From Bradyrhizobium guangzhouense (GTDB lineage: Bacteria; Pseudomonadota; Alphaproteobacteria; Rhizobiales; Xanthobacteraceae), in assembly GCF_004114955.1 (NCBI RefSeq), contig NZ_CP030053.1, forward strand, positions 5,952,001-6,016,000: a DNA stretch of 64,000 nucleotides. Direction: 5' to 3'. Numbering within the stretch: position 1 is the stretch's first letter; every line of letters begins with the position of its first letter. A model generated the notes under the pieces. That model made no database searches. It worked only from the letters and a program-made list of their open reading frames with translations, and was not told the origin of the DNA. The translations under genes and the position numbers were made by a program. This document shows, one piece after another, positions 1 through 64,000 of the stretch.

Positions 1-197
1 CGGATGCCGCTGAGAGGGCCTGATGGTGCCATCATCGCTTCACGGTGGTTGGAGGACGCATATCATCGGCCGCATCGCACGCGATGTCGGCGAGGGAGAC
101 GATACATTGATTGTCAGGCGTGAGATGTAGCGCAGAATTCAGATGCGTATGCGCAAGCCGCAGCCGTTCCGTTTGACCGGTTCGGCACCTTCGGCCG

Positions 198-1628
198 CTA
201 GACGCCCAGCGCCTTGCGGTCGAACGTACGCAGGAGACGCAGCGACAACGTCCGCACATTGGCGACATTGAGAAGCCACGCGGTGGCGGCGTAGGCAAAG
301 CCCCCCGCGACGCTCACGATGATCAGCGCCGCGATACCTGTCCCATGGACCTGCGACCGTGCGAGCAGAATCGCAGCTGCCATTGCCGCGGCGGAAGCGG
401 CGACGCCGGCCAGCCTGACGACGTCGAACGGCACGGGATAGGCACGGTGCATCAACACGACGGCGACGACGAAGCCGATCGCCTCGGTTGCAAGCGTCGC
501 CAGCGCGGCGCCGTAGATGCCATAACCCCTCACCATTGCGAGCATCAGCGCCACGCTCACGACCAGCGTGAGAAACGACTGCGCCGCCAGCATGAAGGGG
601 CGCTCGGCGAGCTGGAAGCTGAGCTGGACGTAGAATTGATTGGCGATGCCGAAGCAGCGGGCGAGCACCAGCGTCGGCAACAGCGCGGACACACCGGCGC
701 GAAAATCGACACCGACGAGCGTGCCCGTGACCTGATCGGCGGCAAGCGCCAGCCAGACCGCGACCGGCGCGACGACGACGAGCAGCAGTTCGAGACTCTC
801 GGTCAGCCGCTCCCGCGTCGTGTCCTGCTCCGACAGCGAGCGGAACACCATCGGCACGGTGGCCGCGGCGACGCTGGTGGCGATCATGACCATGAACTGG
901 CGCGGCAGGTCGGCGGCGACACCGAAAATGCCGGCGGAATCCTTGCCGAGCAAAAAGGCGACAATGAGCCGGTCGCTGGCCGAGTAGACCGCGACGGACA
1001 ATCCGGCCAGCGTCAACGGCAGGCCGTAGCGCGCGAGCTGCATGAACTGGCTGCGCGAGAAGCTTGCGACCCTGGCGCGATCGCTGACGAGATTGAGGAT
1101 GACGCCGGCGAACGAGCCGAGGCCAAAGGCGGCGAGCAGGCCCATGCCGCCCCAGCCAAGCCAGATCCCGAGCAGGCCGAATCCGACGCTCGACACGCTG
1201 CGCACCATCGAGATCGCCGCGAATCGAAAGGGCCGAAACTTGGCGCGTTCGAATTCCTGGCCGACGTCGAACCCATTCGACATGATCGCGACGAACATGC
1301 TGGCGAGCACCAGCGCGACGCTGACGTCGCTGCGGAACAGGAATACCAGCGGGGTCGCCGCGCACATGGCGAGGACGGTCAGTGCAAAGCCAACCATCGC
1401 CGTGCCGCGGAAATCCACTTCCGCCGACATCGCCTGATAGCGCGACACCGACAGCTTGATCCAGGCGAAAAAGATCGCGCCCAGAATGCCGGCGATGCTC
1501 ATGCCGACGACATAGACACCATACTCCGCCGGCGTCAGCAGCCGCGTGTAGGCGGTGACCGCGAAAAAGCCCATCGCCGCAGACAGGATGTAGCTGACGA
1601 GGTAGATGGAGAAATGGCGGTTCAGCAT
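198..1628 (-). CDS. Wzx-like polysaccharide flippase
   Basis: A 476-residue integral membrane protein of the MATE/Wzx exporter superfamily. Such proteins flip lipid-linked oligosaccharide units across the inner membrane. Hydrophobic segments run from residue 8 to the C-terminus with only short charged loops, enough for about 12-14 membrane spans. The N-terminal pattern YLVSYILSAAMGFFAVTAYTR followed by LTPAEYGVY is typical of the family. A glycosyltransferase is transcribed divergently, which fits an envelope or exopolysaccharide role. The start is the ATG at 1626-1628. The sugar substrate cannot be read from the sequence. Confidence 0.85.
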   Translation of the reverse strand: MLNRHFSIYLVSYILSAAMGFFAVTAYTRLLTPAEYGVYVVGMSIAGILGAIFFAWIKLSVSRYQAMSAEVDFRGTAMVGFALTVLAMCAATPLVFLFRSDVSVALVLASMFVAIMSNGFDVGQEFERAKFRPFRFAAISMVRSVSSVGFGLLGIWLGWGGMGLLAAFGLGSFAGVILNLVSDRARVASFSRSQFMQLARYGLPLTLAGLSVAVYSASDRLIVAFLLGKDSAGIFGVAADLPRQFMVMIATSVAAATVPMVFRSLSEQDTTRERLTESLELLLVVVAPVAVWLALAADQVTGTLVGVDFRAGVSALLPTLVLARCFGIANQFYVQLSFQLAERPFMLAAQSFLTLVVSVALMLAMVRGYGIYGAALATLATEAIGFVVAVVLMHRAYPVPFDVVRLAGVAASAAAMAAAILLARSQVHGTGIAALIIVSVAGGFAYAATAWLLNVANVRTLSLRLLRTFDRKALGV

Positions 1629-1989
1629 GCGTGCACGGGACTGGCGGCCTTGAAATCGAGCGGCCGTTAATCAGTTGGACCTTGGCGTGATGGTTCGACT
1701 GCGCCGCAGCATCTCCCAAGATAGTCATTTAAGTCTGCAAATCGGCCACCGAATGGGATGGCCCCACCGCTTTTGCGCGTTAGCGTTAAATTTGCCCTGT
1801 CCTTGAACGGGCCGCTGCGATCACCGAAAAGAAACCATGATTTTAAAGACGTCGCCCGACGTTTGGTTAATGGGTGGACTGGCTAAGATGGACGTTGTCG
1901 ACCGCATAGGGGCAAACCCGGGCTCCCTGCCCCATGGCGGGACGGATGCATCCCTGGTGCCGGCATCCCCTGGGGACCGGGGCGAGCGG
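1629..1989. other. 361-bp intergenic region between divergent genes
   Basis: This gap separates the flippase from the glycosyltransferase and must hold both promoters. The stretch 1785-1800 is AT-richer than its surroundings. No confident -35/-10 pair or operator palindrome was found. An in-frame upstream ATG at 1837 would lengthen the glycosyltransferase by 51 residues, but those residues look non-coding, being rich in G, P and D with no family match. Confidence 0.5.
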
Positions 1990-2976
1990 ATGACGCTCAA
2001 TTTGTTCTTCGAGGAGCGCGACGACCGCTGGTTTCCGGGCGACCGCCACGTCCGGCCGCTGGTGCGGCGGATGCTGCTCGGACAATCCTGGATCAGCGGC
2101 CAGCGGCGCGTGTTCCTCAATCTCTGCGCCGGGCTCGACCGCGTCGGGATTCCCTATCGCGTCAACGACTACGGCTACATCCGCAAGCACCCGGAGGAGC
2201 TCGCCTGCATCCTCGGGCGCCCGTTCGTGCTCGACTGGTTCGCATGGAAGAACCCGCTCCTGCTCGGCGTCGTCATGTACAACCATCCTGTCGACGTGCC
2301 CGAGCGTCTCAGGCTTCTCCACGAGAACACGATCCTGGTGCCCTGTGACTGGTATGCGGAGATGTGCCGGCCCTACTGGCCTGACGTCGAGGTGTGGCCG
2401 GTCGGCATCGAAACCGATTTGTGGACGCCGACGCCGGTCGCGCGGAAGAGCGTCGATGTGCTGCTCTACGACAAGGTACGCTGGGACCACGAGCGTTATG
2501 CGAGCGAGCTGATCGAACCGATCCGCCGGCATCTCGAAGCAAGTGGCCGCTCGGTCGAAGTGATCCGCTACGGCCATTACAGGGAAGACGACTACAAGGC
2601 GGCGCTGGCGCGCTGCCGCAGCATGGTCTTCCTTTGCGAGCACGAGAGCCAGGGCATCGCCTGCCAGCAGGCGCTGTCCAGCGGCGTGCCGGTGTTCGCC
2701 TGGGATCGCGGCGGCCCGTGGCAGGACCCGGAATATTTCCCGGACAAAGTGAGATATGAAGGCGGCGTGTCCTCCGTGCCTTATTTCGACGCACGCTGCG
2801 GCAGCAGATTCACCGATGCCGATAACTTCATGTCCGGCTGGGGCGGCTTCTGGTCGCGGGTAGAGGCGGGCGGCTTTGCGCCTCGCGATTTCGTGATGGA
2901 CAATCTCACGCTCGAGAAAGGCGCGTTTCACTATTACGACATTGCGGAAGCGGTGATGCAGCGCCGCACGCGCTGA
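1990..2976 (+). CDS. Glycosyltransferase, GT-B-like
   Basis: A 328-residue protein that looks like a GT-B retaining glycosyltransferase. The C-terminal half has the usual nucleotide-sugar site: a 'VFLCEHESQGIACQQAL' loop, with acidic residues where the EX7E motif falls, followed by 'SGVPVFAWDRGG'. The middle 'VWPVGIETDLW' matches the conserved P-x-G-I/V-D/E-T segment of GT4-type enzymes. The start at 1990 is preferred because family-like sequence begins there (MTLNLFFEERDDRW); 1837 is the in-frame alternative. Its divergent neighbour is a flippase and a xylanase follows, so a cell-surface glycan role is likely. Donor and acceptor are unknown. Confidence 0.75.
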   Translation: MTLNLFFEERDDRWFPGDRHVRPLVRRMLLGQSWISGQRRVFLNLCAGLDRVGIPYRVNDYGYIRKHPEELACILGRPFVLDWFAWKNPLLLGVVMYNHPVDVPERLRLLHENTILVPCDWYAEMCRPYWPDVEVWPVGIETDLWTPTPVARKSVDVLLYDKVRWDHERYASELIEPIRRHLEASGRSVEVIRYGHYREDDYKAALARCRSMVFLCEHESQGIACQQALSSGVPVFAWDRGGPWQDPEYFPDKVRYEGGVSSVPYFDARCGSRFTDADNFMSGWGGFWSRVEAGGFAPRDFVMDNLTLEKGAFHYYDIAEAVMQRRTR

Positions 2977-3076
2977 GCGGAACATTCGCGACAATTAACC
3001 CAACGACAGGAAACCGCGGCGTCGCAAGATGCCGCTTGGTACGATGGCGCGTTGGTTCCGGAAGGACTGAAGCCAC

Positions 3077-4144
3077 GTGATCAAGCTCGACAGACGCAAA
3101 TTTCTGCTCGGCAGCGCCGCTACGCTCGCGGCGGGCTCATCTGCGTCAGCACTGCCGGCGTCGAAACTGGCCCAGCGTCATCAGGGCTATGGCGCCGCCG
3201 CCACGCTGTGGGATCTGCAGGCCGATCCGAGGCTGGGCGAAGCCATCAGCACCTATTGCACGCAGGTGGTGCCGGTGCTCGAACTGAAATGGCCGATGCT
3301 GCGGCCGGACGCGCACACTTTCGCCTTCGAACGCGCCGACGCCATCTATGATTTCGCGCAGAAAAACGACCTGACCATGCGCGGCCACACGCTCGCCTGG
3401 TATCACGACATTCCTGACTGGACCAAGCAGATCAAGGATTCGAAGGCTGTCGAGCGCGCCTATGTCGATCACATCTCGACCGTCGTGTCCTATTACAAGG
3501 ACAAGTTGACCTCGTGGGACGTCGTCAACGAGCCCATCCCTGACAATCCCAGGGACGTCAAGGACCGGCGCGACACGTTCTGGACACAGCATCTCGGTAG
3601 CAGCTGGATTCCGCTGGCGTTCCGCACGGCCGCAGCGGCCGATCCCTACGTCAAGCTCGCGATCAACGAATATGATATCGAGTCGGCGAAGGACTCGTTC
3701 ATCGCCAAGCGTGCGGCCTATCGCAACCTCATCATGGAGTTGCTGGATCAAGGCGTGCCGCTACACGCGGTCGGACTGCAATCGCATCTGCATGCCGAGC
3801 TCGAGATCGACACTCACGGGCTTGCCGAATTCGTCACCGAGATCCGCTCATGGGGTCTCGAGGTCTACGTCACCGAGCTCGATGTCAACGACGAGAAGCT
3901 GACGGGCAGCCCTACGGAGCGCGACGCCATCGTCGCCAAGCGTGTGAACGATCTTCTCACCGCGATCTGGACCAGCGGACCTGTGCGCTCGATCCTGAGC
4001 TGGGGCATTTCCGATCGCTACAGCTGGATCAACGGCTACGTCAAACGCCCGGACAAGCAGCCGAACCGGCCATTGCCGCTCGACGGCGAGTTCAAGCCGA
4101 AGCCGTTGATGGATGTCATCAGCAAGTTCACGAAGGACGTGTGA
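3077..4144 (+). CDS. Endo-1,4-beta-xylanase, GH10, Tat-exported
   Basis: A 355-residue glycoside hydrolase family 10 enzyme that cleaves beta-1,4-xylan with retention of configuration. The N-terminus carries a twin-arginine signal (DRRKFLLG followed by an Ala-rich stretch), so export should be folded and Tat-dependent. The catalytic acid/base is Glu152 in 'WDVVNEP' and the nucleophile is Glu267 in 'YVTELDVND'. 'MRGHTLAWYHDIPDW' and 'GLQSHLH' are further GH10 signatures. The start is GTG at 3077, preceded by a GGAAGGA ribosome site. Full length for a single-domain GH10; no carbohydrate-binding module is visible. Plant-cell-wall or own-glycan trimming are both possible. Confidence 0.93.
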   Translation: MIKLDRRKFLLGSAATLAAGSSASALPASKLAQRHQGYGAAATLWDLQADPRLGEAISTYCTQVVPVLELKWPMLRPDAHTFAFERADAIYDFAQKNDLTMRGHTLAWYHDIPDWTKQIKDSKAVERAYVDHISTVVSYYKDKLTSWDVVNEPIPDNPRDVKDRRDTFWTQHLGSSWIPLAFRTAAAADPYVKLAINEYDIESAKDSFIAKRAAYRNLIMELLDQGVPLHAVGLQSHLHAELEIDTHGLAEFVTEIRSWGLEVYVTELDVNDEKLTGSPTERDAIVAKRVNDLLTAIWTSGPVRSILSWGISDRYSWINGYVKRPDKQPNRPLPLDGEFKPKPLMDVISKFTKDV

Positions 4145-4163
4145 GGGCCTGGCGCGGATTCAC

Positions 4164-4958
4164 CTAGCCATCCGACGGCAGCCCCTGGGCCAGCCCGCGA
4201 AAGCGCAGCGGCGCCAGCGATGATGCGCGCTGCCACCAGTCGGCGACGCGATCGTCGAGCGCGGTCACCCCGCGCCCCTGACCAGGGAAGATCCGGATCT
4301 GTTGCACCGCTTCGGCGACGAACCCCTTGCCGCGGCGCGTGATCTTGAGTGCGGCGCCTTCGCGGTCCCGCTGCGTCAGCGGCACCAGCAGCCGGCCGCG
4401 CGGGCGGAGCGAGGCAAGCCAGAGCGGATGCGGATGCGGGAAGCCGGCATGCACCATGATGACATCGGACGGCTCGCCGACATCGCGACAGCCGTCGCCG
4501 TTGATCACCTCGACATTGTGATAGGCGCGCAGGTAGTTCGCAGCGCGCGCCGCCAGCCGCGCGTCGCATTCGATTGCGCGAACCCTGCCCTTCGGCCCCA
4601 CGATCTCCGACAGGATCGCCGAGAAATAGCCGAGCCCGCAACCGATCTGGACCACGCGGTCCTTTGCCCGGACATCGAGCAGATCGATGAAATGGGCCCA
4701 CAGGCTCGGCAGCCCGGTGTCGAGCTTGCGGCGCGCGTCGATGGCGACGAGCACATTGTCGTAGAGATGAACGGGATCGGCGCTGGGCGTCAGCCGGTAG
4801 CTGCGCGCCGCCTCGCTCTTGATGCGCCAGGGCCCTTTCGCCAGAAAATCTTCACGCGGCACCGACGCGAGCGCCGCAAGCAGGCGCGACGAACCAATCC
4901 GCTCGCGCTTCGCAATCAGCTCGACGTAGCGCGCCCGCGCGGCGGACAGGTCGGTCAT
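4164..4958 (-). CDS. Protein-L-isoaspartate O-methyltransferase family protein
   Basis: A 264-residue class I SAM-dependent methyltransferase of the PIMT family, which repairs isoaspartyl residues in aged proteins. The SAM site is 'VVQIGCGLGYFSAILSEIVG' with 'VRAIECDARLAARA' as the motif I/post-I pair and 'VINGDGCRD' as motif II. 'LYDNVLVAID' replaces the usual PIMT substrate loop (S-x-P), so this is a divergent member and true isoaspartate repair is not assured. Its ATG overlaps the stop of the upstream cyclase gene as ATGA (4955-4958), so the two are translationally coupled. It converges on the xylanase gene with 19 bp between the stops. Confidence 0.8.
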   Translation of the reverse strand: MTDLSAARARYVELIAKRERIGSSRLLAALASVPREDFLAKGPWRIKSEAARSYRLTPSADPVHLYDNVLVAIDARRKLDTGLPSLWAHFIDLLDVRAKDRVVQIGCGLGYFSAILSEIVGPKGRVRAIECDARLAARAANYLRAYHNVEVINGDGCRDVGEPSDVIMVHAGFPHPHPLWLASLRPRGRLLVPLTQRDREGAALKITRRGKGFVAEAVQQIRIFPGQGRGVTALDDRVADWWQRASSLAPLRFRGLAQGLPSDG

Positions 4959-7900
4959 TTCACCGGATCAGGCTGTGAACGCGCCGGAGTATCGCCGCCG
5001 AGCTCGTGCACCAGCTGCATCGCGAGCTTCAGGTCGGGCGTCAGGAATCCCTCGTTGAATTTGCCGACGATCGGCACGAGCAGAAGGCTCGCGTGCTCGC
5101 GCTTGCCCGATGTGTGCGACAACCGCGCGAGGCTGACTGCGGTTCTGAGCTCCCAGGACAGCGCACCCTGCTTGCGTGCCGTCTCCAGCGACTGGTCGAA
5201 CAGATCTTCGGCCTCCTGCACCGAGGCCGGATTGCCGTCCGACAAGATGATCTCGCCTTGCAGGCGGTAGACCTCGGCGAGGTAGGAGTGATCGCCGGTC
5301 CGCCTTGCGGTCGCAAGCGCACCGTCCAGCGCGCGCAAGGCGGCATCGCGCATGCCGACCTTGGCATAGGCCTCCGCGAGCAGGCAACGGAACCAGCAGC
5401 CGGCGAGCCAGGAATCCATCGCTTCATACTCGTCGAGACCGAAGCGCATCTGGCTGATGCCTTCGTCGGCCTCGCCGAGCTGGGCCAGCGCCCAGCCGCG
5501 CAGGATCGCGGCCTGCTGCTTCCAATGCAGGAAATTGTGCTCGGTGGCGATGATCATGGCGCGATTGGCGTGATCGCGCGTGCCCTCGATATCGCGCAGA
5601 TGCTGGCAGAGATAGGCGCCGAACACGAGCGCGAAGGCGAGCGAGAACGGATGGCGGATCTTCTCCGCAAGCGCAATCGCCTGCTCGCTGTGCCGGCGCG
5701 CCGCGTCGGGCTGGCCGAGGAACCAGAGGAGATAGCCGAGATAGGACAACGAGACGACGCCGGGATCGGTGCCGTGACGCTCCATCAGGTCGGAATGCAA
5801 ATCGGGACTATAGAGATCGATGCAGCGATGCAGATGATGCTGCGCGGCAGCGAAGCGCCCGCGATAGAGCATGGTCATTGCGATCGAGCGGTGCGCCTCG
5901 ATCAGATAGCCGGTCTGCTGCGCGGGGTCCGCGCGCTCGTTCAGCCGCTCGCGCTTGGCGAATTTCAGCAGCTCGACGCTGAGATCATGCGCGCGGGTCA
6001 GGTCGGCGCGGATGAAATGGCAGACCCATAGCCCGCGCGTGGCAGCAAAGGCCTTTTCGTCGTCGTCGAGCTGTTGGCCAAGCTCGAGGGCGCGCATGTA
6101 GTTCTCCTCGACCTCCTGCACGGCGTAGCCCTTGGCGGCGATCAGCGCGTTGCCCAGCGCGATCCGCAGCTCGAGCTCCATCTCGTCGGCGCCCTGCATG
6201 CGTGCATTGGCCTGCACGACGCTCAAGCCGCGGCGGAGATGGCCGATCGCCTCGAGATTGGCGCCGCTCTTGGCCGCCTGCTTGCCGGCCTTGAGCCAGA
6301 AGCTCGCCGCGCCCTCGCTCTGCCCGGACTCGGTCAGATGGTGGGCCAGCAGCTCCGGCTCGCGGTCGGTCTTCTCCGGATACATCTCGGCGAGGACCTG
6401 GGCGATGCTGGCATGCAGCTTGCGCCGCTCACTGTGCAAGAGGCTGTCATGCGCTGCGTTCTGGATCATCACGTGCTTGAAGGAGTAAAGCGCGTCGGGC
6501 GGATGCCCCCGGCGCATGATCAGGCCGGCCTCCTCCAGATGGGTCAGTGCCGCCTCGATCTGCTCCGCCGGCGTATTGGCGACGGCGTGCAGGGTCTCGT
6601 AGGAGAATTCGCGGCCGATGGTGGCGCCGATTTGCGCAATCCGCTTGAACGGCCCCATCCGGTCGAGACGCGCCATCAGCGAGTCCGTCAAGGTCGCCGG
6701 GATCGCGAGCTGCCGCCACGGACCCGACAGCACGTAGCGGCCATGCCGCTCGGTCAGGAGGTTGGATTCGAGAACGGTCTTGGTCAATTCCTCGAGGAAC
6801 AGCGGCACGCCATCGGTCTTGACGATGATCTCCTCGACGACCTCCTTGGGAAGTTCTCTGCCCGCAACGCGCTCGACCAGCGTGGTCCGCAGCGGCCGGC
6901 TCAGCCGGTTCAGCACCAGCGTGGTGATGTGCGAATGCGCGTTCCAGCTCGGCTGGAATTCGGAGCGCGCCGTGATGATGGCCAGGATCGGCCGATTCTG
7001 CACCTGAGCGACCAGCAAATCGACCACCTCGCGGGACGTCGGATCGATCCAGTGCAGATCCTCAAAGGCCATCACCAGCGGCATCTCGCGCGTGAGGCCC
7101 AGGAAGTGATTGACCAGCGCTGCGACAGTGGCGTCTTTCTGTTGCTGTGGCGATAGCTCCAGCGGCGGATAACGCTCTCCGGTCGGGATCGACAGCAGCG
7201 CGGCGAACAGCGGTGCCACCTGCTCGACGTCGCCGTGGGCTGCCGCAATCGCATTCTCCAGGCCCGCCAGCGACAGCGCGGAGGCATCCTCGCGGTCGAG
7301 GCCGAGCGAGAATTTGAGCTGCTCGACGAAGGGATAGAAAGCAGTGGAGGTGTAATAGGGCGAGCACTGGAACGCGACATGCCCGTGCCGGTCACCTGCG
7401 ATCCGCTCGAAAATCTCCTGGATGATGCGCGACTTGCCGATCCCGGGCTCGCCGAACTTGACGACGACCTGGCCGTCGCCCTCCTTGACCTGCTGCCAGC
7501 GCGCCATCAGCAGCGCGATTTCCTCCTCGCGATTGACGAGCGGAGTTAACCGCGTGCCCATGGCGGCGGCGAAGCGGGTCTCCACGCGCGTGGCGCGCAC
7601 GACGTGCCAGGCCTGGGTTTTTTCCGAGATGCCCTTCAGCGCATGGGCGCCGAGATTGCGATAATCGAACTTGCCCTTCAGCAGCGATTGCGTCGAGGCG
7701 GAGATCACCACGCCGTTGGGGGGCGCGAGCGCCTGCAAACGCGCGGCGAGATTGACGGTCTCGCCGACGGCGGAATCGCGCTCTTCGGTCCCCTGGCCGA
7801 CGAGGTCGCCGACCACGACGAGGCCGGTCGCGATCCCGATGCGCACGGCGGGCGCATGGCTGAGCGCGCCGCGCGGCTCGATTGCGCGCGCGGTCGACAG

Positions 7901-8419
7901 CACCCGCACGATCTCGAGCCCGGCGCGCACCGCGCGCTCGGCATCGTCCTCATGCGCGGTCGGATAACCGAAATAGACCAGAATGCCGTCACCGACGAAG
8001 CGGGCGGCGAAGCCCTCGTAATGCTTGACGACGCGCACGCAGGTTTCGCGAAAGCTGGCGATCATGTCGCGCACGTCTTCCGGATCGAATTGGGCCGAGA
8101 GCATCGTGGAATCCACCATGTCGCAGAACATGGTGGTGAGCTGGCGCCGCTCGGCGCCAACCTCCGTGCGGCTCTGCGGACGCGCCGGCGCAACCGGCGC
8201 CTCGACCGTCTCCGCCTTGAACAGCGCGGCCATGGCCCGCTGCAACCGCTTGCGATCGCCGAGCGGCAGCCCGAGTTCGGCAAGATCCGCCTCGGTCAGG
8301 TCGCCCATGACGTCGAGATCGAGGCGGTGCTGCGCGAACAGATCGGTGTAGTGACCGAGACCAATGCCTTCGAGCCAACGCTTCAACCCGACTTCCGTCC
8401 CCGGCTCATTCTCCAGCAT
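4955..8419 (-). CDS. SAM-domain class III cyclase / AAA ATPase / TPR signalling protein
   Basis: An 1154-residue multidomain protein. In order: a SAM domain (about residues 8-70, 'WLEGIGLGHYTDLFAQH'), a class III nucleotidyl cyclase domain (about 90-270), a STAND/AAA-type ATPase, then about 500 residues of helical TPR-like repeats. The cyclase shows both metal-binding aspartates, in 'MFCDMVDST' and 'FVGDGILVYFG'. The ATPase has Walker A 'GEPGIGKS' near residue 326 and Walker B 'LVMAFEDLHWID' near 450. This architecture is common in Bradyrhizobium and is usually called an adenylate/guanylate cyclase; effector and product are unknown. ATG 8419 is chosen over an upstream in-frame TTG at 8449 because SAM homology begins just after it. 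Confidence 0.88.
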   Translation of the reverse strand: MLENEPGTEVGLKRWLEGIGLGHYTDLFAQHRLDLDVMGDLTEADLAELGLPLGDRKRLQRAMAALFKAETVEAPVAPARPQSRTEVGAERRQLTTMFCDMVDSTMLSAQFDPEDVRDMIASFRETCVRVVKHYEGFAARFVGDGILVYFGYPTAHEDDAERAVRAGLEIVRVLSTARAIEPRGALSHAPAVRIGIATGLVVVGDLVGQGTEERDSAVGETVNLAARLQALAPPNGVVISASTQSLLKGKFDYRNLGAHALKGISEKTQAWHVVRATRVETRFAAAMGTRLTPLVNREEEIALLMARWQQVKEGDGQVVVKFGEPGIGKSRIIQEIFERIAGDRHGHVAFQCSPYYTSTAFYPFVEQLKFSLGLDREDASALSLAGLENAIAAAHGDVEQVAPLFAALLSIPTGERYPPLELSPQQQKDATVAALVNHFLGLTREMPLVMAFEDLHWIDPTSREVVDLLVAQVQNRPILAIITARSEFQPSWNAHSHITTLVLNRLSRPLRTTLVERVAGRELPKEVVEEIIVKTDGVPLFLEELTKTVLESNLLTERHGRYVLSGPWRQLAIPATLTDSLMARLDRMGPFKRIAQIGATIGREFSYETLHAVANTPAEQIEAALTHLEEAGLIMRRGHPPDALYSFKHVMIQNAAHDSLLHSERRKLHASIAQVLAEMYPEKTDREPELLAHHLTESGQSEGAASFWLKAGKQAAKSGANLEAIGHLRRGLSVVQANARMQGADEMELELRIALGNALIAAKGYAVQEVEENYMRALELGQQLDDDEKAFAATRGLWVCHFIRADLTRAHDLSVELLKFAKRERLNERADPAQQTGYLIEAHRSIAMTMLYRGRFAAAQHHLHRCIDLYSPDLHSDLMERHGTDPGVVSLSYLGYLLWFLGQPDAARRHSEQAIALAEKIRHPFSLAFALVFGAYLCQHLRDIEGTRDHANRAMIIATEHNFLHWKQQAAILRGWALAQLGEADEGISQMRFGLDEYEAMDSWLAGCWFRCLLAEAYAKVGMRDAALRALDGALATARRTGDHSYLAEVYRLQGEIILSDGNPASVQEAEDLFDQSLETARKQGALSWELRTAVSLARLSHTSGKREHASLLLVPIVGKFNEGFLTPDLKLAMQLVHELGGDTPARSQPDPVK

Positions 8420-8449
8420 GGTGATCCCGCCGTACACTCCCTCCGCCAA

Positions 8450-8554
8450 AGGGCTTAAGGTCCCTCAACCACAGATTTTGGGGCCCAAACTTCACCTTAG
8501 ACTGGACGCGTTCCCTAACTCCAGGGAAGAATAGCTCAATCGGATCAAAAGGGA
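8450..8554. promoter_or_regulatory. Divergent promoter region, cyclase / NRPS
   Basis: The 105-134 bp between the cyclase start and the NRPS start must drive both genes. It contains a GGGCCC palindrome near 8480 and a single CTTAAG hexamer near 8454. An AAGGGA ribosome site directly precedes the NRPS ATG. No promoter hexamers could be assigned with confidence. Confidence 0.4.
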
Positions 8555-11500
8555 ATGGCATTGTCGGAGATCGCATCCGAGGCGGGAGAGAGATCGGCCG
8601 GCGCGGGCACCGAAGCCGAGAAGCTTGCCGATATCGGCAGCCTTCTCGCGTTTCACGCGCGCACGATGCCGGCCGCGCCCGCCCTGATCGCCCCCGGCCG
8701 GCCTCCTCTGACCTATGGCGCACTCGGCGCCGGGATCGCTCATGTCGTCCGCACGCTGCGCGGGCTCGGCATTACGCCTGCCGACCGGATTGCCGTCGCG
8801 CTGCCGCGCGGGGCCGACGCTGCGTTGGCGCTGATCGCGGTGGCATCGACCTGCGCCTGCGTCCCCGTCAATCCCGACCTTACGGCGGACGAGCTGCAAC
8901 GCTATTTCAGCGAATTGAAACTCACCGCGCTCGTCACACGGGCGGACATGAATTCACCGAGCCGCGACGTCGCCAGAACGCTTGATATCGCGGTGATCGA
9001 TTTCGTGCCCGCAGCGGAGCCGGATCTCGGCGGCTGCGCGTTCGTGGGCCCGACGATCGGCCCAGCCTGTGCCGACGGCGCCGCCGGCGCGGAGGACGAT
9101 GCCTTCATCCTGCTGACATCGGGCACGGCCGCGCGCCCGAAGATGGTGCCGCTGACACACCGCAATGTGTGTCTCTCGGCGCAGAATGCCGGCCGGGTGC
9201 TTTCGCTCGCGCCGCACGATCGTCTGCTCAACGTCCTGCCGCTGTTTCATGCCCACGGCCTGATCTCCGGCCTCCTGACCGCGCTCGCGGCGGGCTCCAG
9301 CGTGATCGTGACCGGCGGCTTCGACGCCCCGTCCTTCTTCGGCTGGATGCGGGACCTGCAACCGACCTGGTACACGGCGGTGCCCACCATTCATCGCGCG
9401 CTGCTGACCGCCGCGGAAGCAAGCCCCGAGCGCGTCCGGTCATCGTCGCTGCGCCTGATCCGCTCGGCCTCGTCCTCGCTCGCGCCCGCGATCCTGAATG
9501 GGCTGGAGGCGATCTTCGGCGTCCCCGTGCTGGAGACCTATGGGATGACGGAAGCGGCCTCGCAGATCGCGGCCAATCCGTTCGAGCTGCGCAAGATCGG
9601 CTCGGTCGGCCGGGCCGCCGGCCCCGAGATCGCGATCATGGACGAAGCCGGCCGCCTGCTTGCGCACGGCCAGCATGGCGAGATCATGCTGCGCGGAGCG
9701 AACATGAGCCGCGGCTATTGCAATGACGAGGCGGCAACGCAGGCCGCGTTCCGCAACGGCTGGTTCAGGACCGGTGACCTCGGCTATCTCGACGCCGACG
9801 GCTATCTCTTCATCGTCGGCCGCATCAAGGACGTCATCAACCGCGGCGGCCAGAAGATCTCTCCGCTGGAGGTGGAAGAGGTGCTGCTGGCCCACCCCGC
9901 GGTGCTGGAAGCCGGCGTCTTCGCCATTCCCCATGCCAAGCTCGGCGAGAACGTCGCCGCCGTCGTGGTGCTCAGGGACAATTCCGAGACGACCTCCGAC
10001 CAACTGCGCCAGTTCGCACGGAAGCGGCTCGCCGCCTACAAGGTGCCGAGCCTGATCCGCAGCGTGGCCGCGCTGCCGAAGGGCGCCAGCGGCAAGGTCA
10101 AGCGCAATGCGCTGGCCGAGCTGATTTCAGCGCCCCATGATGACGACGAGACCCAGCTGCCGCGCAACGAACTGGAAACCCAGCTTGCCGGGATCTGGGC
10201 CGATCTGCTCGAGCTTCCGCAAGTCGGCATCGATCAAGACGTCTTTGCGCTCGGCGCGGATTCGCTCGCGGTCACGCAGATGCGCTCCCGCCTGCGCGAA
10301 CGCTTCAACATCGACTTCTCCTTCGAGGACATCTTCGATTGCGCCACGGTCGGGGCTCTTGCGGCCCGGATCGAGACCACGGCGCACCGCGATGCGACGC
10401 TGCCGGCATGGCGCCCGTCGGCCGCCGAAGGTGACGCGCCGCTCTCGTTCCAGCAGCAGCGGATGTATGTGCTCTCGCGGCTCGACCCGACGCGCTACAA
10501 TTATAACGTGGTCGAGGTCGTGCTGCTGAAGGGACGGGTCGACCTCTGCGCGCTTCAGTCAAGCCTCGCGGCAATCTGCGCGCACCATGAGGTGCTTCGC
10601 TCGGTCTTCGTCGAAAGCCAGGGCGAGCCGATGCAGCGCGTGCGTCAGGCGCCCCTGCTCGAACGGATCAAGCTCAAGCCCTGCCCGGCCGACAAGCAGG
10701 CAGCGGTCGTCAGGCGCGAGGCACTCAAGCTCGCGCAATACACATTTGATCTCGCCCGCGAACCGCCGCTGAAGGTCACGCTGCTCTCCTTCGACAAGTC
10801 CAGTCATGCGCTGGTGGTCAATGTCCATCACCTCGTCACCGACGGCTGGTCGCAGCGGCTGTTCTGGGAGACGCTTGCCGCCGGCTATTCCGCCGCGCGC
10901 AAGGCAAGTACGCCGGCGTTGCCATCGTCCAGCTTTCAATATCGCGACTTCGCGCGCTGGCAGCAGAGCTGGGCGCAGACGCCGGCCGCGAAAGAGCAGC
11001 TCGATTACTGGCGCGTGCAACTCGACGGCATCACCACGCTGCCGCTGCGAACCGACCGGCCGCGGCCGGAAGTCTGGAGCGGCCACGGCGCCCGTCATTA
11101 TTTCGAATTCTCCAAGGCCGTTTCCGCCGACATCCGCGTGCTGAGCCAGGACCAGGGCGTGACGCCTTACATGGCGCTGCTCGCGGTATTCCAGTGCCTG
11201 CTGTTCCGCCACACGGGGCATGAGGATGTGGCGACGGGATCGCTGATTGCGAACCGCAACCAGATCGAGAGCGAGCGGCTGATCGGGCTGTTTGCCAACA
11301 CGCTGATCCTGCGCAACGATTTCAGCGGCAACCCGACCTTCGGCGAGCTGCTGCGCCGGGTGCGGCAGGTCACGCTCGATGCCTATCGCAACCAGGACCT
11401 TCCGATCGAGGAGGTCCTGCGTGCGCTGCAGATCGCCCGACGGAGCGACGGCAATCCGCTGTTCCGGATCATGTTCATCCTCCAGAACGCATCGATCGAG

Positions 11501-14500
11501 GCCGCGCGCTTTCCAGGCCTGTCGACGCGGCGGCTGGAAGTTGACCCCATAGTCGCGCGCTTCGACATCACGCTCGAGCTGGTCGAGGCCGAGGGCCGCT
11601 TCACCGGCTTCTTCGAATATGCCACCGATCTTTTCGATGCGGGTACGATCGAGGCCATGGCGGACCAGTTCAAGACCCTGCTCAAGGCCGCCATCGCCGA
11701 TCCCGAACGGCGCATCTCGCACCTGCCGCTGCTGACGGCCACCGAGCGCCGGCAATTGCTGGCGAAGGGCCGGCCTGCCAACTTCGCCGTGCGCGGACAT
11801 CTCTGCGAACGCTTCGAGCGGCAGACGAAAAAGACGCCGAACGCGGTGGCGATTTCCGACGGACTGACGTCGCTGAGCTATCGCGAGCTGGCTCGGCGCA
11901 GCCAGGCGATCGCACGCTGGCTCGCCCGCGAAGGCGTCGGTGCCGAAACGGTGGTCGGGCTTCTGGCCGATCGCGGGCCCGATTTGCTCGCAGCGATGAT
12001 TGCGGTGCAGCGTGTGGGTGCGGCGTTCCTGAATCTCGATCCCGAGCAGCCGCCGGCGCGGCTCGCAACCATCCTCGGGGCGAGCTGCGCAAGCCTGCTG
12101 CTGACGGGGCGCGCGCAGTCCGCCATGGTCGACACGCTGCTCGAGCCGCTGGTCGCGCGCATTCGGGTCGCCGAGCTCGACGATGCGATCGCACCCGAAT
12201 CGACCAAGCCGGGCCACCCTGCGCGGCGCGCGGATTCGAGCCTCGCTTATCTCATCTTCACGTCCGGCTCCTCCGGCGCGCCGAAAGGCGTCATGATCGA
12301 GCAGCGCGGGCTGTCGAACCATCTCGCCTCGCTGATCGACGAACTCTGCCTCACCGCCAAGGACGTGATCGCGCAGACTGCGCCACAGAGCTTCGTCATT
12401 TCCGTCTGGCAGTTCCTTGCCGCTCCCATGGTCGGCGCACGCGTTCATGTCTGCGCCAGCCCGGTGGTGCAGGATGCGATGCTGCTGGCACGCGAAATCG
12501 AGCGCGAGCGCATCACGGTGCTCGAGATCGTGCCCTCGCTGCTCCGCGTGATCCTCGAACGGATGGACGAGGCGCCGATGCTGCGCGCTTTTGCCAGGCT
12601 GCGGCTCTTGATCTCGACCGGCGAACCGCTGCCGGTCGATCTCTGCCGCGCCTGGTTTGCCCGCTGCCCGAAGGTGCCGCTGATCAACGCCTATGGCGCC
12701 TCGGAGTGCTCTGATGACGTCTCCCTGCACCGGCTGACCCGCGCACCCGACGCCGCGACGACCAATGTTCCGGTCGGAGCACCACTGCCCAATACCCGGA
12801 TCTACGTGCTCGATCCGCATCTGGAACCGCAGCCGATCGGTGTGGTCGGCGAGCTCTGCATCGGCGGCGCCGGCGTCGGCCGCGGCTATGTCAACGATCC
12901 CGCGCAGAGCAGGGAGCGCTTCATCCCCGATCCGTTCGCGCGAGCGGAAGGCCGCCGGCTCTACCGCACCGGCGACCTCGCCCGCCGCCGCGCCGACGGG
13001 ACGATCGAATGCCTCGGCCGCGCCGACCTTCAGGTCAAGGTGCGTGGTTATCGCATCGAGCTCAAGGAGATCGAGGCCGCGCTTGCCGACCACGCAAGCG
13101 TGCGGGCCGGCATCGTCGAGCCGCGGCGCGACGCCAACGGCGATGTCAGGCTGATCGCCCATGTGGTGGCCAAAGCCGGCAGCCGGATCAGCGCCAGCGA
13201 ATTGCGGGACTTCCTCAGGAGCCGGCTGCCTGTTCATGCGATCCCGTCGGCGTTCCTGTTCCTGGATCAGGTCCCGCTCAATGCCCACGGCAAGCTCGAT
13301 CGCTCCGCCCTGCTGGCGCCCACGCAACAGGAGAGCGCCGCGACCGAGACCGCCGTGCCGGCGCGCCGCTTCACCGAAAAGGTCCTGTCCGACATCTGGG
13401 GCGATCTGCTGAAAGTCGAGAGCCTTGGTGTCACCGACAATTTCTTCGACCTCGGCGGTCATTCGCTGCTGGCCGGCCAGGCGATGGCGCGCGTCTCCCG
13501 TGCACTCGGCGTCTCGCTGCCGATCAAGACCATTTTCGAGGCACCGACGATCGCAGAGCTCGCCCGGCGGGTCGACGAGGCCTTGGCCGCGACGCCGCAA
13601 AAGCCCACGGCCGGCGTTCCACGCCTGGCCGAGAGCGCGCCCCCCACGCTCTCGATCGCGCAGGACCAGATGATGCGGATCGAGCAAAACCTGCCCGATC
13701 TGCCGCTGTTCAACCTGCCGTTCGCCTTCCACCTCGAAGGCCCGATCGATCCGCGTACCCTGGCGCAGGCCATCGACGACATCGTCCGCCGCCACGAATC
13801 ATTGCGGACGGCGTTCGGCTGGAATGGCGAGGAGCCGGTCAGCCGCGTCCTCGCGCCAGCCACGCTCGGTCCGATCCTGACCGTCGAGACCCTCGGCGAC
13901 GGGCGGCCCCACACCAACCAGCGGCGCAAGGCGCTCGAATTCAGGAAGATCGAGCTCCTGATCGCGCAGGAGGCCTATAGCCCCATCAGCACCGCCCGAG
14001 CCCCGCTGCTGCGGGCGCGGCTGCTGCGCCGTCACGCCGAGGATCACGTGCTGATGCTGACGCTGCATCATGCCATCGCCGATGGCTGGTCGATCGGCGT
14101 TCTGTTCGAGGAATTGTCCAACCGCTACGCCGCGCTGACGGGCCGTCGGTCGCCGCCCCTGCCGAAGAAGCCGCTGGCGTTTTCCAGCGTCGCGCGCTGG
14201 CAGCGCTGGTGGTGCGGAACCGCGGCGGCCCGCCGGCAGGCCGCCGACTGGGCCGAGAATCTGCGCGCTGCGGCCCCCCTCTTTGACGGCAAAGCACGCC
14301 CGGGCGCGTCGACCGGTCACCATCCGCTCAGCCTGGAGCGCGATCTCGTCGCCGGTCTCACCTCCCATGCGCGCCAGCACAACAGCACGTTGTTCATGTG
14401 TCTGCTCACCGGCCTGAAGGCCCTGCTGCTGGCGCGGACCGGGCGCACCGACATCTCGGTCGCCACCGCCATGGCCAACCGCGCTCAGCCAGACACTGAT

Positions 14501-14989
14501 CGCATCATAGGCCCGTTCGAAAACACCGTGATCATCCGCAGCCGGATCACGCCGGATCTGTCATTTGCGCAGGCCTTGGGCCGCGTACGCCAGGGCGTGC
14601 TCGACGCACATGCGCGGCAGGAGCTGCCGTTCAACATCCTGGCCGACCATCTGGAGCAGGAGGGCATCGACCCGGCTTCGCTGCTTCAGGTCTATTTCAC
14701 GCTGCAAAACCCGCTGCGCCAGCCGCTGGAGCTGCCCGATGTCACGGTGCGATCGATCGGAAACGTCGCGCGCGAGGGCCAGCCGGTGCTGCCGGTCGAC
14801 CAGACCCTGATGTCGCTGATGCTGAAGGAGCGTCCGACCGGGATCACAGGGTCGTGCAATTACAAGGACGATCTGCTCGACGGCGCCACGGTCGGCGCAT
14901 GGATGGAGGATCTCGTCGCGCTGCTCGAGGCGGCCATCCTCCGGCCAAACACGCCGCTGGAGCGCTTGCTCGCCCGCAAGGCGGCATGA
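8555..14989 (+). CDS. Non-ribosomal peptide synthetase, A-T-C-A-T-C
   Basis: A 2144-residue NRPS. A1 spans about residues 20-520 (LLTSGT at 186-191). Its 'GRIKDVINRGGQKISPLEVEE' region near 422 resembles acyl-/oxalyl-CoA ligases rather than a standard amino-acid A domain, so it may load a carboxylic-acid starter. T1 has Ser570 (GADSLAV). C1 has an intact HHLVTDG at 758-764. A2 spans about 1075-1590 (FTSGSSGAPKG near 1234, HGKLDR at its end). In A2 the residue that is normally Asp235 (F-D-I-S-V-W) is Val1281. T2 has Ser1637 (GGHSLLAG). C2 has HHAIADG at 1838-1844 and ends the protein. There is no thioesterase or reductase, so release probably uses C2 and an external acceptor. An AAGGGA site precedes the ATG. 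Product unknown. Confidence 0.95.
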   Translation: MALSEIASEAGERSAGAGTEAEKLADIGSLLAFHARTMPAAPALIAPGRPPLTYGALGAGIAHVVRTLRGLGITPADRIAVALPRGADAALALIAVASTCACVPVNPDLTADELQRYFSELKLTALVTRADMNSPSRDVARTLDIAVIDFVPAAEPDLGGCAFVGPTIGPACADGAAGAEDDAFILLTSGTAARPKMVPLTHRNVCLSAQNAGRVLSLAPHDRLLNVLPLFHAHGLISGLLTALAAGSSVIVTGGFDAPSFFGWMRDLQPTWYTAVPTIHRALLTAAEASPERVRSSSLRLIRSASSSLAPAILNGLEAIFGVPVLETYGMTEAASQIAANPFELRKIGSVGRAAGPEIAIMDEAGRLLAHGQHGEIMLRGANMSRGYCNDEAATQAAFRNGWFRTGDLGYLDADGYLFIVGRIKDVINRGGQKISPLEVEEVLLAHPAVLEAGVFAIPHAKLGENVAAVVVLRDNSETTSDQLRQFARKRLAAYKVPSLIRSVAALPKGASGKVKRNALAELISAPHDDDETQLPRNELETQLAGIWADLLELPQVGIDQDVFALGADSLAVTQMRSRLRERFNIDFSFEDIFDCATVGALAARIETTAHRDATLPAWRPSAAEGDAPLSFQQQRMYVLSRLDPTRYNYNVVEVVLLKGRVDLCALQSSLAAICAHHEVLRSVFVESQGEPMQRVRQAPLLERIKLKPCPADKQAAVVRREALKLAQYTFDLAREPPLKVTLLSFDKSSHALVVNVHHLVTDGWSQRLFWETLAAGYSAARKASTPALPSSSFQYRDFARWQQSWAQTPAAKEQLDYWRVQLDGITTLPLRTDRPRPEVWSGHGARHYFEFSKAVSADIRVLSQDQGVTPYMALLAVFQCLLFRHTGHEDVATGSLIANRNQIESERLIGLFANTLILRNDFSGNPTFGELLRRVRQVTLDAYRNQDLPIEEVLRALQIARRSDGNPLFRIMFILQNASIEAARFPGLSTRRLEVDPIVARFDITLELVEAEGRFTGFFEYATDLFDAGTIEAMADQFKTLLKAAIADPERRISHLPLLTATERRQLLAKGRPANFAVRGHLCERFERQTKKTPNAVAISDGLTSLSYRELARRSQAIARWLAREGVGAETVVGLLADRGPDLLAAMIAVQRVGAAFLNLDPEQPPARLATILGASCASLLLTGRAQSAMVDTLLEPLVARIRVAELDDAIAPESTKPGHPARRADSSLAYLIFTSGSSGAPKGVMIEQRGLSNHLASLIDELCLTAKDVIAQTAPQSFVISVWQFLAAPMVGARVHVCASPVVQDAMLLAREIERERITVLEIVPSLLRVILERMDEAPMLRAFARLRLLISTGEPLPVDLCRAWFARCPKVPLINAYGASECSDDVSLHRLTRAPDAATTNVPVGAPLPNTRIYVLDPHLEPQPIGVVGELCIGGAGVGRGYVNDPAQSRERFIPDPFARAEGRRLYRTGDLARRRADGTIECLGRADLQVKVRGYRIELKEIEAALADHASVRAGIVEPRRDANGDVRLIAHVVAKAGSRISASELRDFLRSRLPVHAIPSAFLFLDQVPLNAHGKLDRSALLAPTQQESAATETAVPARRFTEKVLSDIWGDLLKVESLGVTDNFFDLGGHSLLAGQAMARVSRALGVSLPIKTIFEAPTIAELARRVDEALAATPQKPTAGVPRLAESAPPTLSIAQDQMMRIEQNLPDLPLFNLPFAFHLEGPIDPRTLAQAIDDIVRRHESLRTAFGWNGEEPVSRVLAPATLGPILTVETLGDGRPHTNQRRKALEFRKIELLIAQEAYSPISTARAPLLRARLLRRHAEDHVLMLTLHHAIADGWSIGVLFEELSNRYAALTGRRSPPLPKKPLAFSSVARWQRWWCGTAAARRQAADWAENLRAAAPLFDGKARPGASTGHHPLSLERDLVAGLTSHARQHNSTLFMCLLTGLKALLLARTGRTDISVATAMANRAQPDTDRIIGPFENTVIIRSRITPDLSFAQALGRVRQGVLDAHARQELPFNILADHLEQEGIDPASLLQVYFTLQNPLRQPLELPDVTVRSIGNVAREGQPVLPVDQTLMSLMLKERPTGITGSCNYKDDLLDGATVGAWMEDLVALLEAAILRPNTPLERLLARKAA

Positions 14990-15124
14990 CCAGCCGGACC
15001 GGCGAACACGAGTTCACCCGTCAAAGCTGTGAATGCCCAAGTTGCATCTTGATTATTTGGCTCCAGCGCGCGAGATTATTCCTGCGTTTTGATTTGGACT
15101 GATTTCAACCGGGGGAGTAGCGTT

Positions 15125-15292
15125 ATGGGTTTCATCAAATTTACCAAAGGCACCTCGCTCAGCGACAAGGACCGCAAGTCGCTGCAGAAGCTGCTCACGG
15201 GCGAGAAGAAGAAGCTTCAGTCCGCACTGAAGGACGTCGACGCCAGCCTTTCGATGCTGGGTGGCGGGAAGAAGGCCAAGAAGAAAAAGTAA
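15125..15292 (+). CDS. Small lysine-rich protein in the NRPS locus
   Basis: A 55-residue basic protein beginning MGFIKFTKGTSLSDKD and ending GGGKKAKKKK. The middle (about residues 14-45) is a predicted amphipathic helix; there is no signal peptide or membrane span. A strong GGGGGAG ribosome site at 15111-15117 lies 7 nt before the ATG, which is the best evidence that it is translated. It lies 135 bp after the NRPS and 229 bp before the phosphopantetheinyl transferase, on the same strand. I do not recognise the family. It could be a nucleic-acid-binding or carrier-associated accessory protein; no function is assigned. Confidence 0.65.
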   Translation: MGFIKFTKGTSLSDKDRKSLQKLLTGEKKKLQSALKDVDASLSMLGGGKKAKKKK

Positions 15293-15425
15293 GATTCGTC
15301 GGCCGGGACGCCGCGCGGATCTTCGCATTTTCATTTTCGATTTGGGCCGCTCGCCTGTCGGGTTGGGGTCTCGCACAAGCTTGCGCCTGTAAACCGGCCA
15401 GCAATCGACAAGAATTTGCCCGGGT

Positions 15426-15444
15426 GGACCGCTAGAAGCGGTCC
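15426..15444 (+). terminator. Hairpin after the small lysine-rich gene
   Basis: A perfect 7-bp stem, GGACCGC / GCGGTCC, with a 5-nt loop (TAGAA), lies about 130 bp after the small gene and 78 bp before the PPTase start. There is no U-tract, so it could be a weak terminator, an RNA-processing site or a 5'-leader structure of the next gene. Confidence 0.35.
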
Positions 15445-15521
15445 GCCGAGTTGCTTCCTGTTCGGTTGATCCTTCAGTCAGGGCCGGATTTGGCCTCCGC
15501 CTGGCGCTATGGGCCCAATTG

Positions 15522-16253
15522 ATGGCAGACGACGGAATTGAGCTGTTTGTCGGATTGATCGAGAGCATTGATACCCCCGGCGCGGTGGACGCGTGCCGAC
15601 GGTTGCTCTCGGTCGACGAGCAGATGCGCGCCGACCGCTTCAAGTTTGAACGGCATCAGCGGCAATATGTCTTCGCGCATGCGATGCTGCGCCTCGCGCT
15701 GTCGCACGCGGCCCCGGATGTCGAACCGACCGACTGGTCGTTCTCGACCGGACGCTATGGGCGGCCCTTTGTCGCAGCGCCTGCGCCTTCGACGCCGCTG
15801 CATTTCAGCCTGTCCCATGCCGACGGCTGCGTCGCCTGCGTCGTGTCAAGGCATGAGACGGTCGGCGTCGATGTCGAGACCGTGTCGCGGCGCGTCGCGC
15901 CGCTGTCGACCGCGCTTCGCTTCTTTGCGCCGGAAGAGGTCGAGACGCTCCGCACGCTGCCGGAGCCCGCTGCGATCGAGCGATTTTTCGACTATTGGAC
16001 GCTGAAGGAAGCCTATCTGAAAGCGAGGGGTTTCGGGCTCAACCTGCCGCTCGACGCCTTCGCGATGCAGGTGTCGCGGGAGGCGATCAAGATCAGCTTC
16101 AGGCCCGAGATCGCCGATGATCCGGCGGGCTGGCGCTTCTCGCTGTGCTCGCCGTCGCCCTCGCATCGCCTCGCCATCGCCGACGGCTCGCGCGCGGCCG
16201 GCGGCCTGACCATCACCCGCAACGCCTGGCCGTTCCAGGAAGCGGCGGAGTGA
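15522..16253 (+). CDS. 4'-phosphopantetheinyl transferase, Sfp type
   Basis: A 243-residue enzyme that moves the phosphopantetheine arm of CoA onto the Ser of carrier domains. Both family motifs are intact: 'VGVDVE' near residues 113-118 and 'WTLKEAYLKARGFGL' near 158-172. Length is normal for Sfp-type enzymes. Its place next to an NRPS with two carrier Ser residues (570 and 1637) makes that protein the obvious client. ATG 15522 is used; an in-frame TTG directly before it adds one residue. Its stop overlaps the next gene's start as ATGA-type TGATG (16251-16255), so the two are translationally coupled. Confidence 0.92.
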   Translation: MADDGIELFVGLIESIDTPGAVDACRRLLSVDEQMRADRFKFERHQRQYVFAHAMLRLALSHAAPDVEPTDWSFSTGRYGRPFVAAPAPSTPLHFSLSHADGCVACVVSRHETVGVDVETVSRRVAPLSTALRFFAPEEVETLRTLPEPAAIERFFDYWTLKEAYLKARGFGLNLPLDAFAMQVSREAIKISFRPEIADDPAGWRFSLCSPSPSHRLAIADGSRAAGGLTITRNAWPFQEAAE

Positions 16254-17230
16254 TGTCGGCGCGGCTGCGCGTGTTTCCTGCGATCTCGCGCAACCGCGAT
16301 CCCAAAAAATATGTCGGCGAGCTGATGCGGGTGGCTGAGTTCGCGGACCGCAACGGCTTCGAGGGCATTTTGCTGTTCGAAGGCAATGACGTCTTCGTCG
16401 AGCCTTGGGCGATGGCCCAGCACATCATGGCGGCGACGACGCGATCCTCGCCACTGATCGCCGTCAACCCCGTCTACATGCACCCGTACACGGCGGCGAA
16501 GTTCGTTTCGTCCTTTGCGCAGCTCTACAGCCGCAAGGTCTATCTCAACATGATCACGGGGACCGCGATCAGCGACCTGCAGGGGCTCGGCGACGATCAG
16601 TCTCACGCCGACCGGTATGTCAGGCTAGACGAGTTCGTCAGCCTGATGCGACAGCTGCTGTCGAGCCCGCGCCCGGTGAATGTCGACGGCCGGTTCTATC
16701 GCGCCAGCAATCTGCAACTGCGGCCGCGCCTGCCGGCCGAGCTGATGCCGGAGTTCTTGATCGCGGGGCAATCGGACGCCGCCAGGCGCGTCGCCGAGGA
16801 GACCGGCTGCATCAAGATGCAGATGTTGCCGCCCGACCTCGATCGCGGGCTCAACGCGTCGGGCATGAACTTCGGCATCTTCGCGCGCGAGGGTCGCGAG
16901 GAGGCGCGGCAGGCGGCGAAGACCCGTTTCCGCGACAATCCCGACGATCGCGAGCTGCTCGCGCTGACCGTCGAAAATTCAGATTCCGTCTGGAAGCGGC
17001 TGATGTACGAGGGCCAGAGCGGCGAGCTCGCCGACAATGGCTATTGGCTGCTGCCCTACCTCACCTTCCAGGCCGACTGCCCCTATCTCGTCGGCAGTTA
17101 TGCCGAGATCGGCGCCAAGCTGAAGCAGTTTGCGGCGAAGGGGCTGACCACGGTCATGCTCGACATGGTCGCTGACGAGGCCGAGATGCAGCACGTTTGC
17201 AACGCGCTCGAGGCGAGCGGGATGTTTTGA
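16253..17230 (+). CDS. Luciferase-like (LLM) flavin-dependent monooxygenase
   Basis: A 325-residue bacterial-luciferase-fold oxidoreductase that uses reduced FMN or F420. 'FEGILLFEGNDVFVEPWAMAQ' near residue 36, 'TRSSPLIAVNP' and 'YLNMITGTA' are conserved strand ends of the barrel. It resembles the alkanesulfonate-monooxygenase-like proteins found within or beside NRPS clusters. Translation is coupled to the PPTase by a TGATG overlap, so it probably tailors the NRPS product by N- or C-oxidation (inference). It is followed by a palindromic repeat and a convergent deacetylase gene. Confidence 0.85.
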   Translation: MSARLRVFPAISRNRDPKKYVGELMRVAEFADRNGFEGILLFEGNDVFVEPWAMAQHIMAATTRSSPLIAVNPVYMHPYTAAKFVSSFAQLYSRKVYLNMITGTAISDLQGLGDDQSHADRYVRLDEFVSLMRQLLSSPRPVNVDGRFYRASNLQLRPRLPAELMPEFLIAGQSDAARRVAEETGCIKMQMLPPDLDRGLNASGMNFGIFAREGREEARQAAKTRFRDNPDDRELLALTVENSDSVWKRLMYEGQSGELADNGYWLLPYLTFQADCPYLVGSYAEIGAKLKQFAAKGLTTVMLDMVADEAEMQHVCNALEASGMF

Positions 17231-17254
17231 CTACTGATCACACTTTATCGACAT

Positions 17255-17334
17255 CGTCATTGCGAGCGCAGCGAAGCAATCCAGATTGATGCCGAGGAAA
17301 GATTCTGGATTGCTTCGCTGCGCTCGCAACGACG
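17255..17334. repeat. Long inverted repeat between convergent genes
   Basis: Two 30-nt arms (17255-17284 and 17305-17334) are reverse complements with one mismatch, separated by 20 nt. The core of the left arm is ATTGCGAGCGCAGCGAAGCA. It lies between the convergent LLM and deacetylase genes and would form a very stable cruciform or RNA hairpin. It is a REP-like intergenic palindrome of the kind scattered through Bradyrhizobium and Rhodopseudomonas genomes, and may also act as a bidirectional terminator. Confidence 0.85.
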
Positions 17335-17350
17335 GAGAACGATGACCAAT

Positions 17351-18376
17351 TCACCGCGCCTCTTCGAAGCCCGCCAGTACCGAGGTCAGGTTGGCGCCGA
17401 GAATGTCCGAGAGATAGCCGCCCTCCTGCACGAACACGGTCGGCAGGCCCAGCTTCGCAATGGCCTGGCCGATGCGACGGAAGCCTGAGGTGGTGACGGC
17501 AAGCCCCTTCAGCGGATCGTGCTCGGAGGCATCGAGGCCGAGCGCGATCACGACTGCGCCGGGTGAGAAGGATTCGATCGCCTTGCGCGCGACGTCCATC
17601 GCCCTGAGATAGCCGTCATCGCCGGTGCCGATCGCCAGGGAAATGTTGAGATTGGCGCCGAGGCCGGCGCCCTCGCCGCGCTCATGCGCGTAGCCCCACA
17701 CATAGGGATAATAGGCGACCGGATCGGCGTGGATCGAGATCGTGTAGACGTCCGGCCGCGCGTAAAAGATGCCTTGCGTGCCGTTGCCGTGATGGACATC
17801 GACGTCGAGGATCACGACGCGCTCGTGCTTTTGCCGGAGATGCGCCGCCGCGATGGCGCTGTTGTTGAGGAAGCAGAAGCCGCCGGCCATATCGCGATAG
17901 GCATGGTGGCCGGGCGGACGGCAGAGCGCATAGACTGCATCCTCGCCGTCCATCACCATCTGGGCCGCTGTGACCGCAACATCCGTCGCGGCGCAGGCCG
18001 CAGCCCAGGTGCCAGGACCGATCGGGGCCGCTGTATCGGCGGTGTGCCAGCCGAGCTTGCCGACGATATGGGTGGGATAGGTCGCGGCGTGGCGGACGGG
18101 ATGGATGTTGCCGATCATCTCCGGACCGGAATCGCCGAGTGCCGTCCAGGCATCCCAGGCTTCGCTCAGGAACGACAGATATTCCGGGCTGTGAATGCGT
18201 GCGCGCGGGCCCTGGCCGAACTTGGTCGGCTCGACCAGTTGATGCTTGCCGTCCTTCAACCCCTTGAGCAGGCGGTCGGCGCGCTCGGGCTGCTCGGTGG
18301 TGCGCTTGACGACGCCACGAACCAGGAAGAATTGCGGATCGTGGCTGCGGTGCAGTTCAGTATGGACGGCCTTCAC
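17351..18376 (-). CDS. Histone deacetylase family protein (acetylpolyamine amidohydrolase-like)
   Basis: A 341-residue zinc-dependent deacetylase of the arginase/HDAC fold. The active-site signatures are present: 'RPPGHHA' (catalytic His pair), 'DVDVHHGNGTQ' (zinc ligands Asp and His) and the late 'LGLDASEHDPL' and 'EGGY'. Length and the N-terminal 'SHDPQFFLVRG' resemble bacterial acetylpolyamine amidohydrolases more than acetoin-utilisation AcuC. It probably removes acetyl groups from acetylated polyamines or other small amines in the cytoplasm. Polyamine-type catabolic genes lie 6-13 kb away, which fits but does not prove that substrate. Confidence 0.88.
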   Translation of the reverse strand: MKAVHTELHRSHDPQFFLVRGVVKRTTEQPERADRLLKGLKDGKHQLVEPTKFGQGPRARIHSPEYLSFLSEAWDAWTALGDSGPEMIGNIHPVRHAATYPTHIVGKLGWHTADTAAPIGPGTWAAACAATDVAVTAAQMVMDGEDAVYALCRPPGHHAYRDMAGGFCFLNNSAIAAAHLRQKHERVVILDVDVHHGNGTQGIFYARPDVYTISIHADPVAYYPYVWGYAHERGEGAGLGANLNISLAIGTGDDGYLRAMDVARKAIESFSPGAVVIALGLDASEHDPLKGLAVTTSGFRRIGQAIAKLGLPTVFVQEGGYLSDILGANLTSVLAGFEEAR

Positions 18377-18499
18377 TCAACACTCCGTGGTCTTCAACAA
18401 TTCCACGGCGTTTTTTGATCGCTGCGGCGGCCAGATGCAAGCAAGAAGAATGCCGGCCTCGCCGAGCCGTTCTGCGCCTGAAGCAGATCGCCTTGATAT

Positions 18500-19441
18500 T
18501 CAGCAGCGACCACGCTGCAGACAGTGCTCGCGACCCTGCTGGTCCGTCCGGAACGACTCGATGAAGCCGCCCTGGCGCTGGGTAACGAAGACGGTCCTGC
18601 CGTCGCTGCCGCCAAAGGCGAGATTGGTCGGCTCCTTTGCCCTCAACGCGATCTCGCGCTCGACCACACCACTCGGCTTCATCAACGCGATCGTGCCCTT
18701 GAGAATGCGCGCGACGTAAAGGCGGCCGGTGACGTCGGTGCGCAGGCCGTCGATGGTGTCGGGCTGGAATGCCTTGACGAGCCTGGCATCGGTGAGCTCG
18801 TTGCCGCGGATGGTGTAGGACCAGACTTGGCCATTGCTGGACTCGCCGACATAGAGCGTCTTGCCGTCGGGACTGAGATCGATGCCGTTGGTGGTGCCCA
18901 TTGCGCGCGGCGCCGACATGACCTGTCCTTGCACCGACCCGTCGGCGGCCTTCGCGATGCGCCAGATGTGACCTTCCCGTCCCTTCCAGTTCGGATCGCT
19001 CGCATAGAGCGTGCCGTCGCGGGCGATAGTGATGTCGTTGGGCTGGTTCATCTCGTCGGAGTGAAACCAGACCGCCGGCTCTGTTGCACCTTTCGGCATC
19101 GCAAAGATGTTGTGCTTCTTGTAGTCGGCGATGAACATCGTGCCATTGCGATCGAAGCGGATCGCGTTGCCGACGCTTCCCTCGGGAAGCTCCGTGAAGG
19201 CTTCAGACGCCGCAGCGCCCGCCGGCAATCGGCCGATGGTGCCGGGCCTGCCGAAATTGACGACGAAGAGATTGCCATCGAGATCGGCCGCGGGTCCTTC
19301 GATGCCATGCGTATATTCACCCGACGGCGTGACCTGCACACTCTCGAACAGCTTCGTCTCGGCTGCGAAGAGCGGCGTTGTGACGACAAGCAGAATGCTA
19401 CTGCACAGGCACCAGAAATTCCTGCCGGATGTAATAGCCAT
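18500..19441 (-). CDS. SMP-30/gluconolactonase-like exported beta-propeller protein
   Basis: A 313-residue protein with an N-terminal signal sequence (hydrophobic SSILLVVTTPLFAAE) followed by a six-bladed propeller of the SMP-30/gluconolaconase/LRE type. Repeated blade motifs include 'NAIRFDRNGTMFIADY', 'NDITIARDGTLYASD', 'NGIDLSPDGKTLYVGES' and 'DGLRTDVTGRLYVA'. The start at ATG 19441 makes it overlap the 3' end of the upstream dehydrogenase by 44 bp; ATG 19441 is preferred over an upstream 19462 start because the signal peptide then has normal length. Likely a periplasmic lactonase working on the product of the neighbouring sugar dehydrogenase (inference). Confidence 0.75.
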   Translation of the reverse strand: MAITSGRNFWCLCSSILLVVTTPLFAAETKLFESVQVTPSGEYTHGIEGPAADLDGNLFVVNFGRPGTIGRLPAGAAASEAFTELPEGSVGNAIRFDRNGTMFIADYKKHNIFAMPKGATEPAVWFHSDEMNQPNDITIARDGTLYASDPNWKGREGHIWRIAKAADGSVQGQVMSAPRAMGTTNGIDLSPDGKTLYVGESSNGQVWSYTIRGNELTDARLVKAFQPDTIDGLRTDVTGRLYVARILKGTIALMKPSGVVEREIALRAKEPTNLAFGGSDGRTVFVTQRQGGFIESFRTDQQGREHCLQRGRC

Positions 19442-21470
19442 CGTCGTCGCTGCACTCGCCATTCAGATAAGGATCGGCCGGCCGGAAGAATCGGCTGAAG
19501 CCGGGTTTGTCTACAGCGTTCCTTTGTGTCACGACGACGACCTTGGCAGCCGGTATTTCGCCGCATTCCTTGTTGGCCTTGCTGACAAATTTACGCTGCG
19601 GCAGGCCGAGCTTGATGCGCATCGGCGTTCCCGGAACCATCCTGGCAACGAGCAGATCAGCCGTATTGAGCAGGGCCGCGTAACCGGGCTCGGTCTTGGG
19701 CAGGCCCTCGCCGCCGGGCGGCATCAGCTTCTCCGCGCCGATGCCGCGCAGCCGCGTGCGCAGTCTGCCGGAGGCGGGATCGCCCGGGTAGATCCAGCCG
19801 TCCTGCGACAGCATGAAACGCAGCACGGTCGCATCCTTGTCCGCGTCCGACTGACCCGCCTTGAGGCCGAAATCGGAGTGGCAGCCGACGCAGTGCTTTT
19901 CGACGAGGTTCTTGCGCAGCGTGGCGAGCCGCATCTTGTTCTGCGCATCCTTGGCGACGAAGGCGGCGAGCTGGTCGATCAGCGCCTGGCTCCTGATATC
20001 GCAAGGCAATGGCGGCGGTGGCTCGCCCGTCGCGCGATCGATGCGGATGATGGTCTGGTTCTTGTCCTCGGCCAGCCAGATCGCGCCGTCTTCCGCGACC
20101 GTCATGCCGGCCGGCGCGCCTTGCGGCCGCGCTCCGTTGACGCGATGCCAGCCGGCGATCAGCTCGTCGAACGGCGCAGCGGCGACGTCGCCGGCGTCGG
20201 TCTGAAAATCATGGGTCGGATCGGCCGCGCAGCTGACATGGTAGCGCACCGGGGGCGGCGCCGGCTTCGGGAAGCCGTGGTCGTCGACGTCGTAGATCAG
20301 CACGCGGCTGCCGGTCGGACGATAGCCATGCAGGCCGACCAGGAGCTTGCCTTCCAGCTCGGGGAACTTGGCGCCGTGATAATACAGCATCGCGAGCGGC
20401 GCACCGTGCGGCGGCAGCAGCGAGAACGGCTGCTTGTAGAGCGCGTTCGCCGTACAGAGCGATTTGTACACGCCCGATTGCAGCACGAGCTTGAACTCGG
20501 GGCTCGGCGTCGACAGATCATAGCAATAGGGCCAGCCATAATGCCTGCCCTGCTCGATCGCGTTGATCTCCTCGTTCGGCTTGAAGATGTCGGGCAGATC
20601 GCGGCCGTTCTCGGCTTGCAGGAAGGCATAGCCGGCATCAGGAAAATTCGGGTGCAGCACCAGCGCCAGCGAATTGCGCAGGCCGCGCGCGTAGATCGCG
20701 TGAGGGGGATCGGGATCGCCGGGCTTCAAGGCCGGAAAGACGCCGCCCGACGGCGGCGTGAACAGCCAGAGCGCCGCCATGGCGGAAGCGCCTTCAGCCG
20801 GTGCGCAAGGCTTCGTGATCGGTGCCGGCGTGACGCAGTCGTCGCTGTGGGCACCGACATTGACGAACAGCCGCCCGTTCCTGTCGAACACAAACTGCTT
20901 GAGCGGATGCGCGGCCTCGTCGAGCTTGGTGCCATCGGGCAGCGTGATGCGGCGACCCGGCATGTGGCGGATGATGGTCTCGACCGTGCTGCGCGGATTG
21001 TCGGCGAGCGGATCGAAGCGGAAGATCGTTTCGGCGGTCGAGGCATAGAGCCTCTTGTCCGGCCCGATCACGAGGCCGAACGGATATTCAATCCCGGTCA
21101 GGAGCTCCTTGAAACGCTGGCCGTTGCCGGCGTGGGGATCGAGCAGCAGCAGCCGGCCATCGCTGTGGCCCCAGCCGCCCATGTCGGCCACCACGAACAG
21201 ATCGCGACCGGGCACCTGGATGATCGATCGCGGAAATTTCAAATGGTCTTCCTCGCTGCCGACGAGGCCGGCACAGAAACCCGCCTTCATGTCGATCTGG
21301 ATCTTGGGAAAGGCGAGATCGCCGCTGCCGCACGTCTCCGATCCAACCGCATAGCCGCTTTTCCGCAACGGATCGGACGCAGCTGGAGAAGCGAAGCCAG
21401 ACAAGACCGCGAGGACGACGGCAGCTGCGCGCAAGCTTCGGCGTCCATTCTGCAAAATGAGACGATTCAC
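19398..21470 (-). CDS. Sorbosone/glucose dehydrogenase-like protein with cytochrome c tail
   Basis: A 690-residue exported oxidoreductase. The signal peptide (residues about 10-32) is followed by a PQQ-type beta-propeller of the glucose/sorbosone dehydrogenase family ('NEEINAIEQGRHYGWPYCYD', 'EIPFGLVIGP'-like blades). A C-terminal cytochrome c segment has a haem motif, CVGCH, near residue 520 and a possible axial Met in 'KLMPPGGEG'. It should oxidise a sugar in the periplasm and pass electrons to its own haem. The start is GTG at 21470 with a strong GGGGGAGG ribosome site. It forms a unit with the downstream SMP-30 gene. Confidence 0.82.
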   Translation of the reverse strand: MNRLILQNGRRSLRAAAVVLAVLSGFASPAASDPLRKSGYAVGSETCGSGDLAFPKIQIDMKAGFCAGLVGSEEDHLKFPRSIIQVPGRDLFVVADMGGWGHSDGRLLLLDPHAGNGQRFKELLTGIEYPFGLVIGPDKRLYASTAETIFRFDPLADNPRSTVETIIRHMPGRRITLPDGTKLDEAAHPLKQFVFDRNGRLFVNVGAHSDDCVTPAPITKPCAPAEGASAMAALWLFTPPSGGVFPALKPGDPDPPHAIYARGLRNSLALVLHPNFPDAGYAFLQAENGRDLPDIFKPNEEINAIEQGRHYGWPYCYDLSTPSPEFKLVLQSGVYKSLCTANALYKQPFSLLPPHGAPLAMLYYHGAKFPELEGKLLVGLHGYRPTGSRVLIYDVDDHGFPKPAPPPVRYHVSCAADPTHDFQTDAGDVAAAPFDELIAGWHRVNGARPQGAPAGMTVAEDGAIWLAEDKNQTIIRIDRATGEPPPPLPCDIRSQALIDQLAAFVAKDAQNKMRLATLRKNLVEKHCVGCHSDFGLKAGQSDADKDATVLRFMLSQDGWIYPGDPASGRLRTRLRGIGAEKLMPPGGEGLPKTEPGYAALLNTADLLVARMVPGTPMRIKLGLPQRKFVSKANKECGEIPAAKVVVVTQRNAVDKPGFSRFFRPADPYLNGECSDDDGYYIRQEFLVPVQ

Positions 21471-21677
21471 AGCGACCTCCCCCGGCTTCGGCTGAGGGTT
21501 GTTCCATGCCGTGCAGGCGCCGTCCAGTTGAACATCACCTGCCTGTGATCAAACCCGCTAGGCGCGTGGTGTCGACCAACCTCCGTAGATTTCCTTACCG
21601 GGCTCGACCCGAATGTTTTTCGGCTCTTTCGGCTGGTATCGATATGCCATCCAAATCGCTTTCCAGAGGAGGCGTGT

Positions 21678-21911
21678 ATGGTTCAGATGTACTTCCACTG
21701 CTCGAACGCCGAAGGCACGCTGATCGATCGCTACGGCACCGCAGTCGCCAGCCTGACGGAAGCGCGCGACCGCGCCGCCCAGATCATGCGCTCGATGATC
21801 GAGACGCCCGGCGCCGAAGACTGGCGCGACTGGGTGATCCATATCAGCGACGACGACGGCGAGGAGATTTTCGATCTCCCCTTCACCGCCATGCTCGGCA
21901 AGCCGCATTGA
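21678..21911 (+). CDS. DUF6894 family protein
   Basis: A 77-residue acidic cytoplasmic protein resembling the small DUF6894 family, frequent in Bradyrhizobium and of unknown function. The hallmark pattern is 'MYFHCSNAEGTLIDRYGTAV' followed by a conserved helix (EARDRAAQIMRSMI) and a 'DDDGEEIFDLPF' strand. A consensus AGGAGG ribosome site lies 7 nt before the ATG. It is followed by another short gene and a terminator. Confidence 0.8.
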   Translation: MVQMYFHCSNAEGTLIDRYGTAVASLTEARDRAAQIMRSMIETPGAEDWRDWVIHISDDDGEEIFDLPFTAMLGKPH

Positions 21912-21920
21912 GGTGATGCC

Positions 21921-22097
21921 ATGCTGTTCGCCTCATTGAGCCTGCTCCGCCAGCCCTTCACTTTCGTCGCCAGCAAATGGCAGAAACTGGTGCAAGTCGC
22001 CGGCAACCCCTACCGTCCCGAGCTGCACTACATGCGCGGCCCTGGCCCGAAATGGCACGCCAAATATCAGGCCAGCCGCGTGAATCGCGGGCTCTGA
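21921..22097 (+). CDS. Small basic hypothetical protein
   Basis: A 58-residue ORF beginning MLFASLSLLRQPFTF 9 bp after the DUF6894 stop, with GAGGTGAT just upstream as a possible ribosome site. The N-terminus is mildly hydrophobic and the C-terminus is basic and aromatic (GPGPKWHAKYQASR). I do not recognise the family. The tight spacing and shared terminator suggest cotranscription with the DUF6894 gene. Confidence 0.5.
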   Translation: MLFASLSLLRQPFTFVASKWQKLVQVAGNPYRPELHYMRGPGPKWHAKYQASRVNRGL

Positions 22098-22142
22098 ACT
22101 CGGCGGCTCTTGCCGCTTTCCCGCAAATTTCCTGCTCAACAT

Positions 22143-22172
22143 GGCCGGGCTTGACCCGGCCTTGTTGCGTTT
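22143..22172 (+). terminator. Rho-independent terminator
   Basis: A perfect 7-bp GC stem, GGCCGGG / CCCGGCC, with a CTTGA loop (22143-22161) is followed by TTGTTGCGTTT. It ends the short + strand unit at 21678-22097 and lies ahead of the convergent enoyl-CoA hydratase stop. Confidence 0.75.
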
Positions 22173-22189
22173 AGGAGCTGGCCCGCCCT

Positions 22190-22963
22190 TCACCTCCCCG
22201 TGAACTTCGCCTTACGCTTCTCAACGAACGCCCTGCGCCCCTCGATCGCATCGGCACTTGTGCGGATCGCGGCTTGAAGCTCGATCTCGCGGCGGAACTG
22301 CGCCTCGTAGCTGGTGTGCTCGCTCTCCTCGACCAGCGCACGCGTCGCGACCAGGGCGCGCGTCGGCCCCTCCGCCAGACGACGCGCCAAGGCCAGCGCC
22401 TCCTCCATCAGCCTGTTATCGTCGACGACCTGCCGCACCAGGCCGATCTCGTGGGCGCGCTCGGCGGCGAGCGGCTCGTTCAGGAGCATCAGCTCGAGCG
22501 CACGCTGTCGGCCGATCAACCGTGGCAACAGCCAGGTCGAGCCGAGATCTGGCACCAGCGCAATGCGGCTGAAAACTTGAATAAAATTGGCTGAACGCGC
22601 CGCAACAATCATGTCGCCGGCCATCGCCAGGCTGAAGCCGCCACCGGCCGCGACGCCATTGACGGCGACGACGACAGGCACGCGGCATTCGCGCAGGGCC
22701 TTGAAGGCCGGCCAGTAGAAGCGCATCACGCCTGCGGCGAGGTCTTCGCCCAGCGCTCCGGCCGCCTTCAAATTCTGTCCTGAGCAAAATCCACGGCCCG
22801 CGCCGGTCAGGATCAGCGCGCGAACATTCTCATCCCCGGTCATGTCGCCGACCGCGGTCGCGAGCGCGCCGAGCAGGTCGGGCGTCATCGCGTTCAGGCT
22901 TTCAGGCTCGTCGAGCGTCAGGATGCCGACGGCACCATCCCGCGCCTGTTTCACACCTGCCAT
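22190..22963 (-). CDS. Enoyl-CoA hydratase/isomerase family protein
   Basis: A 257-residue crotonase-fold protein. The CoA oxyanion hole is in 'AGRGFCSGQNLK' near residues 55-66 and 'VNGVAAGGGFSLAMAGD' at 101-117. The second catalytic acid sits in 'VPDLGSTWLLPRLIG', and the family 'ERAHEIGLVRQVV' segment follows. The pattern is close to PaaG/PaaF-type phenylacetate enzymes and to 2-(1,2-epoxy)phenylacetyl-CoA isomerases, but no paa genes are nearby. The ATG at 22963 has a GGGAGA ribosome site. It is transcribed divergently from gamma-glutamyltransferase. Confidence 0.88.
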   Translation of the reverse strand: MAGVKQARDGAVGILTLDEPESLNAMTPDLLGALATAVGDMTGDENVRALILTGAGRGFCSGQNLKAAGALGEDLAAGVMRFYWPAFKALRECRVPVVVAVNGVAAGGGFSLAMAGDMIVAARSANFIQVFSRIALVPDLGSTWLLPRLIGRQRALELMLLNEPLAAERAHEIGLVRQVVDDNRLMEEALALARRLAEGPTRALVATRALVEESEHTSYEAQFRREIELQAAIRTSADAIEGRRAFVEKRKAKFTGR

Positions 22964-23077
22964 GTCGCGTCTCCCTTTCGATGTTCTCGTCGCCGGCAAT
23001 GTGCCATCCTTCGTGCGCGCCGCCAACGCGGCGCCCAAAGTCAGCGCAACGAAGCCAGAACAAGCACAAGCGACATC

Positions 23078-24667
23078 ATGCCTCATCAGTTCAGCCTCAA
23101 CCAAACCGTCCGCAAACCCGCCGTGACATCCAAGGGCGGCATTGTCGCTTCGCAATCGCGGCGGGCGGCCGAGGTGGGAGCGCAGGTGCTGGCGGCGGGC
23201 GGCGACTGCGTCGACGCGATCGTGGCCACGACCTTCGCGCTGAACGTGCTGGAGCCATGGAATAGCGGCATCGGCGGCGGCGGCGCGATGGTGCTCTACC
23301 GCGCCAAGGAAAATCGCTACGAGGTGATCGACTATGGCATGTGCGCACCGCAGAGCTTGCGCGCGGCCGATTATCCCATCACCGGAGACCGCGTCGCCAC
23401 CGACCTGTTTCCGTGGCCACGGGTGAAGGACGATCGCAACGTTCATGGTCCCGCCGCGATCGCCGTGCCGGGTGTGGTCGCCGGCATGGAGGAGGCGCAC
23501 CGTCGCCACGCCAGGATGTCGTGGAAAGACCTGGTCGAGCCGGCAGCGGCGCTCGCCGGCGAAGGCTTGCTGGTCGACTGGTGGACCGAGCTGACGATCG
23601 CGGGTTCGGCGGCGGATCTCCGGCGCTATCCCGCGAGCGCGGCCATGTTCTTGAAGGACGGCCTGCCTCCGAGCCCGCCCTGGAGCATCGAGGCTGAAAT
23701 CCGAATGCCGCAGGACAATCTGAAGGCGACGTTGTTGCACCTCGCCGCAGCCGGGCCGCGCGACTTCTACCAGGGCGATCTCGCCAGGAGCATCGCGTCC
23801 GACATCAAGGCCGATGGTGGCTCGCTGTCAACAGAGGATCTCGCCGCATTCCGCGCCCATCTGCGCGAGCCGCTGGCGATCCCCTATCGCGGCGGCAAGG
23901 TGCTGGCGACGCCGGAGCTCACGGCCGGGCCGACCATGGCGCAAGCCCTTCGCCTGTTGCAGCAGAATTTGAAACCGACAGCCGCGCCGGATGCGATCGC
24001 CTATGCGGAATATGCCGCCGCCCTGCAAGCAGCCTTCCGTGAGCGGCTCAAGGACATGGGCGATGCCGACGGCAAGCGCTCGCTCGGCGCCGAATATCTG
24101 GCGCCGGCTTGCACCACGCATTTCTCCGTGGTCGATCGCGACGGCAACATCGCCGCGGTGACGCAGACACTGCTGTCGTCCTTTGGCTCGAAATATGTGA
24201 CGCCGCACAGCGGCATTCCCATGAACAACGGCATCATGTGGTTCGATCCGACGCCCGGCAGCACGAATTCACTTACACCCGGCAAGCGTTGCCTCTGCAA
24301 CTACACGCCCGTCATTGCCGAAACTAGCGACGGCAAGCGCCTTTCGGTCGGCGCCTCCGGCGGCCGCCGCATCCTGCCATCGGTCTTGCAGCTGGTGTCC
24401 TTTGCAATGGATTTCGGCATGGACCTCGATGCCGCCATCCACCAGCCCCGCATCGATTGCAGCGAAGGCGCGATCGTGCTCGGCGATACCAGGCTGCCTG
24501 CGGATGTGCGCAAGGCTCTCGCGGCGCGCTTCGATTACAGGGAGGCGCCGGTGCAGACCCTGCCGATGAAGTTCGCCTGCCCGAGCGTGGTGATGCGCGA
24601 TGGCGACACCAATTCCGGCGCGGTCGAGATCTTCCAGCCCTGGGCAGATGCTGTAGCGGAGGGCTAG
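23078..24667 (+). CDS. ggt: Gamma-glutamyltransferase family protein
   Basis: A 529-residue Ntn-hydrolase that would self-cleave before the catalytic Thr346 of 'TTHFSVVDRDGNIAAVTQT'. The residues before it (GGD.DA..A, 'GIGGGGAMVLY') and the late 'GASGGRRILPSVLQ' loop are typical of GGTs. No clear signal peptide is seen, so it may be cytoplasmic, unlike E. coli Ggt. Likely substrates are gamma-glutamyl compounds such as gamma-glutamyl amines or glutathione. Its stop shares the tetranucleotide CTAG (24664-24667) with the stop of the convergent oxidoreductase. The adjacent oxidase and ABC operon suggest amino-compound catabolism. Confidence 0.85.
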   Translation: MPHQFSLNQTVRKPAVTSKGGIVASQSRRAAEVGAQVLAAGGDCVDAIVATTFALNVLEPWNSGIGGGGAMVLYRAKENRYEVIDYGMCAPQSLRAADYPITGDRVATDLFPWPRVKDDRNVHGPAAIAVPGVVAGMEEAHRRHARMSWKDLVEPAAALAGEGLLVDWWTELTIAGSAADLRRYPASAAMFLKDGLPPSPPWSIEAEIRMPQDNLKATLLHLAAAGPRDFYQGDLARSIASDIKADGGSLSTEDLAAFRAHLREPLAIPYRGGKVLATPELTAGPTMAQALRLLQQNLKPTAAPDAIAYAEYAAALQAAFRERLKDMGDADGKRSLGAEYLAPACTTHFSVVDRDGNIAAVTQTLLSSFGSKYVTPHSGIPMNNGIMWFDPTPGSTNSLTPGKRCLCNYTPVIAETSDGKRLSVGASGGRRILPSVLQLVSFAMDFGMDLDAAIHQPRIDCSEGAIVLGDTRLPADVRKALAARFDYREAPVQTLPMKFACPSVVMRDGDTNSGAVEIFQPWADAVAEG

Positions 24668-25947
24668 ATCCCCAGCCGGTCGCGCACGCGGCCGGCAATC
24701 ACCGCGGTGGTTACGCCGATTGGCCAGAACGCGTGCATCGGGATCGGCTTGATGCCTGATACGGGCATGTCGATCTCGGCCTTGGCGCCGCCGATCAGCC
24801 GACGCGCGAGCTGCGCGCCCATCGCGGTCGAGAGCGCGACGCCGCGACCGTTGCAGCCGAGCGAGATCAGGATGTTCTCCGCGGGCTCATGCACATGCGG
24901 GTAATGATCTCCGGTGATGGCGAGGCGGCTGTTCCAGCCGTGGGTCCAGGCCACGCCCTTGAGCTGCGGCCATAGCCGCTCGGCGTAGCGCATGAGATAG
25001 GCGACGTCCGTTGGCGACTTGATCCAGCGCATCGGGCCGCGCCCGCCCATCAAGAGGCGGTTGTGCTGGTCGATGCGATAGTAAACCGTGATGTGGCCGC
25101 TTTCGTAAAGGACCGGCCGCGTCGGCATGATCGAGCGGGCAACCTCGTCGGAGAGCGGCGCCGTGGCCGCGATCGAGGAAAACACCGGCACGATGGTGCG
25201 GCGGAGTGCGGGCCACAGATCGTCGGTGAAGCCGTTGGTGGCCAGCAGCACCTTCTCCGCACGCACGACCGCACGCGGCGTCTCGATGCGCCAGCGACCG
25301 CCGTCGCGGCGGAGTGATAGTGCCGGCGTCTCGCCATACACTTTCGCGCCCGCAGAAATTGCCGCGCGCGCGAGGCCGCGGGCGTAGCTGAGGGGATGCA
25401 GGTCGCCGCCACGGCTATCCAGCATCGCGCCGATATAGCGATCCGTGCCGGTCATCGCGCGCAATTGCTCGCGGCTGAGATACGACACCGGCATGCCGCG
25501 ACGGATGCATTGCTGCGCGGTCTGTTCGATCGCGGCCGCGCTGGCCTCGTTATAGGCCGCGCGCAGCGTGCCGTTCTGCCGGGCCTCGCAGGGGATCTGG
25601 TAGCGGCGGATCAGGTCGTGGGTAAAGTTCGGCGTGCCGTAGGAGAACTCGATCATGCGGCGGCCGAGTTCGGCGCCGAAGTCGGCCTCGATCTGATCGG
25701 GGTCGTGCTTCAGGCCGGGATTGGTGTGGCCGCCATTGTTGCCGGACGCGCCCCAGCCCGGCTCCTGTGCCTCCAGCACCAGCGCCTCGACGCCCTGCTC
25801 CGCCAGATGCAGCGCCGTGGACAAACCCGTATAGCCGCCGCCGACGATCGCGATGGAAACGTTCTTGTCCGCATCCAGCGGCGGCGTCGCCACCGGCGCG
25901 ACGGCCGTGTCGGCATAGAGCGAGGGCGGCAGAGGCAGGCGCGTCAT
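24664..25947 (-). CDS. FAD-dependent oxidoreductase, PuuB/OrdL-like
   Basis: A 427-residue DAO-family flavoenzyme. The dinucleotide-binding motif is 'IAIVGGGYTGLSTALHLAE' near residue 32. The segment 'EPGWGASGNNGGHTNPGLKHDP' is characteristic of gamma-glutamylputrescine oxidases and related OrdL proteins. 'LISLGCNGRGVALSTAMGAQLA' is the C-terminal FAD loop. It should oxidise an amine or N-substituted amino acid to an aldehyde or keto product. It is the last gene of the four-gene ABC operon, 13 bp after the ATPase gene. The start ATG 25947 is preferred because the upstream extension is antisense-like. Confidence 0.82.
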   Translation of the reverse strand: MTRLPLPPSLYADTAVAPVATPPLDADKNVSIAIVGGGYTGLSTALHLAEQGVEALVLEAQEPGWGASGNNGGHTNPGLKHDPDQIEADFGAELGRRMIEFSYGTPNFTHDLIRRYQIPCEARQNGTLRAAYNEASAAAIEQTAQQCIRRGMPVSYLSREQLRAMTGTDRYIGAMLDSRGGDLHPLSYARGLARAAISAGAKVYGETPALSLRRDGGRWRIETPRAVVRAEKVLLATNGFTDDLWPALRRTIVPVFSSIAATAPLSDEVARSIMPTRPVLYESGHITVYYRIDQHNRLLMGGRGPMRWIKSPTDVAYLMRYAERLWPQLKGVAWTHGWNSRLAITGDHYPHVHEPAENILISLGCNGRGVALSTAMGAQLARRLIGGAKAEIDMPVSGIKPIPMHAFWPIGVTTAVIAGRVRDRLGI

Positions 25948-25960
25948 TCTGAAAGTCCGG

Positions 25961-26692
25961 TCAAAGCGGATGCAGCACGCGGCGCAGAAAGTCCTGCGTG
26001 CGCGGATGCTGGGGTTGGTTGAGCAGCGTTTTCGCCGGCCCCTGCTCGACGATGATGCCGCCGTCGATGAACAGCACGCGATCGGCGACGTCGCGGGCAA
26101 AGCCCATCTCGTGGGTGACCACGACCATGGTCATGCCATCGTCGGCGAGCTTACGCATGACACCGAGCACGTCGCCGACCAGCTCCGGATCAAGCGCCGA
26201 GGTCGGCTCATCGAACAAGATCGCCTTCGGCTGCATGGCGAGCGCGCGCGCAATCGCGACGCGCTGCTGCTGGCCGCCGGAGAGCTGCGGCGGGTGTGCG
26301 TCGGCCTTCTCGGCGAGACCCACTTGTGCCAGCAGCGCGCGACCACGTTCCAGCACCTGGGCGCGCGGCTCTTTCTTCACGAACAGCGGTCCCTCGACCA
26401 CGTTCTCCAGCACCGTCCGATGCGGGAACAGGTTGAAGCGCTGGAATACCATCGAGACCTGGGTACGGATGTTGACGATCGACGGCGCATCGCGGTCGAC
26501 CTTCAGGCCTTCGACGCTGATGTCGCCGCGGTCGTAACTTTCCAGCCCGTTGATACAGCGCAGGATGGTGGATTTGCCCGAGCCTGACGGGCCGATGATG
26601 CAGACCACCTCACCCTTCTCGACGCTCGCCGTGATGCCCTTCAGCACCTCGTTCTGGCCAAAGCTCTTGTGGACGTCGGTGAGCTCGATCAT
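25961..26692 (-). CDS. Polar amino acid ABC transporter, ATP-binding protein
   Basis: A 243-residue ATPase of the GlnQ/HisP class that powers uptake through the permease encoded just upstream. Walker A is 'GPSGSGKST' near residue 34, the Q-loop 'MVFQRFNLFPH', the signature 'LSGGQQQR' near 137, Walker B 'ILFDEPTSALDPE', and the switch His is in 'VVVTHEMGF'. Length is complete. Its ATG overlaps the permease stop by 4 bp (26689-26692). Confidence 0.95.
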   Translation of the reverse strand: MIELTDVHKSFGQNEVLKGITASVEKGEVVCIIGPSGSGKSTILRCINGLESYDRGDISVEGLKVDRDAPSIVNIRTQVSMVFQRFNLFPHRTVLENVVEGPLFVKKEPRAQVLERGRALLAQVGLAEKADAHPPQLSGGQQQRVAIARALAMQPKAILFDEPTSALDPELVGDVLGVMRKLADDGMTMVVVTHEMGFARDVADRVLFIDGGIIVEQGPAKTLLNQPQHPRTQDFLRRVLHPL

Positions 26693-27342
26693 TTCTTGCC
26701 CGCCCGCTTCTCGAAGTGACGGACCAGCAGGATCAGAGGGATGCTCATGGTGAGATACATCAACGCGACCATCGTGAACACGTTGGTGTTCTTGAAGGTC
26801 GAGGAGGCGATCAGCTTGCCCTGCAGGGCAAGCTCGGCGACCGTGATGGTCGAGGCCTGCGAAGAGTCCTTCAGCATCATGATCATGACGTTGCCGTAGG
26901 GCGGCAGCACGATGCGCACCGCCTGCGGCAGCACCACGCGGCGCATGCTCAGCCACCAGCCCATCCCGATCGACTGCGCCGCCTCGATCTGGCCCTTGTC
27001 GATCGCCTCGATGCCGGCGCGGAAGTTTTCGGCCTGGTAGGCCGAGTACGCAATGCCGAGGCCGAGGATCGCGGCCTGCAAGGCCGACAGCGTGACGCCG
27101 AGATCAGGCATCACGAAGTAGAGGTAGAACAGCAGCACGATGATCGGGATGCCGCGGATCACATTGATCAGGCTGGCGCTGAGCAGCGACAGCGCCTTGA
27201 TGCCGGAGACGCGCATCATCGCCCAGATCAGGCCGAGCACCGTCGAGAGCAGCAGCGAGCCGATCGTGACGATGATCGTCAGTGCGACGCCGTTCATCAG
27301 GATCGGGAAGAACTCGACGGCGTCGTGCCAGAAGCCTTTCAT
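26689..27342 (-). CDS. Polar amino acid ABC transporter, permease
   Basis: A 217-residue inner-membrane permease of the HisM/GlnP class with about five membrane spans. The EAA loop, 'EAAQSIGMGWWLSMRRVVLPQA', near residue 120, contacts the ATPase. Only one permease gene is present, so the transporter is probably a homodimer in the membrane. It lies 23 bp after the binding-protein gene and overlaps the ATPase gene. Confidence 0.95.
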   Translation of the reverse strand: MKGFWHDAVEFFPILMNGVALTIIVTIGSLLLSTVLGLIWAMMRVSGIKALSLLSASLINVIRGIPIIVLLFYLYFVMPDLGVTLSALQAAILGLGIAYSAYQAENFRAGIEAIDKGQIEAAQSIGMGWWLSMRRVVLPQAVRIVLPPYGNVMIMMLKDSSQASTITVAELALQGKLIASSTFKNTNVFTMVALMYLTMSIPLILLVRHFEKRAGKK

Positions 27343-27365
27343 CGGGCAGCCCTATGCGCGCTTTA

Positions 27366-28124
27366 TCAGCTTTGCGCTTTCTGGCCCCATTTCTCGAGGA
27401 TCTTGTTGATGGTGCCATTGGCCTTGAGCTTCGCCAGCGACGCGTTGATCTTGCCGAGCAACTCGGTCTCGCCCTTGCGGACACCGATGCCGACCGAGCC
27501 GACCGTGACGGGCTTGTAGCCGTCAACGAGACGCACCTCGGGGAACCCGCCCTGCTTGAGATTATAGGCAAGGATCGGATAGTCGGCGTAGCCGGCCTTG
27601 AGGCGGCCGGTGTTCACGTCCCGCAGGATGTCCGGGATGGTGTCGTAGGCCTTCACCTCGGCGAACAGGCCGGACTTCTTCAGCGCATCAACGAAGGCCG
27701 TGCCGACTTGTGCGCCCACGGTCTCGCCCTTCAGATCATCCTGCGTGGCATAAGCCTTGGTGTCGGTCTTCGGGACGACCAGGCCTTCGCCATAGGTGTA
27801 GATCGGATCGGAGAAGTCGACGACTTCCTTGCGTGGGGCGGTGATGAACATCGCGGCCGCGATGATGTCGATCTTGCTCGAGGTCAGCGACGGGATCAGT
27901 GCCGAAAACTGCATCGGCTCGATCTGCACGTTGAAGCCGGCGTCCTTGCCGATCTCGGTGACGAGATCGACCATGATGCCCTGGATGGAATTTGTCTTGG
28001 TGTCGAGGAAGGTGAAGGGAATGCCCGTCGGCGTCGAGCCGACCTTCAGCACCTGCTGCGCCGAGGCCGGTGTTACCGCTGCAATTGCGAGCGCCGCGAC
28101 CGCGGCCAGACCAAAACGCTTCAT
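27366..28124 (-). CDS. Polar amino acid ABC transporter, substrate-binding protein
   Basis: A 252-residue periplasmic binding protein of SBP family 3. The signal peptide ends near residue 22 (VTPASAQQ). 'VGSTPTGIPFTFLD', 'GIMVDLVTEIGKDAG' and 'DIIAAAMFITAPRKEVVDFSDP' match the polar amino acid-binding fold. The ligand is not evident; family members bind amino acids, opines or octopine-like compounds. The ribosome site is GAGGGGA. It is the first gene of an operon whose promoter lies in the region shared with a divergent XRE-cupin regulator. Confidence 0.92.
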   Translation of the reverse strand: MKRFGLAAVAALAIAAVTPASAQQVLKVGSTPTGIPFTFLDTKTNSIQGIMVDLVTEIGKDAGFNVQIEPMQFSALIPSLTSSKIDIIAAAMFITAPRKEVVDFSDPIYTYGEGLVVPKTDTKAYATQDDLKGETVGAQVGTAFVDALKKSGLFAEVKAYDTIPDILRDVNTGRLKAGYADYPILAYNLKQGGFPEVRLVDGYKPVTVGSVGIGVRKGETELLGKINASLAKLKANGTINKILEKWGQKAQS

Positions 28125-28202
28125 CGCATCCCCTCATATCCGACCGATGGCGGCGCTCGCGCATGTCGTGATCAGACGTTGCGGGCCAAGCCGTTTCGGC
28201 CT

Positions 28203-28271
28203 ATTTTCACCAATATGAAAATTTGGCCACACTTTCGCGGATGATGCAAGCGGTTTTCATGCACATGAAGG
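28203..28271. promoter_or_regulatory. Two-copy operator in the divergent promoter region
   Basis: Two copies of TTTTCA-N6-TGA(A/G)(A/G)(A/G) lie between the ABC operon and the XRE-cupin gene. The first, ATTTTCA-CCAATA-TGAAAAT, is at 28203-28222; the second, TTTTCA-TGCACA-TGAAGG, is at 28254-28271, with the inner part TTCATG-CA-CATGAA perfectly symmetric. Their centres are 50 bp apart, close to five helical turns. They are likely binding sites for the divergently encoded regulator. Confidence 0.65.
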
Positions 28272-28283
28272 AAGCGGTTTGAC

Positions 28284-28952
28284 GTGAGCGGTGACAAAAG
28301 AATGCGCAAGCCGGCCGCGACAAAGCCGGCCAGGAATGGCAATACGCGCGGGAAGAAGGCTACCGCGAAGCCGACTGAGCCCGCAATGGACGTCGCCGTT
28401 GGCCGTCGCATCCGCGATCTCAGGCGCGTCAGGCAGTTCTCGCTCGAAACGGTCGCGGCACGCACCGAGCTTTCGATCGGCTTCCTCAGCCAGATCGAGC
28501 GCGGCCTGTCGTCGCCCTCACTGCGCGTACTGGCCACGCTCGCCGACGTGCTCGGCGTCGGCATCGCCGCATTGTTTGGCGCGAGCCCGAGCGCCGACGG
28601 CGCATCCGATCAGGTGGTGACGCGCGGCCTGCAGCGGCCCGAGCTGAAATTATGGCGCACCGGCGTGTCCAAGCAATTGCTGAGCCCGGCCAGCGCCGAC
28701 AACAAGCTCAACCTGTTCCTCGTGCATCTCGAGCCCGGCGGCTCGACCGGCGACGAGCTCTACACCCATGACGGCGAAGAGGCCGGCCTCGTGCTCGAAG
28801 GCGAGATGATGCTGACGGTGGACAGCGAGACATGGTCGCTGAAGACAGGCGACAGTTTTCGGTTCGCAAGCCGAAGGCCGCACCGGTTCTCCAATCCCGC
28901 GCAGGATGCGAAGGCCGTGGTGCTGTGGGTGAACTGCGTGACGGGGACGTAG
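28284..28952 (+). CDS. XRE-family transcriptional regulator with cupin domain
   Basis: A 222-residue regulator. A basic disordered tail (residues 1-33) is followed by an XRE helix-turn-helix (about 38-95, with 'TELSIGFLSQIERGLSSPSL') and a C-terminal cupin sensor domain ('GEEAGLVLEGEMMLTV', 'DSFRFASRRPHRFSN'). Proteins of this build often repress or activate amine and amino acid catabolic genes and bind the metabolite in the cupin. The start is GTG at 28284 with a GAAGGAAG ribosome site; ATG 28302 is an alternative. It faces the ABC/oxidase operon and probably controls it and itself. Confidence 0.85.
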   Translation: MSGDKRMRKPAATKPARNGNTRGKKATAKPTEPAMDVAVGRRIRDLRRVRQFSLETVAARTELSIGFLSQIERGLSSPSLRVLATLADVLGVGIAALFGASPSADGASDQVVTRGLQRPELKLWRTGVSKQLLSPASADNKLNLFLVHLEPGGSTGDELYTHDGEEAGLVLEGEMMLTVDSETWSLKTGDSFRFASRRPHRFSNPAQDAKAVVLWVNCVTGT

Positions 28953-28986
28953 GCTCTCTCCTTCTCCGGCGATTACGCCCTCAGTT

Positions 28987-29120
28987 CCGTCATCCTGAGG
29001 TGCCAGCGGCGCGATGCAAAGCATCGCGCTGGGAGCCTCGAAGGATGAGCGGCCTCGCTGCTGCAGCCGGGCCGTCGCCCTTCGAGGGCCGCTGGAGAAG
29101 CGGCCACCTCAGGGTGACGG
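28987..29120. repeat. 134-bp imperfect palindromic intergenic repeat
   Basis: The terminal arms CCGTCATCCTGAGGTG (28987-29002) and CACCTCAGGGTGACGG (29105-29120) are inverted with one mismatch. Inside lies a 9-bp hairpin (29009-29029, GCGCGATGC / GCATCGCGC) and paired CCTCGAAGG / CCTTCGAGG segments. It sits between the convergent XRE-cupin and DadA genes. It has no ORF, so it is a REP/MITE-like element rather than an insertion sequence. Confidence 0.8.
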
Positions 29121-29146
29121 AGATGGATTATCGGCGCGCAGAGATG

Positions 29147-30412
29147 CTACCCAAACCGGTGCTGATACCGGTCCACCGTCAACTCGCTCGCATCCACCTC
29201 AGGCTTCTTGCCCGAGAGTATATCCGCGAGCACGCGGCCGGAGCCGCAGGACATGGTCCAGCCGAGCGTGCCGTGGCCGGTGTTGAGGTGGAGATTGGCG
29301 TACTGCGTCGGCCCGATCACGGGCGGTCCGTCCGGCGTCATCGGCCGCAGGCCGCTCCAGAACGTCGCCTTGGAGAGATCCCCGCCGCGCGGGAACAGAT
29401 CGGTCAGGGAGTGATCGAGCGTGGCGCGACGCGCGCCGTAGAGCTTGGTCGAGAAGCCCGAGATCTCCGCGGTACCGCCGACGCGGATACGATCCCCTAG
29501 GCGCGTGATCGCGACCTTGTAGCTCTCGTCCATGACGGTCGATTCCGGCGCGCCGGAGGCGTCCTTGATCGGCACGGTGATCGAGTAGCCCTTCACCGGG
29601 TAGACCGGTAACGCGATGCCAAGCGGCGAGGCCATTCGCGACGAATAGCTGCCGAGCGCGAGCACGTAACTGTCTGCCTGCAACAGGCCGGCGCCGGTCG
29701 CAACGCCGCTGACACGTCCGCCATCGGTGACGATGCGGTCGATACTGGTGTTGAACAGGAAGCGCACACCGAGCGCCTCGGCATGCTTGGCCAACGCCTG
29801 CGTGAACATGTGGCAGTCGCCGGTCTCATCCTGTGGCAGGCGTAGGCCGCCGACGAATTTTTCCTTCACGGCCGCGAGCGCCGGCTCGACCGCGATGCAG
29901 CCTTCGCGGCTCAGCGTCTCGTAAGGCACGCCGTACTGCTTGAGCACGGCGACGTCTTCGCCGGTGCCGTCGAGCTGCGCCTGGTAGCGGAACAGCTGCA
30001 GCGTGCCTTTCGAGCGCTCGTCATATTGAATGCCGATGTCGCGGCGGAGATCACGCAGAGAATCGCGGCTGTACTCCGCGATCGGGATCATGCGGCTCTT
30101 GTTTACCGCGTAGCGCGCACTGGTGCAGTTGCGCAGCATCTTGAGCAGCCAGACCCACATGACAGGATCGAGCTTCGGCCGGATCACCAGCGGGCCGTGC
30201 TTCATCAAGAGCCACTTGACCGCCTTCACCGGCACGCCGGGGCCGGCCCATGGCGAGGAGTAGCCGGGCGACACTTCGCCGGCATTGGCAAACGAGGTCT
30301 CCAGCGCCGGCTCGGGCTGACGGTCGACGACCGTCACCTCGTGGCCGGCACGGGCGAGGTAGTAGGCAGAGGTGACACCGATGACACCGCTGCCGAGGAT
30401 CAGAACTTTCAC
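29147..30412 (-). CDS. dadA: D-amino acid dehydrogenase, small subunit
   Basis: A 421-residue FAD enzyme that oxidatively deaminates D-amino acids, such as D-alanine to pyruvate, and feeds electrons to the respiratory chain. The N-terminal '[23 protein letters not shown]' is the FAD-binding motif, followed by the DadA-specific '[20 protein letters not shown]'. '[19 protein letters not shown]' and '[14 protein letters not shown]' complete the family pattern. Start GTG 30412. It follows the aminotransferase gene by 49 bp on the same strand and is probably cotranscribed. Confidence 0.93.
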
Positions 30413-30461
30413 GCTTGGTCAAACTCCCGCGGCATTACGCTCGCCGCTGCAAGAGCAATTA

Positions 30462-31790
30462 TCAGGCCACCTTCTTGATGGCGTCGCCGAGGATCGAGAC
30501 GATCTGGTCGATGTGGCTCTTCTCGACGATGAGCGGAGGCGACATCGCGAAGCTGTCACCGCTCATGCGCAGATAGAGGCCGGTGTTGAAGCAGTCGACC
30601 ATGACGTCGTAGCCGCGCGCGCCGACGGCGCCCTCGCGCGGGGCGAGCTCGACTGCGCCCATCAGGCCGCAATTTCTGATATCGACGACGTTGGGCAGGC
30701 CCTTCAACTGATGCAGCGCATCGCGCCAGTATTCGGCCATCGACGCACCGCGCGTCAGCAGGCTTTCGTCCTTGTAGATGTCGAGCGTGGCGATGCCGGC
30801 GGCGCAGGCGGTCGGATGCGCCGAGTAGGTGTAGCCGTGGAATAGCTCCATCTGGTTCTCGGGGCCGACCATCAGCCCATCATGCACCTTGCGGCTGGCG
30901 AATACCGCGCCGCAGGGGATGGTGCCGTTGGTGATGCCCTTCGCCGTCGTCATCAGGTCCGGCGTGACGCCGAAGAAATTGGCGGCGAACGGCGTGCCGA
31001 GACGGCCGAAGCCCGTGATGACCTCGTCGAAGATCAGGAGGATGCCGTGCTTGTCGCAGATCTGGCGCAGGCGCTGCAGATAGCCCTTCGGCGGCGGCAG
31101 CACCGCGGTCGAGCCCGGCACCGGCTCGACGATGACGGCGGCAATGGTCTCGGCGCCGTGCAGGCCGACGAGGCGCTCGAGATCGTCGGCAAGCTCGGCG
31201 CCATGCTCGGGCTGATCCTTGGCGAAGGCGTTGCGGGAAAGATCATGGGTGTGGCGGATATGGTCGACGCCCGGCAGATGCGTGGCGAAGGCGCGGCGGT
31301 TGGCGACCATGCCGCCGACCGACATGCCACCGAAGCCGACACCGTGATAGCCGCGCTCGCGGCCGATCAGGCGGGTACGGCTCGACTGGCCGGTGGCACG
31401 ATGATAGGCGAGCGCGATCTTCAGCGCGGTGTCGACCGATTCAGAGCCGGAGTTGGTGAAGAAGATGCGATCGAGGCCATCAGGCGCGATCTCGGCAAGA
31501 CGCTCCGCGAAGTCGAACGCCAGCGGATGGCCCATCTGGAAGGTCGGCGCGAAGTCCAGCGTCATCAGCTGCCGCTCGACGGCGGCGGCGATCTGCTTGC
31601 GGCCGTGGCCGGCATTGACGCACCAGAGGCCGGCGGAGCCGTCGATCACCTTCCGACCGTCGACGGTGGTGTAGTGCATGCCCTCGGCCGAGGAGAACAG
31701 GCGCGGCGCCTTCTTGAACTGCCGATTGGCCGTGAACGGCATCCAGAACGAGTCGGTCTTGATAGTGTTCGGAATCTGATGAAGGGTCAC
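30462..31790 (-). CDS. Omega-amino acid:pyruvate aminotransferase-like enzyme
   Basis: A 442-residue class III PLP aminotransferase. 'FFTNSGSESVDTALKIA' binds the cofactor phosphate, 'LIFDEVITGFGR' holds the PLP-contacting Asp, and the Schiff-base Lys is in 'LMTTAKGITNG'. The opening 'DSFWMPFTANRQFKKAPR' is typical of beta-alanine:pyruvate transaminases. It would transfer amino groups from beta-alanine or other omega-amines to pyruvate, giving alanine that the adjacent DadA could process after racemisation (inference). Start is GTG 31790 with an AAAGGAG ribosome site. A divergent XRE-cupin gene lies upstream. Confidence 0.88.
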   Translation of the reverse strand: MTLHQIPNTIKTDSFWMPFTANRQFKKAPRLFSSAEGMHYTTVDGRKVIDGSAGLWCVNAGHGRKQIAAAVERQLMTLDFAPTFQMGHPLAFDFAERLAEIAPDGLDRIFFTNSGSESVDTALKIALAYHRATGQSSRTRLIGRERGYHGVGFGGMSVGGMVANRRAFATHLPGVDHIRHTHDLSRNAFAKDQPEHGAELADDLERLVGLHGAETIAAVIVEPVPGSTAVLPPPKGYLQRLRQICDKHGILLIFDEVITGFGRLGTPFAANFFGVTPDLMTTAKGITNGTIPCGAVFASRKVHDGLMVGPENQMELFHGYTYSAHPTACAAGIATLDIYKDESLLTRGASMAEYWRDALHQLKGLPNVVDIRNCGLMGAVELAPREGAVGARGYDVMVDCFNTGLYLRMSGDSFAMSPPLIVEKSHIDQIVSILGDAIKKVA

Positions 31791-31938
31791 GGGCCACGCT
31801 CCTTTGCTGACGGCACAGCAGAGCCACGGCTTCGATAGCGCAACAAGTCCTTTTCTGGCGACCTACAAGCCATTGATTTCACTGGGGTGACCGGTCCATA
31901 TTTGCGCGATCCGCAACACCTGAAACAGGGATTTGGGC

Positions 31939-32487
31939 ATGAGCGTCGACATCGGTGGACGGCTGCGATTCATCCGGGCGCGCCAGAAGCTGTCGCAACG
32001 CGAACTGGCAAAACGCGCCGGCGTCACCAATTCGACCATCTCCCTGATCGAATCCAACCAGATGAACCCGTCGGTCGGCGCGCTCAAGCGCATCCTCGAC
32101 GGCATCCCGATGGGGCTCGCCGAGTTCTTTGCGCTGGAGCCGGAGTCCAGGCGCAAGATCTTCTACCGCGCCGAGGAACTGACCGAAGTCGGCAAGAAGC
32201 CGATCTCGTATCGGCAAGTCGGCGACAATCTGTTCGGCCGCAGCCTGCAAATTCTGAAGGAGCGCTACGAGCCCGGCAGCGACACCGGACGCGTGCACCT
32301 CGTCCATGACGGCGAGGAAGGCGGTATCGTGATCTCGGGCAAGCTCGAAGTCACGGTCGAGGACGAGCGGCGCATCCTCAATCCCGGCGATGCCTATTAT
32401 TTCGAGAGCCGCCGCCCGCACCGCTTCCGCTGCGTCGGCGGCAAGCCGTGCGAAGTGATCTCGGCCTGCACGCCGCCGACGTTCTGA
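31939..32487 (+). CDS. XRE-family transcriptional regulator with cupin domain (PuuR-like)
   Basis: A 182-residue regulator with an N-terminal XRE helix-turn-helix (about residues 8-60, 'KLSQRELAKRAGVTNSTISLIE') and a C-terminal cupin domain ('HDGEEGGIVISGKLEVTV', 'GDAYYFESRRPHRFRC'). The 'LIESNQMNPSVGALKRILDGIPM' stretch is very close to PuuR, the putrescine-catabolism repressor. It is divergent from the omega-aminotransferase/DadA unit with about 148 bp between starts. TCAC-N4-GTGA at about 31881-31892 is a weak operator candidate. It likely senses an amine or amino acid. Confidence 0.85.
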   Translation: MSVDIGGRLRFIRARQKLSQRELAKRAGVTNSTISLIESNQMNPSVGALKRILDGIPMGLAEFFALEPESRRKIFYRAEELTEVGKKPISYRQVGDNLFGRSLQILKERYEPGSDTGRVHLVHDGEEGGIVISGKLEVTVEDERRILNPGDAYYFESRRPHRFRCVGGKPCEVISACTPPTF

Positions 32488-32517
32488 AAGGCGATTGCGA
32501 CATCCGCAATCATACGG

Positions 32518-32539
32518 AGCACCGGCATTTTACGGTGCT
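32518..32539 (+). terminator. Possible terminator hairpin after the PuuR-like gene
   Basis: A 7-bp stem, AGCACCG / CGGTGCT, with an 8-nt loop lies 30 bp after the PuuR-like stop. The tail is only weakly T-rich (TTGAG), so termination is uncertain. Confidence 0.4.
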
Positions 32540-32623
32540 TGAGCCAGCTCAATTTCTGCGGGCCGGACCGCTATACATTGCGAGACGTAGCCGAGCAGCC
32601 TCGCGCAAAGGTGTTGAGGTTAT

Positions 32624-32652
32624 GGCCCCGGACTCCTAGGCACTCCGGGGCC
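32624..32652. terminator. GC-rich hairpin upstream of a small gene
   Basis: GGCCCCGGA and TCCGGGGCC form a 9-bp perfect stem around an 11-nt loop. It is 20 bp before the ATG of a 50-aa gene, so it could be a leader structure of that gene or a terminator for the upstream unit. Confidence 0.4.
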
Positions 32653-32672
32653 GCTTCGTAACAGAGCGGACG

Positions 32673-32825
32673 ATGAAGACCACCCTCGCCAATGCAGAAG
32701 CAGCGCTCGACGAAGTTCAGCGCGATACCAGAAAGCTCCATTCACGGGAGCTGCGCGCCGCCATCGAGAAATACATCGAAGAGCAGAGAGAGCAGATCAA
32801 GGCGCTCCGCCGGATGATGAATTGA
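32673..32825 (+). CDS. Small coiled-coil hypothetical protein
   Basis: A 50-residue ORF (MKTTLANAEAALDEVQ ... LRRMMN) made almost entirely of charged, helix-forming residues with a heptad-like pattern, suggesting a short coiled coil. No signal peptide or metal motif is seen. The GAGCGGA ribosome site is weak. I do not recognise the family. Codon use matches its neighbours, which supports real translation. Confidence 0.45.
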   Translation: MKTTLANAEAALDEVQRDTRKLHSRELRAAIEKYIEEQREQIKALRRMMN

Positions 32826-32941
32826 TCCGGTCACCAGGGCGGACGCGACGTCACGCGGCCGTCTGAACCGGAAGGACGCAAGCGGCGACCAAGGAGCAGA
32901 TCCGAACCTGCTTCGACGAAGAAGCCGCCCAAGAGCCGATC

Positions 32942-34459
32942 ATGTCCAGGCCTCTCCGCCTCGCGCTGCTTGCAGCCGCGTTATCCATTCCCGTCACTGC
33001 CCACGCCATGGACGACGACATGCGCGCCAGTAGCAGGGGCTCCGTTGCGATGACGTTGTGCGCGCAAAACGCGGACGGAAGCAAGATCGAGGGCGGCACC
33101 AGCAAATATTGCAGGGAGAACGGCTACGACAAGCTCGTTGCCGCAGTCGATACAGCGTTTGCGACCGCGGTCGGCAAGGCCCAGGCCAACGTCCGACCGT
33201 TGTTCAGGCGCGATCAAGTCTGGTTCAACGAGATGATCCAGCAATCCGACTATACCGTGGAGGCAGTCGACGGCACTGAGCTGCGCAAGACATTGGCCGA
33301 CGCGCTGCGCCAGCGCGCGGCCTTGCTTGACGACATCGGTCGCGGCTTCGGCCGCAGCGGCCTCACCGGCGCCTGGGCCAACGCATTCGGCGACGTGACC
33401 ATCACGGCGACCGATCCGGGTACCTATCGCCTCGACGCCGAACTGAGTTCCAACTATGGCGCCGACATGCAATCGCACTGCAAGCTCGAGGCCACTGTCA
33501 AGTCGGGCCCGGACAGCTGGCTCGCCGGCGCTACGATCCCGACGCAACCGACCCAGCCGGGCGCGCTCCCGGCCGAACCCGTCTCGATCAAGCTACGGCG
33601 CCAGGGTGACACGCTCCGCATCGTGATCCTGGCAACCGAAGAGCAATGGTCTTTCTCCAACGATCCGGACTGCGGTCGCCTCGATCAGGTGACCGGTACC
33701 TATTTCGCCAGCGCCAGGAAGGACGGGACCGACAAGGGCGACACCAGCTTTATAATGCCGACCTTCGATTGCATCCAGCCGGAGACGGCGACCGACGAAG
33801 AGATCTGCGCCGATCCGGATCTGGCCACGAACGACCAACGGCTGAATCGTGCGTGGAAAGCGCTGCTGCCGCGACTTGACGAAGCAACACGGCGCGCGCT
33901 GACGGACGACCAGCGCCACTGGGTCGGCGCCCAAACCGAGCAGTATCCCGAGTTCCTGCATCCGGCTTGGGAGAAGGTGAACGCACCGATCCACCACACG
34001 GTGTTCGGACGCGATCGCCTCAACAGCCTGCAGCGCGAACGCATCGCCCTGCTCGAAGGTTTTGACGACAAGCGTATTGGTCTTGCCGGCACCTGGCTCG
34101 CCTACAATGCCGTCATCAAGATTACGATGGACAAGGACGGTTCGATCGACGCCAAAGGCTGGAAGTGGCTGCAGGGCGACTGGAAGGACAGCTGCGACTA
34201 CGAGATGAGCGGAGAGGTCAAGGACGGTGCATTCCGGGCAAGCGACCAGGGCAAGAACCCCGATACGCTGGAGCGCGACCGCGACATGCTCGTCGTCAAC
34301 CGGCTCGACGACGCCTTTGCCAGCAAGCGCAAAGCCGGCAAGACCGACAAGGATGACGAGCCGAAATGCAAACGAGTGGGCTCGATCTCCTCGACGGCAC
34401 GGCTGTTTCCGGCAAAGCCCTCGGAGGATATCGACAATCCGGAAGGCGCGATCCGCTAA
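32942..34459 (+). CDS. Exported protein with LprI/DUF1311 domain
   Basis: A 505-residue protein with a signal peptide (LALLAAALSIPVTAHA, cleaved near residue 22). The middle region, about residues 270-350, carries a DUF1311/LprI pattern: 'FDCIQPETATDEEICADPDLATNDQRLNRAWKA'-type spacing with a Cys pair and a D-x-x-L helix, followed by 'LTDDQRHWV'. LprI-like domains are linked to lysozyme inhibition or envelope stress. The flanking halves are beta-rich and unassigned. It is likely periplasmic. The large protein around a normally small domain is unusual. Confidence 0.65.
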   Translation: MSRPLRLALLAAALSIPVTAHAMDDDMRASSRGSVAMTLCAQNADGSKIEGGTSKYCRENGYDKLVAAVDTAFATAVGKAQANVRPLFRRDQVWFNEMIQQSDYTVEAVDGTELRKTLADALRQRAALLDDIGRGFGRSGLTGAWANAFGDVTITATDPGTYRLDAELSSNYGADMQSHCKLEATVKSGPDSWLAGATIPTQPTQPGALPAEPVSIKLRRQGDTLRIVILATEEQWSFSNDPDCGRLDQVTGTYFASARKDGTDKGDTSFIMPTFDCIQPETATDEEICADPDLATNDQRLNRAWKALLPRLDEATRRALTDDQRHWVGAQTEQYPEFLHPAWEKVNAPIHHTVFGRDRLNSLQRERIALLEGFDDKRIGLAGTWLAYNAVIKITMDKDGSIDAKGWKWLQGDWKDSCDYEMSGEVKDGAFRASDQGKNPDTLERDRDMLVVNRLDDAFASKRKAGKTDKDDEPKCKRVGSISSTARLFPAKPSEDIDNPEGAIR

Positions 34460-34524
34460 AGAGCGATGAGATTCTGGTGAATCATCATCGCTCGTTGCGG
34501 CAGCATCGATTGTCGGACTCAGCG

Positions 34525-36780
34525 CTACGTCAGCAGCTCTTCGATCCTGATCGGGAAGCGGCGCACCCGCACGCCGGTCGCATGCCAGACGGCATTGGCG
34601 ACCGCGCCGGCACTGCCGGTGATGCCGATCTCGCCGACACCCTTGATGCCGAGCGCATTCACATGCGGATCGTTCTCCTCGACCGTGATCACATCGAGCG
34701 GCGGCACGTCGGCATTCACGGGAATGTGGTACTCGCCGAGATTGGCATTCATGATCCGCCCGCTGCGGCGATCGGTGACGGCCTCCTCGTGCAGCGCGAA
34801 GGACATGCCCCAAATCATGCCGCCGAACAGCTGGCTCTTCACCAGATGCGGGTTGACGATGCGTCCCGCCGCGAAGGCACCGACCATGCGGGTGACACGG
34901 ATCTGGCCGAGTTCGGGATCGACCTTCACCTCGGCGAACACCGCGCCGTGGGCGTGCATGGCGTACTCTTCCATCGCCGCCGGGTTCGCCGCGCCGGTGC
35001 CGCGCGCCTCGACCTCGGCGACGCCGGCGCGCTCTAGGATATCGGTGTAGCTCTCGCTGCGGCTGTCGTCGTCGCGCCGGATCAGACGGCCATCGTGCGC
35101 GATCACGCCGGTATTGCCGGCGCCGAACAGCGGCGAGCGCTCGTCATTGGTGGCGAGATCGGCGAGCTTGGCGATGACGGCCGCGCCGGCGCTGTGGATC
35201 GCGGCACCCGCGGTCGCCGTGTGCGCCGAGCCGCCGGCAATGCCGGCATCGGGCAGATCGGACGTGCCGGCCTTGAAGTTGACGCGGTCGATATCGAGAC
35301 CGACGGCATCGGCCGCGATCTGGGCCAGCGCCGTCCAGGCGCCCTGCCCCATGTCATGCGCGCCGATCTCGATCGCACCAGTGCCATCACGGCGGATCGC
35401 CGCACGCGCTTCAGCCTGGAACATCAGCGCGGGGAACGTCGCGGTGCCCATCCCCCAGCCGACCAGCAGTCCGGCATCGTCGCGCATCTGTCGCGGCTGG
35501 AGCGAGCGCTTCGCCCAGCCGAAACGCGCCGCGCCCTGATCGTAACAGGCGCGCAGCGCTTTCGAGGAAAACGGCTTTCCGGTGATCGGCTCGACCTCCG
35601 CATAGTTCTTCAGGCGGAGGGCGAGCGGATCCATGCCACAGGCCCAGGCCATCTCGTCGATCGCGCTTTCCAGCGCAATCGAGCCCGTCGCCTCGCCCGG
35701 CGCGCGCATGAACAGCGGCGTGCCGGTGTTGACGCGCACGGCGTCATGCGAGGTGCGGATCGCCGGGCTCGCATAGAGCGTATGCGAGGCATCGGCCGCC
35801 GGTTCGTAGAAATCATCGAACGTGCTCGACACGGTCCGCGCGTGATGATCGAGCGCGGTCAGGCGCCCTTCGGCGTCGGCCCCGATGCGCAAGCGCTGAC
35901 GCGTCGGCGCACGATGGCCGACCGGCCCATACATCTGCTCGCGGCGCAGCACCAGCTTGACCGGCTTGCCGACCAGCTTGGCCGCCATGATGCCGAGAAC
36001 CGGGGGACCGGCCATCAGCCCCTTCGAGCCGAACCCGCCGCCGAGGAACGGACTGCGGATGTGGATATTGTCATGCGCGATTCCAAACAGCTCGGCGACG
36101 CGCGCCAATGACAGCATCAATCCCTGGGTCGGCATGTCGATCTGAAGATGGTCGCCGTTCCAGTGCGCCACGATCGCATGCGGCTCCATGGCATTGTGAT
36201 ATTGCGCCGGCGTCTCGTAAGTCGCATCGATCCGCTTGTCGGCGGCAGCAAGGCCGGCTGCGACATCGCCGTGATGATTCTCCGAGGGATTGCCGACGCC
36301 GACGACCGGTGGCACGTAACTCTTGCCGGCATCGAGCCCGACCAGGGCGGGCAGCGTCTCATAGCGAGGCGCCAGCAGCACCGCGCCTTCCGTCGCCGCC
36401 TCTAGCGTCTCGGCGATCACGACGGCGATCGGCTGGTTGGCGTAGCGAACCTCGTTGCTCTGCAGCACCTCCATTCGGAACACGAACGGGTTGGTCTTGA
36501 TTTCAGGATCGATCGCAAGCTCGGGCTTGTGATCCGGCGTCATGACGTCGACCACTCCGGGATGACGCCTGGCAGCGGCAACATCGAGCGAGGCGACGCG
36601 GCCATGCGCGATGCTGGACACCGCCATCACCGCGAACAACATGCCGGGCGGATGATTGTCGGCAGCGTAGGTCGCCTGCCCCTTGACCTTGAGCACGCCG
36701 TCGCGGCGGGTCAGCGGCTGGCCGATGCTCGAGCCGTGGCGAAGATGGGCGGGTGCACTGGTGAGATTGAGCTCAGGCAT
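34525..36780 (-). CDS. Molybdopterin-binding subunit of a PaoABC-type aldehyde oxidoreductase
   Basis: A 751-residue catalytic subunit of the xanthine oxidase family. It binds the molybdenum cytosine dinucleotide cofactor and oxidises aldehydes or N-heterocycles. Signatures include 'FLGGGFGSKG', 'FMRAPGEATGSIALESAIDE', 'AHDMGQGAWTALAQI' and the catalytic Glu in 'GIKGVGEIGITG' near the C-terminus. The overall pattern is closest to PaoC (YagR). The start at ATG 36780 overlaps the FAD-subunit stop by 8 bp. It is the last gene of the three-gene operon. Confidence 0.9.
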   Translation of the reverse strand: MPELNLTSAPAHLRHGSSIGQPLTRRDGVLKVKGQATYAADNHPPGMLFAVMAVSSIAHGRVASLDVAAARRHPGVVDVMTPDHKPELAIDPEIKTNPFVFRMEVLQSNEVRYANQPIAVVIAETLEAATEGAVLLAPRYETLPALVGLDAGKSYVPPVVGVGNPSENHHGDVAAGLAAADKRIDATYETPAQYHNAMEPHAIVAHWNGDHLQIDMPTQGLMLSLARVAELFGIAHDNIHIRSPFLGGGFGSKGLMAGPPVLGIMAAKLVGKPVKLVLRREQMYGPVGHRAPTRQRLRIGADAEGRLTALDHHARTVSSTFDDFYEPAADASHTLYASPAIRTSHDAVRVNTGTPLFMRAPGEATGSIALESAIDEMAWACGMDPLALRLKNYAEVEPITGKPFSSKALRACYDQGAARFGWAKRSLQPRQMRDDAGLLVGWGMGTATFPALMFQAEARAAIRRDGTGAIEIGAHDMGQGAWTALAQIAADAVGLDIDRVNFKAGTSDLPDAGIAGGSAHTATAGAAIHSAGAAVIAKLADLATNDERSPLFGAGNTGVIAHDGRLIRRDDDSRSESYTDILERAGVAEVEARGTGAANPAAMEEYAMHAHGAVFAEVKVDPELGQIRVTRMVGAFAAGRIVNPHLVKSQLFGGMIWGMSFALHEEAVTDRRSGRIMNANLGEYHIPVNADVPPLDVITVEENDPHVNALGIKGVGEIGITGSAGAVANAVWHATGVRVRRFPIRIEELLT

Positions 36781-37828
36781 GGACGGCTCCAGAGGTCGAA
36801 GCAAAGGGGGATGCCGGCAGCGCGGGGATGCGCGCGGGCGTACCGGCAGCGGCAAGGGTCAGCGTGCGCACGACGATGCGGCGCGCCAGCTCGATCTTGT
36901 AGGCGTTGTCGCCGGACGGCTTTGCGTCGGTGAGCGCACGCCAGGCGGCCTCCTGGAACGCATCCGCCGTGGGCGCGACGCCCTTGAGAACATCTTCCGC
37001 CGCGCGGGCACGCCACGGCTTTGCAGCAACACCGCCGAGAGCAAGCCGCGCTTCCGCGATCTTGCCGTTCTCGATCCGCAGCATCGCTGCGGCCGAGACG
37101 ATGGCGAACGCATAGGATGTCCGCTCGCGGACCTTGAGATAGCGCGCATGCGCCGCAAACCCGCGCGCCGCGGGCGGCAGGCGCACTGCGACGACGAGGT
37201 CGCCGGGCTCGAGCGCGGATTCACGCGTGGGCGAATCGCCCGGCAGGCGATGCAGTTCGTCGAGCGCGATCTCGCGACGACCGTTCCTGCCCTCGATCTC
37301 GACGATCGCATCGAGCGCGACCAGTGGCACGCAGAAGTCCGAGGGGTGGGTCGCGATACAGCTCTCGCTCCAGCCGAGCACGGCATGGGTGCGGTTCTCG
37401 CCGTCGCGGGCGTCGCAGCCACTGCCGGCCTCGCGCCTGTTGCACCGGCTGGCAGTGTCGTAGAAATATGCACAGCGCGTCCGTTGCAGGAGATTACCGC
37501 CAACAGTCGCAGCGTTGCGCAATTGCGCCGACGCGCCGGAGAGCAGCGCTTCGGCGACGGCCGGATAGGTCTTTGCGAACTCCGCATCGTGGGCAAGGTC
37601 GGCATTGCTGACGAGCGCACCGATCCGCAACGAGCCATCTGCGAGGCGCTCGATTCGGTCGAGCCCATCGAGATGCGTGACGTCGACCAGCCGATCCGGA
37701 CGGCTGACGTTGCCCTTCATCAGGTCGAGCAGATTGGTGCCGGCGGCAAGATAGACAGCGCCCGGCCGGGCGGCGGCGGCAACGGCTTCAGCGACCGTGG
37801 CGGGTCTGATGTAATCAAACTGTTTCAT
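36773..37828 (-). CDS. FAD-binding subunit of a PaoABC-type aldehyde oxidoreductase
   Basis: A 351-residue subunit with the CO-dehydrogenase flavoprotein fold: 'YLAAGTNLLDLMKGNV' binds FAD and 'NAATVGGNLLQRTRC' follows. The Cys-rich loop 'TRCAYFYDTASRCNRREAGSGC' is the extra [4Fe-4S] insertion seen in PaoB (YagS), which separates this enzyme from ordinary xanthine dehydrogenases. It passes electrons between the 2Fe-2S subunit and FAD. Its ATG overlaps the small-subunit stop by 4 bp (37825-37828). Confidence 0.9.
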   Translation of the reverse strand: MKQFDYIRPATVAEAVAAAARPGAVYLAAGTNLLDLMKGNVSRPDRLVDVTHLDGLDRIERLADGSLRIGALVSNADLAHDAEFAKTYPAVAEALLSGASAQLRNAATVGGNLLQRTRCAYFYDTASRCNRREAGSGCDARDGENRTHAVLGWSESCIATHPSDFCVPLVALDAIVEIEGRNGRREIALDELHRLPGDSPTRESALEPGDLVVAVRLPPAARGFAAHARYLKVRERTSYAFAIVSAAAMLRIENGKIAEARLALGGVAAKPWRARAAEDVLKGVAPTADAFQEAAWRALTDAKPSGDNAYKIELARRIVVRTLTLAAAGTPARIPALPASPFASTSGAVHA

Positions 37829-38322
37829 GCTGAGCGCCTCTGGTTGGTTTCGTCGGCACCAGCCTGCGCCTCGAGCACGGCATCAACGATGCCGGCATAG
37901 GCGCCGCAACGGCAGAGATTGCCGCTCATGCACTCGCGGATGCGTTCGGGATCATTGCCGGCCTGGGCTTCCTGCATCATGCCGATCGCACTCATGATCT
38001 GGCCGGGCGTGCAGAAGCCGCACTGGAGTCCGTCGTGGGCGATGAAGGCCGCCTGGACGGGATGAAGCTGGTCGCCACGCGCGACGCCTTCGATGGTGAG
38101 GATCTCGGCACCATCATGACTGATGGCCAGAGCCAGGCATGAATTGACGCGCTTGCCGTCGAGAAGAATGGTGCAGGCGCCGCACTGGCCGCGGTCGCAT
38201 CCTTTCTTGGTTCCTGTGAGATGGAGGCGCTCACGCAGGAGATCGAGCAGCGTGACGCGAGGATCGTCGAGGACGAAGTCGCGCCGTGCACCGTTCACGG
38301 TGAGGCTGATGGAGTGGTTCAT
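37825..38322 (-). CDS. 2Fe-2S subunit of a PaoABC-type aldehyde oxidoreductase
   Basis: A 165-residue iron-sulfur subunit. The N-terminal plant-type 2Fe-2S cluster ligands are in 'GCDRGQCGACTILLDGKRVNSC', and the second cluster uses 'CGFCTPGQ' and 'CRCGAY'. The chain starts directly at the ferredoxin fold with no Tat signal, so the whole enzyme should stay in the cytoplasm, unlike E. coli PaoA. It is the first gene of the operon and faces a TetR regulator. Confidence 0.93.
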   Translation of the reverse strand: MNHSISLTVNGARRDFVLDDPRVTLLDLLRERLHLTGTKKGCDRGQCGACTILLDGKRVNSCLALAISHDGAEILTIEGVARGDQLHPVQAAFIAHDGLQCGFCTPGQIMSAIGMMQEAQAGNDPERIRECMSGNLCRCGAYAGIVDAVLEAQAGADETNQRRSA

Positions 38323-38561
38323 AAATGGCTCCGATCAGGTCTGGACATGGCTCATCGTTCGGCGCGCCACCGCTGGCCGCCGTCGATATTGCGCCGGCGC
38401 GGACATATTCCGGGCCGACACCCGCGAAGATACGGAGGCACCCTCCGCTTAACAAGGGCCCCTGCAAAATATTTGGAAACCGTCAAAAGCCCGTGCGCTG
38501 ACAATGCGATGCAGCAGGCTTGGGGTTCAATCTAACCAATTCGTGATCTACATTGCCTGAT
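38323..38561. promoter_or_regulatory. Divergent promoter region, pao-type operon / TetR gene
   Basis: This 239-bp gap must carry the promoters of the oxidoreductase operon and of the TetR regulator. The last 40 bp before the TetR start are AT-richer than average. GGTT-N6-AACC near 38525-38538 is a short symmetric element that could be a TetR half-site pair, but it is too short to be certain. Confidence 0.4.
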
Positions 38562-39224
38562 ATGGACGACCACACCGACCAGACCCGAAAGCCCCGCGCC
38601 GATGCCGTGCGCAATCGCGAGCGCGTGCTCGAAGCGGCCAAGCTCGTGTTCAACGCGGGCGGCCCGGAGGCGAGCCTGGAAGCCGTGGCCAAACGCGCCG
38701 GGGTCGGCATCGGCACGCTGTACCGGCATTTCCCGACGCGCGAGGATCTGTTCGAGGCCGTTTACCGGCGCGAGGTCGAACAGCTCAGCGAGCTCGCCGA
38801 GCAGTTGAAGAGTGCCACGGACCCGGTCGACGCGCTTCGGCGCTGGCTGCGGTCGGGCGTCGAATTCGTCGCCACCAAGAAGGGCATGGTGGCAGCGCTG
38901 GCACTCGCGGTGCAGAGCGGGTCCGAGTTGCATGCCTTCTCCTTTGAACGCCTGACCAAGGCGATCGGCTCGCTGCTCGATCGCGCGGCTGCGGCCGGCG
39001 CGATGCGCGCCGATATCAGTCCCGAAGACTTGCTGCGCGCATTCTTCGGTATGTGCTACATGCACGACCAGCCCGGCTGGCAGTCCTCGGTGCTGCGAAT
39101 GCTCGACGTATTCGTGGACGGACTGCGCGTGCAGCCCGTCGCAAAGGCCAAGACACGTATCAAGACGCGTATCAAGACGCGCACGGTCAAGCCCGCGAAG
39201 GCGGGGGTGAAACGGAAGCGGTAG
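38562..39224 (+). CDS. TetR/AcrR family transcriptional regulator
   Basis: A 220-residue one-component regulator. The TetR helix-turn-helix is at residues about 15-62 ('ERVLEAAKLVFNAGG', 'KRAGVGIGTLYRHFPTREDLFE'). The C-terminal ligand domain is followed by an unusual tail of alternating Lys/Arg/Thr-Ile (TRIKTRIKTRT...KRKR), encoded by a 12-bp tandem repeat. It is divergent from the aldehyde oxidoreductase operon and probably represses it in response to an aldehyde or aromatic. ATG 38562 is preferred to the TTG at 38553. Confidence 0.88.
   Translation: MDDHTDQTRKPRADAVRNRERVLEAAKLVFNAGGPEASLEAVAKRAGVGIGTLYRHFPTREDLFEAVYRREVEQLSELAEQLKSATDPVDALRRWLRSGVEFVATKKGMVAALALAVQSGSELHAFSFERLTKAIGSLLDRAAAAGAMRADISPEDLLRAFFGMCYMHDQPGWQSSVLRMLDVFVDGLRVQPVAKAKTRIKTRIKTRTVKPAKAGVKRKR
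39149..39184. repeat. Three tandem 12-bp units inside the TetR gene tail
   Basis: The unit CAAGACRCGTAT is repeated at 39149-39160 and 39161-39172 with one difference, and a third degenerate copy follows at 39173-39184. It encodes the K-T-R-I repeats of the regulator's basic tail, so the tail probably grew by slippage. Confidence 0.7.
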
Positions 39225-39249
39225 CACGTCCGTATTTCCCGGGGACGTG
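39225..39249 (+). terminator. Hairpin directly after the TetR stop
   Basis: CACGTCC and GGACGTG form a 7-bp stem starting one base after the TetR stop codon. The tail TTAGGG is short of T residues, so it is a probable but weak terminator. Confidence 0.5.
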
Positions 39250-39289
39250 TTAGGGTCAGTATCGCCCGAATTTCAACGCGGAGCCTGCC

Positions 39290-39697
39290 ATGCGCATTGC
39301 AGCCCTGGTCGTTGCCCTCGCTTTTGCCTTCAGCCCCGTCGGCGCACGCGCTGACGATGTTTCGGCGGCTCAAGACGTGATCCGCGCCCAGGAACAGGCC
39401 CTCATGCATGACGACGCTGCGGCCGCCTATTCCTATGCCGCACCGGCGATCAAGCAGATTTTCCCGGCACCCGACATCTTCATGTCGATGGTGCAGAACG
39501 GCTACGCGCCGGTCTACCGCCACAAGAGCTTCGAGTTCGGCGACAGCAAGACCGAGGGCGGCTCGGTTGCCCAGCGCGTTCACATCATCGATGCCAATGG
39601 CGAAGCCTGGGAAGCGCTTTACACGTTGGAGCAGCAGGCAGACGGAAGCTACAAGATCACCGGCTGCTCGCTGCTGAAAGCGGGGCAGGCGGTTTAA
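39290..39697 (+). CDS. Exported DUF4864 family protein
   Basis: A 135-residue protein with a clear signal peptide (ALVVALAFAFSPVGARA, cleaved near residue 21) and a compact alpha+beta domain of the DUF4864 type: 'QDVIRAQEQALMHDDAAAAYSYAAPAIKQIF' with 'YKITGCSLLKA' at the end. The fold is NTF2-like, often a small-molecule or peptide-binding cup. Function unknown; likely periplasmic. Its stop shares TTAA (39694-39697) with the convergent lspA stop. Confidence 0.8.
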   Translation: MRIAALVVALAFAFSPVGARADDVSAAQDVIRAQEQALMHDDAAAAYSYAAPAIKQIFPAPDIFMSMVQNGYAPVYRHKSFEFGDSKTEGGSVAQRVHIIDANGEAWEALYTLEQQADGSYKITGCSLLKAGQAV

Positions 39698-40182
39698 GCC
39701 GCCTCCAGCATCAAGGACGTCACGGTCGCGATGGCGCCCAAGGTGATGGCCGTGTCGGCGAGGTTGAAAACGGCGAACGACGAGGCCCGGTAGGACAGAT
39801 GGACGAAGTCGATGACCGAGCCGATCCGGGCGCGGTCCAGCATGTTGCCGAGCGCGCCGCCGATGATCAGGGCCAGTCCAGTGGCGAGAATCGGCTGGGT
39901 TGGCGGCAGGCGGCGGAGCCACCAGGCCAATATTCCGCAAGCGAGGAGCGACAGGCCCACCAGCGGCCAGCGCTGCGCATCGCCGGCGAGCCGCAGGAAA
40001 CTGAACGACACGCCTTTGTTGTAGGACAGTAGAAAGTCGATCGACGGCAATGCGCCGGGGGCAAGGATGATCATCGGTCGATCCGGCTCCAGCAAGCCGA
40101 CGACGAGCTGCTTGGTGCCCTGATCCAGCAGCACGACGGCAATGATCAGAAAGATCCACCGGCGTGACGGCGCCAGCGACAT
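39694..40182 (-). CDS. lspA: Lipoprotein signal peptidase (signal peptidase II)
   Basis: A 162-residue inner-membrane aspartyl protease that removes lipoprotein signal peptides after lipidation. Four hydrophobic spans are visible. The catalytic aspartates are in 'NMLDRARIGSVIDF' and 'FNLADTAI'. The start at ATG 40182 gives the usual family length; an upstream in-frame start at 40236 would add 18 unlikely residues. Several predicted lipoproteins lie close by, but LspA acts genome-wide. Confidence 0.9.
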   Translation of the reverse strand: MSLAPSRRWIFLIIAVVLLDQGTKQLVVGLLEPDRPMIILAPGALPSIDFLLSYNKGVSFSFLRLAGDAQRWPLVGLSLLACGILAWWLRRLPPTQPILATGLALIIGGALGNMLDRARIGSVIDFVHLSYRASSFAVFNLADTAITLGAIATVTSLMLEAA

Positions 40183-40237
40183 GGTCAAAATGCTCCGGCC
40201 TGTATCGATAAGACTTCGCGCCGACGAGGAGCGCACT

Positions 40238-41551
40238 TCAAGTCGCGAAGCTTGTCCCCGCCCTCGTCGTGTTCATGCGCGAGCGGATCAGCAGCGTCAA
40301 GACAATGCCGACATTGAGGGCATTCCAGGCCACGCCGTTGGCGAACGCCGCGCCGTAGGAGCCGGTGGCATCGAAGATGATGCCGGACACCCAGCCGCCG
40401 AAGGACATGCCGACCACGGAGGCGAAGATCACGATGCCGACGCGGGTTGCCGCTTCGCTCGCCGGCATCGCCTCGCGCACGATGATCGCGTAGCTCGGCA
40501 CGATGCCGCCCTGGAACAGGCCGAACATCGCGGAGATCAGATAGAGCGAGGTGAGGCTGTCGAAGAACAGATAGAACACCAGCGCAAAGCCTTGTGCCAG
40601 CGACCCGAGCAGCAGCGTGCGGATGCCGCCGATCTTGTCGGCGAGATAGCCCGAGCCGATGCGGCTGACGATGCCGCAGGCCATCATCAGCGACAGCATC
40701 TCGGCGCCCCGCGCCACGCCGTAGCCGAGATCGCCGCAATAGGCGACGATATGCACCTGCGGCATCGCCATGGCGACGCAGCAGGAAATGCTGGCGATCG
40801 AGAGCAGAACCGTCAGCGTGTTGGTCGAGAGTTTCAGATCGACGCGCGGCGGCGGCGCGTTGGCGTGATTGCGGACCTTGTCGTCGCCCATCTGCGCGCG
40901 CAGGACCAGCACCAGCACGGCCATCAGGCTCGCACAGACGAGCCCAATACCGATATGGGTCGTGCGCCAGCCCACCGTATTCAAGCCGTAGCTCACGATC
41001 GGTGGCCATATCGTGCCCGCGACATAATTGCCGCTCGCCACGATGGTCACTGCGAGGCCGCGATAGCGTTCGAACCAGTGCGAGGCCTCCGCCATCAATG
41101 GTGCAAAGGTCGCCGAGGTGCCGAGACCAATGAGAAAGTAGGCCGACACGAACTGCCAAAGCTGCGTCGACAGCCCGGCCAGCACGTTGGCGATGCCGAG
41201 GAAGGCGATACTGATTGCCATCGCCGGCACGATGCCGAAGCGATCGGTGATCTTGCCTGCAATCACGCCGCCGAGGCCGAAGCCGAACATCATGAGCGTG
41301 AAGGCGAGCGACACCGCGCCTCGTGAGGCAGCGAATTCGGCCTGCACGACGGGAATCACCACGACCACCGCCCACATGCCGACACTGCCGATCGAGCCGG
41401 TCGCCAGTGCGAGCAAGAGCCGCACCCAGGCCTGACGCGAGTCAGGGGTGAATGAGGCAGATGTCTGTCCAGGGTGATTTGGCGCGTGCACGGTTTGGAC
41501 GATGTTCGCTGATCGCCTCGTGGTCAAGCATCGTGCCGCGATAATGGGCAT
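40238..41551 (-). CDS. MFS transporter
   Basis: A 437-residue major facilitator with 12 predicted membrane spans. The loop 2-3 motif 'GKITDRFGIVPAM' and 'GSGYLADKIGGIRTLLLG' in loop 8-9 are the MFS signatures. The overall pattern resembles monocarboxylate/oxalate-formate antiporter-like members, but the substrate is not evident. The start at ATG 41551 is tentative; a later GTG near 41490 is also possible. It is divergent from the copper operon. Confidence 0.85.
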   Translation of the reverse strand: MPIIAARCLTTRRSANIVQTVHAPNHPGQTSASFTPDSRQAWVRLLLALATGSIGSVGMWAVVVVIPVVQAEFAASRGAVSLAFTLMMFGFGLGGVIAGKITDRFGIVPAMAISIAFLGIANVLAGLSTQLWQFVSAYFLIGLGTSATFAPLMAEASHWFERYRGLAVTIVASGNYVAGTIWPPIVSYGLNTVGWRTTHIGIGLVCASLMAVLVLVLRAQMGDDKVRNHANAPPPRVDLKLSTNTLTVLLSIASISCCVAMAMPQVHIVAYCGDLGYGVARGAEMLSLMMACGIVSRIGSGYLADKIGGIRTLLLGSLAQGFALVFYLFFDSLTSLYLISAMFGLFQGGIVPSYAIIVREAMPASEAATRVGIVIFASVVGMSFGGWVSGIIFDATGSYGAAFANGVAWNALNVGIVLTLLIRSRMNTTRAGTSFAT

Positions 41552-41605
41552 GCGCGGTGCACTGCGGTAAGAAGGAGCTTGGCGAAACCGCACTTTGCCA
41601 TTAGT

Positions 41606-41624
41606 TTGCAATCCGCGTGTGCAA
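41606..41624. promoter_or_regulatory. Inverted repeat before the copper operon
   Basis: TTGCA-N9-TGCAA lies 30 bp upstream of the first copper-operon ATG. It is a short, perfect inverted repeat at a typical operator position. The regulator is unknown; no CueR, CsoR or CopY gene is in the window. Confidence 0.35.
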
Positions 41625-41653
41625 CATTGCCGCGCGAGGAGTTCATCGGCTGA

Positions 41654-42094
41654 ATGCTGTTGCGATTGACGCGATCGATGCGGATCAGGGTGGGGCAGAT
41701 CATCGCCCTCGCCTATCTGTTCTGCGTGCTCGCGCCCGCCGCAAGCCTTGCTTGGGGCAGTGGTCCCGCGCCATGCCTCGACGATACGCTTCTTGCTGAT
41801 CTCGTGCCGATCCATCAGGCGATGCCGACGAGCCACGTGCACGACGGCACGGCGCATGGGCACACCGGCATGCACGCACATCACCAGTCCGCGCAGGACA
41901 CTCCCGCCCCACACCATCATGACGACAAGGGCAAGGTTGGCCCGTGCTGCGCCATGATGTGCGTCAGCGCATTGCCGGCCGATCTGCCTGATGTGGCAAA
42001 GCCGCTTCAGCCGGGTTCAGCTTGCGCACCTGAAATCGTGGCGAGCCTGCACAGCACGGTGCCGCCCCTGCACTACCGCCCTCCCATCGCCTGA
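41654..42094 (+). CDS. His-rich exported small protein of the copper operon
   Basis: A 146-residue protein with an N-terminal hydrophobic segment (LIALAYLFCVLAPAASLAW) followed by a His-rich, disordered middle (HVHDGTAHGHTGMHAHHQS, HHHDD) and a Cys pair in 'GPCCAMMCVSALP'. This composition suggests periplasmic copper or other soft-metal binding. It heads a six-gene same-strand run ending in multicopper oxidase, cupredoxin and CusF-like genes. A GAGGAG ribosome site sits about 11 nt before the ATG. Function is inferred from composition and context only. Confidence 0.7.
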   Translation: MLLRLTRSMRIRVGQIIALAYLFCVLAPAASLAWGSGPAPCLDDTLLADLVPIHQAMPTSHVHDGTAHGHTGMHAHHQSAQDTPAPHHHDDKGKVGPCCAMMCVSALPADLPDVAKPLQPGSACAPEIVASLHSTVPPLHYRPPIA

Positions 42095-42175
42095 TCTGAC
42101 ACGCGACGACGTCAGGCCGCGCGCGCATTTCCGCGCGCACGGGCCTGTGGTCTCCAGACAGATCAGGGATTGCTC

Positions 42176-42460
42176 ATGCTTACGCTTCTCGGGGCGAGAT
42201 CCGCCGCCGCATCTGCGGCGCGTGGAGGATGCTTTCGTTACCATTGGCCGCTGCTGGCCGTGATTGCGCTCACGCTGGCCGGCTGCATGCCGGCAACAAC
42301 GTCGCTTGCCACCGCCGACCCCGCCGATCCCGCGGCGAAGATCGCGCGCGTCGGCTATCGCTCGACGGTCGCGCCTTATGCGAGCCTGCGGCCGGCGGTA
42401 CCGGCGCCATGGCGCGAGCGCAACGACGCCGTCACACCGCAACCGAAGCCAGGCCAATAG
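42176..42460 (+). CDS. Small predicted lipoprotein
   Basis: A 94-residue protein with a lipobox, 'LTLAGC', near residue 38, so residues before it form a lipoprotein signal peptide. The mature part is short, Pro- and Ala-rich (RPAVPAPWRERND). ATG 42176 is preferred over an upstream TTG. It lies 82 bp after the His-rich gene and 9 bp before the TolC gene, in the copper operon. I do not recognise the family. Confidence 0.65.
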   Translation: MLTLLGARSAAASAARGGCFRYHWPLLAVIALTLAGCMPATTSLATADPADPAAKIARVGYRSTVAPYASLRPAVPAPWRERNDAVTPQPKPGQ

Positions 42461-42469
42461 GGGCGCGCC

Positions 42470-43909
42470 ATGGCACATCATTTGGCGCGAGGCCTGCTCG
42501 TTCTTGCCGCGCTCGGCCTCTGCGCATCCAGTCTTGCCGGCTGCGCCGCGTTCTCGCCCGATGGCGGCATGACGGCTGTCTCGGAGCTGACGAGCCAGAC
42601 CATCAAGAAGGACGTCGCCTTCGTGCGAACGCCCGAGGTGGCCGACGCGGTCGATGCGCGCGTTCGCCAGCTGCTTTCGCGGACACTGACCGCGGAAACT
42701 GCCGTGCAGATTGCACTGCTCAACAACAAGGGGCTGCAAGCCGCCTATAACGAGCTGGCGCTCGCCGAGACCGATCTGGTCGAGCAGAGCCTGCCGCCCA
42801 ATCCCGTGTTCTCGGTCTCGCGTATCTCGGGAAATGGCGCCAGCGAAATCGAACGCCAGGTGGTCGGCGATATCCTCGCGCTGGCGACCCTGCCGTTCCG
42901 CTCCGACATCGCCCGCGAGCGCTTTCGTCAGGCACAATTGCGCGCGGCGCTGGCGACGCTGCGGCTCGCCGCCGATGTGCGGCGCGCTTACGTCCGCGCG
43001 GTTGCCGGAAACGAAATGGTGGCCCTGCTGACGGATGCGAAGGCGACGGCCGAATCGACCGCACGGCTCGCGGTCAAGCTCGGCGAGACCGGTTCGGTCA
43101 ACAAGCTCGACCAGGCTCGCGAGCAGGTGTTCTACGCCGAAACCACCGCGGACCTCGCCACCGCGCGCCAGACGGCGACCAGCGCGCGCGAAAAACTGGC
43201 GCGGCTGATGGGACTATGGGACGACGGTCTCGATTTCCGCCTGCCCAGCGCGCTGCCGTCGCTGCCCCGCCAGCCGCAAGCCCTGCCCTCGATCGAGGCC
43301 GATGCCGTCGCCCATCGCATCGATTTGCAGATCGCGCGGCTCGAGCTCACGGCGCTGGCGAAATCGCTAGACCTCACCGAGGCGACACGCTTCGTCACGT
43401 TGCTCGATCTCGCCGGCATCTCTCGCCGCACCCAGGATCCGGAAGGGTCGCCGTTCCGCGAGCGCGGTTTCGACGTGCAGTTCCAGATCCCGATTTTCGA
43501 CGGGGGCGAAGTCCGGGTGCGGCAGGCCGCGGAGACCTACAATCTCGCCTTCAATCGTCTGACCGAGCGAGCGGTGAATGTCCGCTCGGAGGCACGCGAT
43601 GCCTACCGGGTCTATCGCTCGACTTACGACATCGCCAGCCATTATCAGCGGGAGATCCTGCCCTTGCGCAAGATTATCACAGAGGAGATGCAGCTGCGCT
43701 TCTCCAGCATGCAGGTCGACATTTTTGCGCTTCTGACGGAGGCGCGCCAGCGCCTCGCCTCACTGCGCGGCGCGATCGACGCCAGGCAAAACTTCTTCCT
43801 CGCCCAGTCCGGGTTGCAGACCGCCGTCAACGGTGGCGGCGCGGCTGCGTCCGGCGGCGACGATCCCACCAATATCGCCGCGGCAGCACCTGCCGATGGC
43901 GATCACTGA
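42470..43909 (+). CDS. TolC-family outer membrane lipoprotein
   Basis: A 479-residue outer membrane efflux factor. A lipobox 'SLAGC' near residue 25 anchors it to the outer membrane, as in CusC. Two TolC repeats are visible, each with long heptad-rich helices ('LNNKGLQAAYNELALAETDLVEQ' and 'LTERAVNVRSEARDAYRVYRSTYD'). TolC-type channels need an RND pump and adaptor protein; neither is encoded in this window. It is directly followed by the multicopper oxidase. Confidence 0.85.
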   Translation: MAHHLARGLLVLAALGLCASSLAGCAAFSPDGGMTAVSELTSQTIKKDVAFVRTPEVADAVDARVRQLLSRTLTAETAVQIALLNNKGLQAAYNELALAETDLVEQSLPPNPVFSVSRISGNGASEIERQVVGDILALATLPFRSDIARERFRQAQLRAALATLRLAADVRRAYVRAVAGNEMVALLTDAKATAESTARLAVKLGETGSVNKLDQAREQVFYAETTADLATARQTATSAREKLARLMGLWDDGLDFRLPSALPSLPRQPQALPSIEADAVAHRIDLQIARLELTALAKSLDLTEATRFVTLLDLAGISRRTQDPEGSPFRERGFDVQFQIPIFDGGEVRVRQAAETYNLAFNRLTERAVNVRSEARDAYRVYRSTYDIASHYQREILPLRKIITEEMQLRFSSMQVDIFALLTEARQRLASLRGAIDARQNFFLAQSGLQTAVNGGGAAASGGDDPTNIAAAAPADGDH

Positions 43910-43922
43910 CATGGAGGCCAGC

Positions 43923-45254
43923 ATGTTTTCCCGCCGAGGATTTTTGGGCACGGCCGCGCTCGTCAGCGCCTCGGCCGTCAGCGGACGCGTCCAGGCCGCA
44001 GCGATTCCGGAAGCCGTTCAAATGGACAAGGCGGTGATGCAGCCGCCGCTTCACCCGATCAGCGGCCCAGACTATCGCCCGGTCGTCACGCTCAACGGCT
44101 GGACCCTGCCGTTCCGAATGAACGGCGACTGGAAGGAGTTCCATCTCGTCGCCGAGCCCGTCGTGCGAGAGTTCGCCGAGGGCATGAAGGTCAATCTCTG
44201 GGGCTATAACGGCCAGTCGCCGGGCCCGACCATCGAAGCCGTCGAAGGCGACAAGGTCCGCATCTTCGTCACCAATCGCCTGCCCGAATACACCACCGTG
44301 CACTGGCACGGCATGATCGTGCCGAGCGGCATGGACGGCGTCGGCGGCTTGACCCAGCCGCACATCCAGCCCGGCAAGACCTTCGTCTACGAGTTCGAGA
44401 TGAGGAAGAGCGGGACCTTCATGTACCACCCGCATTCCGACGAGATGGTGCAGATGGCGATGGGCATGATGGGCATGATCGTCGTCCACCCGCGCGATCC
44501 GAACTTCAGGCCCGTCGACCGCGACTTCGTCTTCGTGATGAGCACCTACCGGGTCGATCCCGGCACCTACCTGCCGCGGGTCAACGAAATGACCGATTTC
44601 AACATGTGGACATGGAATGCGCGGGTCTTTCCCGGCATCGATCCCGTGCCGGTCCGGCTCGGCGACAAGGTGCGCGTGCGCATCGGCAATCTCAGCATGA
44701 CCAACCATCCGATCCACCTGCACGGCCACAGCTTTGCCGTGACCTGCACCGACGGCGGCTGGATTCCGGAGACCGCGCAATATCCGGAGACGACGACCGA
44801 CGTGCCGGTCGGCGCGGTGCGCGTGTTCGACGTGCTTGCCGACAACCCCGGCGACTGGGCGTTCCACTGCCACAAATCCCATCACACCATGAACGCGATG
44901 GGCCACGACATGCGCAACATGATCGGCGTGTCGCGCAAGGATCTGGCCAAGGCGGTCGGCAAGCTCGCGCCCGATGCCATGGTGATGGGACAATCGGGCA
45001 TGGCGATGGGCAACATGGAGATGCCCGCCCCCGACAACACGCTGCCGATGATGACGGGCGCCGGCCAGTTCGGCTCGATCGAGATGGGCGGCATGTTCAC
45101 GGTGATGAAGATTCGCAAGGGGCTCGCGCGCGACGATTACCGCGACCCCGGCCCCTATCAATTCCCGCAAGGCACCGTCGCCTATGAGGTCGCTTCGCCC
45201 GCGGCGGAGCCCGTGCGGCAACCCGCCGCGCCGATGCCGAAGATGAAGATGTGA
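43923..45254 (+). CDS. Multicopper oxidase, CopA-like, Tat-exported
   Basis: A 443-residue copper oxidase, probably oxidising Cu(I) in the periplasm. The signal is Tat-type (SRRGFLGTAAL). All four copper motifs are present: 'HWHG' , 'HPHSDE', 'HPIHLHGH' and 'HCHKSHHTMNAM', the last with the axial Met of the type 1 site. A Met-rich stretch near the C-terminus (MVMGQSGMAMGNMEM) is typical of copper-tolerance oxidases. The ATG at 43923 is chosen because a GGAGG ribosome site lies 5 nt before it. Confidence 0.93.
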   Translation: MFSRRGFLGTAALVSASAVSGRVQAAAIPEAVQMDKAVMQPPLHPISGPDYRPVVTLNGWTLPFRMNGDWKEFHLVAEPVVREFAEGMKVNLWGYNGQSPGPTIEAVEGDKVRIFVTNRLPEYTTVHWHGMIVPSGMDGVGGLTQPHIQPGKTFVYEFEMRKSGTFMYHPHSDEMVQMAMGMMGMIVVHPRDPNFRPVDRDFVFVMSTYRVDPGTYLPRVNEMTDFNMWTWNARVFPGIDPVPVRLGDKVRVRIGNLSMTNHPIHLHGHSFAVTCTDGGWIPETAQYPETTTDVPVGAVRVFDVLADNPGDWAFHCHKSHHTMNAMGHDMRNMIGVSRKDLAKAVGKLAPDAMVMGQSGMAMGNMEMPAPDNTLPMMTGAGQFGSIEMGGMFTVMKIRKGLARDDYRDPGPYQFPQGTVAYEVASPAAEPVRQPAAPMPKMKM

Positions 45255-45289
45255 CCAGCGTTTCGATCAACCACCAACCGGAGACTACA

Positions 45290-45745
45290 ATGAAGAATAC
45301 GATCAAACTCGCTCTCGCGCTGACCGCGCTCTCGGCCGCGCCCGCCCTGGCGCACGAGGGTCATGATCATCACGGCTTCTCGGCCGGCGAGCCCGGCGAT
45401 CCCAACAAGCCGGCGCGCACTATCGCGATCGCGATGAGCGAGATGTCCTATGAGCCGTCGAACATCGACGTGAAGCGCGGCGAGCAGATCCGCTTCGTGC
45501 TGCGCAATGTCGGCAAGGAGGATCACGAATTCCTGCTCGCCACCACGAAGGAAAATCTCGCACATGCCGAGGTGATGAAGAAACACCCACATATGGAGCA
45601 CGACGATCCGAACGGAGTGCGGCTGGCACCGAACAAGACGGCCGAGATCGTCTGGAAGTTCACCAAATCGGGCACGTTCGAATTTTCCTGCCTGATTCCC
45701 GACCATCGCGACTACGGCATGGTCGGCCACGTCACCGTGAAATGA
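45290..45745 (+). CDS. Exported cupredoxin-like copper protein
   Basis: A 151-residue protein with a signal peptide (ALALTALSAAPALA) and a His-rich mature N-terminus (HEGHDHHG). The cupredoxin fold is suggested by 'VKRGEQIRFVLRNVGKEDHEFLL' and by 'FEFSCLIPDHRDYGMVGHVTV', which carries the Cys-His-Met type 1 copper ligands. It probably moves copper or electrons in the periplasm with the multicopper oxidase. A GGAGA ribosome site precedes the ATG, and the stop overlaps the next gene's alternative start. Confidence 0.88.
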   Translation: MKNTIKLALALTALSAAPALAHEGHDHHGFSAGEPGDPNKPARTIAIAMSEMSYEPSNIDVKRGEQIRFVLRNVGKEDHEFLLATTKENLAHAEVMKKHPHMEHDDPNGVRLAPNKTAEIVWKFTKSGTFEFSCLIPDHRDYGMVGHVTVK

Positions 45746-45762
45746 AGACAATGGAGACATCG

Positions 45763-46062
45763 ATGAAGCCGATCATCCGCATCACCGCAGCGCTCGCGCT
45801 GACGCTGGGCCTGACCATGGGCGCGCTGGCGCAAGCCGCCACCATCAGCGGTGAGGTCAAGAAAATCGACGAAGGTGCCGGCAAGATCACCCTCAAGCAC
45901 GGCGCCGCAAAAAGCCTCGGCATGGACGAGCCCATGACCATGGTCTACCGCGTCAAGGATCCCGGCATGCTCAAGCAGGTGAAGGTCGGCGACAAGGTGA
46001 CCTTCGAAGCCGAGGAGGCCGCGTCGGGGTACACCGTGACCAGGCTGCAAAAGGCGAAATAG
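45763..46062 (+). CDS. CusF-like periplasmic copper-binding protein
   Basis: A 99-residue exported protein with the small beta-barrel of CusF ('GEVKKIDEGAGKITLKHG' and 'PMTMVYRVKD'). In CusF, Cu(I) is held by His and two Met with a Trp cap. Here the His (KHG) and Met-x-Met are kept, but the Trp position reads Met (SLGMDEPMTM). Many CusF-like proteins share this change. The start is ATG 45763 (GGAG site), with ATG 45742 as an upstream alternative overlapping the previous stop. It is the last gene of the copper run. Confidence 0.85.
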   Translation: MKPIIRITAALALTLGLTMGALAQAATISGEVKKIDEGAGKITLKHGAAKSLGMDEPMTMVYRVKDPGMLKQVKVGDKVTFEAEEAASGYTVTRLQKAK

Positions 46063-46077
46063 GGGCCCCCCTCAACG

Positions 46078-46117
46078 GTCATTCCGGGGCGAGCTCTTGG
46101 CGCGAGCCCGGAATGAC
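46078..46117. repeat. Palindromic REP-like repeat
   Basis: An 11-bp perfect stem, GTCATTCCGGG / CCCGGAATGAC, with an 18-nt loop lies 15 bp after the CusF-like stop. It belongs to another intergenic palindrome family common in Bradyrhizobium-like genomes and may also end the copper transcript. Confidence 0.75.
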
Positions 46118-46168
46118 GGCCGGAAGGCCCCCGAAATACCCCGGCCTGACGTCCTCCCGCCCCCTCCG

Positions 46169-46211
46169 TTAACCCTTTGCTAACCATACACCCGGCAAGA
46201 ATTGCCGGGTG
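46169..46211 (+). promoter_or_regulatory. CtrA-like box and perfect hairpin before flhA
   Basis: TTAACCCTTTGCTAAC at 46169-46184 fits the CtrA pattern TTAA-N7-TTAA with one mismatch (CTAA). CtrA controls flagellar genes in many Alphaproteobacteria, so control of flhA is likely. Right after it, CACCCGGCAA-GAA-TTGCCGGGTG (46189-46211) is a perfect 10-bp hairpin that would sit in the flhA leader. Confidence 0.6.
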
Positions 46212-46351
46212 AAGTCGAGTGTCGTCAGCCGCGTAAAACGGGAGCTCCCGTGGACGCCAGTGCGGTGCCTCACTTTCGGACCGGCGGCCCATCGGCCGCC
46301 GCGCAGGCGTTTGGGGCGCGCGGACGGCAGTCGCGCGGGGAGGCAGCTACC

Positions 46352-48493
46352 ATGGTCGACGTCACCGCGGGACAGGGCGTAGGCGGCGGAAAGCCCGGGC
46401 TTCCCTCCCTCTCCGAAATCGTCACCATCCTCAAGCGCGGCGACATCGCGCTCGCGCTCGGCATCCTCACCATCCTGGTGGTGCTGATCCTGCCGCTGCC
46501 CGCGATCGTGCTGGACCTGTTCCTGGCGATCTCGATCACGCTGTCGATCCTGATCCTGATGACCTCGCTGTTCATCCAGGCGCCGCTGGAATTCTCCGCC
46601 TTCCCGACCATCCTCCTGATCTCGACCATGCTGCGGCTGTCGCTCAACATGGCCTCGACCCGCCTGATCCTGTCGCACGGGCACGAGGGCACGGATGCGG
46701 CCGGTCACGTCATCGAAGCCTTCGGCAGCTTCGTGATGGGCGGCAATTTCGTCATCGGCATCATCGTCTTCGCCATCCTGATCATCGTCAATTTCGTCGT
46801 CATCACCAAGGGTTCGGGCCGTATCGCCGAAGTCGCGGCGCGCTTCCACCTCGATGCCATGCCCGGCAAGCAGATGGCGATCGACGCCGACCTGTCGGCT
46901 GGCCTGATCGACGAAAAGGTCGCCAAGGAGCGCCGCAAGGCGCTGGAGGACGAGAGTGGCTTCTTCGGCGCCATGGACGGTGCCTCGAAATTCGTCCGGG
47001 GCGATGCCATCGCCGGCCTCCTGATCGTCTTCATCAACGTGGTCGGCGGCATGATCATCGGCGTCGCGCAACAGGGCCTTTCCTTTGCCGATGCGGGACG
47101 CAGCTACACGCTGCTGACGGTCGGCGACGGCCTCGTCACCCAGGTGCCGGCGCTGATCGTCTCGACCGCGGCCGGCCTGCTCGTCTCCAAGGCCGGCGTC
47201 TCCGGTGCCGCCGACAAGGCGCTGATGAAGCAGTTCTCCGGCTATCCGCAGGCCCTGGCAATGTCCTCGGCGGTCATGCTGGTGCTGGCGGCGCTGCCGG
47301 GCATTCCGACCATCCCGTTCCTCGCGCTCGGCGCGGGCGCCGGCGCGCTGGCCTGGACCGCACGCAACCGCAACCGTGCAACGGCCAAGGCCGAAGCCGC
47401 TGCAAAGGTCGCCCCCGCGGCCGGCCAGCCCGGCGCACCGGGCGCGGCGGCCGCGGAGGAGCCGATCTCGGCGGCGCTGAAGATCGACGACCTCAAGATC
47501 GAACTCGGCTATGCACTCCTGCCGCTCGTCAATGGCCCTGACGGCACCGACCGCCTCACCGAGCAGATCAAGGCGCTGCGCCGTTCGCTCGCGATCGAGA
47601 TGGGCTTCGTGATGCCGGCGGTGCGCATCCTCGACAACGTCCAGCTCGAGGCCAACACCTACATCATCAAGATCAAGGAGGTCGACGCCGGCACCGGCAA
47701 GATCTGGCCGAACCAGTTCATGGTCATGGACCCCGGCGGCAGCCAGGTGCAGGTGCCCGGCATCCACACCACCGAGCCGACCTTCGGCCTGCCCGCGACC
47801 TGGGTCGACGCCAGCCTCAAGGAGGAGGCCTCGCTCAAGGGCTACACCGTCGTCGATGCCGCAACCGTGCTCTCGACCCATCTCACCGAGCTGCTCAAGG
47901 CCAACATGTCGGACCTGTTGTCCTACGGCGAGGTGCAAAAGCTGCTCAAGGAGCTGCCGAAGGAGCAGAGCGAGTTGGTCAAGGACATCGTACCCGGACA
48001 GGTCACGGTCTCCGGCATCCAGCGCGTGCTGCAGCTGCTGCTCGCCGAGCGCATCTCGATCCGCGATCTCTCGACCATCCTCGAGGGCATCGCCGATTCG
48101 CTCGCCTTCTCGCGCAATCCCGCGACCATGGTCGAGCATGTCCGCGCGCGCCTCGCGCGGCAGATCTGCGCGCAAAACACCTCCTATGCCGGCTATCTGC
48201 CGCTGATCGCGCTGTCGGCGAAATGGGAGCAGGCCTTTGCCGAATCCATCATCGGCCAGGGCGAGGAGCGGAGCCTTGCGATGCAGCCCTCGAAACTGTC
48301 GGAGTTCATGACTGGCGTGCGCGAAGCCTTCGAGCGCGCCGCGCGCGAAGGCGAGGCGCCGGTACTGGTGACCTCTGCGGCAATTCGTCCCTTCGTCCGC
48401 TCCCTGGTCGAGCGGTTCCGGGCTCAGACGACGGTTCTGTCACAAGCCGAAATTCATCCTAGGGCGAGGTTGAAAACGGTCGGAAGCATCTGA
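46352..48493 (+). CDS. flhA: Flagellar biosynthesis protein FlhA
   Basis: A 713-residue export-gate protein of the flagellar type III secretion system. Eight membrane spans lie in the first half, followed by the FHIPEP domain ('MDGASKFVRGDAIAGLLI') and a cytoplasmic domain with 'LLSYGEVQKLL' and 'GIQRVLQLLLAERISIRDL'. The start ATG 46352 has a GGGAGG ribosome site; GTG 46250 is an alternative. No other flagellar gene is in this window, so it is either a detached gene of a larger cluster to one side or a lone copy. Confidence 0.92.
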   Translation: MVDVTAGQGVGGGKPGLPSLSEIVTILKRGDIALALGILTILVVLILPLPAIVLDLFLAISITLSILILMTSLFIQAPLEFSAFPTILLISTMLRLSLNMASTRLILSHGHEGTDAAGHVIEAFGSFVMGGNFVIGIIVFAILIIVNFVVITKGSGRIAEVAARFHLDAMPGKQMAIDADLSAGLIDEKVAKERRKALEDESGFFGAMDGASKFVRGDAIAGLLIVFINVVGGMIIGVAQQGLSFADAGRSYTLLTVGDGLVTQVPALIVSTAAGLLVSKAGVSGAADKALMKQFSGYPQALAMSSAVMLVLAALPGIPTIPFLALGAGAGALAWTARNRNRATAKAEAAAKVAPAAGQPGAPGAAAAEEPISAALKIDDLKIELGYALLPLVNGPDGTDRLTEQIKALRRSLAIEMGFVMPAVRILDNVQLEANTYIIKIKEVDAGTGKIWPNQFMVMDPGGSQVQVPGIHTTEPTFGLPATWVDASLKEEASLKGYTVVDAATVLSTHLTELLKANMSDLLSYGEVQKLLKELPKEQSELVKDIVPGQVTVSGIQRVLQLLLAERISIRDLSTILEGIADSLAFSRNPATMVEHVRARLARQICAQNTSYAGYLPLIALSAKWEQAFAESIIGQGEERSLAMQPSKLSEFMTGVREAFERAAREGEAPVLVTSAAIRPFVRSLVERFRAQTTVLSQAEIHPRARLKTVGSI

Positions 48494-48787
48494 TTTGCCT
48501 TAAGAAGCCGTGTGTTTTTCGGCCACAGGCAAATGGTTTTTGGGTTCCTGGCGCCTTGCCGCCCAAACGCTGACGAGGCGCCTTACGAGCAAATTATACC
48601 TTTGAAATAATTGCGAAATCGAACGATCGAGCGCCGCTTTTAATCGCGATCTTTCACGTCCTATCACGCTCTTGTGATGGCCCCTTGGGAACGAATCCCC
48701 CCAATACTAGGTTGTTGGGCACCGGAAGCATGAACCTGCCTGAACAGGCTGGCGACTACTTCGGGTAGATGGCGGCAGGAGGCTTCC
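48494..48787. promoter_or_regulatory. 294-bp gap with a possible EcfG promoter
   Basis: This region holds a GGCGCC hairpin near 48560 and a symmetric ATCAC-N6-GTGAT at 48663-48678. GGAAC (48688-48692), a 17-bp spacer and GGTT (48710-48713) resemble the general-stress sigma EcfG consensus. The start codon of the next gene is 75 bp downstream. Confidence 0.5.
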
Positions 48788-48988
48788 ATGAACCACTCGA
48801 TTTACAGCGCGGACCGCTCGACCCACCTCAAGGTGGTGGCCGTGGCGCTCGTTGCCGGCATCGCAGTTGCGGGCTTTGGCATCTCGGCGCGCACGGGATC
48901 GGATGAAGGCCTCACACAGACTGCTCGCGTCATCAAGGCCGGCAAGCCGGTCGTGGTCACCAGCTCGGACGCATCGCTCGTTCGCTAA
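48788..48988 (+). CDS. Small single-span membrane protein
   Basis: A 66-residue protein with one hydrophobic segment (VVAVALVAGIAVAGFGI) after a short N-terminus, and a hydrophilic Thr/Ser-rich tail. It is likely an inner-membrane or exported protein of unknown function. A consensus AGGAGG ribosome site precedes the ATG, and a possible EcfG promoter lies upstream. A strong bidirectional terminator follows. Bradyrhizobium-like genomes contain many short stress proteins of this build. Confidence 0.7.
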   Translation: MNHSIYSADRSTHLKVVAVALVAGIAVAGFGISARTGSDEGLTQTARVIKAGKPVVVTSSDASLVR

Positions 48989-49084
48989 GGAGATTTTGAG
49001 TTTCAGGAATTCACGCGGCTCTTTACCAGCCCCCCAAAGTCGCCACGTGGATATGTAGACGACCCCAACCCCAAGTCGACTACA

Positions 49085-49115
49085 GAAAGCGCCCGCCCCC
49101 CACGGGCGCTTTCTC
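49085..49115. terminator. Bidirectional terminator
   Basis: An 11-bp perfect stem, GAAAGCGCCCG / CGGGCGCTTTC, lies between the small membrane gene (+) and the GST gene (-). A-rich and T-rich flanks on either side allow it to end transcription from both directions. Confidence 0.8.
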
Positions 49116-49166
49116 ATGTCTGGGGTACTCTGCGCGAACGCCCAATCAGCCTCGCGACCGGCATGC

Positions 49167-50102
49167 TCAATTAGCCTTTCGATCCGCCGGAGCCGTGTCG
49201 AAGCCGACACGCGGGAAGCGCAGGTTCACTTCTCCCACCGAGGGATCTTCGTGCCGGATCACCACCTCGTCGGCGGTCCAGGCGAGCAACTTTCCATTGA
49301 CGGCGTTGCCATAGTCGTCCGGCGTCACACTGACCCAATCGCCGCGCCGGAGCCCGATGTTCTGGGCCTCGGGCCACCACTCGTCGGGCTCGCTCGGCCG
49401 GCTGGTCCGCGCGACCTCGATCGCCTGGTCGGGTGTCATCTCCGAGGATTTGCCGTGGCCGATGGCTGCTACTCTCTTGTACCAGGGATCGATCACGCTT
49501 GCGAAAGCGATCAGATCGTTGACCTCGGTGCCGCCATTTTGCCGCGCAAACCACAGCGGATGATAGGCCGACAGATCTGCGGCGGACGGTTCGTCCCCGA
49601 GGATGAACTTGCGGCCGTCGGAGAGGATTTCGGCGAGCCACGCGAGTTGCGCGTCAAGCCTCTGCAGGTAGAGCGGACGCTTGGAACGCAATTCGCCGGG
49701 GTCGAGGTTGACGCGAAACAGCGGACGCCGCTCGTCGATCAGCTCCTGGGGAATCCCGGGCATGTTGCCGATGGTCAGGCATACGGCGTTGAAGAACGAG
49801 CTCTTCTCGATCCACCAGCCGAAAGCCTTTGCCATGGCTTCCTGCCGTTTTGGATAGAGCGCGCCGCGCTGGCCCAATTTCTCGATCGCTTGAAGGATGT
49901 GCAGCGTGTCGCAGTAGAACTCTGCACCGATCTGGAGGATCGGGGTTTTTCGATAGCCTCCGGTCATCGGCGTGAGCTTGGGGCGCGGCGTCCAAACCGG
50001 GATGTCGACGGAGCTCCAGGTGATATTCTTCAGACCCAGGGCGAGCCGCACCTTCTCCGAGTAGGGCGAGAGCGCGTAATGGTGCAGAATGACATTGGAC
50101 AC
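49167..50102 (-). CDS. Glutathione S-transferase family protein
   Basis: A 311-residue protein with the GST N-terminal thioredoxin fold ('LHHYALSPYSEKVRLALGLKN', cis-Pro in 'TPILQIG') and a C-terminal helical domain ('FILGDEPSAADLSAYHPLWF'). A further ~80 residues after the GST core, ending in 'FPRVGFDTAP', are unassigned. It may detoxify electrophiles. The ribosome site GGGGAGGA precedes the ATG. It lies in a same-strand group with a cupin and an ABM protein, near an OhrR-like regulator. Confidence 0.88.
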   Translation of the reverse strand: MSNVILHHYALSPYSEKVRLALGLKNITWSSVDIPVWTPRPKLTPMTGGYRKTPILQIGAEFYCDTLHILQAIEKLGQRGALYPKRQEAMAKAFGWWIEKSSFFNAVCLTIGNMPGIPQELIDERRPLFRVNLDPGELRSKRPLYLQRLDAQLAWLAEILSDGRKFILGDEPSAADLSAYHPLWFARQNGGTEVNDLIAFASVIDPWYKRVAAIGHGKSSEMTPDQAIEVARTSRPSEPDEWWPEAQNIGLRRGDWVSVTPDDYGNAVNGKLLAWTADEVVIRHEDPSVGEVNLRFPRVGFDTAPADRKAN

Positions 50103-50173
50103 TTGATCCTCCCCTCATGTTGTTCGGCCGACAGCCCGGCCGCTGGCTCTCTGTGCGAGAAATCCGCCGCTCC

Positions 50174-50665
50174 TTACTTTTTGGCCTGCATGTCGAAGCC
50201 GAGGAATTCGAACGGCGTGTCGCCATTGACCCATGCGTGCCAAGTGTGCGGCTGGAACAGGATAACGTCGTCCGGCTTGTAGGCGATCTCGCCGTACGCC
50301 TTGCCGTCCTTGTCGTTCAACGACATCGTGCCGGTGCCGCTGATGACGTAAAGAACGTAGGTCTGCTCCTCCGGTCCCTCGTGCAGCGCGATCGAGCCTC
50401 TGGCGTCGACATGCCCGCGCATCACGTTGATGCCTTTGCCGATGTCGATGCTGTTCGGCGGGACCTGATAGAGCGCCGCATAATCGAACCCCTTGTTCGG
50501 TCTGCCGCCAATGTCCGGAATCGACACGAGCTTCCCAGGCTCTTTCTTGACCGCGACCGCTTTGCCGCTGGGATCGAGTTCAATGCTCGTCAGATCGCCG
50601 GCGGACGCCGGAGCACCGATCGCGAGCGTTGCAACCACAGCCAATCCACAGATGAAACCACGCAT
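50174..50665 (-). CDS. Exported cupin-domain protein
   Basis: A 163-residue protein with a signal peptide (CGLAVVATLAIGAPASA) and one cupin barrel. Motif 1 is degenerate ('GHVDARGSIALHEGPEEQTYVLYVISGTG') and motif 2 is 'PDDVILFQPHTWHAW'. His residues could bind a metal, so an oxygenase or binding role is possible. It is 71 bp upstream of the GST gene and has a strong GGAGGAAGG ribosome site. Function unassigned. Confidence 0.75.
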   Translation of the reverse strand: MRGFICGLAVVATLAIGAPASAGDLTSIELDPSGKAVAVKKEPGKLVSIPDIGGRPNKGFDYAALYQVPPNSIDIGKGINVMRGHVDARGSIALHEGPEEQTYVLYVISGTGTMSLNDKDGKAYGEIAYKPDDVILFQPHTWHAWVNGDTPFEFLGFDMQAKK

Positions 50666-50775
50666 TCCTTCCTCCCTGAACGAAGCTGAATTGTCGGATG
50701 AGCGCTATTCGGGCCGCCCTGGAGAGGATCGGCCCGCCGTCGAATGATGCTGCGCCGTCGCGCGAGATCCCCGAC

Positions 50776-51168
50776 CTATCCGCCCGTTCGCGCTTCGAGG
50801 AAAATCTGGGTGAACGGCTTTGCCAGCACGGGTTCGAGCTTGGGCACGATCGCCTTGATGTCCGGCGTCACCATGTGGCCGTCGAGAGCGGCCTTGTCTT
50901 TCCAGCGCTCGAAGGTCAGGAAGCGACCCGGCTCACCGATGACTTCCATCAGCGTGTAGACCAGACAGCCCGGCTCCTTGGCCGACGTTTCGGCAAAGGG
51001 AACGAGCAAGGCGCGCAGCTCATCCGCCTTGTCCTTCTTGGACACGATTTCCGCGATCACGAAGTAGCCGCTCTGGCCTGCTGCTTCCGCCGACGAGGCG
51101 GAGAAAATTGCGGCCGCCAATCCAACCGCGGTCGTTCCCACGAAAGCACGCCGATCCACGTCCGACAT
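50776..51168 (-). CDS. ABM-domain protein with Tat signal
   Basis: A 130-residue protein with a twin-arginine signal (DVDRRAFVGTT...) and a dimeric ferredoxin-like antibiotic biosynthesis monooxygenase domain ('CLVYTLMEVIGEPGRFLTFERWKD'). Family members are quinol or small-molecule oxygenases. Export suggests a periplasmic role with the neighbouring cupin protein. A strong GGGAGGGA ribosome site precedes the ATG. It is first in the same-strand group. Confidence 0.8.
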   Translation of the reverse strand: MSDVDRRAFVGTTAVGLAAAIFSASSAEAAGQSGYFVIAEIVSKKDKADELRALLVPFAETSAKEPGCLVYTLMEVIGEPGRFLTFERWKDKAALDGHMVTPDIKAIVPKLEPVLAKPFTQIFLEARTGG

Positions 51169-51386
51169 GGCAATCCCTCCCTGATGTTTTCATTTGTAGA
51201 TCCGGCCCAGCGGCCGGATGCCTCATTTAGATGAGACACAAATACTTTGCATACAATATAAACTGAGTCAAATGTTTGCCCTAAGATATGATGCCTCCGG
51301 ATCAAATCGCGGCCCATACGACTTGGCTTCCACGAGGGCTAACGCTAGGATTTGGCGCGACGATTTGCTTTGCGAGCGGGCCAAGA
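51169..51386. promoter_or_regulatory. AT-rich divergent promoter region, ABM gene / OhrR-like gene
   Basis: The stretch 51225-51285 is strikingly AT-rich for this genome, with repeated near-palindromes (CATTTAGATG, GCATACAATATAAAC). It is the natural place for OhrR-type operators controlling both sides. No single perfect inverted repeat could be assigned. Confidence 0.5.
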
Positions 51387-51926
51387 ATGACGACACGAAC
51401 GATGAAAATGCGGCGCGACACACGAACCAATGCAGATCAGAGCTCCATCGCACCGGTCGAAATGCCTGGGCTCGACAATCATCTCTGCTTTGCGCTCTAT
51501 GCCGCCAGCAATCACATGACGCGCCTGTTCGTGCCTTTTCTCAAAAAGCTCGGCGTCACCTATCCGCAATATCTGGTTCTCGTGGTGCTTTGGGAGCGCG
51601 GGGCGCGAGGTGTCGGAGACCTGGCCACGGCCCTGCAAATGGACCTCGGCTCGCTCTCGCCGATGCTCAAGCGGCTCGAGGCCAAGGGGTTGGTGACACG
51701 GCGCCGGCAGGCCGACGATGAGCGGCGGGTGCTCGTCGACCTGACGCCTCAAGGGGTGTCGCTGCGCAAGCGAACCGAACAGATGCTCGGCGAGTTCTAC
51801 TGCTTCCTGAACATGCCGCTGGACGAGCTTTTCGACCTGAAGGACCGGCTGCGTCATTTCGTGAAATCGGCCGGCCCGACGGAGACGACGACCTCCTCCG
51901 TCAGATTGCCAGAGCCAACGCTCTAA
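51387..51926 (+). CDS. MarR-family regulator, OhrR-like
   Basis: A 179-residue winged-helix regulator. 'LDNHLCFALYAASNHMTR' matches the OhrR N-terminal region, with the reactive Cys34 that senses organic peroxides or hypochlorite. The wing and recognition helix follow in 'MDLGSLSPMLKRLEAKGLVTRRRQADDERR'. It is divergent from the ABM-cupin-GST group and probably controls it. ATG 51387 is used; 51402 and 51408 are later in-frame options. Confidence 0.85.
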   Translation: MTTRTMKMRRDTRTNADQSSIAPVEMPGLDNHLCFALYAASNHMTRLFVPFLKKLGVTYPQYLVLVVLWERGARGVGDLATALQMDLGSLSPMLKRLEAKGLVTRRRQADDERRVLVDLTPQGVSLRKRTEQMLGEFYCFLNMPLDELFDLKDRLRHFVKSAGPTETTTSSVRLPEPTL

Positions 51927-51968
51927 ATAGGTTCCTATCCGTCCGTCAATGGGCCTATGGGAATCCCG

Positions 51969-52664
51969 TCATCCGGCGAAGGCGGCGGTCTCGACGCCAG
52001 TCGCCGGAAGCACCACGACCTTCGCTCCCGGCGGCACGCGAGGATAGAGATCCATCACGTCCTGGTTCATCATGCGAATGCAGCCGGACGACATCGCCTG
52101 GCCGATAGACCATGGCTCGTTGGTGCCGTGAATCCTGTACAGTGTGTCCTTACCATCCTTGAACAAATAGAGCGCACGCGCGCCGAGCGGGTTCTGCGTG
52201 CCGCCCTCCATGCCTCGGGCCCACTTGGAGTATTTGCCAGGCTCGCGCGAAATCATGTCCTTGGTCGGCGTCCAACGCGGCCACTCGCGCTTCATCGCGA
52301 CATTGGCGGTACCCGACCATGCCATGCCTTCCTTGCCAACGCCAACGCCATAGCGCAGCGCCTTGCCGCCTTCCTGCACCAAGTAGAGCAAGCGGTTCTT
52401 CGGATCCACGACAACGGTTCCGGCTGGCTGTCCGGTCGGATCGTCGACGAGCTGACGCATGTAACGGGTCTTCAGATCGCCGACGGGAACGGCCGCAACG
52501 GTGTAGGCGCCGTCCGAGACCGCGCCGTAGCGTAGGTCGAAGGTCGGTGCGTAGGTCGCCCCCGCGGCCTTGGGCATGATGTCCGAGTCGGAAACGCAGC
52601 CCGCCAGCGCGGCCGGCAGAAGCAGTGCCGCAGCACACACACACCATTGTTTTCGAAGCGTCAT
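51969..52664 (-). CDS. L,D-transpeptidase lipoprotein (ErfK/YbiS family)
   Basis: A 231-residue enzyme that makes 3-3 peptidoglycan cross-links or attaches proteins to the cell wall. A lipobox 'AALAGC' near residue 22 anchors it in the membrane. The YkuD motif 'HGTNEPWSIGQAMSSGCIRM' holds the catalytic Cys. An AAGGA ribosome site precedes the ATG. A PmrA/QseB-type box lies 56 bp upstream, suggesting control by the nearby two-component system. Confidence 0.9.
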   Translation of the reverse strand: MTLRKQWCVCAAALLLPAALAGCVSDSDIMPKAAGATYAPTFDLRYGAVSDGAYTVAAVPVGDLKTRYMRQLVDDPTGQPAGTVVVDPKNRLLYLVQEGGKALRYGVGVGKEGMAWSGTANVAMKREWPRWTPTKDMISREPGKYSKWARGMEGGTQNPLGARALYLFKDGKDTLYRIHGTNEPWSIGQAMSSGCIRMMNQDVMDLYPRVPPGAKVVVLPATGVETAAFAG

Positions 52665-52719
52665 GCTTTATTCCTTCGGGAGGGCCTGCCTGAGCGCGGG
52701 CGCCAGTCTCGGTCCGGAG

Positions 52720-52736
52720 CTTAAGCCAGGCTTAAA
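52720..52736. promoter_or_regulatory. PmrA/QseB-type box before the L,D-transpeptidase gene
   Basis: CTTAAG-CCAGG-CTTAAA, a direct repeat of CTTAAR with an 11-bp period. It is 56 bp upstream of the transpeptidase ATG and matches the box at 55308-55324 except for two bases. Confidence 0.7.
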
Positions 52737-52752
52737 AGTGCTCCGCGATCGC

Positions 52753-53400
52753 TCATTTCTTTGCCGCGCGGGCGCGCGCGTCGGCGGCGACGCGCTTGAA
52801 GCCTTCGTAGTTCAGGGCTTGCGTTACACGGTACTGACCGACGATGTAGGCGGGCGTGCCCATCAGCCCCAGCGAGTCCGCTTGGGCAAGGTTGCGTCGC
52901 AGGATCTTGGTGATCTCGTCGCCGTGGGCCTGAAGATCCGCATCCAGACGGTCCATATCGACTCCGGACTTCGCGATCGCTTCCCGCATCCGCTCGGCGG
53001 GTATCTTCGGCCCGGGAATTCCCATCATCGCGAGATGCGCGGCGTCGTAGCGGTTCTGATACTTCGCGGCCAGCGCCCACTGCGCACCCTTGATGGAATC
53101 CGGCGTGAGGATCGGCCAATCCTTGTAGACGAGGCGAATCTTGCCATCGGTCTTCACCAGCCGCTCGAGTTCGGGCTCCGCCTGTTTGCAGAAGGGACAG
53201 TTGTAATCGAAGAAGACCACGATCGTCAGATCGCCCTTCGGATTGCCCGCGGTGGGTGCGGCTGGATCGTAGAGAATGGCTTCGCGCGATATGTCCGCCT
53301 CGGTGGGTGCGTCGTCGGCGTGCGCGGGGCCGACCATGTAGCGGATGCCCGCGACGGCGATCATCTGGGAGAGCGTGCGTCTGGAGATATGCCGCAGCAT
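52753..53400 (-). CDS. DsbA-family thiol-disulfide protein (ScsC/Com1-like)
   Basis: A 215-residue exported thioredoxin-fold protein. The N-terminus has a weak Tat-like signal (RRTLSQMIAVAGI). The active site is 'DYNCPFCKQ' near residues 68-71, and the cis-Pro is in 'GTPAYIVG'. It could oxidise, reduce or isomerise disulfides. Cotranscription with a DsbD-like protein 28 bp upstream suggests it is kept reduced, as in the ScsB-ScsC pair linked to copper sensitivity. Confidence 0.88.
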   Translation of the reverse strand: MLRHISRRTLSQMIAVAGIRYMVGPAHADDAPTEADISREAILYDPAAPTAGNPKGDLTIVVFFDYNCPFCKQAEPELERLVKTDGKIRLVYKDWPILTPDSIKGAQWALAAKYQNRYDAAHLAMMGIPGPKIPAERMREAIAKSGVDMDRLDADLQAHGDEITKILRRNLAQADSLGLMGTPAYIVGQYRVTQALNYEGFKRVAADARARAAKK

Positions 53401-53428
53401 GTTGTCTTCCTTGTTCCGGGAGTTGAGG

Positions 53429-55255
53429 TCAGTTGCCCGAGTTGGCTGCTGTCAGTTTTCCGAGCAGGGCGTTGGCATCGACGGCACCGATGATCTTGAC
53501 CGCGGGATCGACGTTTCCATGCGTGCCAAACAGCAGGATCGTCGGCGGCCCGACGATGTCGAAGCGCTTCATAAGGGCTCGGCTTGCCTCGTTGACGACG
53601 GTTACGTCGGCACGAACCATTCTGAAATCCTGCAGCCGCGCACGTACTTCACGCGTGCGCAGGACGGCATCCATGACCCTGCATTCGACACACCACGCGG
53701 CGGAGAAGTCGAGCAAGAGGGGCTTTCCGTCCGTGCGGGCCGCGGCGAGTTCGTCGTGCAGCGCGGCGACCGATCGAATCGTTCGGACTGGTGCTTCGGA
53801 TGCGGTCTCGCGAGGCACGAACCGATTGAGAATGCGGGTCGCGTCGAGGCAGTCGTCGCCTGCCGATCCGATCATCAGGACCGAACCGATCAGGAGCGCG
53901 ATGCTCGCCAGGCCCATGGAAGCAAAGCGCCATCGGCCCTGCACCATCAGGAATTGAGTTCCGAAATAGACGGAGACGCCGGTCGCGAGCCCGCCCCAGA
54001 GCTGCAGCGTGGTTTGCTGCGACAAAACGCGAGAGAAAATCGAGATCGCGACGGCCAGCAGGATGAACCCGAAGGCATGCCTGACGCGGACGAGCCAGCG
54101 ACCAGGCTTCGGCAGGAAGCGTGGTCCAAGCGCCCCGAAGACCAGAAGCGGCATTCCCATGCCGACGCCGAACACGAAAAGGGCAGCCATGCCACGCGCG
54201 ACATCGCCGGTCCGCGCGACGTACAGCAGAGCGCTCGCAAGCGGAGGTGTCACGCAGGGGCCGGCGATCAGCGCCGATCCGAACCCGAGAACGGCGGCGG
54301 CGGCCAACGGCCCGCGACTGCCTTCGGAGGCCACGCCCGATATCCGCGCGACGAAGGAGGCCGGCAGCTGGATCTCGAACAGGCCGAACATGGATAGCGA
54401 GAGGACCACGAGAACGGCGCTCATTGCGCCGAGGGCGATCGGCGTCTGCAGCAGGATTTGCAGGTTCTCTCCAGACCCGGACCAGGCCGCGAACGCGCCG
54501 AGTGCCGCATAGGCCGAGGCCGACGCGCCGACGAACGTTGCCGCGAGAACGAGACCGCGACCGAACGAAAGATGGTCCTGCGACCTCGCCATCAGGCCAA
54601 AGAAGATCGGCACCAGCGGGAAGGTGCAGGGTGAGAACGACAACAGAACGCCGAACCCGAAGAACGAGACCAACATGCCGCCGAGCGTCACCCAGGAGGA
54701 GATGTCCCGGTCAGGGGTTGGCGTCGCGTTCGTCGAAAGGCTATCGTCCGGTGCGCCCGCGACGTCCGGCGCGTCCACGAATTCTGACGAGGATCCAGAT
54801 GATGTCGCGCCGTTTTCGTTTCGATCTTTGATGGCCAGCGTCTGCAGGTCGATCGTCTTGGCGACGGGCGGGTAGCAGATTTGGTATTGTTCCGCACAGC
54901 CCTGATAAGTCACTGCGATCTCGCGCAGCCCTCGCAGGTCGGCAGATGGGATCTGGGCTTTCGCGGAATTCCGATAGATCTCCTGCGGCCCGAAATCGGG
55001 ATCGTCCTTCGGTTCTCCCTGGGGAGTTTGGATCGCGACAGGGGTCCCGGGGGGCATTGCGTTCTTGGCGACGATCATTGCGCGGTAGAGATAGCTGCCC
55101 GGCCCTATCGCCCAGGTGAGCCACAGCCCGGCGTCGTCGCGCGAAACCTTCAATTGGAAGGCTGTGTCGGCCGGAGGCGGCGTTCCCGCCCCCGCCTGCG
55201 CGAGCGGTAACATGAGAACGAACAATAAGATCGATAGTCGCTGAAAGCCCGGCAT
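53429..55255 (-). CDS. Thiol:disulfide interchange protein DsbD (ScsB-like)
   Basis: A 608-residue membrane protein that carries electrons from cytoplasmic thioredoxin to the periplasm. In order: signal peptide, N-terminal alpha domain with a Cys pair ('GCAEQYQICYPP'), an eight-span DsbD/CcdA core with Cys in 'FSPCTFPLVP' and 'IAGPCVTPP', and a C-terminal thioredoxin domain with 'WCVEC' near 521-524. The partner is the DsbA-like protein encoded downstream. A PmrA/QseB-type box sits 53 bp upstream of the ATG. Confidence 0.92.
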   Translation of the reverse strand: MPGFQRLSILLFVLMLPLAQAGAGTPPPADTAFQLKVSRDDAGLWLTWAIGPGSYLYRAMIVAKNAMPPGTPVAIQTPQGEPKDDPDFGPQEIYRNSAKAQIPSADLRGLREIAVTYQGCAEQYQICYPPVAKTIDLQTLAIKDRNENGATSSGSSSEFVDAPDVAGAPDDSLSTNATPTPDRDISSWVTLGGMLVSFFGFGVLLSFSPCTFPLVPIFFGLMARSQDHLSFGRGLVLAATFVGASASAYAALGAFAAWSGSGENLQILLQTPIALGAMSAVLVVLSLSMFGLFEIQLPASFVARISGVASEGSRGPLAAAAVLGFGSALIAGPCVTPPLASALLYVARTGDVARGMAALFVFGVGMGMPLLVFGALGPRFLPKPGRWLVRVRHAFGFILLAVAISIFSRVLSQQTTLQLWGGLATGVSVYFGTQFLMVQGRWRFASMGLASIALLIGSVLMIGSAGDDCLDATRILNRFVPRETASEAPVRTIRSVAALHDELAAARTDGKPLLLDFSAAWCVECRVMDAVLRTREVRARLQDFRMVRADVTVVNEASRALMKRFDIVGPPTILLFGTHGNVDPAVKIIGAVDANALLGKLTAANSGN

Positions 55256-55307
55256 GTTCGGCGCGCCCTGCGTTTTGTGAGCGGATGCCGCGGCTTGGAT
55301 GGGCTAC

Positions 55308-55324
55308 CTTAAGCCAGCCTTAAG
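55308..55324. promoter_or_regulatory. PmrA/QseB-type box in the dsbD / response-regulator region
   Basis: CTTAAG-CCAGC-CTTAAG, a perfect direct repeat with an 11-bp period, fits the known PmrA/QseB pattern. It is placed between the divergent dsbD-like and response-regulator genes (53 and 33 bp from the two starts). The second copy at 52720-52736 shares CTTAAGCCAG. Confidence 0.75.
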
Positions 55325-55356
55325 GCTGGCGACCGAGAGGAACCTCGGAGGTGCTG

Positions 55357-56019
55357 ATGCGCATACTTGTGGTCGAAGACGATCCCATCCTGGCCGACGG
55401 TCTGCGGGCGGGTCTGTCGTTGACGGGTGCGACGGTCGACGCGGTCGAAACTTGCGAGGACGCCGACCACGCGCTGGCGGCGTCGCACTACTCCGCGGTC
55501 GTGCTCGACATCATGCTGCCGGATGGAAGCGGTCTGGATCTGCTGCGCAGGCTCCGGGGTCGGCGGGACGCAACGCCCGTCCTGCTTCTGACCGCGCGTG
55601 ACAGCGTCGGCGACAAGGTTTCGGGGCTGGATTCAGGGGCCGACGACTATCTGGCGAAACCATTCGATCTGGATGAACTGGCTGCGCGCTTGCGCGCCAT
55701 TGTCCGCCGGGAAGGCGGTCGTGCGGCTCCGGCCATGACCCACGGCGCCATTGTGCTCTCGCCTGCTGATCTCTCCGTGACCGTCGCAGGTGAGCCGATC
55801 AACCTGTCGCGTCGCGAGTTCGCGATCCTGGCGGCGCTCATGGAGCGTCCGGAGCAGGTCCGGTCGCGCGCCGAACTTGAGGAGCGCCTCTACGGATGGC
55901 AAGAGGACGTCGAAAGCAACGCGGTCGAGGTTCACATCCATAATCTCCGCAACAAGATCGGCAAAGACGCGATCCAGACGCTGCGCGGCGTAGGCTATCG
56001 GATGGGGACGGGCCGATGA
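55357..56019 (+). CDS. OmpR/QseB-family response regulator
   Basis: A 220-residue transcription factor. The receiver domain has the phosphoacceptor Asp51 in 'VVLDIMLPD' and the conserved Lys in 'YLAKPFDLDE'. The C-terminal winged helix ends in 'VEVHIHNLRNKIGKDAIQTLRGVGYRMG', typical of PmrA/QseB/TctD. ATG 55357 is used because GGAGG lies 6 nt before it. Its stop overlaps the sensor kinase ATG (56016-56019). It probably binds the two CTTAAG boxes. Confidence 0.92.
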   Translation: MRILVVEDDPILADGLRAGLSLTGATVDAVETCEDADHALAASHYSAVVLDIMLPDGSGLDLLRRLRGRRDATPVLLLTARDSVGDKVSGLDSGADDYLAKPFDLDELAARLRAIVRREGGRAAPAMTHGAIVLSPADLSVTVAGEPINLSRREFAILAALMERPEQVRSRAELEERLYGWQEDVESNAVEVHIHNLRNKIGKDAIQTLRGVGYRMGTGR

Positions 56020-57329
56020 GGTCCCTGAGACTGAGATTGTTCGCGATGCTGCTCGCAGCCACCGGGATCGTCTGGTTAGCGGCGGTCGTCTGGATCTACG
56101 TCGGAACCAGGGACGAAGTTGAGCATGTTCTCGACACGCGCCTGCAGGAGGCCGCGCGCATGGTGGCCTCTCTGGCATCCAGCTTCGATGCTCTCCCCGG
56201 GGCCTCGACTTCCGCCGCGCTGCAGCCCCTCGGCAGCTACGAACGTCAACTGTCATGCCAGATCTGGTCTCTCGATGGCCGCATGGTCGCGAAATCGAGC
56301 GGCGCACCCGATCAGCAGCTCTCACCCGCCGCCTCAGGGTTCTCGGACCGGATCATCGACGGCGAACCCTGGCGCGTGTTCTCGGTCGAGGATGCCGATC
56401 ACAATCTCCGCGTGATGGTGGGGGACCGTGTTGGGCTGCGGGAGCGGCTGGTGACCGACCTGATCAAGGGGCTCATGTGGCCGGCGCTGCTGATCGCGCC
56501 GCTGCTCGGCGCGGCGATCTGGACGAGCGTGGGGCAGGGTCTTCGTCCCTTGCGGCAGATGGCTCAGGACCTCGGCGCGCGCGAGCCGGACGACATGCGG
56601 CACGTCGAAACCGAACGTGCTCCGACCGAGGTCAGGCCGCTCGCGGTCGCCCTGAACGGGCTTCTCAGCAGAGTGGAAGCCGCGCGTCGGCATGAACGCG
56701 AAGTGACTGCCTTCGCGGCGCACGAACTGCGCACGCCGCTGGCAGGCCTGAAGACGCAGGCCCAGGTGGCCTTGGCCGCCGACGACCCGAAGGTCTTGCG
56801 CGGGGCGCTCGAACAGATCGTGACAGCCGTCGACAGGAGCTCGCGCCTGGTGCGCCAACTGCTGACGATCGCAAGGCTGGACTCCGAAGCGGTCGATGCA
56901 CCCTTGGCGCCGGTCGCGGTCGGTCCGATTCTCGAGGAGATCGTCGCCGCCACGCCAAGGCACGAACGGACGACGGTGACGATCGACGCCAGCGTCCGGG
57001 CCTTGGTGCTGAATACGAACGCCGACTGCCTCCAGCTCGCGCTGCGGAACCTGCACGAAAACGCGATGCAATACACCAGCGAGGGACGGGTCGTCTGGAT
57101 GGCCCGGGGCAATGCCATCGCCATCGAGGACGAAGGGCCGGGGATCCCCGCCGACGAACTCGATCAAATCGGAAAGCGCTTCTTCCGGGGTAGACTGAGG
57201 AGCCCGATCGGAAGTGGGCTGGGCCTTGCCATCGTCAAGCTCGCGCTCGCCAAGGTCGGAGCGAAGCTCACCATATCGAACCGCGAAGGGCGCAGCGGCA
57301 CTCGGTCGGAGCTGACGTTCGACGTCTGA
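56016..57329 (+). CDS. Sensor histidine kinase, QseC-like
   Basis: A 437-residue membrane kinase. Two membrane spans (about residues 10-30 and 150-172) flank a ~120-residue periplasmic sensor domain, followed by a HAMP-like linker. The H-box is 'FAAHELRTPLAG' with His near 235; N-box 'LRNLHENAMQYT', G1 'IEDEGPGIP' and G2 'GSGLGLAIV' are all present. It should phosphorylate the response regulator encoded just before it. The signal it senses is unknown; the regulated thiol and cell-wall genes suggest an envelope stress such as metals or oxidation. Confidence 0.9.
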   Translation: MRSLRLRLFAMLLAATGIVWLAAVVWIYVGTRDEVEHVLDTRLQEAARMVASLASSFDALPGASTSAALQPLGSYERQLSCQIWSLDGRMVAKSSGAPDQQLSPAASGFSDRIIDGEPWRVFSVEDADHNLRVMVGDRVGLRERLVTDLIKGLMWPALLIAPLLGAAIWTSVGQGLRPLRQMAQDLGAREPDDMRHVETERAPTEVRPLAVALNGLLSRVEAARRHEREVTAFAAHELRTPLAGLKTQAQVALAADDPKVLRGALEQIVTAVDRSSRLVRQLLTIARLDSEAVDAPLAPVAVGPILEEIVAATPRHERTTVTIDASVRALVLNTNADCLQLALRNLHENAMQYTSEGRVVWMARGNAIAIEDEGPGIPADELDQIGKRFFRGRLRSPIGSGLGLAIVKLALAKVGAKLTISNREGRSGTRSELTFDV

Positions 57330-57368
57330 TCAGCGACCGGTGCCGCGGCATGAACGATCGTCTGGGGC

Positions 57369-58253
57369 CTACACCCAGGTCTGCGCGCCGCCCCTGAGTT
57401 TCACGGGGATCGCGAGATAGCGCACCCCGTTGGCTTCGGCCGGCGGGAATTTGCCGGCGCGGATGTTGACCTGAATGGAAGGCAGTAGCAGCTTCGGTGC
57501 CGACAGTTTGGTGTCGCGCGCCTGCCGCATGGCCACGAACTCGTCTTCCGATACGCCGTCTTTGACGTGGACGTTGTTCTCGCGCTGCTCGCGTACCGTG
57601 GTCTCCCACGCGAAAGTATCACGGCCGGGGGCCTTGTAATCGTGACACATGAACAGCCGCGTTTCCGGCGACAGCGCCAGCAGCCGCTTGATCGAACGGT
57701 AAAGCCTGTGAGCATCGCCGCCGGGGAAGTCGGCGCGTGCGGTGCCGTAGTCGGGCATGAACAGAGTGTCGCCGACGAACACCGCATCCTCGATCTTGTA
57801 GGAGATGTCTGCCGGCGTGTGCCCCGGCGTATAGAGAACCTCGACCTCGAGTTCGCCGACCTTGAAGCGCTCGCCGTCGCGGAACAGATGATCGAAATCG
57901 CTGCCGTCGGTCTTCACGTCGGTGGCGTTGAAGATCGGCCGGAAGATGCGTTGGACATCCTTGATGTGCTCCCCGATGCCGATCTTCGCGCCAGTCTTTG
58001 CCTTGATGAACGGCGCGCCCGAGAGATGGTCGGCATGCGCGTGCGTCTCCAGCACCCATTCGATGATGTTGCCGGCATCTTCCGCAGCCTTCAGCATCGC
58101 CTCGACGGATCGCGTGTCCGCCTCACCCGAACTGTGGTCGTAGTCGAGCACCGGGTCGATGATGGCGGCCTTTTTGGTTGCGGGATCGCCGACCAGGTAG
58201 CTCACCGTGTTGGTCGGCTCGTCGAAGAATGATCGGATGATGGGTCGTGACAT
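57369..58253 (-). CDS. MBL-fold persulfide dioxygenase, Blh/ETHE1-like
   Basis: A 294-residue metallo-beta-lactamase-fold enzyme that probably oxidises glutathione persulfide to sulfite. The iron-binding motif is 'THAHADHLSG', with further ligands in 'YTPGHTPAD' and 'FVGDTLFMPDYGTARADFPGG' and the late 'CHDY'. The pattern matches Blh, the sulfide-detoxifying hydrolase controlled by BigR. It is divergent from a BigR/SqrR-like repressor with an operator between them. Confidence 0.9.
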   Translation of the reverse strand: MSRPIIRSFFDEPTNTVSYLVGDPATKKAAIIDPVLDYDHSSGEADTRSVEAMLKAAEDAGNIIEWVLETHAHADHLSGAPFIKAKTGAKIGIGEHIKDVQRIFRPIFNATDVKTDGSDFDHLFRDGERFKVGELEVEVLYTPGHTPADISYKIEDAVFVGDTLFMPDYGTARADFPGGDAHRLYRSIKRLLALSPETRLFMCHDYKAPGRDTFAWETTVREQRENNVHVKDGVSEDEFVAMRQARDTKLSAPKLLLPSIQVNIRAGKFPPAEANGVRYLAIPVKLRGGAQTWV

Positions 58254-58288
58254 GTCTGGAACCTCCTGATGTCAGCGTCCGGTTGGTC

Positions 58289-58317
58289 TTGACGGATATA
58301 TTAGCAATAGCTAAATA
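58289..58317. promoter_or_regulatory. Promoter and BigR-type operator
   Basis: TTGACG (58289-58294), a 17-bp spacer and TAAATA (58312-58317) make a good sigma-70 promoter for the repressor gene. The palindrome TTAGC-AATA-GCTAA (58301-58314) overlaps the spacer and -10 element, an ideal repressor site that could silence both the repressor and the divergent dioxygenase gene. Confidence 0.75.
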
Positions 58318-58347
58318 AGCAACATCTAAAGTAAGAGAGATGGACCG

Positions 58348-58680
58348 ATGGCGTCCCTAACGTTTGATCCGGAAAACTTCGAGAAGCAGGCCGTCGAGGT
58401 TGCCGCCATCTTGCGGGCGCTGGCCAATGAGCGCCGGTTGATGATCCTGTGCAAGCTCGTTGAATGCGGCGAGGACAACGTGAGTTCCCTCGCTGAAGCC
58501 GTGGGCCTGTCGCAATCGGCCCTGTCCCAGCACCTTGCGAAAATGCGCGAGGAGGGGCTCGTCGCGTTCCGAAGGGAGAGCCAAACGCTCTGGTATCGCA
58601 TTGCCGATCCGCGCATCGAGCAGCTCTTCGCCACGTTCTACAGGCTGTTTTGCGCGCCTGTCAGAGCGAAAAGCCGATAA
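58348..58680 (+). CDS. ArsR-family persulfide sensor, BigR/SqrR-like
   Basis: A 110-residue winged-helix repressor. The helix-turn-helix is 'LSQSALSQHLAKMREEG'. Cys35 (ILCKLVEC) and Cys102 (YRLFC) are spaced like the Cys pair of SqrR and BigR, which form a polysulfide bridge in response to sulfide. Cys40 is an extra one. It probably represses the flanking dioxygenase and its own operon (rhodanese, exporter) until persulfides appear. A GAGAG ribosome site precedes the ATG. Confidence 0.88.
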   Translation: MASLTFDPENFEKQAVEVAAILRALANERRLMILCKLVECGEDNVSSLAEAVGLSQSALSQHLAKMREEGLVAFRRESQTLWYRIADPRIEQLFATFYRLFCAPVRAKSR

Positions 58681-58700
58681 GCCAACAGAAGGAGCCAGGA

Positions 58701-59027
58701 ATGTCGTTACCCACCATCAATCCCGCACAAGCGCGTAATCTCGTCGAGAAGGGCGCGATCCTCATCGATATCCGCGAAGCCGATGAGCACGCCCGCGAAC
58801 GGATCGTGGGCGCTCGGAACTTGCCTCTGTCGAAACTCGACCAGGCCGACCTAGCGGCGCATCAGGGCAAGCAGGTCATCTTCCACTGCAAGAGCGGCGC
58901 CCGCACACAGATCAATGCGTCCCGCCTCGCATCGAAGCTGGACCGAAGCTGCGAAGCCTTCATCGTGGCAGGCGGGCTCGACGCATGGCGCAAGGCGGGG
59001 CTGCCGGTTGAAAGCGAGTGCCGTTGA
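58701..59027 (+). CDS. Rhodanese-domain protein
   Basis: A 108-residue single-domain sulfurtransferase. The catalytic loop is 'HCKSGARTQ' with the persulfide-forming Cys; 'LIDIREADEHARERIVGA' is the opposite end of the fold. It likely moves persulfide sulfur in sulfide detoxification. An AAGGAG ribosome site precedes the ATG 20 bp after the repressor stop. Related proteins often carry a C-terminal DUF2892 membrane segment; here the reading frame stops before what looks like a decayed version. Confidence 0.9.
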   Translation: MSLPTINPAQARNLVEKGAILIDIREADEHARERIVGARNLPLSKLDQADLAAHQGKQVIFHCKSGARTQINASRLASKLDRSCEAFIVAGGLDAWRKAGLPVESECR

Positions 59028-59041
59028 GCCACCGGCTCAAC
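59023..59041 (+). terminator. Hairpin across the rhodanese stop codon
   Basis: GTTGAGCC-ACC-GGCTCAAC is a perfect 8-bp stem with a 3-nt loop covering the rhodanese stop. It has no U-tract, so it could reduce expression of the downstream exporter or mark the end of the truncated frame. Confidence 0.45.
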
Positions 59042-59166
59042 GCCAAACGCAGATCGGTGCCGGACTGATCGTCGCGGCGGTCGCCGCCTTGTTGCATGGC
59101 CGTCCTGATGTGAGCGCCCCGGCATTGCCGGATGACCGCCTGCCGTCGCTGCCTGATGGCAATTGA
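59042..59166 (+). pseudogene. Possible remnant of a DUF2892 membrane segment
   Basis: In the +1 frame, 'RQTQIGAGLIVAAVAALLHG' resembles the start of the DUF2892 domain often fused to rhodanese. Near 59128-59165, another frame reads 'GMTACRRCLMAI', like the domain's Cys-containing end. Frame changes separate the pieces, suggesting decay. This rests on pattern memory and is uncertain. Confidence 0.4.
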
Positions 59167-59173
59167 GGAACGC

Positions 59174-59956
59174 ATGATGCTATCCCTGACCCAAGGCGCG
59201 CTTGGTGTCGCCTCCGGCTCGCTGGTCGGCTTCTCGCTCGGGCTGGTCGGAGGCGGCGGGTCGATTCTGGCCGTCCCGCTCCTGATCTATCTGGTCGGGG
59301 TGGCGGATCCTCATGTCGCGATCGGGACCAGCGCCATCGCGGTTGCGGCGAACGCTGCCGCCAACCTGGCGAACCATGTCCGCGCCGGCAACGTGAAGTG
59401 GCGCTGCGCCTCGGTGTTCGCGCTCGCCGGCATCGCCGGCGCCTTTCTTGGCTCCACTCTCGGCAAGATCATCGACGGTCAGAATCTTCTCGCCTTGTTC
59501 GCCATTGTCATGATGGTCGTGGGCGCGCTGATGCTGAGGGGCCGTTCCGGCGAGGGAGAGCCGTCGGTGAGGCTCAATCGGGAAAATCTTCCGAAGCTCG
59601 TGGGCTTGGGCCTCGCCACCGGCGCCTTGTCCGGCTTCTTCGGGATCGGCGGTGGCTTCCTGATCGTGCCCGCTCTGATCGCCGCCACCGGCATGCCGAT
59701 CTTGTACGCGGTCGGCTCTTCTCTCCTGGCGGTCACCGCGTTCGGGCTGACAACTGCGGCCAACTACGCCGTGTCCGGCCTTGTGGATTGGTCTCTCGCG
59801 GGGCTGTTCATCGTCGGCGGCGTTGTTGGAGGGCTTCTCGGCGCCCGCTCCGCAACCTCCCTTGCTGGCCGCAAGGGCGCGTTGAACACCGTGTTTGCGG
59901 CGCTCATATTCGCGGTTGCGATCTACATGCTGGTACGGAGTCTCGGCCTGATGTGA
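59174..59956 (+). CDS. TauE/SafE-family sulfite exporter
   Basis: A 260-residue inner-membrane protein with about eight spans in two repeats, each beginning with a Gly-rich motif: 'SLGLVGGGGSILAVPLLIY' and 'FFGIGGGFLIVPALI'. The family exports sulfite and other sulfonates, which fits removal of the sulfite produced by the dioxygenase. ATG 59174 with a GAGGAA ribosome site. It is the last gene of the sulfide unit. Confidence 0.88.
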   Translation: MMLSLTQGALGVASGSLVGFSLGLVGGGGSILAVPLLIYLVGVADPHVAIGTSAIAVAANAAANLANHVRAGNVKWRCASVFALAGIAGAFLGSTLGKIIDGQNLLALFAIVMMVVGALMLRGRSGEGEPSVRLNRENLPKLVGLGLATGALSGFFGIGGGFLIVPALIAATGMPILYAVGSSLLAVTAFGLTTAANYAVSGLVDWSLAGLFIVGGVVGGLLGARSATSLAGRKGALNTVFAALIFAVAIYMLVRSLGLM

Positions 59957-60163
59957 CGCTTTCCTCAGCGTTTGTTCCTCAGAGCGGTCTCGCCGAGGGA
60001 TAAACTGCGGAGACGTTCCATTCTTCCAGGCGTCCGCCCCCGAGACGGGCTGCGGTGCAAAGCCCGCCAGATCCTCGCGTGCCTTTTCTCTCGGTGACAG
60101 AGAAATCAATCGTTCCCCCGCCCAAGTCAGGAGGGGCACGGCTAAAGCAGACGTCAAAACGAC
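59957..60163. other. Non-coding stretch after the exporter gene
   Basis: About 200 bp with no recognised gene. On the minus strand, 'EWNVSAVYP' can be read near 60010-60035, similar to 'FNLSAVYSP' in the small ORF next door, which hints at a broken partial copy. No terminator was identified. Confidence 0.4.
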
Positions 60164-60319
60164 TTACCGCCGGCGGGGGAGCGGCGCTGGTGAAGGCAAG
60201 TCCCGTTGCCAGATCGTCCCGTTGTCGAACTGGATCAGCAGTCCGTCTGGCGAGTAGACTGCGCTCAGATTGAAGCTTGCTTTGCACTTGCGATCGGATA
60301 TCGGCGGTGTAGCTGTCAT
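60164..60319 (-). CDS. Putative small protein, 51 residues
   Basis: An ATG-to-stop ORF of 51 residues (MTATPPISDRKCKASFN... ending LPRRR). The middle 'LSAVYSPDGLLIQFDNGTIW' looks like folded, coding-type sequence with a beta-hairpin pattern, and codon use is normal. No ribosome site is obvious. I do not recognise the family. It lies just downstream of another small unknown gene on the same strand. Confidence 0.45.
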   Translation of the reverse strand: MTATPPISDRKCKASFNLSAVYSPDGLLIQFDNGTIWQRDLPSPAPLPRRR

Positions 60320-60376
60320 CTGGCTACCGCCGGCTCGACCGGTATTGTTTTGCCGTAGGCCGTTCGTGCTCCCGAT

Positions 60377-60700
60377 CTAGGCCGAGCAAACTTGAGACGG
60401 AGCAACAACCAGGCCCTCAATTCGTTTCCGGGCGGCTTCGATCAGCACTTTGATTCCTTGTGATTGCTCGATGAGCTGATGGACCGCCGGCTCTTGGCTG
60501 AAGTCCGACAGGACGATCCGGATGCATGCGTTGGCGGTATCGAAAATCCGCAAAATTCTGGCCATCTCGCCCGGCGTAAGGCTCTCGATCTGCATGCGGG
60601 ATACGAAAGTCTCGACCTCCGCCGAGATTCGACGCAAGCGCTGCATTGCCACGGCCGCCGATGGTGCGGACCGTTGATTGAAGGGCACGACCTTGGACAT
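60377..60700 (-). CDS. Helical hypothetical protein
   Basis: A 107-residue protein predicted to be almost all helix ('RRISAEVETFVSRM', 'PGEMARILRIFDTANACIRIVL'). No signal peptide, membrane span or metal motif is seen. It is divergent from an AraC-family regulator with 119 bp between them; that gap contains a symmetric CAATT-N6-AATTG near 60711-60726. The regulator may control it. Function unknown. Confidence 0.6.
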   Translation of the reverse strand: MSKVVPFNQRSAPSAAVAMQRLRRISAEVETFVSRMQIESLTPGEMARILRIFDTANACIRIVLSDFSQEPAVHQLIEQSQGIKVLIEAARKRIEGLVVAPSQVCSA

Positions 60701-60819
60701 GCGGCGTTTCCAATTATTAGCAATTGTACTTTTAGTATGCCGATGATCATATAACCCGCAACGACCGTGCTTATCGGAATTCGGTCAAACTGATCCCCTC
60801 AACAGCTCGGTGCAGACCC

Positions 60820-61764
60820 GTGCCATTTTCGAAGCTGAAGCAATCTGCTCATCTGAGACTGCAACGCGTTTCAAGCCCCGACGAATTCCGGGCCATCGGA
60901 TTCCTGGATATTGAGCGCCACGCCTTGCTCGGGCCGTATTTTTACGGTCGCGCCATTACCGCGCTACCGGGCGCGCTGCTCATGCTCGAGCACACATCGC
61001 CTCGCGCCCTCTCGGGTTTGATGAACGCGATGGGTTGCACCGTCGTCGTGCCAATGAGCAACCCTACGCATGCCGTGTTCAACGGGAGAACATGGAGCGC
61101 GTCCGAAGTCGGATTGCTCAGAAGCGAGATTTTGCTCGATCTCCACGAGCCCGCTCCGAATACCTTCGCTGTCATCAGGTTCGCTTCCGACATGCAGAAT
61201 CGCGGCTGGGAGGAGTCGGAAGGAAAATTGCATTTGTACGATGCGGGCGGCGAGCAGCTTGCGCGCCTGCAACACGTCATTCGATGCGCGTTCGCCTTGT
61301 CTTGCACGCCGATTGATCACCGGCAATTTGCATTCGTCGCGGAAACGCTGCGGGATGAATTGATGGATGCATTGGATAACCTGCTGGTCCTCGGGAGCGA
61401 TCGACGTTCAAGCCAACGCGCCTTCGAAAGGCATCGCAAGCTGGTTGCGAAGCTCGATGAATTTGCGCATTCGCATCCGGAGATTCCTCTTTACAGCGAG
61501 GCCCTGGCCAGGGAGCTGGGAACGTCGGTTCGAACGCTGCAGCTGGCCGTCCAGGCAATTCACGGAGCGAGCCTGCATCAGCATCTCCGCAACAAAAGAC
61601 TATGGTCGCTGCGCGCGCAACTCGCACGGGGCATGCCGGCAACGTCGGTTTCATCGGCGGCTTTCGCCAACGGTTTTTCGCACATGGGCGAGCTATCGCA
61701 CCTCTACAAGGTCACGTTTGGAGAACTGCCGTCCGAGACGCTTCTGCGAAGCAAGGGCAGCTGA
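60820..61764 (+). CDS. AraC-family transcriptional regulator
   Basis: A 314-residue regulator. The N-terminal ~190 residues form a ligand/dimer domain of the 'SPDEFRAIGFLDIERHALLG' type; the C-terminal double helix-turn-helix spans about 215-310 ('ALARELGTSVRTLQLAVQ' and 'SSAAFANGFSHMGELSHLYKVTFGELPSE'). The start is GTG at 60820. Targets and ligand are unknown; the divergent small gene is the nearest candidate. Confidence 0.85.
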   Translation: MPFSKLKQSAHLRLQRVSSPDEFRAIGFLDIERHALLGPYFYGRAITALPGALLMLEHTSPRALSGLMNAMGCTVVVPMSNPTHAVFNGRTWSASEVGLLRSEILLDLHEPAPNTFAVIRFASDMQNRGWEESEGKLHLYDAGGEQLARLQHVIRCAFALSCTPIDHRQFAFVAETLRDELMDALDNLLVLGSDRRSSQRAFERHRKLVAKLDEFAHSHPEIPLYSEALARELGTSVRTLQLAVQAIHGASLHQHLRNKRLWSLRAQLARGMPATSVSSAAFANGFSHMGELSHLYKVTFGELPSETLLRSKGS

Positions 61765-61846
61765 GCCGCTTGCGAAGCACGCCGGACAAGTGACCACAGG
61801 CGCACACCTGAAGCGCGCCGAGACTTGTGGGCTGCGCACCCCCGGC

Positions 61847-63073
61847 TCATCGGCGCGGCGCCCCATAGGTGGGCGGCGGCGCCTGCACCATCGGCGCGGC
61901 GGCGGCGAACAGGTCGTCCTTGCTGCCAGTCAGCGGCGGGTAGATGCGCTTGCGGTTGATGGTCTGCTTGGTTGCCTTGGCGGCCTGACCCGAGTTGCGC
62001 ACCTCGCGACCCCAGCCTTCGGTGTAGAGCGCGCCCCAATCGCCGAGGTCGAGCACGGTGACGTACCAGTCGATCCGCAGCGGCAGCATCGGCTGGCCGA
62101 CCAGATCAGCCACCACATTGTGGCCGGCGAAGCGGCCCATCGGGCGGGCGAACTGGCACGACATCACGGTCGGATGCAAGCCATCAACCACGCTGGAGGC
62201 GACGTCGCCGGCGGCGAACACGCCGGGCAGATCCGCAACCCGCATGAACGGATCGACCAAAAGGCGCCCGAGCCGATCGCGCGCGCCCGGAAAATTTTCG
62301 GCGAGCCGGCTCGCGCGCATGCCGGCGCACCAGATCACCGTCTGCGCCGGGATGAACTCGCCCGAGTTCAGGCGAACACCTGAAGCGTCGACCGATGCGA
62401 CCTGCACGCCGAGCCGCGTCTCGACTTCGAGCGACGAAAGCGCCGTCTCGATGATGGGGCGTGCATGGTCGCCGATCGTAGCGCCGACCGCCGGATTGGG
62501 ATCGACCAGGACGATGCGCCGGCTGCCATGGATACCCGCGCGCACCAAGCGCTCAGGCATTTCGGCGGCAACCTCGATGCCGGTGAAGCCGGCGCCCACA
62601 ACCACGACAGTCGATCGTCCCGGCGACGGCGCGCTGCGTCCGAGCGAGATGAGATGACCCTCGAGACGAAGCGCCGCAGCATAGCTGTCGACGTCGAATG
62701 CGTGTTCGGCGAGGCCCGGAATATCGGGCCGCGTCACTTCACTGCCGAGGGCGAGCACGAGGCGGTCGTAACCCAGCTTCTCCTTGCCGCTGCTCGTGAC
62801 CAGCGAGATGGCGCGGCGCACGGGGTCGATGGCTTCGACCTCGCCGATGCCATGCACGACGTCGACCGGATCGAGCAGCTGTGCAAGCGGCAGCGCGACC
62901 TCGCTGAGATCGACCTCGTAATTGCGCACGCGGATGTTGTGATAGGGGTTGCGGTCGATGAGGCGGATCTCGATGTCGCGGCCGGCATCACCGATCGCCT
63001 CGCGCAGGCGCGCGGCGCCGATGGCCGCCCACAGGCCCGCAAACCCGGCGCCGAGCACGACGATACGCGCCAT
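61847..63073 (-). CDS. Type II NADH dehydrogenase (NDH-2-like)
   Basis: A 408-residue FAD/NAD(P)-dependent oxidoreductase. The FAD site is 'VVLGAGFAGLWAAIGAA' at the N-terminus and the NAD site 'VVVVGAGFTGIEVAAEM' near residue 160. 'GVFAAGDVASSVVDGLHPTVMSCQFARPMGR' is the family C-terminal FAD motif. It should pass electrons from NADH to quinone without pumping protons; a related role in redox defence is possible. A downstream-facing AraC-type gene lies on its 5' side. Confidence 0.85.
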   Translation of the reverse strand: MARIVVLGAGFAGLWAAIGAARLREAIGDAGRDIEIRLIDRNPYHNIRVRNYEVDLSEVALPLAQLLDPVDVVHGIGEVEAIDPVRRAISLVTSSGKEKLGYDRLVLALGSEVTRPDIPGLAEHAFDVDSYAAALRLEGHLISLGRSAPSPGRSTVVVVGAGFTGIEVAAEMPERLVRAGIHGSRRIVLVDPNPAVGATIGDHARPIIETALSSLEVETRLGVQVASVDASGVRLNSGEFIPAQTVIWCAGMRASRLAENFPGARDRLGRLLVDPFMRVADLPGVFAAGDVASSVVDGLHPTVMSCQFARPMGRFAGHNVVADLVGQPMLPLRIDWYVTVLDLGDWGALYTEGWGREVRNSGQAAKATKQTINRKRIYPPLTGSKDDLFAAAAPMVQAPPPTYGAPRR

Positions 63074-63192
63074 GTCCGTTGACTTCGATGCTTCCAGGGA
63101 TCCGGTGATCCGCCCCGCGCAGGCAGATATAGCTCATCCGGACGGATCGACCAAATACAGCCGCGATGCGCGGCTGCACAAAATCGGGAGGC

Positions 63193-64000
63193 TCAGGCCT
63201 CGCGCAGTTCCGACGGCGTCGCGCCAAAGCGCTTGCGGAAGGCGCGGTTGAAATAGGACAGATCGGAGAAGCCCGAGGAATGCGCGATGTCGCTGATCTT
63301 GCGCGCCCGTGCCCGGGGATCGCCGAGCAGTTTGCGCGCCAGCAGCAGTCGCTGCTCCAGCACGAATTCGGTGAAGGTGGTGCCGGCCTGCTCGAACAGC
63401 CGCTGTGCCTGGCGCGGGCTCAGGCCAGAGCGGGTCGCGACCTCGGACAGGCAGAGATCGTTGCGGCCGAGTGCCGCCATCACGTCGGCGCGCATGAGAT
63501 CGAGACGGGCCGCCGCATGACCCCGGCCGCGCGCGAGCGCGGCATGCTCGGCATCGGTGCCGAGCAGGAGGCCGACGAGATCGACCATGTGCTGGGCGGT
63601 CAGGCGCTGGCCGACCGCGTCGAGATGCGGCGCCTGATGCGCGGCGAGCCCGTGATAGCGGAAGATGGTCTCGGCGACGGCGCCGTCGGACAGCACCTGC
63701 GACAGCTTGTCCTCGGCGCGCGGATTGATGTCGAGCAGCGCGCGGCGCGGCATGCGGATCGTGGTGAAGCGGTTCTCGTCGGTGTGACCGACGCTGCCGG
63801 TGATGCTCATGTCGGCCAGCACCATCTGCGCCGGCGCGAGCTCGACCGTATGGCCGTTCTGCCTGACGTTGACGAGGCCGGCATGGGCGGCGATCAGCAC
63901 GAGATCGTCACTGCCGTCGGCAAGGCCGCTCTGCGTGCGCGAATATTGCGCGGAGGCCCCTTCGGGAATGGCGAGTGTGATGTTGTCGACCACGCTGACC
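63193..64000 (-). CDS. AraC-family transcriptional regulator, partial at window end
   Basis: At least 266 residues, cut by the right edge; no stop lies between codon 63993 and 64000, so the true N-terminus is outside. The C-terminal AraC helix-turn-helix is intact ('LCLSEVATRSGLSPRQAQRLF', 'ISDIAHSSGFSDLSYFNRAFRKRFG'). The N-terminal part resembles the sensor domain of the AraC_binding_2 type ('LVNVRQNGHTVELAPAQMVLAD'). It is on the same strand as the downstream NADH dehydrogenase, 119 bp apart, which it may regulate. Confidence 0.85.
   Translation of the reverse strand, partial: VSVVDNITLAIPEGASAQYSRTQSGLADGSDDLVLIAAHAGLVNVRQNGHTVELAPAQMVLADMSITGSVGHTDENRFTTIRMPRRALLDINPRAEDKLSQVLSDGAVAETIFRYHGLAAHQAPHLDAVGQRLTAQHMVDLVGLLLGTDAEHAALARGRGHAAARLDLMRADVMAALGRNDLCLSEVATRSGLSPRQAQRLFEQAGTTFTEFVLEQRLLLARKLLGDPRARARKISDIAHSSGFSDLSYFNRAFRKRFGATPSELREA

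Follow-up and report, generated by a model that had tools for sequence, protein, structure and literature searches.

The window, a stretch of 64,000 nucleotides of Bradyrhizobium guangzhouense (NZ_CP030053.1), carries a nonribosomal peptide synthetase (NRPS) unit made up of the following features.

4164..4958, minus strand: PIMT-like methyltransferase
4955..8449, minus strand: SAM - class III nucleotide cyclase - AAA_16 ATPase - TPR protein (cyclase-ATPase; likely start 8419)
8420..8554: divergent intergenic region between the cyclase gene and the NRPS, common to both genes
8555..14989, plus strand: NRPS A1-T1-C1-A2-T2-C2, 2144 aa, without a thioesterase (TE) domain (ORF reads open; Pfam domains)
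8627..10129, plus strand: A1, adenylation domain of acyl-CoA-ligase type, closest to oxalyl-CoA synthetases
10181..10372, plus strand: T1, carrier domain, LGADS
10427..11761, plus strand: C1, condensation domain, HHLVTDG
11813..13324, plus strand: A2, adenylation domain, code V-I-W-E-I-T-A-D-D-K
13352..13549, plus strand: T2, carrier domain, LGGHS
13622..14986, plus strand: C2, terminal condensation domain, HHAIADG
15125..15292, plus strand: 55-aa protein, predicted helical, with a lysine-rich tail and GGGGGAG ahead of the start
15522..16253, plus strand: Sfp/HetI-type PPTase (ACPS, 60 bits; alternative ORF start 15519)
16253..17230, plus strand: SsuD-like FMNH2-type luciferase-like monooxygenase, LLM (Bac_luciferase, 91 bits)

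ORFs, Pfam matches and motifs confirmed the four same-strand genes of the original prediction (NRPS, 55-aa protein, PPTase and LLM), all real and correctly placed, and the TGATG overlap said to couple the LLM to the PPTase was seen at 16253. The boundary drawn around these four genes did not hold, since the PIMT-like and cyclase genes, which overlap at ATGA and are both divergent from the NRPS, travel with the unit; for the same reason the statement that no regulator is attached proved incomplete. The HDAC-like neighbour at 17351-18376 was rejected as part of the pathway, because it persists at loci where the unit has decayed (L193, L195, L209) and is therefore a flanking gene. Rfam and tRNA scans of the whole window gave no matches.

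An LLM orthologue was found in 79 of the 195 Bradyrhizobium genomes sampled. After three loci that did not carry the unit (L038, L039, L108) were left out of 84 with the LLM, the window's own genes, to which the mapping was confined, were mapped on 81 loci in other genomes of the genus. The LLM was flanked there by the greater part of the gene set, with presence scored on the best tblastn match of at least 50% identity, whatever its length; the cyclase gene was present in 75 of 81 (at least 50% identity). With at least 70% of the query required in one piece, the counts per 81 loci were 80 for A1T1, 79 for C1, 79 for A2T2, 75 for C2, 71 for the cyclase gene, 71 for the small protein, 76 for the PIMT-like gene, 72 for the PPTase and 81 for the LLM. 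The synthetase ORF was at least 2000 aa long in 73 of the 81 relatives' loci and 1751-1753 aa in four others, called the TE type below. Neighbourhood mapping across Bradyrhizobium thus showed the unit to be conserved in relatives, in keeping with the compact conserved natural-product unit described before. It had also been matched to no described pathway, and none was found among the sources searched; the PMC open subset yielded no matching case for the A2 code, a terminal-C/ribosomal-peptide conjugate, a stand-alone docking protein or carrier-acting LLMs.

Among 60 genomes of the genus, the LLM and the PIMT orthologue (at least 62% identity) were each found in 25 and both together in 24, so the PIMT-like gene is as tightly linked as the LLM. 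It was absent from the genome of L046 (G332) at E 1e-50, and at the other loci without it (L026-L028, L101) the sequence fetched or the contig stops short of the gene. PPTase orthologues (at least 58%) occurred in 26 of the same 60 genomes. In two of these (G305, G310) neither LLM nor PIMT nor small protein was seen, and the PPTase was not found in the fetched stretches of five unit loci (L042-L044, L206, L207); the word "dedicated", applied to this enzyme earlier, is not supported. Distribution within the family rests on an LLM search of 296 genomes and a small-protein search of 248 genomes, and that beyond the family on a class-level LLM search of 385 genomes, in which G801 (33% identity) was the sole match outside the genus.

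The LLM was dropped as the core enzyme of the pathway, since the genomes of L206 (G212), L207 (G105) and L208 (G080, another genus) gave no LLM match at E 1e-40 and yet keep the synthetase, together with the small protein and the cyclase gene; homologues of the cyclase gene are thus also found in LLM-less clusters. The LLM and the PPTase, in which the ACPS domain of Sfp-type enzymes was found, are variable accessories. By profile, the LLM is closest to SsuD (1m41, 8e-36) among two-component monooxygenases of the SsuD/RutA type, but four LLM kin at 30-36% identity lie in clusters of adenylation/carrier/PPTase type and not in sulfonate operons. A wider survey that was queried with distant kin and kept the top 80 of 193 describes the wider LLM family and not the window's clade. 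The best NCBIfam match of the PIMT-like protein was the RiPP (FxLD) system methyltransferase, at 87 bits far under the cut-off of 320, and the cyclase-ATPase gene scored 550 bits against the TOMM kinase/cyclase fusion TIGR03903, yet under the curated cut-off of 706.

Pfam domain counts (two AMP-binding, two PP-binding, two Condensation) and motif order agreed with the predicted A-T-C-A-T-C synthetase, and the A, T and C domains in order, the carrier Ser and HHxxxDG mark it as a modular NRPS. Residues were compared in 78 synthetases, from the window and 77 loci, with broken or cut copies (L030, L046, L072, L100) left out. A1 was closest among solved structures to 6qjz (2e-111) and 5ie0 (2e-109), which together with 8aff we take to be plant and yeast oxalyl-CoA synthetases; FadD13 followed at 1e-61. 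The sequence match to these enzymes is an overall one, but A1 is fused to a carrier and a C domain, and in 78/78 synthetases Ser replaces the His that follows TEA(S/T) in the three solved enzymes and presumably has a role in oxalate binding. Because of this resemblance A1 should load an acyl starter, probably an acid other than oxalate. C1 kept HHxxxDG in all 78 synthetases. The A2 code, with positions that we take from GrsA numbering, was VIWEITADDK in 70 and VIWQITADDK in 8 of the 78; position 235, the place of the alpha-amine Asp of alpha-amino acid activation, was Val in every one, and Asp stands at both 330 and 331. This pattern suggests that A2 activates a beta- or omega-amino acid. The LLM-less loci L206 and L207, as well as L111, agree with the main set in this code, and that of L208, in the other genus, differs (DIWQTIADTK, with Asp at position 235). 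T2 was the most constrained of the six domains (dN/dS 0.087). HHxxxDG of C2 was kept in 74 of 78 synthetases, the remaining four being TE-type enzymes without C2, and a Pfam domain search of the 2144-aa protein found no TE or reductase at its end.

The small ORF is under purifying selection and is no chance ORF: across codons 1-45 the mean pairwise dN/dS was 0.14 (67 sequences, 597 pairs), against 0.95 in the +1 frame of the same DNA. Structure prediction gave a single helix with a basic tail; helix leucines were the most invariant positions, and of the tail only K49 and K54 were among them. MbtH-like helpers are likewise very small and encoded beside an NRPS, but the 55-aa protein is predicted as a single helix and has a similar stretch fused after a T domain (see below). 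MbtH-like identity was rejected: the full 55 aa had no Pfam match at E 1e-3, the MbtH family included, and residues 3-55 had none in NCBIfam. The small gene lies beside the synthetase in the main clade and in L042-L045, L206, L207 and L111, and within about 4 kb of it in L208, whose copy aligns weakly (z 0.3 with L042, 2.2 with L206, 2.1 with the fused stretch). It accompanies this synthetase even at loci that yielded no LLM, PPTase or methyltransferase, one of them in a genome outside the genus. Two loci that came up through small-gene matches (L109, L112) keep it with an FMO gene and without a synthetase between them. Weak small-protein matches were also seen in G304, G342, G269, G138, G242 and G204, and in the other genera matched besides that of G080.

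The four TE-type loci (L036, L037, L040, L041) have a second synthetase of 1342-1343 aa, in L037 with Pfam domains C-A-T-TE, so the earlier statement that the unit has no thioesterase stood for the NRPS of the window and failed for this lineage. Downstream of T2, the C-terminus of the first TE-type synthetase (NRPS1) carries a stretch resembling the small protein. In scans of the four whole genomes this tail was, apart from decayed copies, the best match to the small protein, at a weak E of 0.0098-0.071. The tails scored 14.8-15.9 bits and the highest score among 4000 shuffled tails was 11.6, the shuffles being scored on the whole sequence and the tails on the domain; the controls L025 and L104 fell below zero, and L042 and L045 returned no match. 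Alignment of the small protein with the fused tail by hhalign gave a probability of 90.5 (P 1.3e-6), and pairwise z values were 4.2-10.3 against the small proteins of the window, L042, L206 and L207. The four tails are near-identical orthologues and therefore count as one event. An account in which the small protein is tied to the terminal C domain only, its gene being lost in the TE type, was dropped as the main reading, since the best non-relic match in the genome scans is the NRPS1 C-terminus. Stand-alone copies have 6-11 K/R in the last 16 residues (eight copies compared); with only 3 in the L037 tail and an acidic end, DDDAN, in the L111 copy, the basic tail is not conserved in every member.

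Because a similar piece is fused to the enzyme end in a related lineage, the 55-aa protein seems to serve the synthetase as a detached working part, probably a stand-alone docking or recruitment module. NRPS/PKS docking (communication) domains are likewise short and helical and lie at a subunit C-terminus, as the fused stretch does next to the carrier domain in the four TE-type loci; the 55-aa protein differs in being a separate gene in the other lineages seen. A docking-domain review (PMC9113145) has "stand-alone" or "standalone" three times, always of AT domains or split modules.

We propose, with a probability of about 0.5, that the unit encodes a lineage-specific NRPS pathway to a small acyl-amino acid conjugate, with the 55-aa protein as its detached docking or recruitment module. 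The PPTase would turn both T1 and T2 into holo carriers, A1 would load T1 with a carboxylic acid rather than an amino acid, and A2 would load T2 with a beta- or omega-amino acid. C1 would then join the two, and because no TE is present we propose that C2 condenses the chain with a free nucleophile and so releases it. The LLM may oxidise an intermediate, carrier-bound or released. MupA (PMC10952193) and BmdC (PMC8795117), in the portions of these reports consulted, are precedents for separate flavoenzymes that oxidise carrier-bound substrates, but belong to other pathways, and BmdC is of another fold. The PIMT-like enzyme would probably methylate a carboxylate, and the cyclase-ATPase would probably be a regulator. 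The 55-aa protein may work beside T2, its helix with the basic tail binding the synthetase and bringing partners to it.

In VibH/SgcC5-like logic, a C domain transfers the chain to a free small amine and thereby releases it. C2 could do so here, for example with a polyamine, and the 55-aa protein would then be a separate regulator, nucleic-acid-binding protein or antimicrobial peptide with only genetic linkage to the pathway. Its predicted basic helix, the persistence of the gene without a synthetase in L109 and L112, and the presence among the closest solved C domains to C2 of the type II C-domain protein 4znm (2.8e-34), which we take to be SgcC5, are consistent with this. However, the fusion in TE-type NRPS1 and the recurrence of the small gene beside the synthetase at loci that yielded neither LLM nor PIMT nor PPTase make mere linkage unlikely; release onto a free amine is compatible with our preferred pathway too. 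It is distinctly unlikely that C2 hands the chain to a carrier protein encoded elsewhere, the window holding part of a larger assembly line. The TE type does continue into a second synthetase, and further C domains lie in the genome near 1.54-1.55 Mb, but these are more than 4 Mb away, and no conserved extra partner was noticed beside the unit in the 81 loci, where only the window's own genes were mapped.

The lysine-tailed protein might instead be a substrate, with C2 moving the acyl-aminoacyl chain to one of its lysines to give a ribosomal-nonribosomal conjugate. A terminal C without TE goes with the stand-alone protein and a TE with the fused, lysine-poor segment, and both the K/R-rich ends of the eight copies and the RiPP-type best match of the PIMT-like neighbour, low as it scores, point the same way. 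Against this, the TE type needs no acceptor and yet carries the segment, fused behind T2, the L111 end is acidic and the invariant positions are mostly helix leucines; we consider an acceptor role improbable. That the protein is docking element and substrate at once, C2 coupling the chain to lysines of the helix protein, is a long shot. A variant of the malleobactin-type siderophore NRPS is most improbable, for although mbaAB homologues are reported in 85 of 278 Bradyrhizobium genomes, the parts of that report consulted (PMC12815270) describe MbaAB with epimerase and thioesterase activities and an ornithine monooxygenase gene in 41 strains, whereas the window NRPS has neither E nor TE, its A1 is acyl-ligase-like and its A2 lacks the alpha-amine Asp.

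The unit is a conserved small-molecule assembly line of Bradyrhizobium, orphan as to described pathways and widespread in a soil genus important to agriculture. The preferred reading, with a detached docking or recruitment module, makes the 55-aa protein a candidate new class of NRPS partner, a helix that most lineages seen encode as a gene of its own and one other carries within the megasynthase. It offers a testable model for the origin or detachment of docking segments, and might provide a means of recruiting tailoring enzymes.

Every gene of the original prediction was found in place: the NRPS, the 55-aa protein, the PPTase and the luciferase-like monooxygenase (LLM), the last two coupled by an overlap at TGATG. 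Pfam assigned two adenylation (A), two carrier (T) and two condensation (C) domains to the 2144-aa synthetase; motifs gave the expected order A-T-C-A-T-C, with the second C domain last and no thioesterase (TE). Window genes were mapped onto 81 loci fetched from other Bradyrhizobium genomes (L numbers; G numbers are genomes). At a minimum of 50% identity, A1T1 and C1 were present in 81/81, A2T2 in 79/81, C2 in 76/81, a PIMT-like methyltransferase gene (PIMT, 4164-4958) in 76/81, a SAM-cyclase-ATPase gene (4955-8449) in 75/81, and the small protein and PPTase in 72/81 each; these counts admit short pieces and become 71-81 of 81 with a length condition. In four of the five PIMT-less loci the fetched stretch stops short of the PIMT position. 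Across one common set of 60 genomes, LLM and PIMT (≥62%) occurred in 25 each and together in 24, and 24 of the 25 genomes with the small protein (E < 1e-8) also carried LLM. Because of this linkage, PIMT and the cyclase gene are part of the unit. The proposed compact four-gene unit is conserved in relatives within Bradyrhizobium but has further members. The claim that no regulator is attached was incomplete: the cyclase-ATPase, encoded divergently from the NRPS, is a natural candidate, retaining FCD, GDG and NLAARL motifs in its cyclase domain and a Walker A GEPGIGKS.

Two neighbouring genes and their positions are as follows.
3077-4144, plus strand: GH10 family glycoside hydrolase, adjoining the unit
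17351-18376, minus strand: histone-deacetylase-family protein (254 bits), flanking gene

The former mapped at least partly in 60/81 loci. The latter, 89-97% identical in 56 loci with nearly full-length mapping, was rejected as a unit member. Between LLM and this gene lies a perfect 21-base inverted repeat (17262-17327; GCGAGCGCAGCGAAGCAATCC), a terminator or repetitive element with just these two copies in the window at up to two mismatches. The same genome has a second locus with three condensation-domain matches (C1:1540350-1554891).

LLM orthologues occurred in 79 of 195 Bradyrhizobium genomes sampled, the window's own included (E up to 1e-100), and among the best database matches listed, homologues with an organism name were Bradyrhizobium. 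Outside the genus, matches at E 1e-40 were just 33-36% identical (G078 among 296 family genomes; G801 among 385 class genomes). Outside the TE type, a sister lineage, the genes that recurred together were those for the synthetase, the small protein and the cyclase; the presence of LLM, PIMT, PPTase and a 544-aa FMO (FAD/NAD-binding families) varied. No LLM match was found in G350, which carries PIMT, the synthetase, the small protein and the PPTase, and L206 (G212), L207 (G105) and L208 (G080, another genus) are LLM-less clusters with synthetase and small protein. The monooxygenase-like FMO gene stands by divergent synthetases in L046 (3298-4932) and L207 (16895-18490) and is absent from the window unit. 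Broken units were also seen: the synthetase lacks much of its length in L030 and is not one long ORF in L072 and L100, and LLM was not found in L110.

Substrates were considered across 78 synthetases (window plus 77 loci). Among solved structures A1 is closest to oxalyl-CoA synthetases (2e-111; next, an acyl-CoA ligase, 1e-61), but the His of TEA(S/T)H in the three solved enzymes is Ser in A1 of 78/78, which makes oxalate itself a doubtful substrate. At the GrsA positions, A2 reads VIWEITADDK (70/78) or VIWQITADDK (8/78), with Val where an Asp would bind the substrate's alpha-amino group; Asp 331 is shared with the beta-alanine code VDWVISLADK, for which the papers searched gave no printed source. 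We infer a beta- or omega-amino acid as the A2 substrate. C2 keeps HHxxxDG in 74/78, the remaining four being TE type without C2. Chain release by C2 onto a free nucleophile is plausible, since a type II C-domain protein (4znm, presumably SgcC5) is among its nearest solved relatives. Across the domains, mean dN/dS (150 pairs, 64 synthetases) ranged from a minimum of 0.087 in T2 to a maximum of 0.221 in C2.

Of the new conclusions, the one with the best support is that the 55-aa protein is related to a segment fused onto a sister synthetase and probably acts as a docking or recruitment module that has become detached. The small gene is real, with dN/dS of 0.14 versus 0.95 in the +1 frame and 107 database homologues, of which the named ones among those listed are Bradyrhizobium. 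Its product is modelled as a single helix (residues 14-53; mean pLDDT 75.5, both ends low). TE-type loci (L036, L037, L040, L041; LLM 73-74% identical) hold PIMT, NRPS1 (1751-1753 aa), LLM and a second NRPS (1342-1343 aa), and a separate small gene and cyclase gene were not found there. For L037, Pfam calls gave A, T, C, A and T domains in NRPS1 and C-A-T-TE in the second protein, whose A code, read by eye as DILQLGVIWK, resembles the glycine A-domain code. Profile scans of the four whole TE-type genomes gave the NRPS1 C-terminus as best match besides decayed copies, weakly (E 0.0098-0.071) and at the same place each time. Profile-profile comparison with this tail gave a probability of 90.5 (P 1.3e-6, 35 columns); the family HMM scored 14.8-15.9 bits on the four tails versus 11.6 for the best of 4000 shuffled tails, and on four canonical (not TE-type) synthetases two scores fell below zero and two gave no match. 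Because the tails are near-identical orthologues, they count as a single fusion rather than four. In pairwise comparison the L037 tail had z-scores of 10.3 (L042), 8.6 (L206), 7.8 (L207), 5.7 (L109 and L111), 4.2 (window), 3.7 (L104) and 2.1 (L208). As a separate line of evidence, divergent small proteins pair with divergent synthetases in L042-L045, L111, L206, L207 and L208. Two observations speak against this: the small gene can outlive its synthetase, because FMO and small gene adjoin with no synthetase between them in L109 (9905-11847, also by a cyclase paralogue) and L112 (130-2153), and the L208 copy resembles several of the others only weakly.

In the three TE-type genomes other than G322, the canonical site (L193-L195) still has a decayed small gene and a PPTase 86-88% identical over full length, with no NRPS or LLM except for a single C2 fragment in L194; the canonical unit has been lost from these genomes, and the variant lies at another site. 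Such scars, a small-gene relic and a well-conserved PPTase after NRPS and LLM loss, were seen in L193-L195 and also in L209.

The LLM profile is nearest to SsuD. Distant kin lie on Tritonibacter, Gemmobacter, Rhizobium and Streptomyces plasmids among adenylation, carrier, P450, halogenase or PPTase genes. An adenylate-forming enzyme was present in 78 of 85 distant-kin loci, which ties the wider family to carrier-loading enzymes and supports a putative LLM role on a tethered intermediate. Such action on an ACP-bound substrate has been demonstrated for the luciferase-like MupA, as described in PMC10952193, and is putative for the window LLM. The DLxF-type adenylation code (66/85 loci) is nearly fixed, as DLFFLCLIAK and variants, in stand-alone enzymes adjoining the LLM family of L113-L192, L006-L009 and L108 (Gemmatimonadetes, Acidobacteria, Planctomycetes, Actinomycetospora, Nitrospira and others); it resembles the code of stand-alone proline loaders. 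Three short-protein clusters have a member in 38/85 of these loci, and the two sampled match PP-binding.

The lack of a match to a described pathway stands within the open literature searched: among the matches listed on Bradyrhizobium NRPS and antiSMASH, and in section 15 of PMC12815270, no description of the unit was found (mostly open-access texts; MIBiG outside the scope). The unit is a conserved orphan NRPS pathway with ordinary enzyme classes, and its unusual features are the predicted acid plus non-alpha-amino-acid logic, the terminal C domain and the small partner protein.
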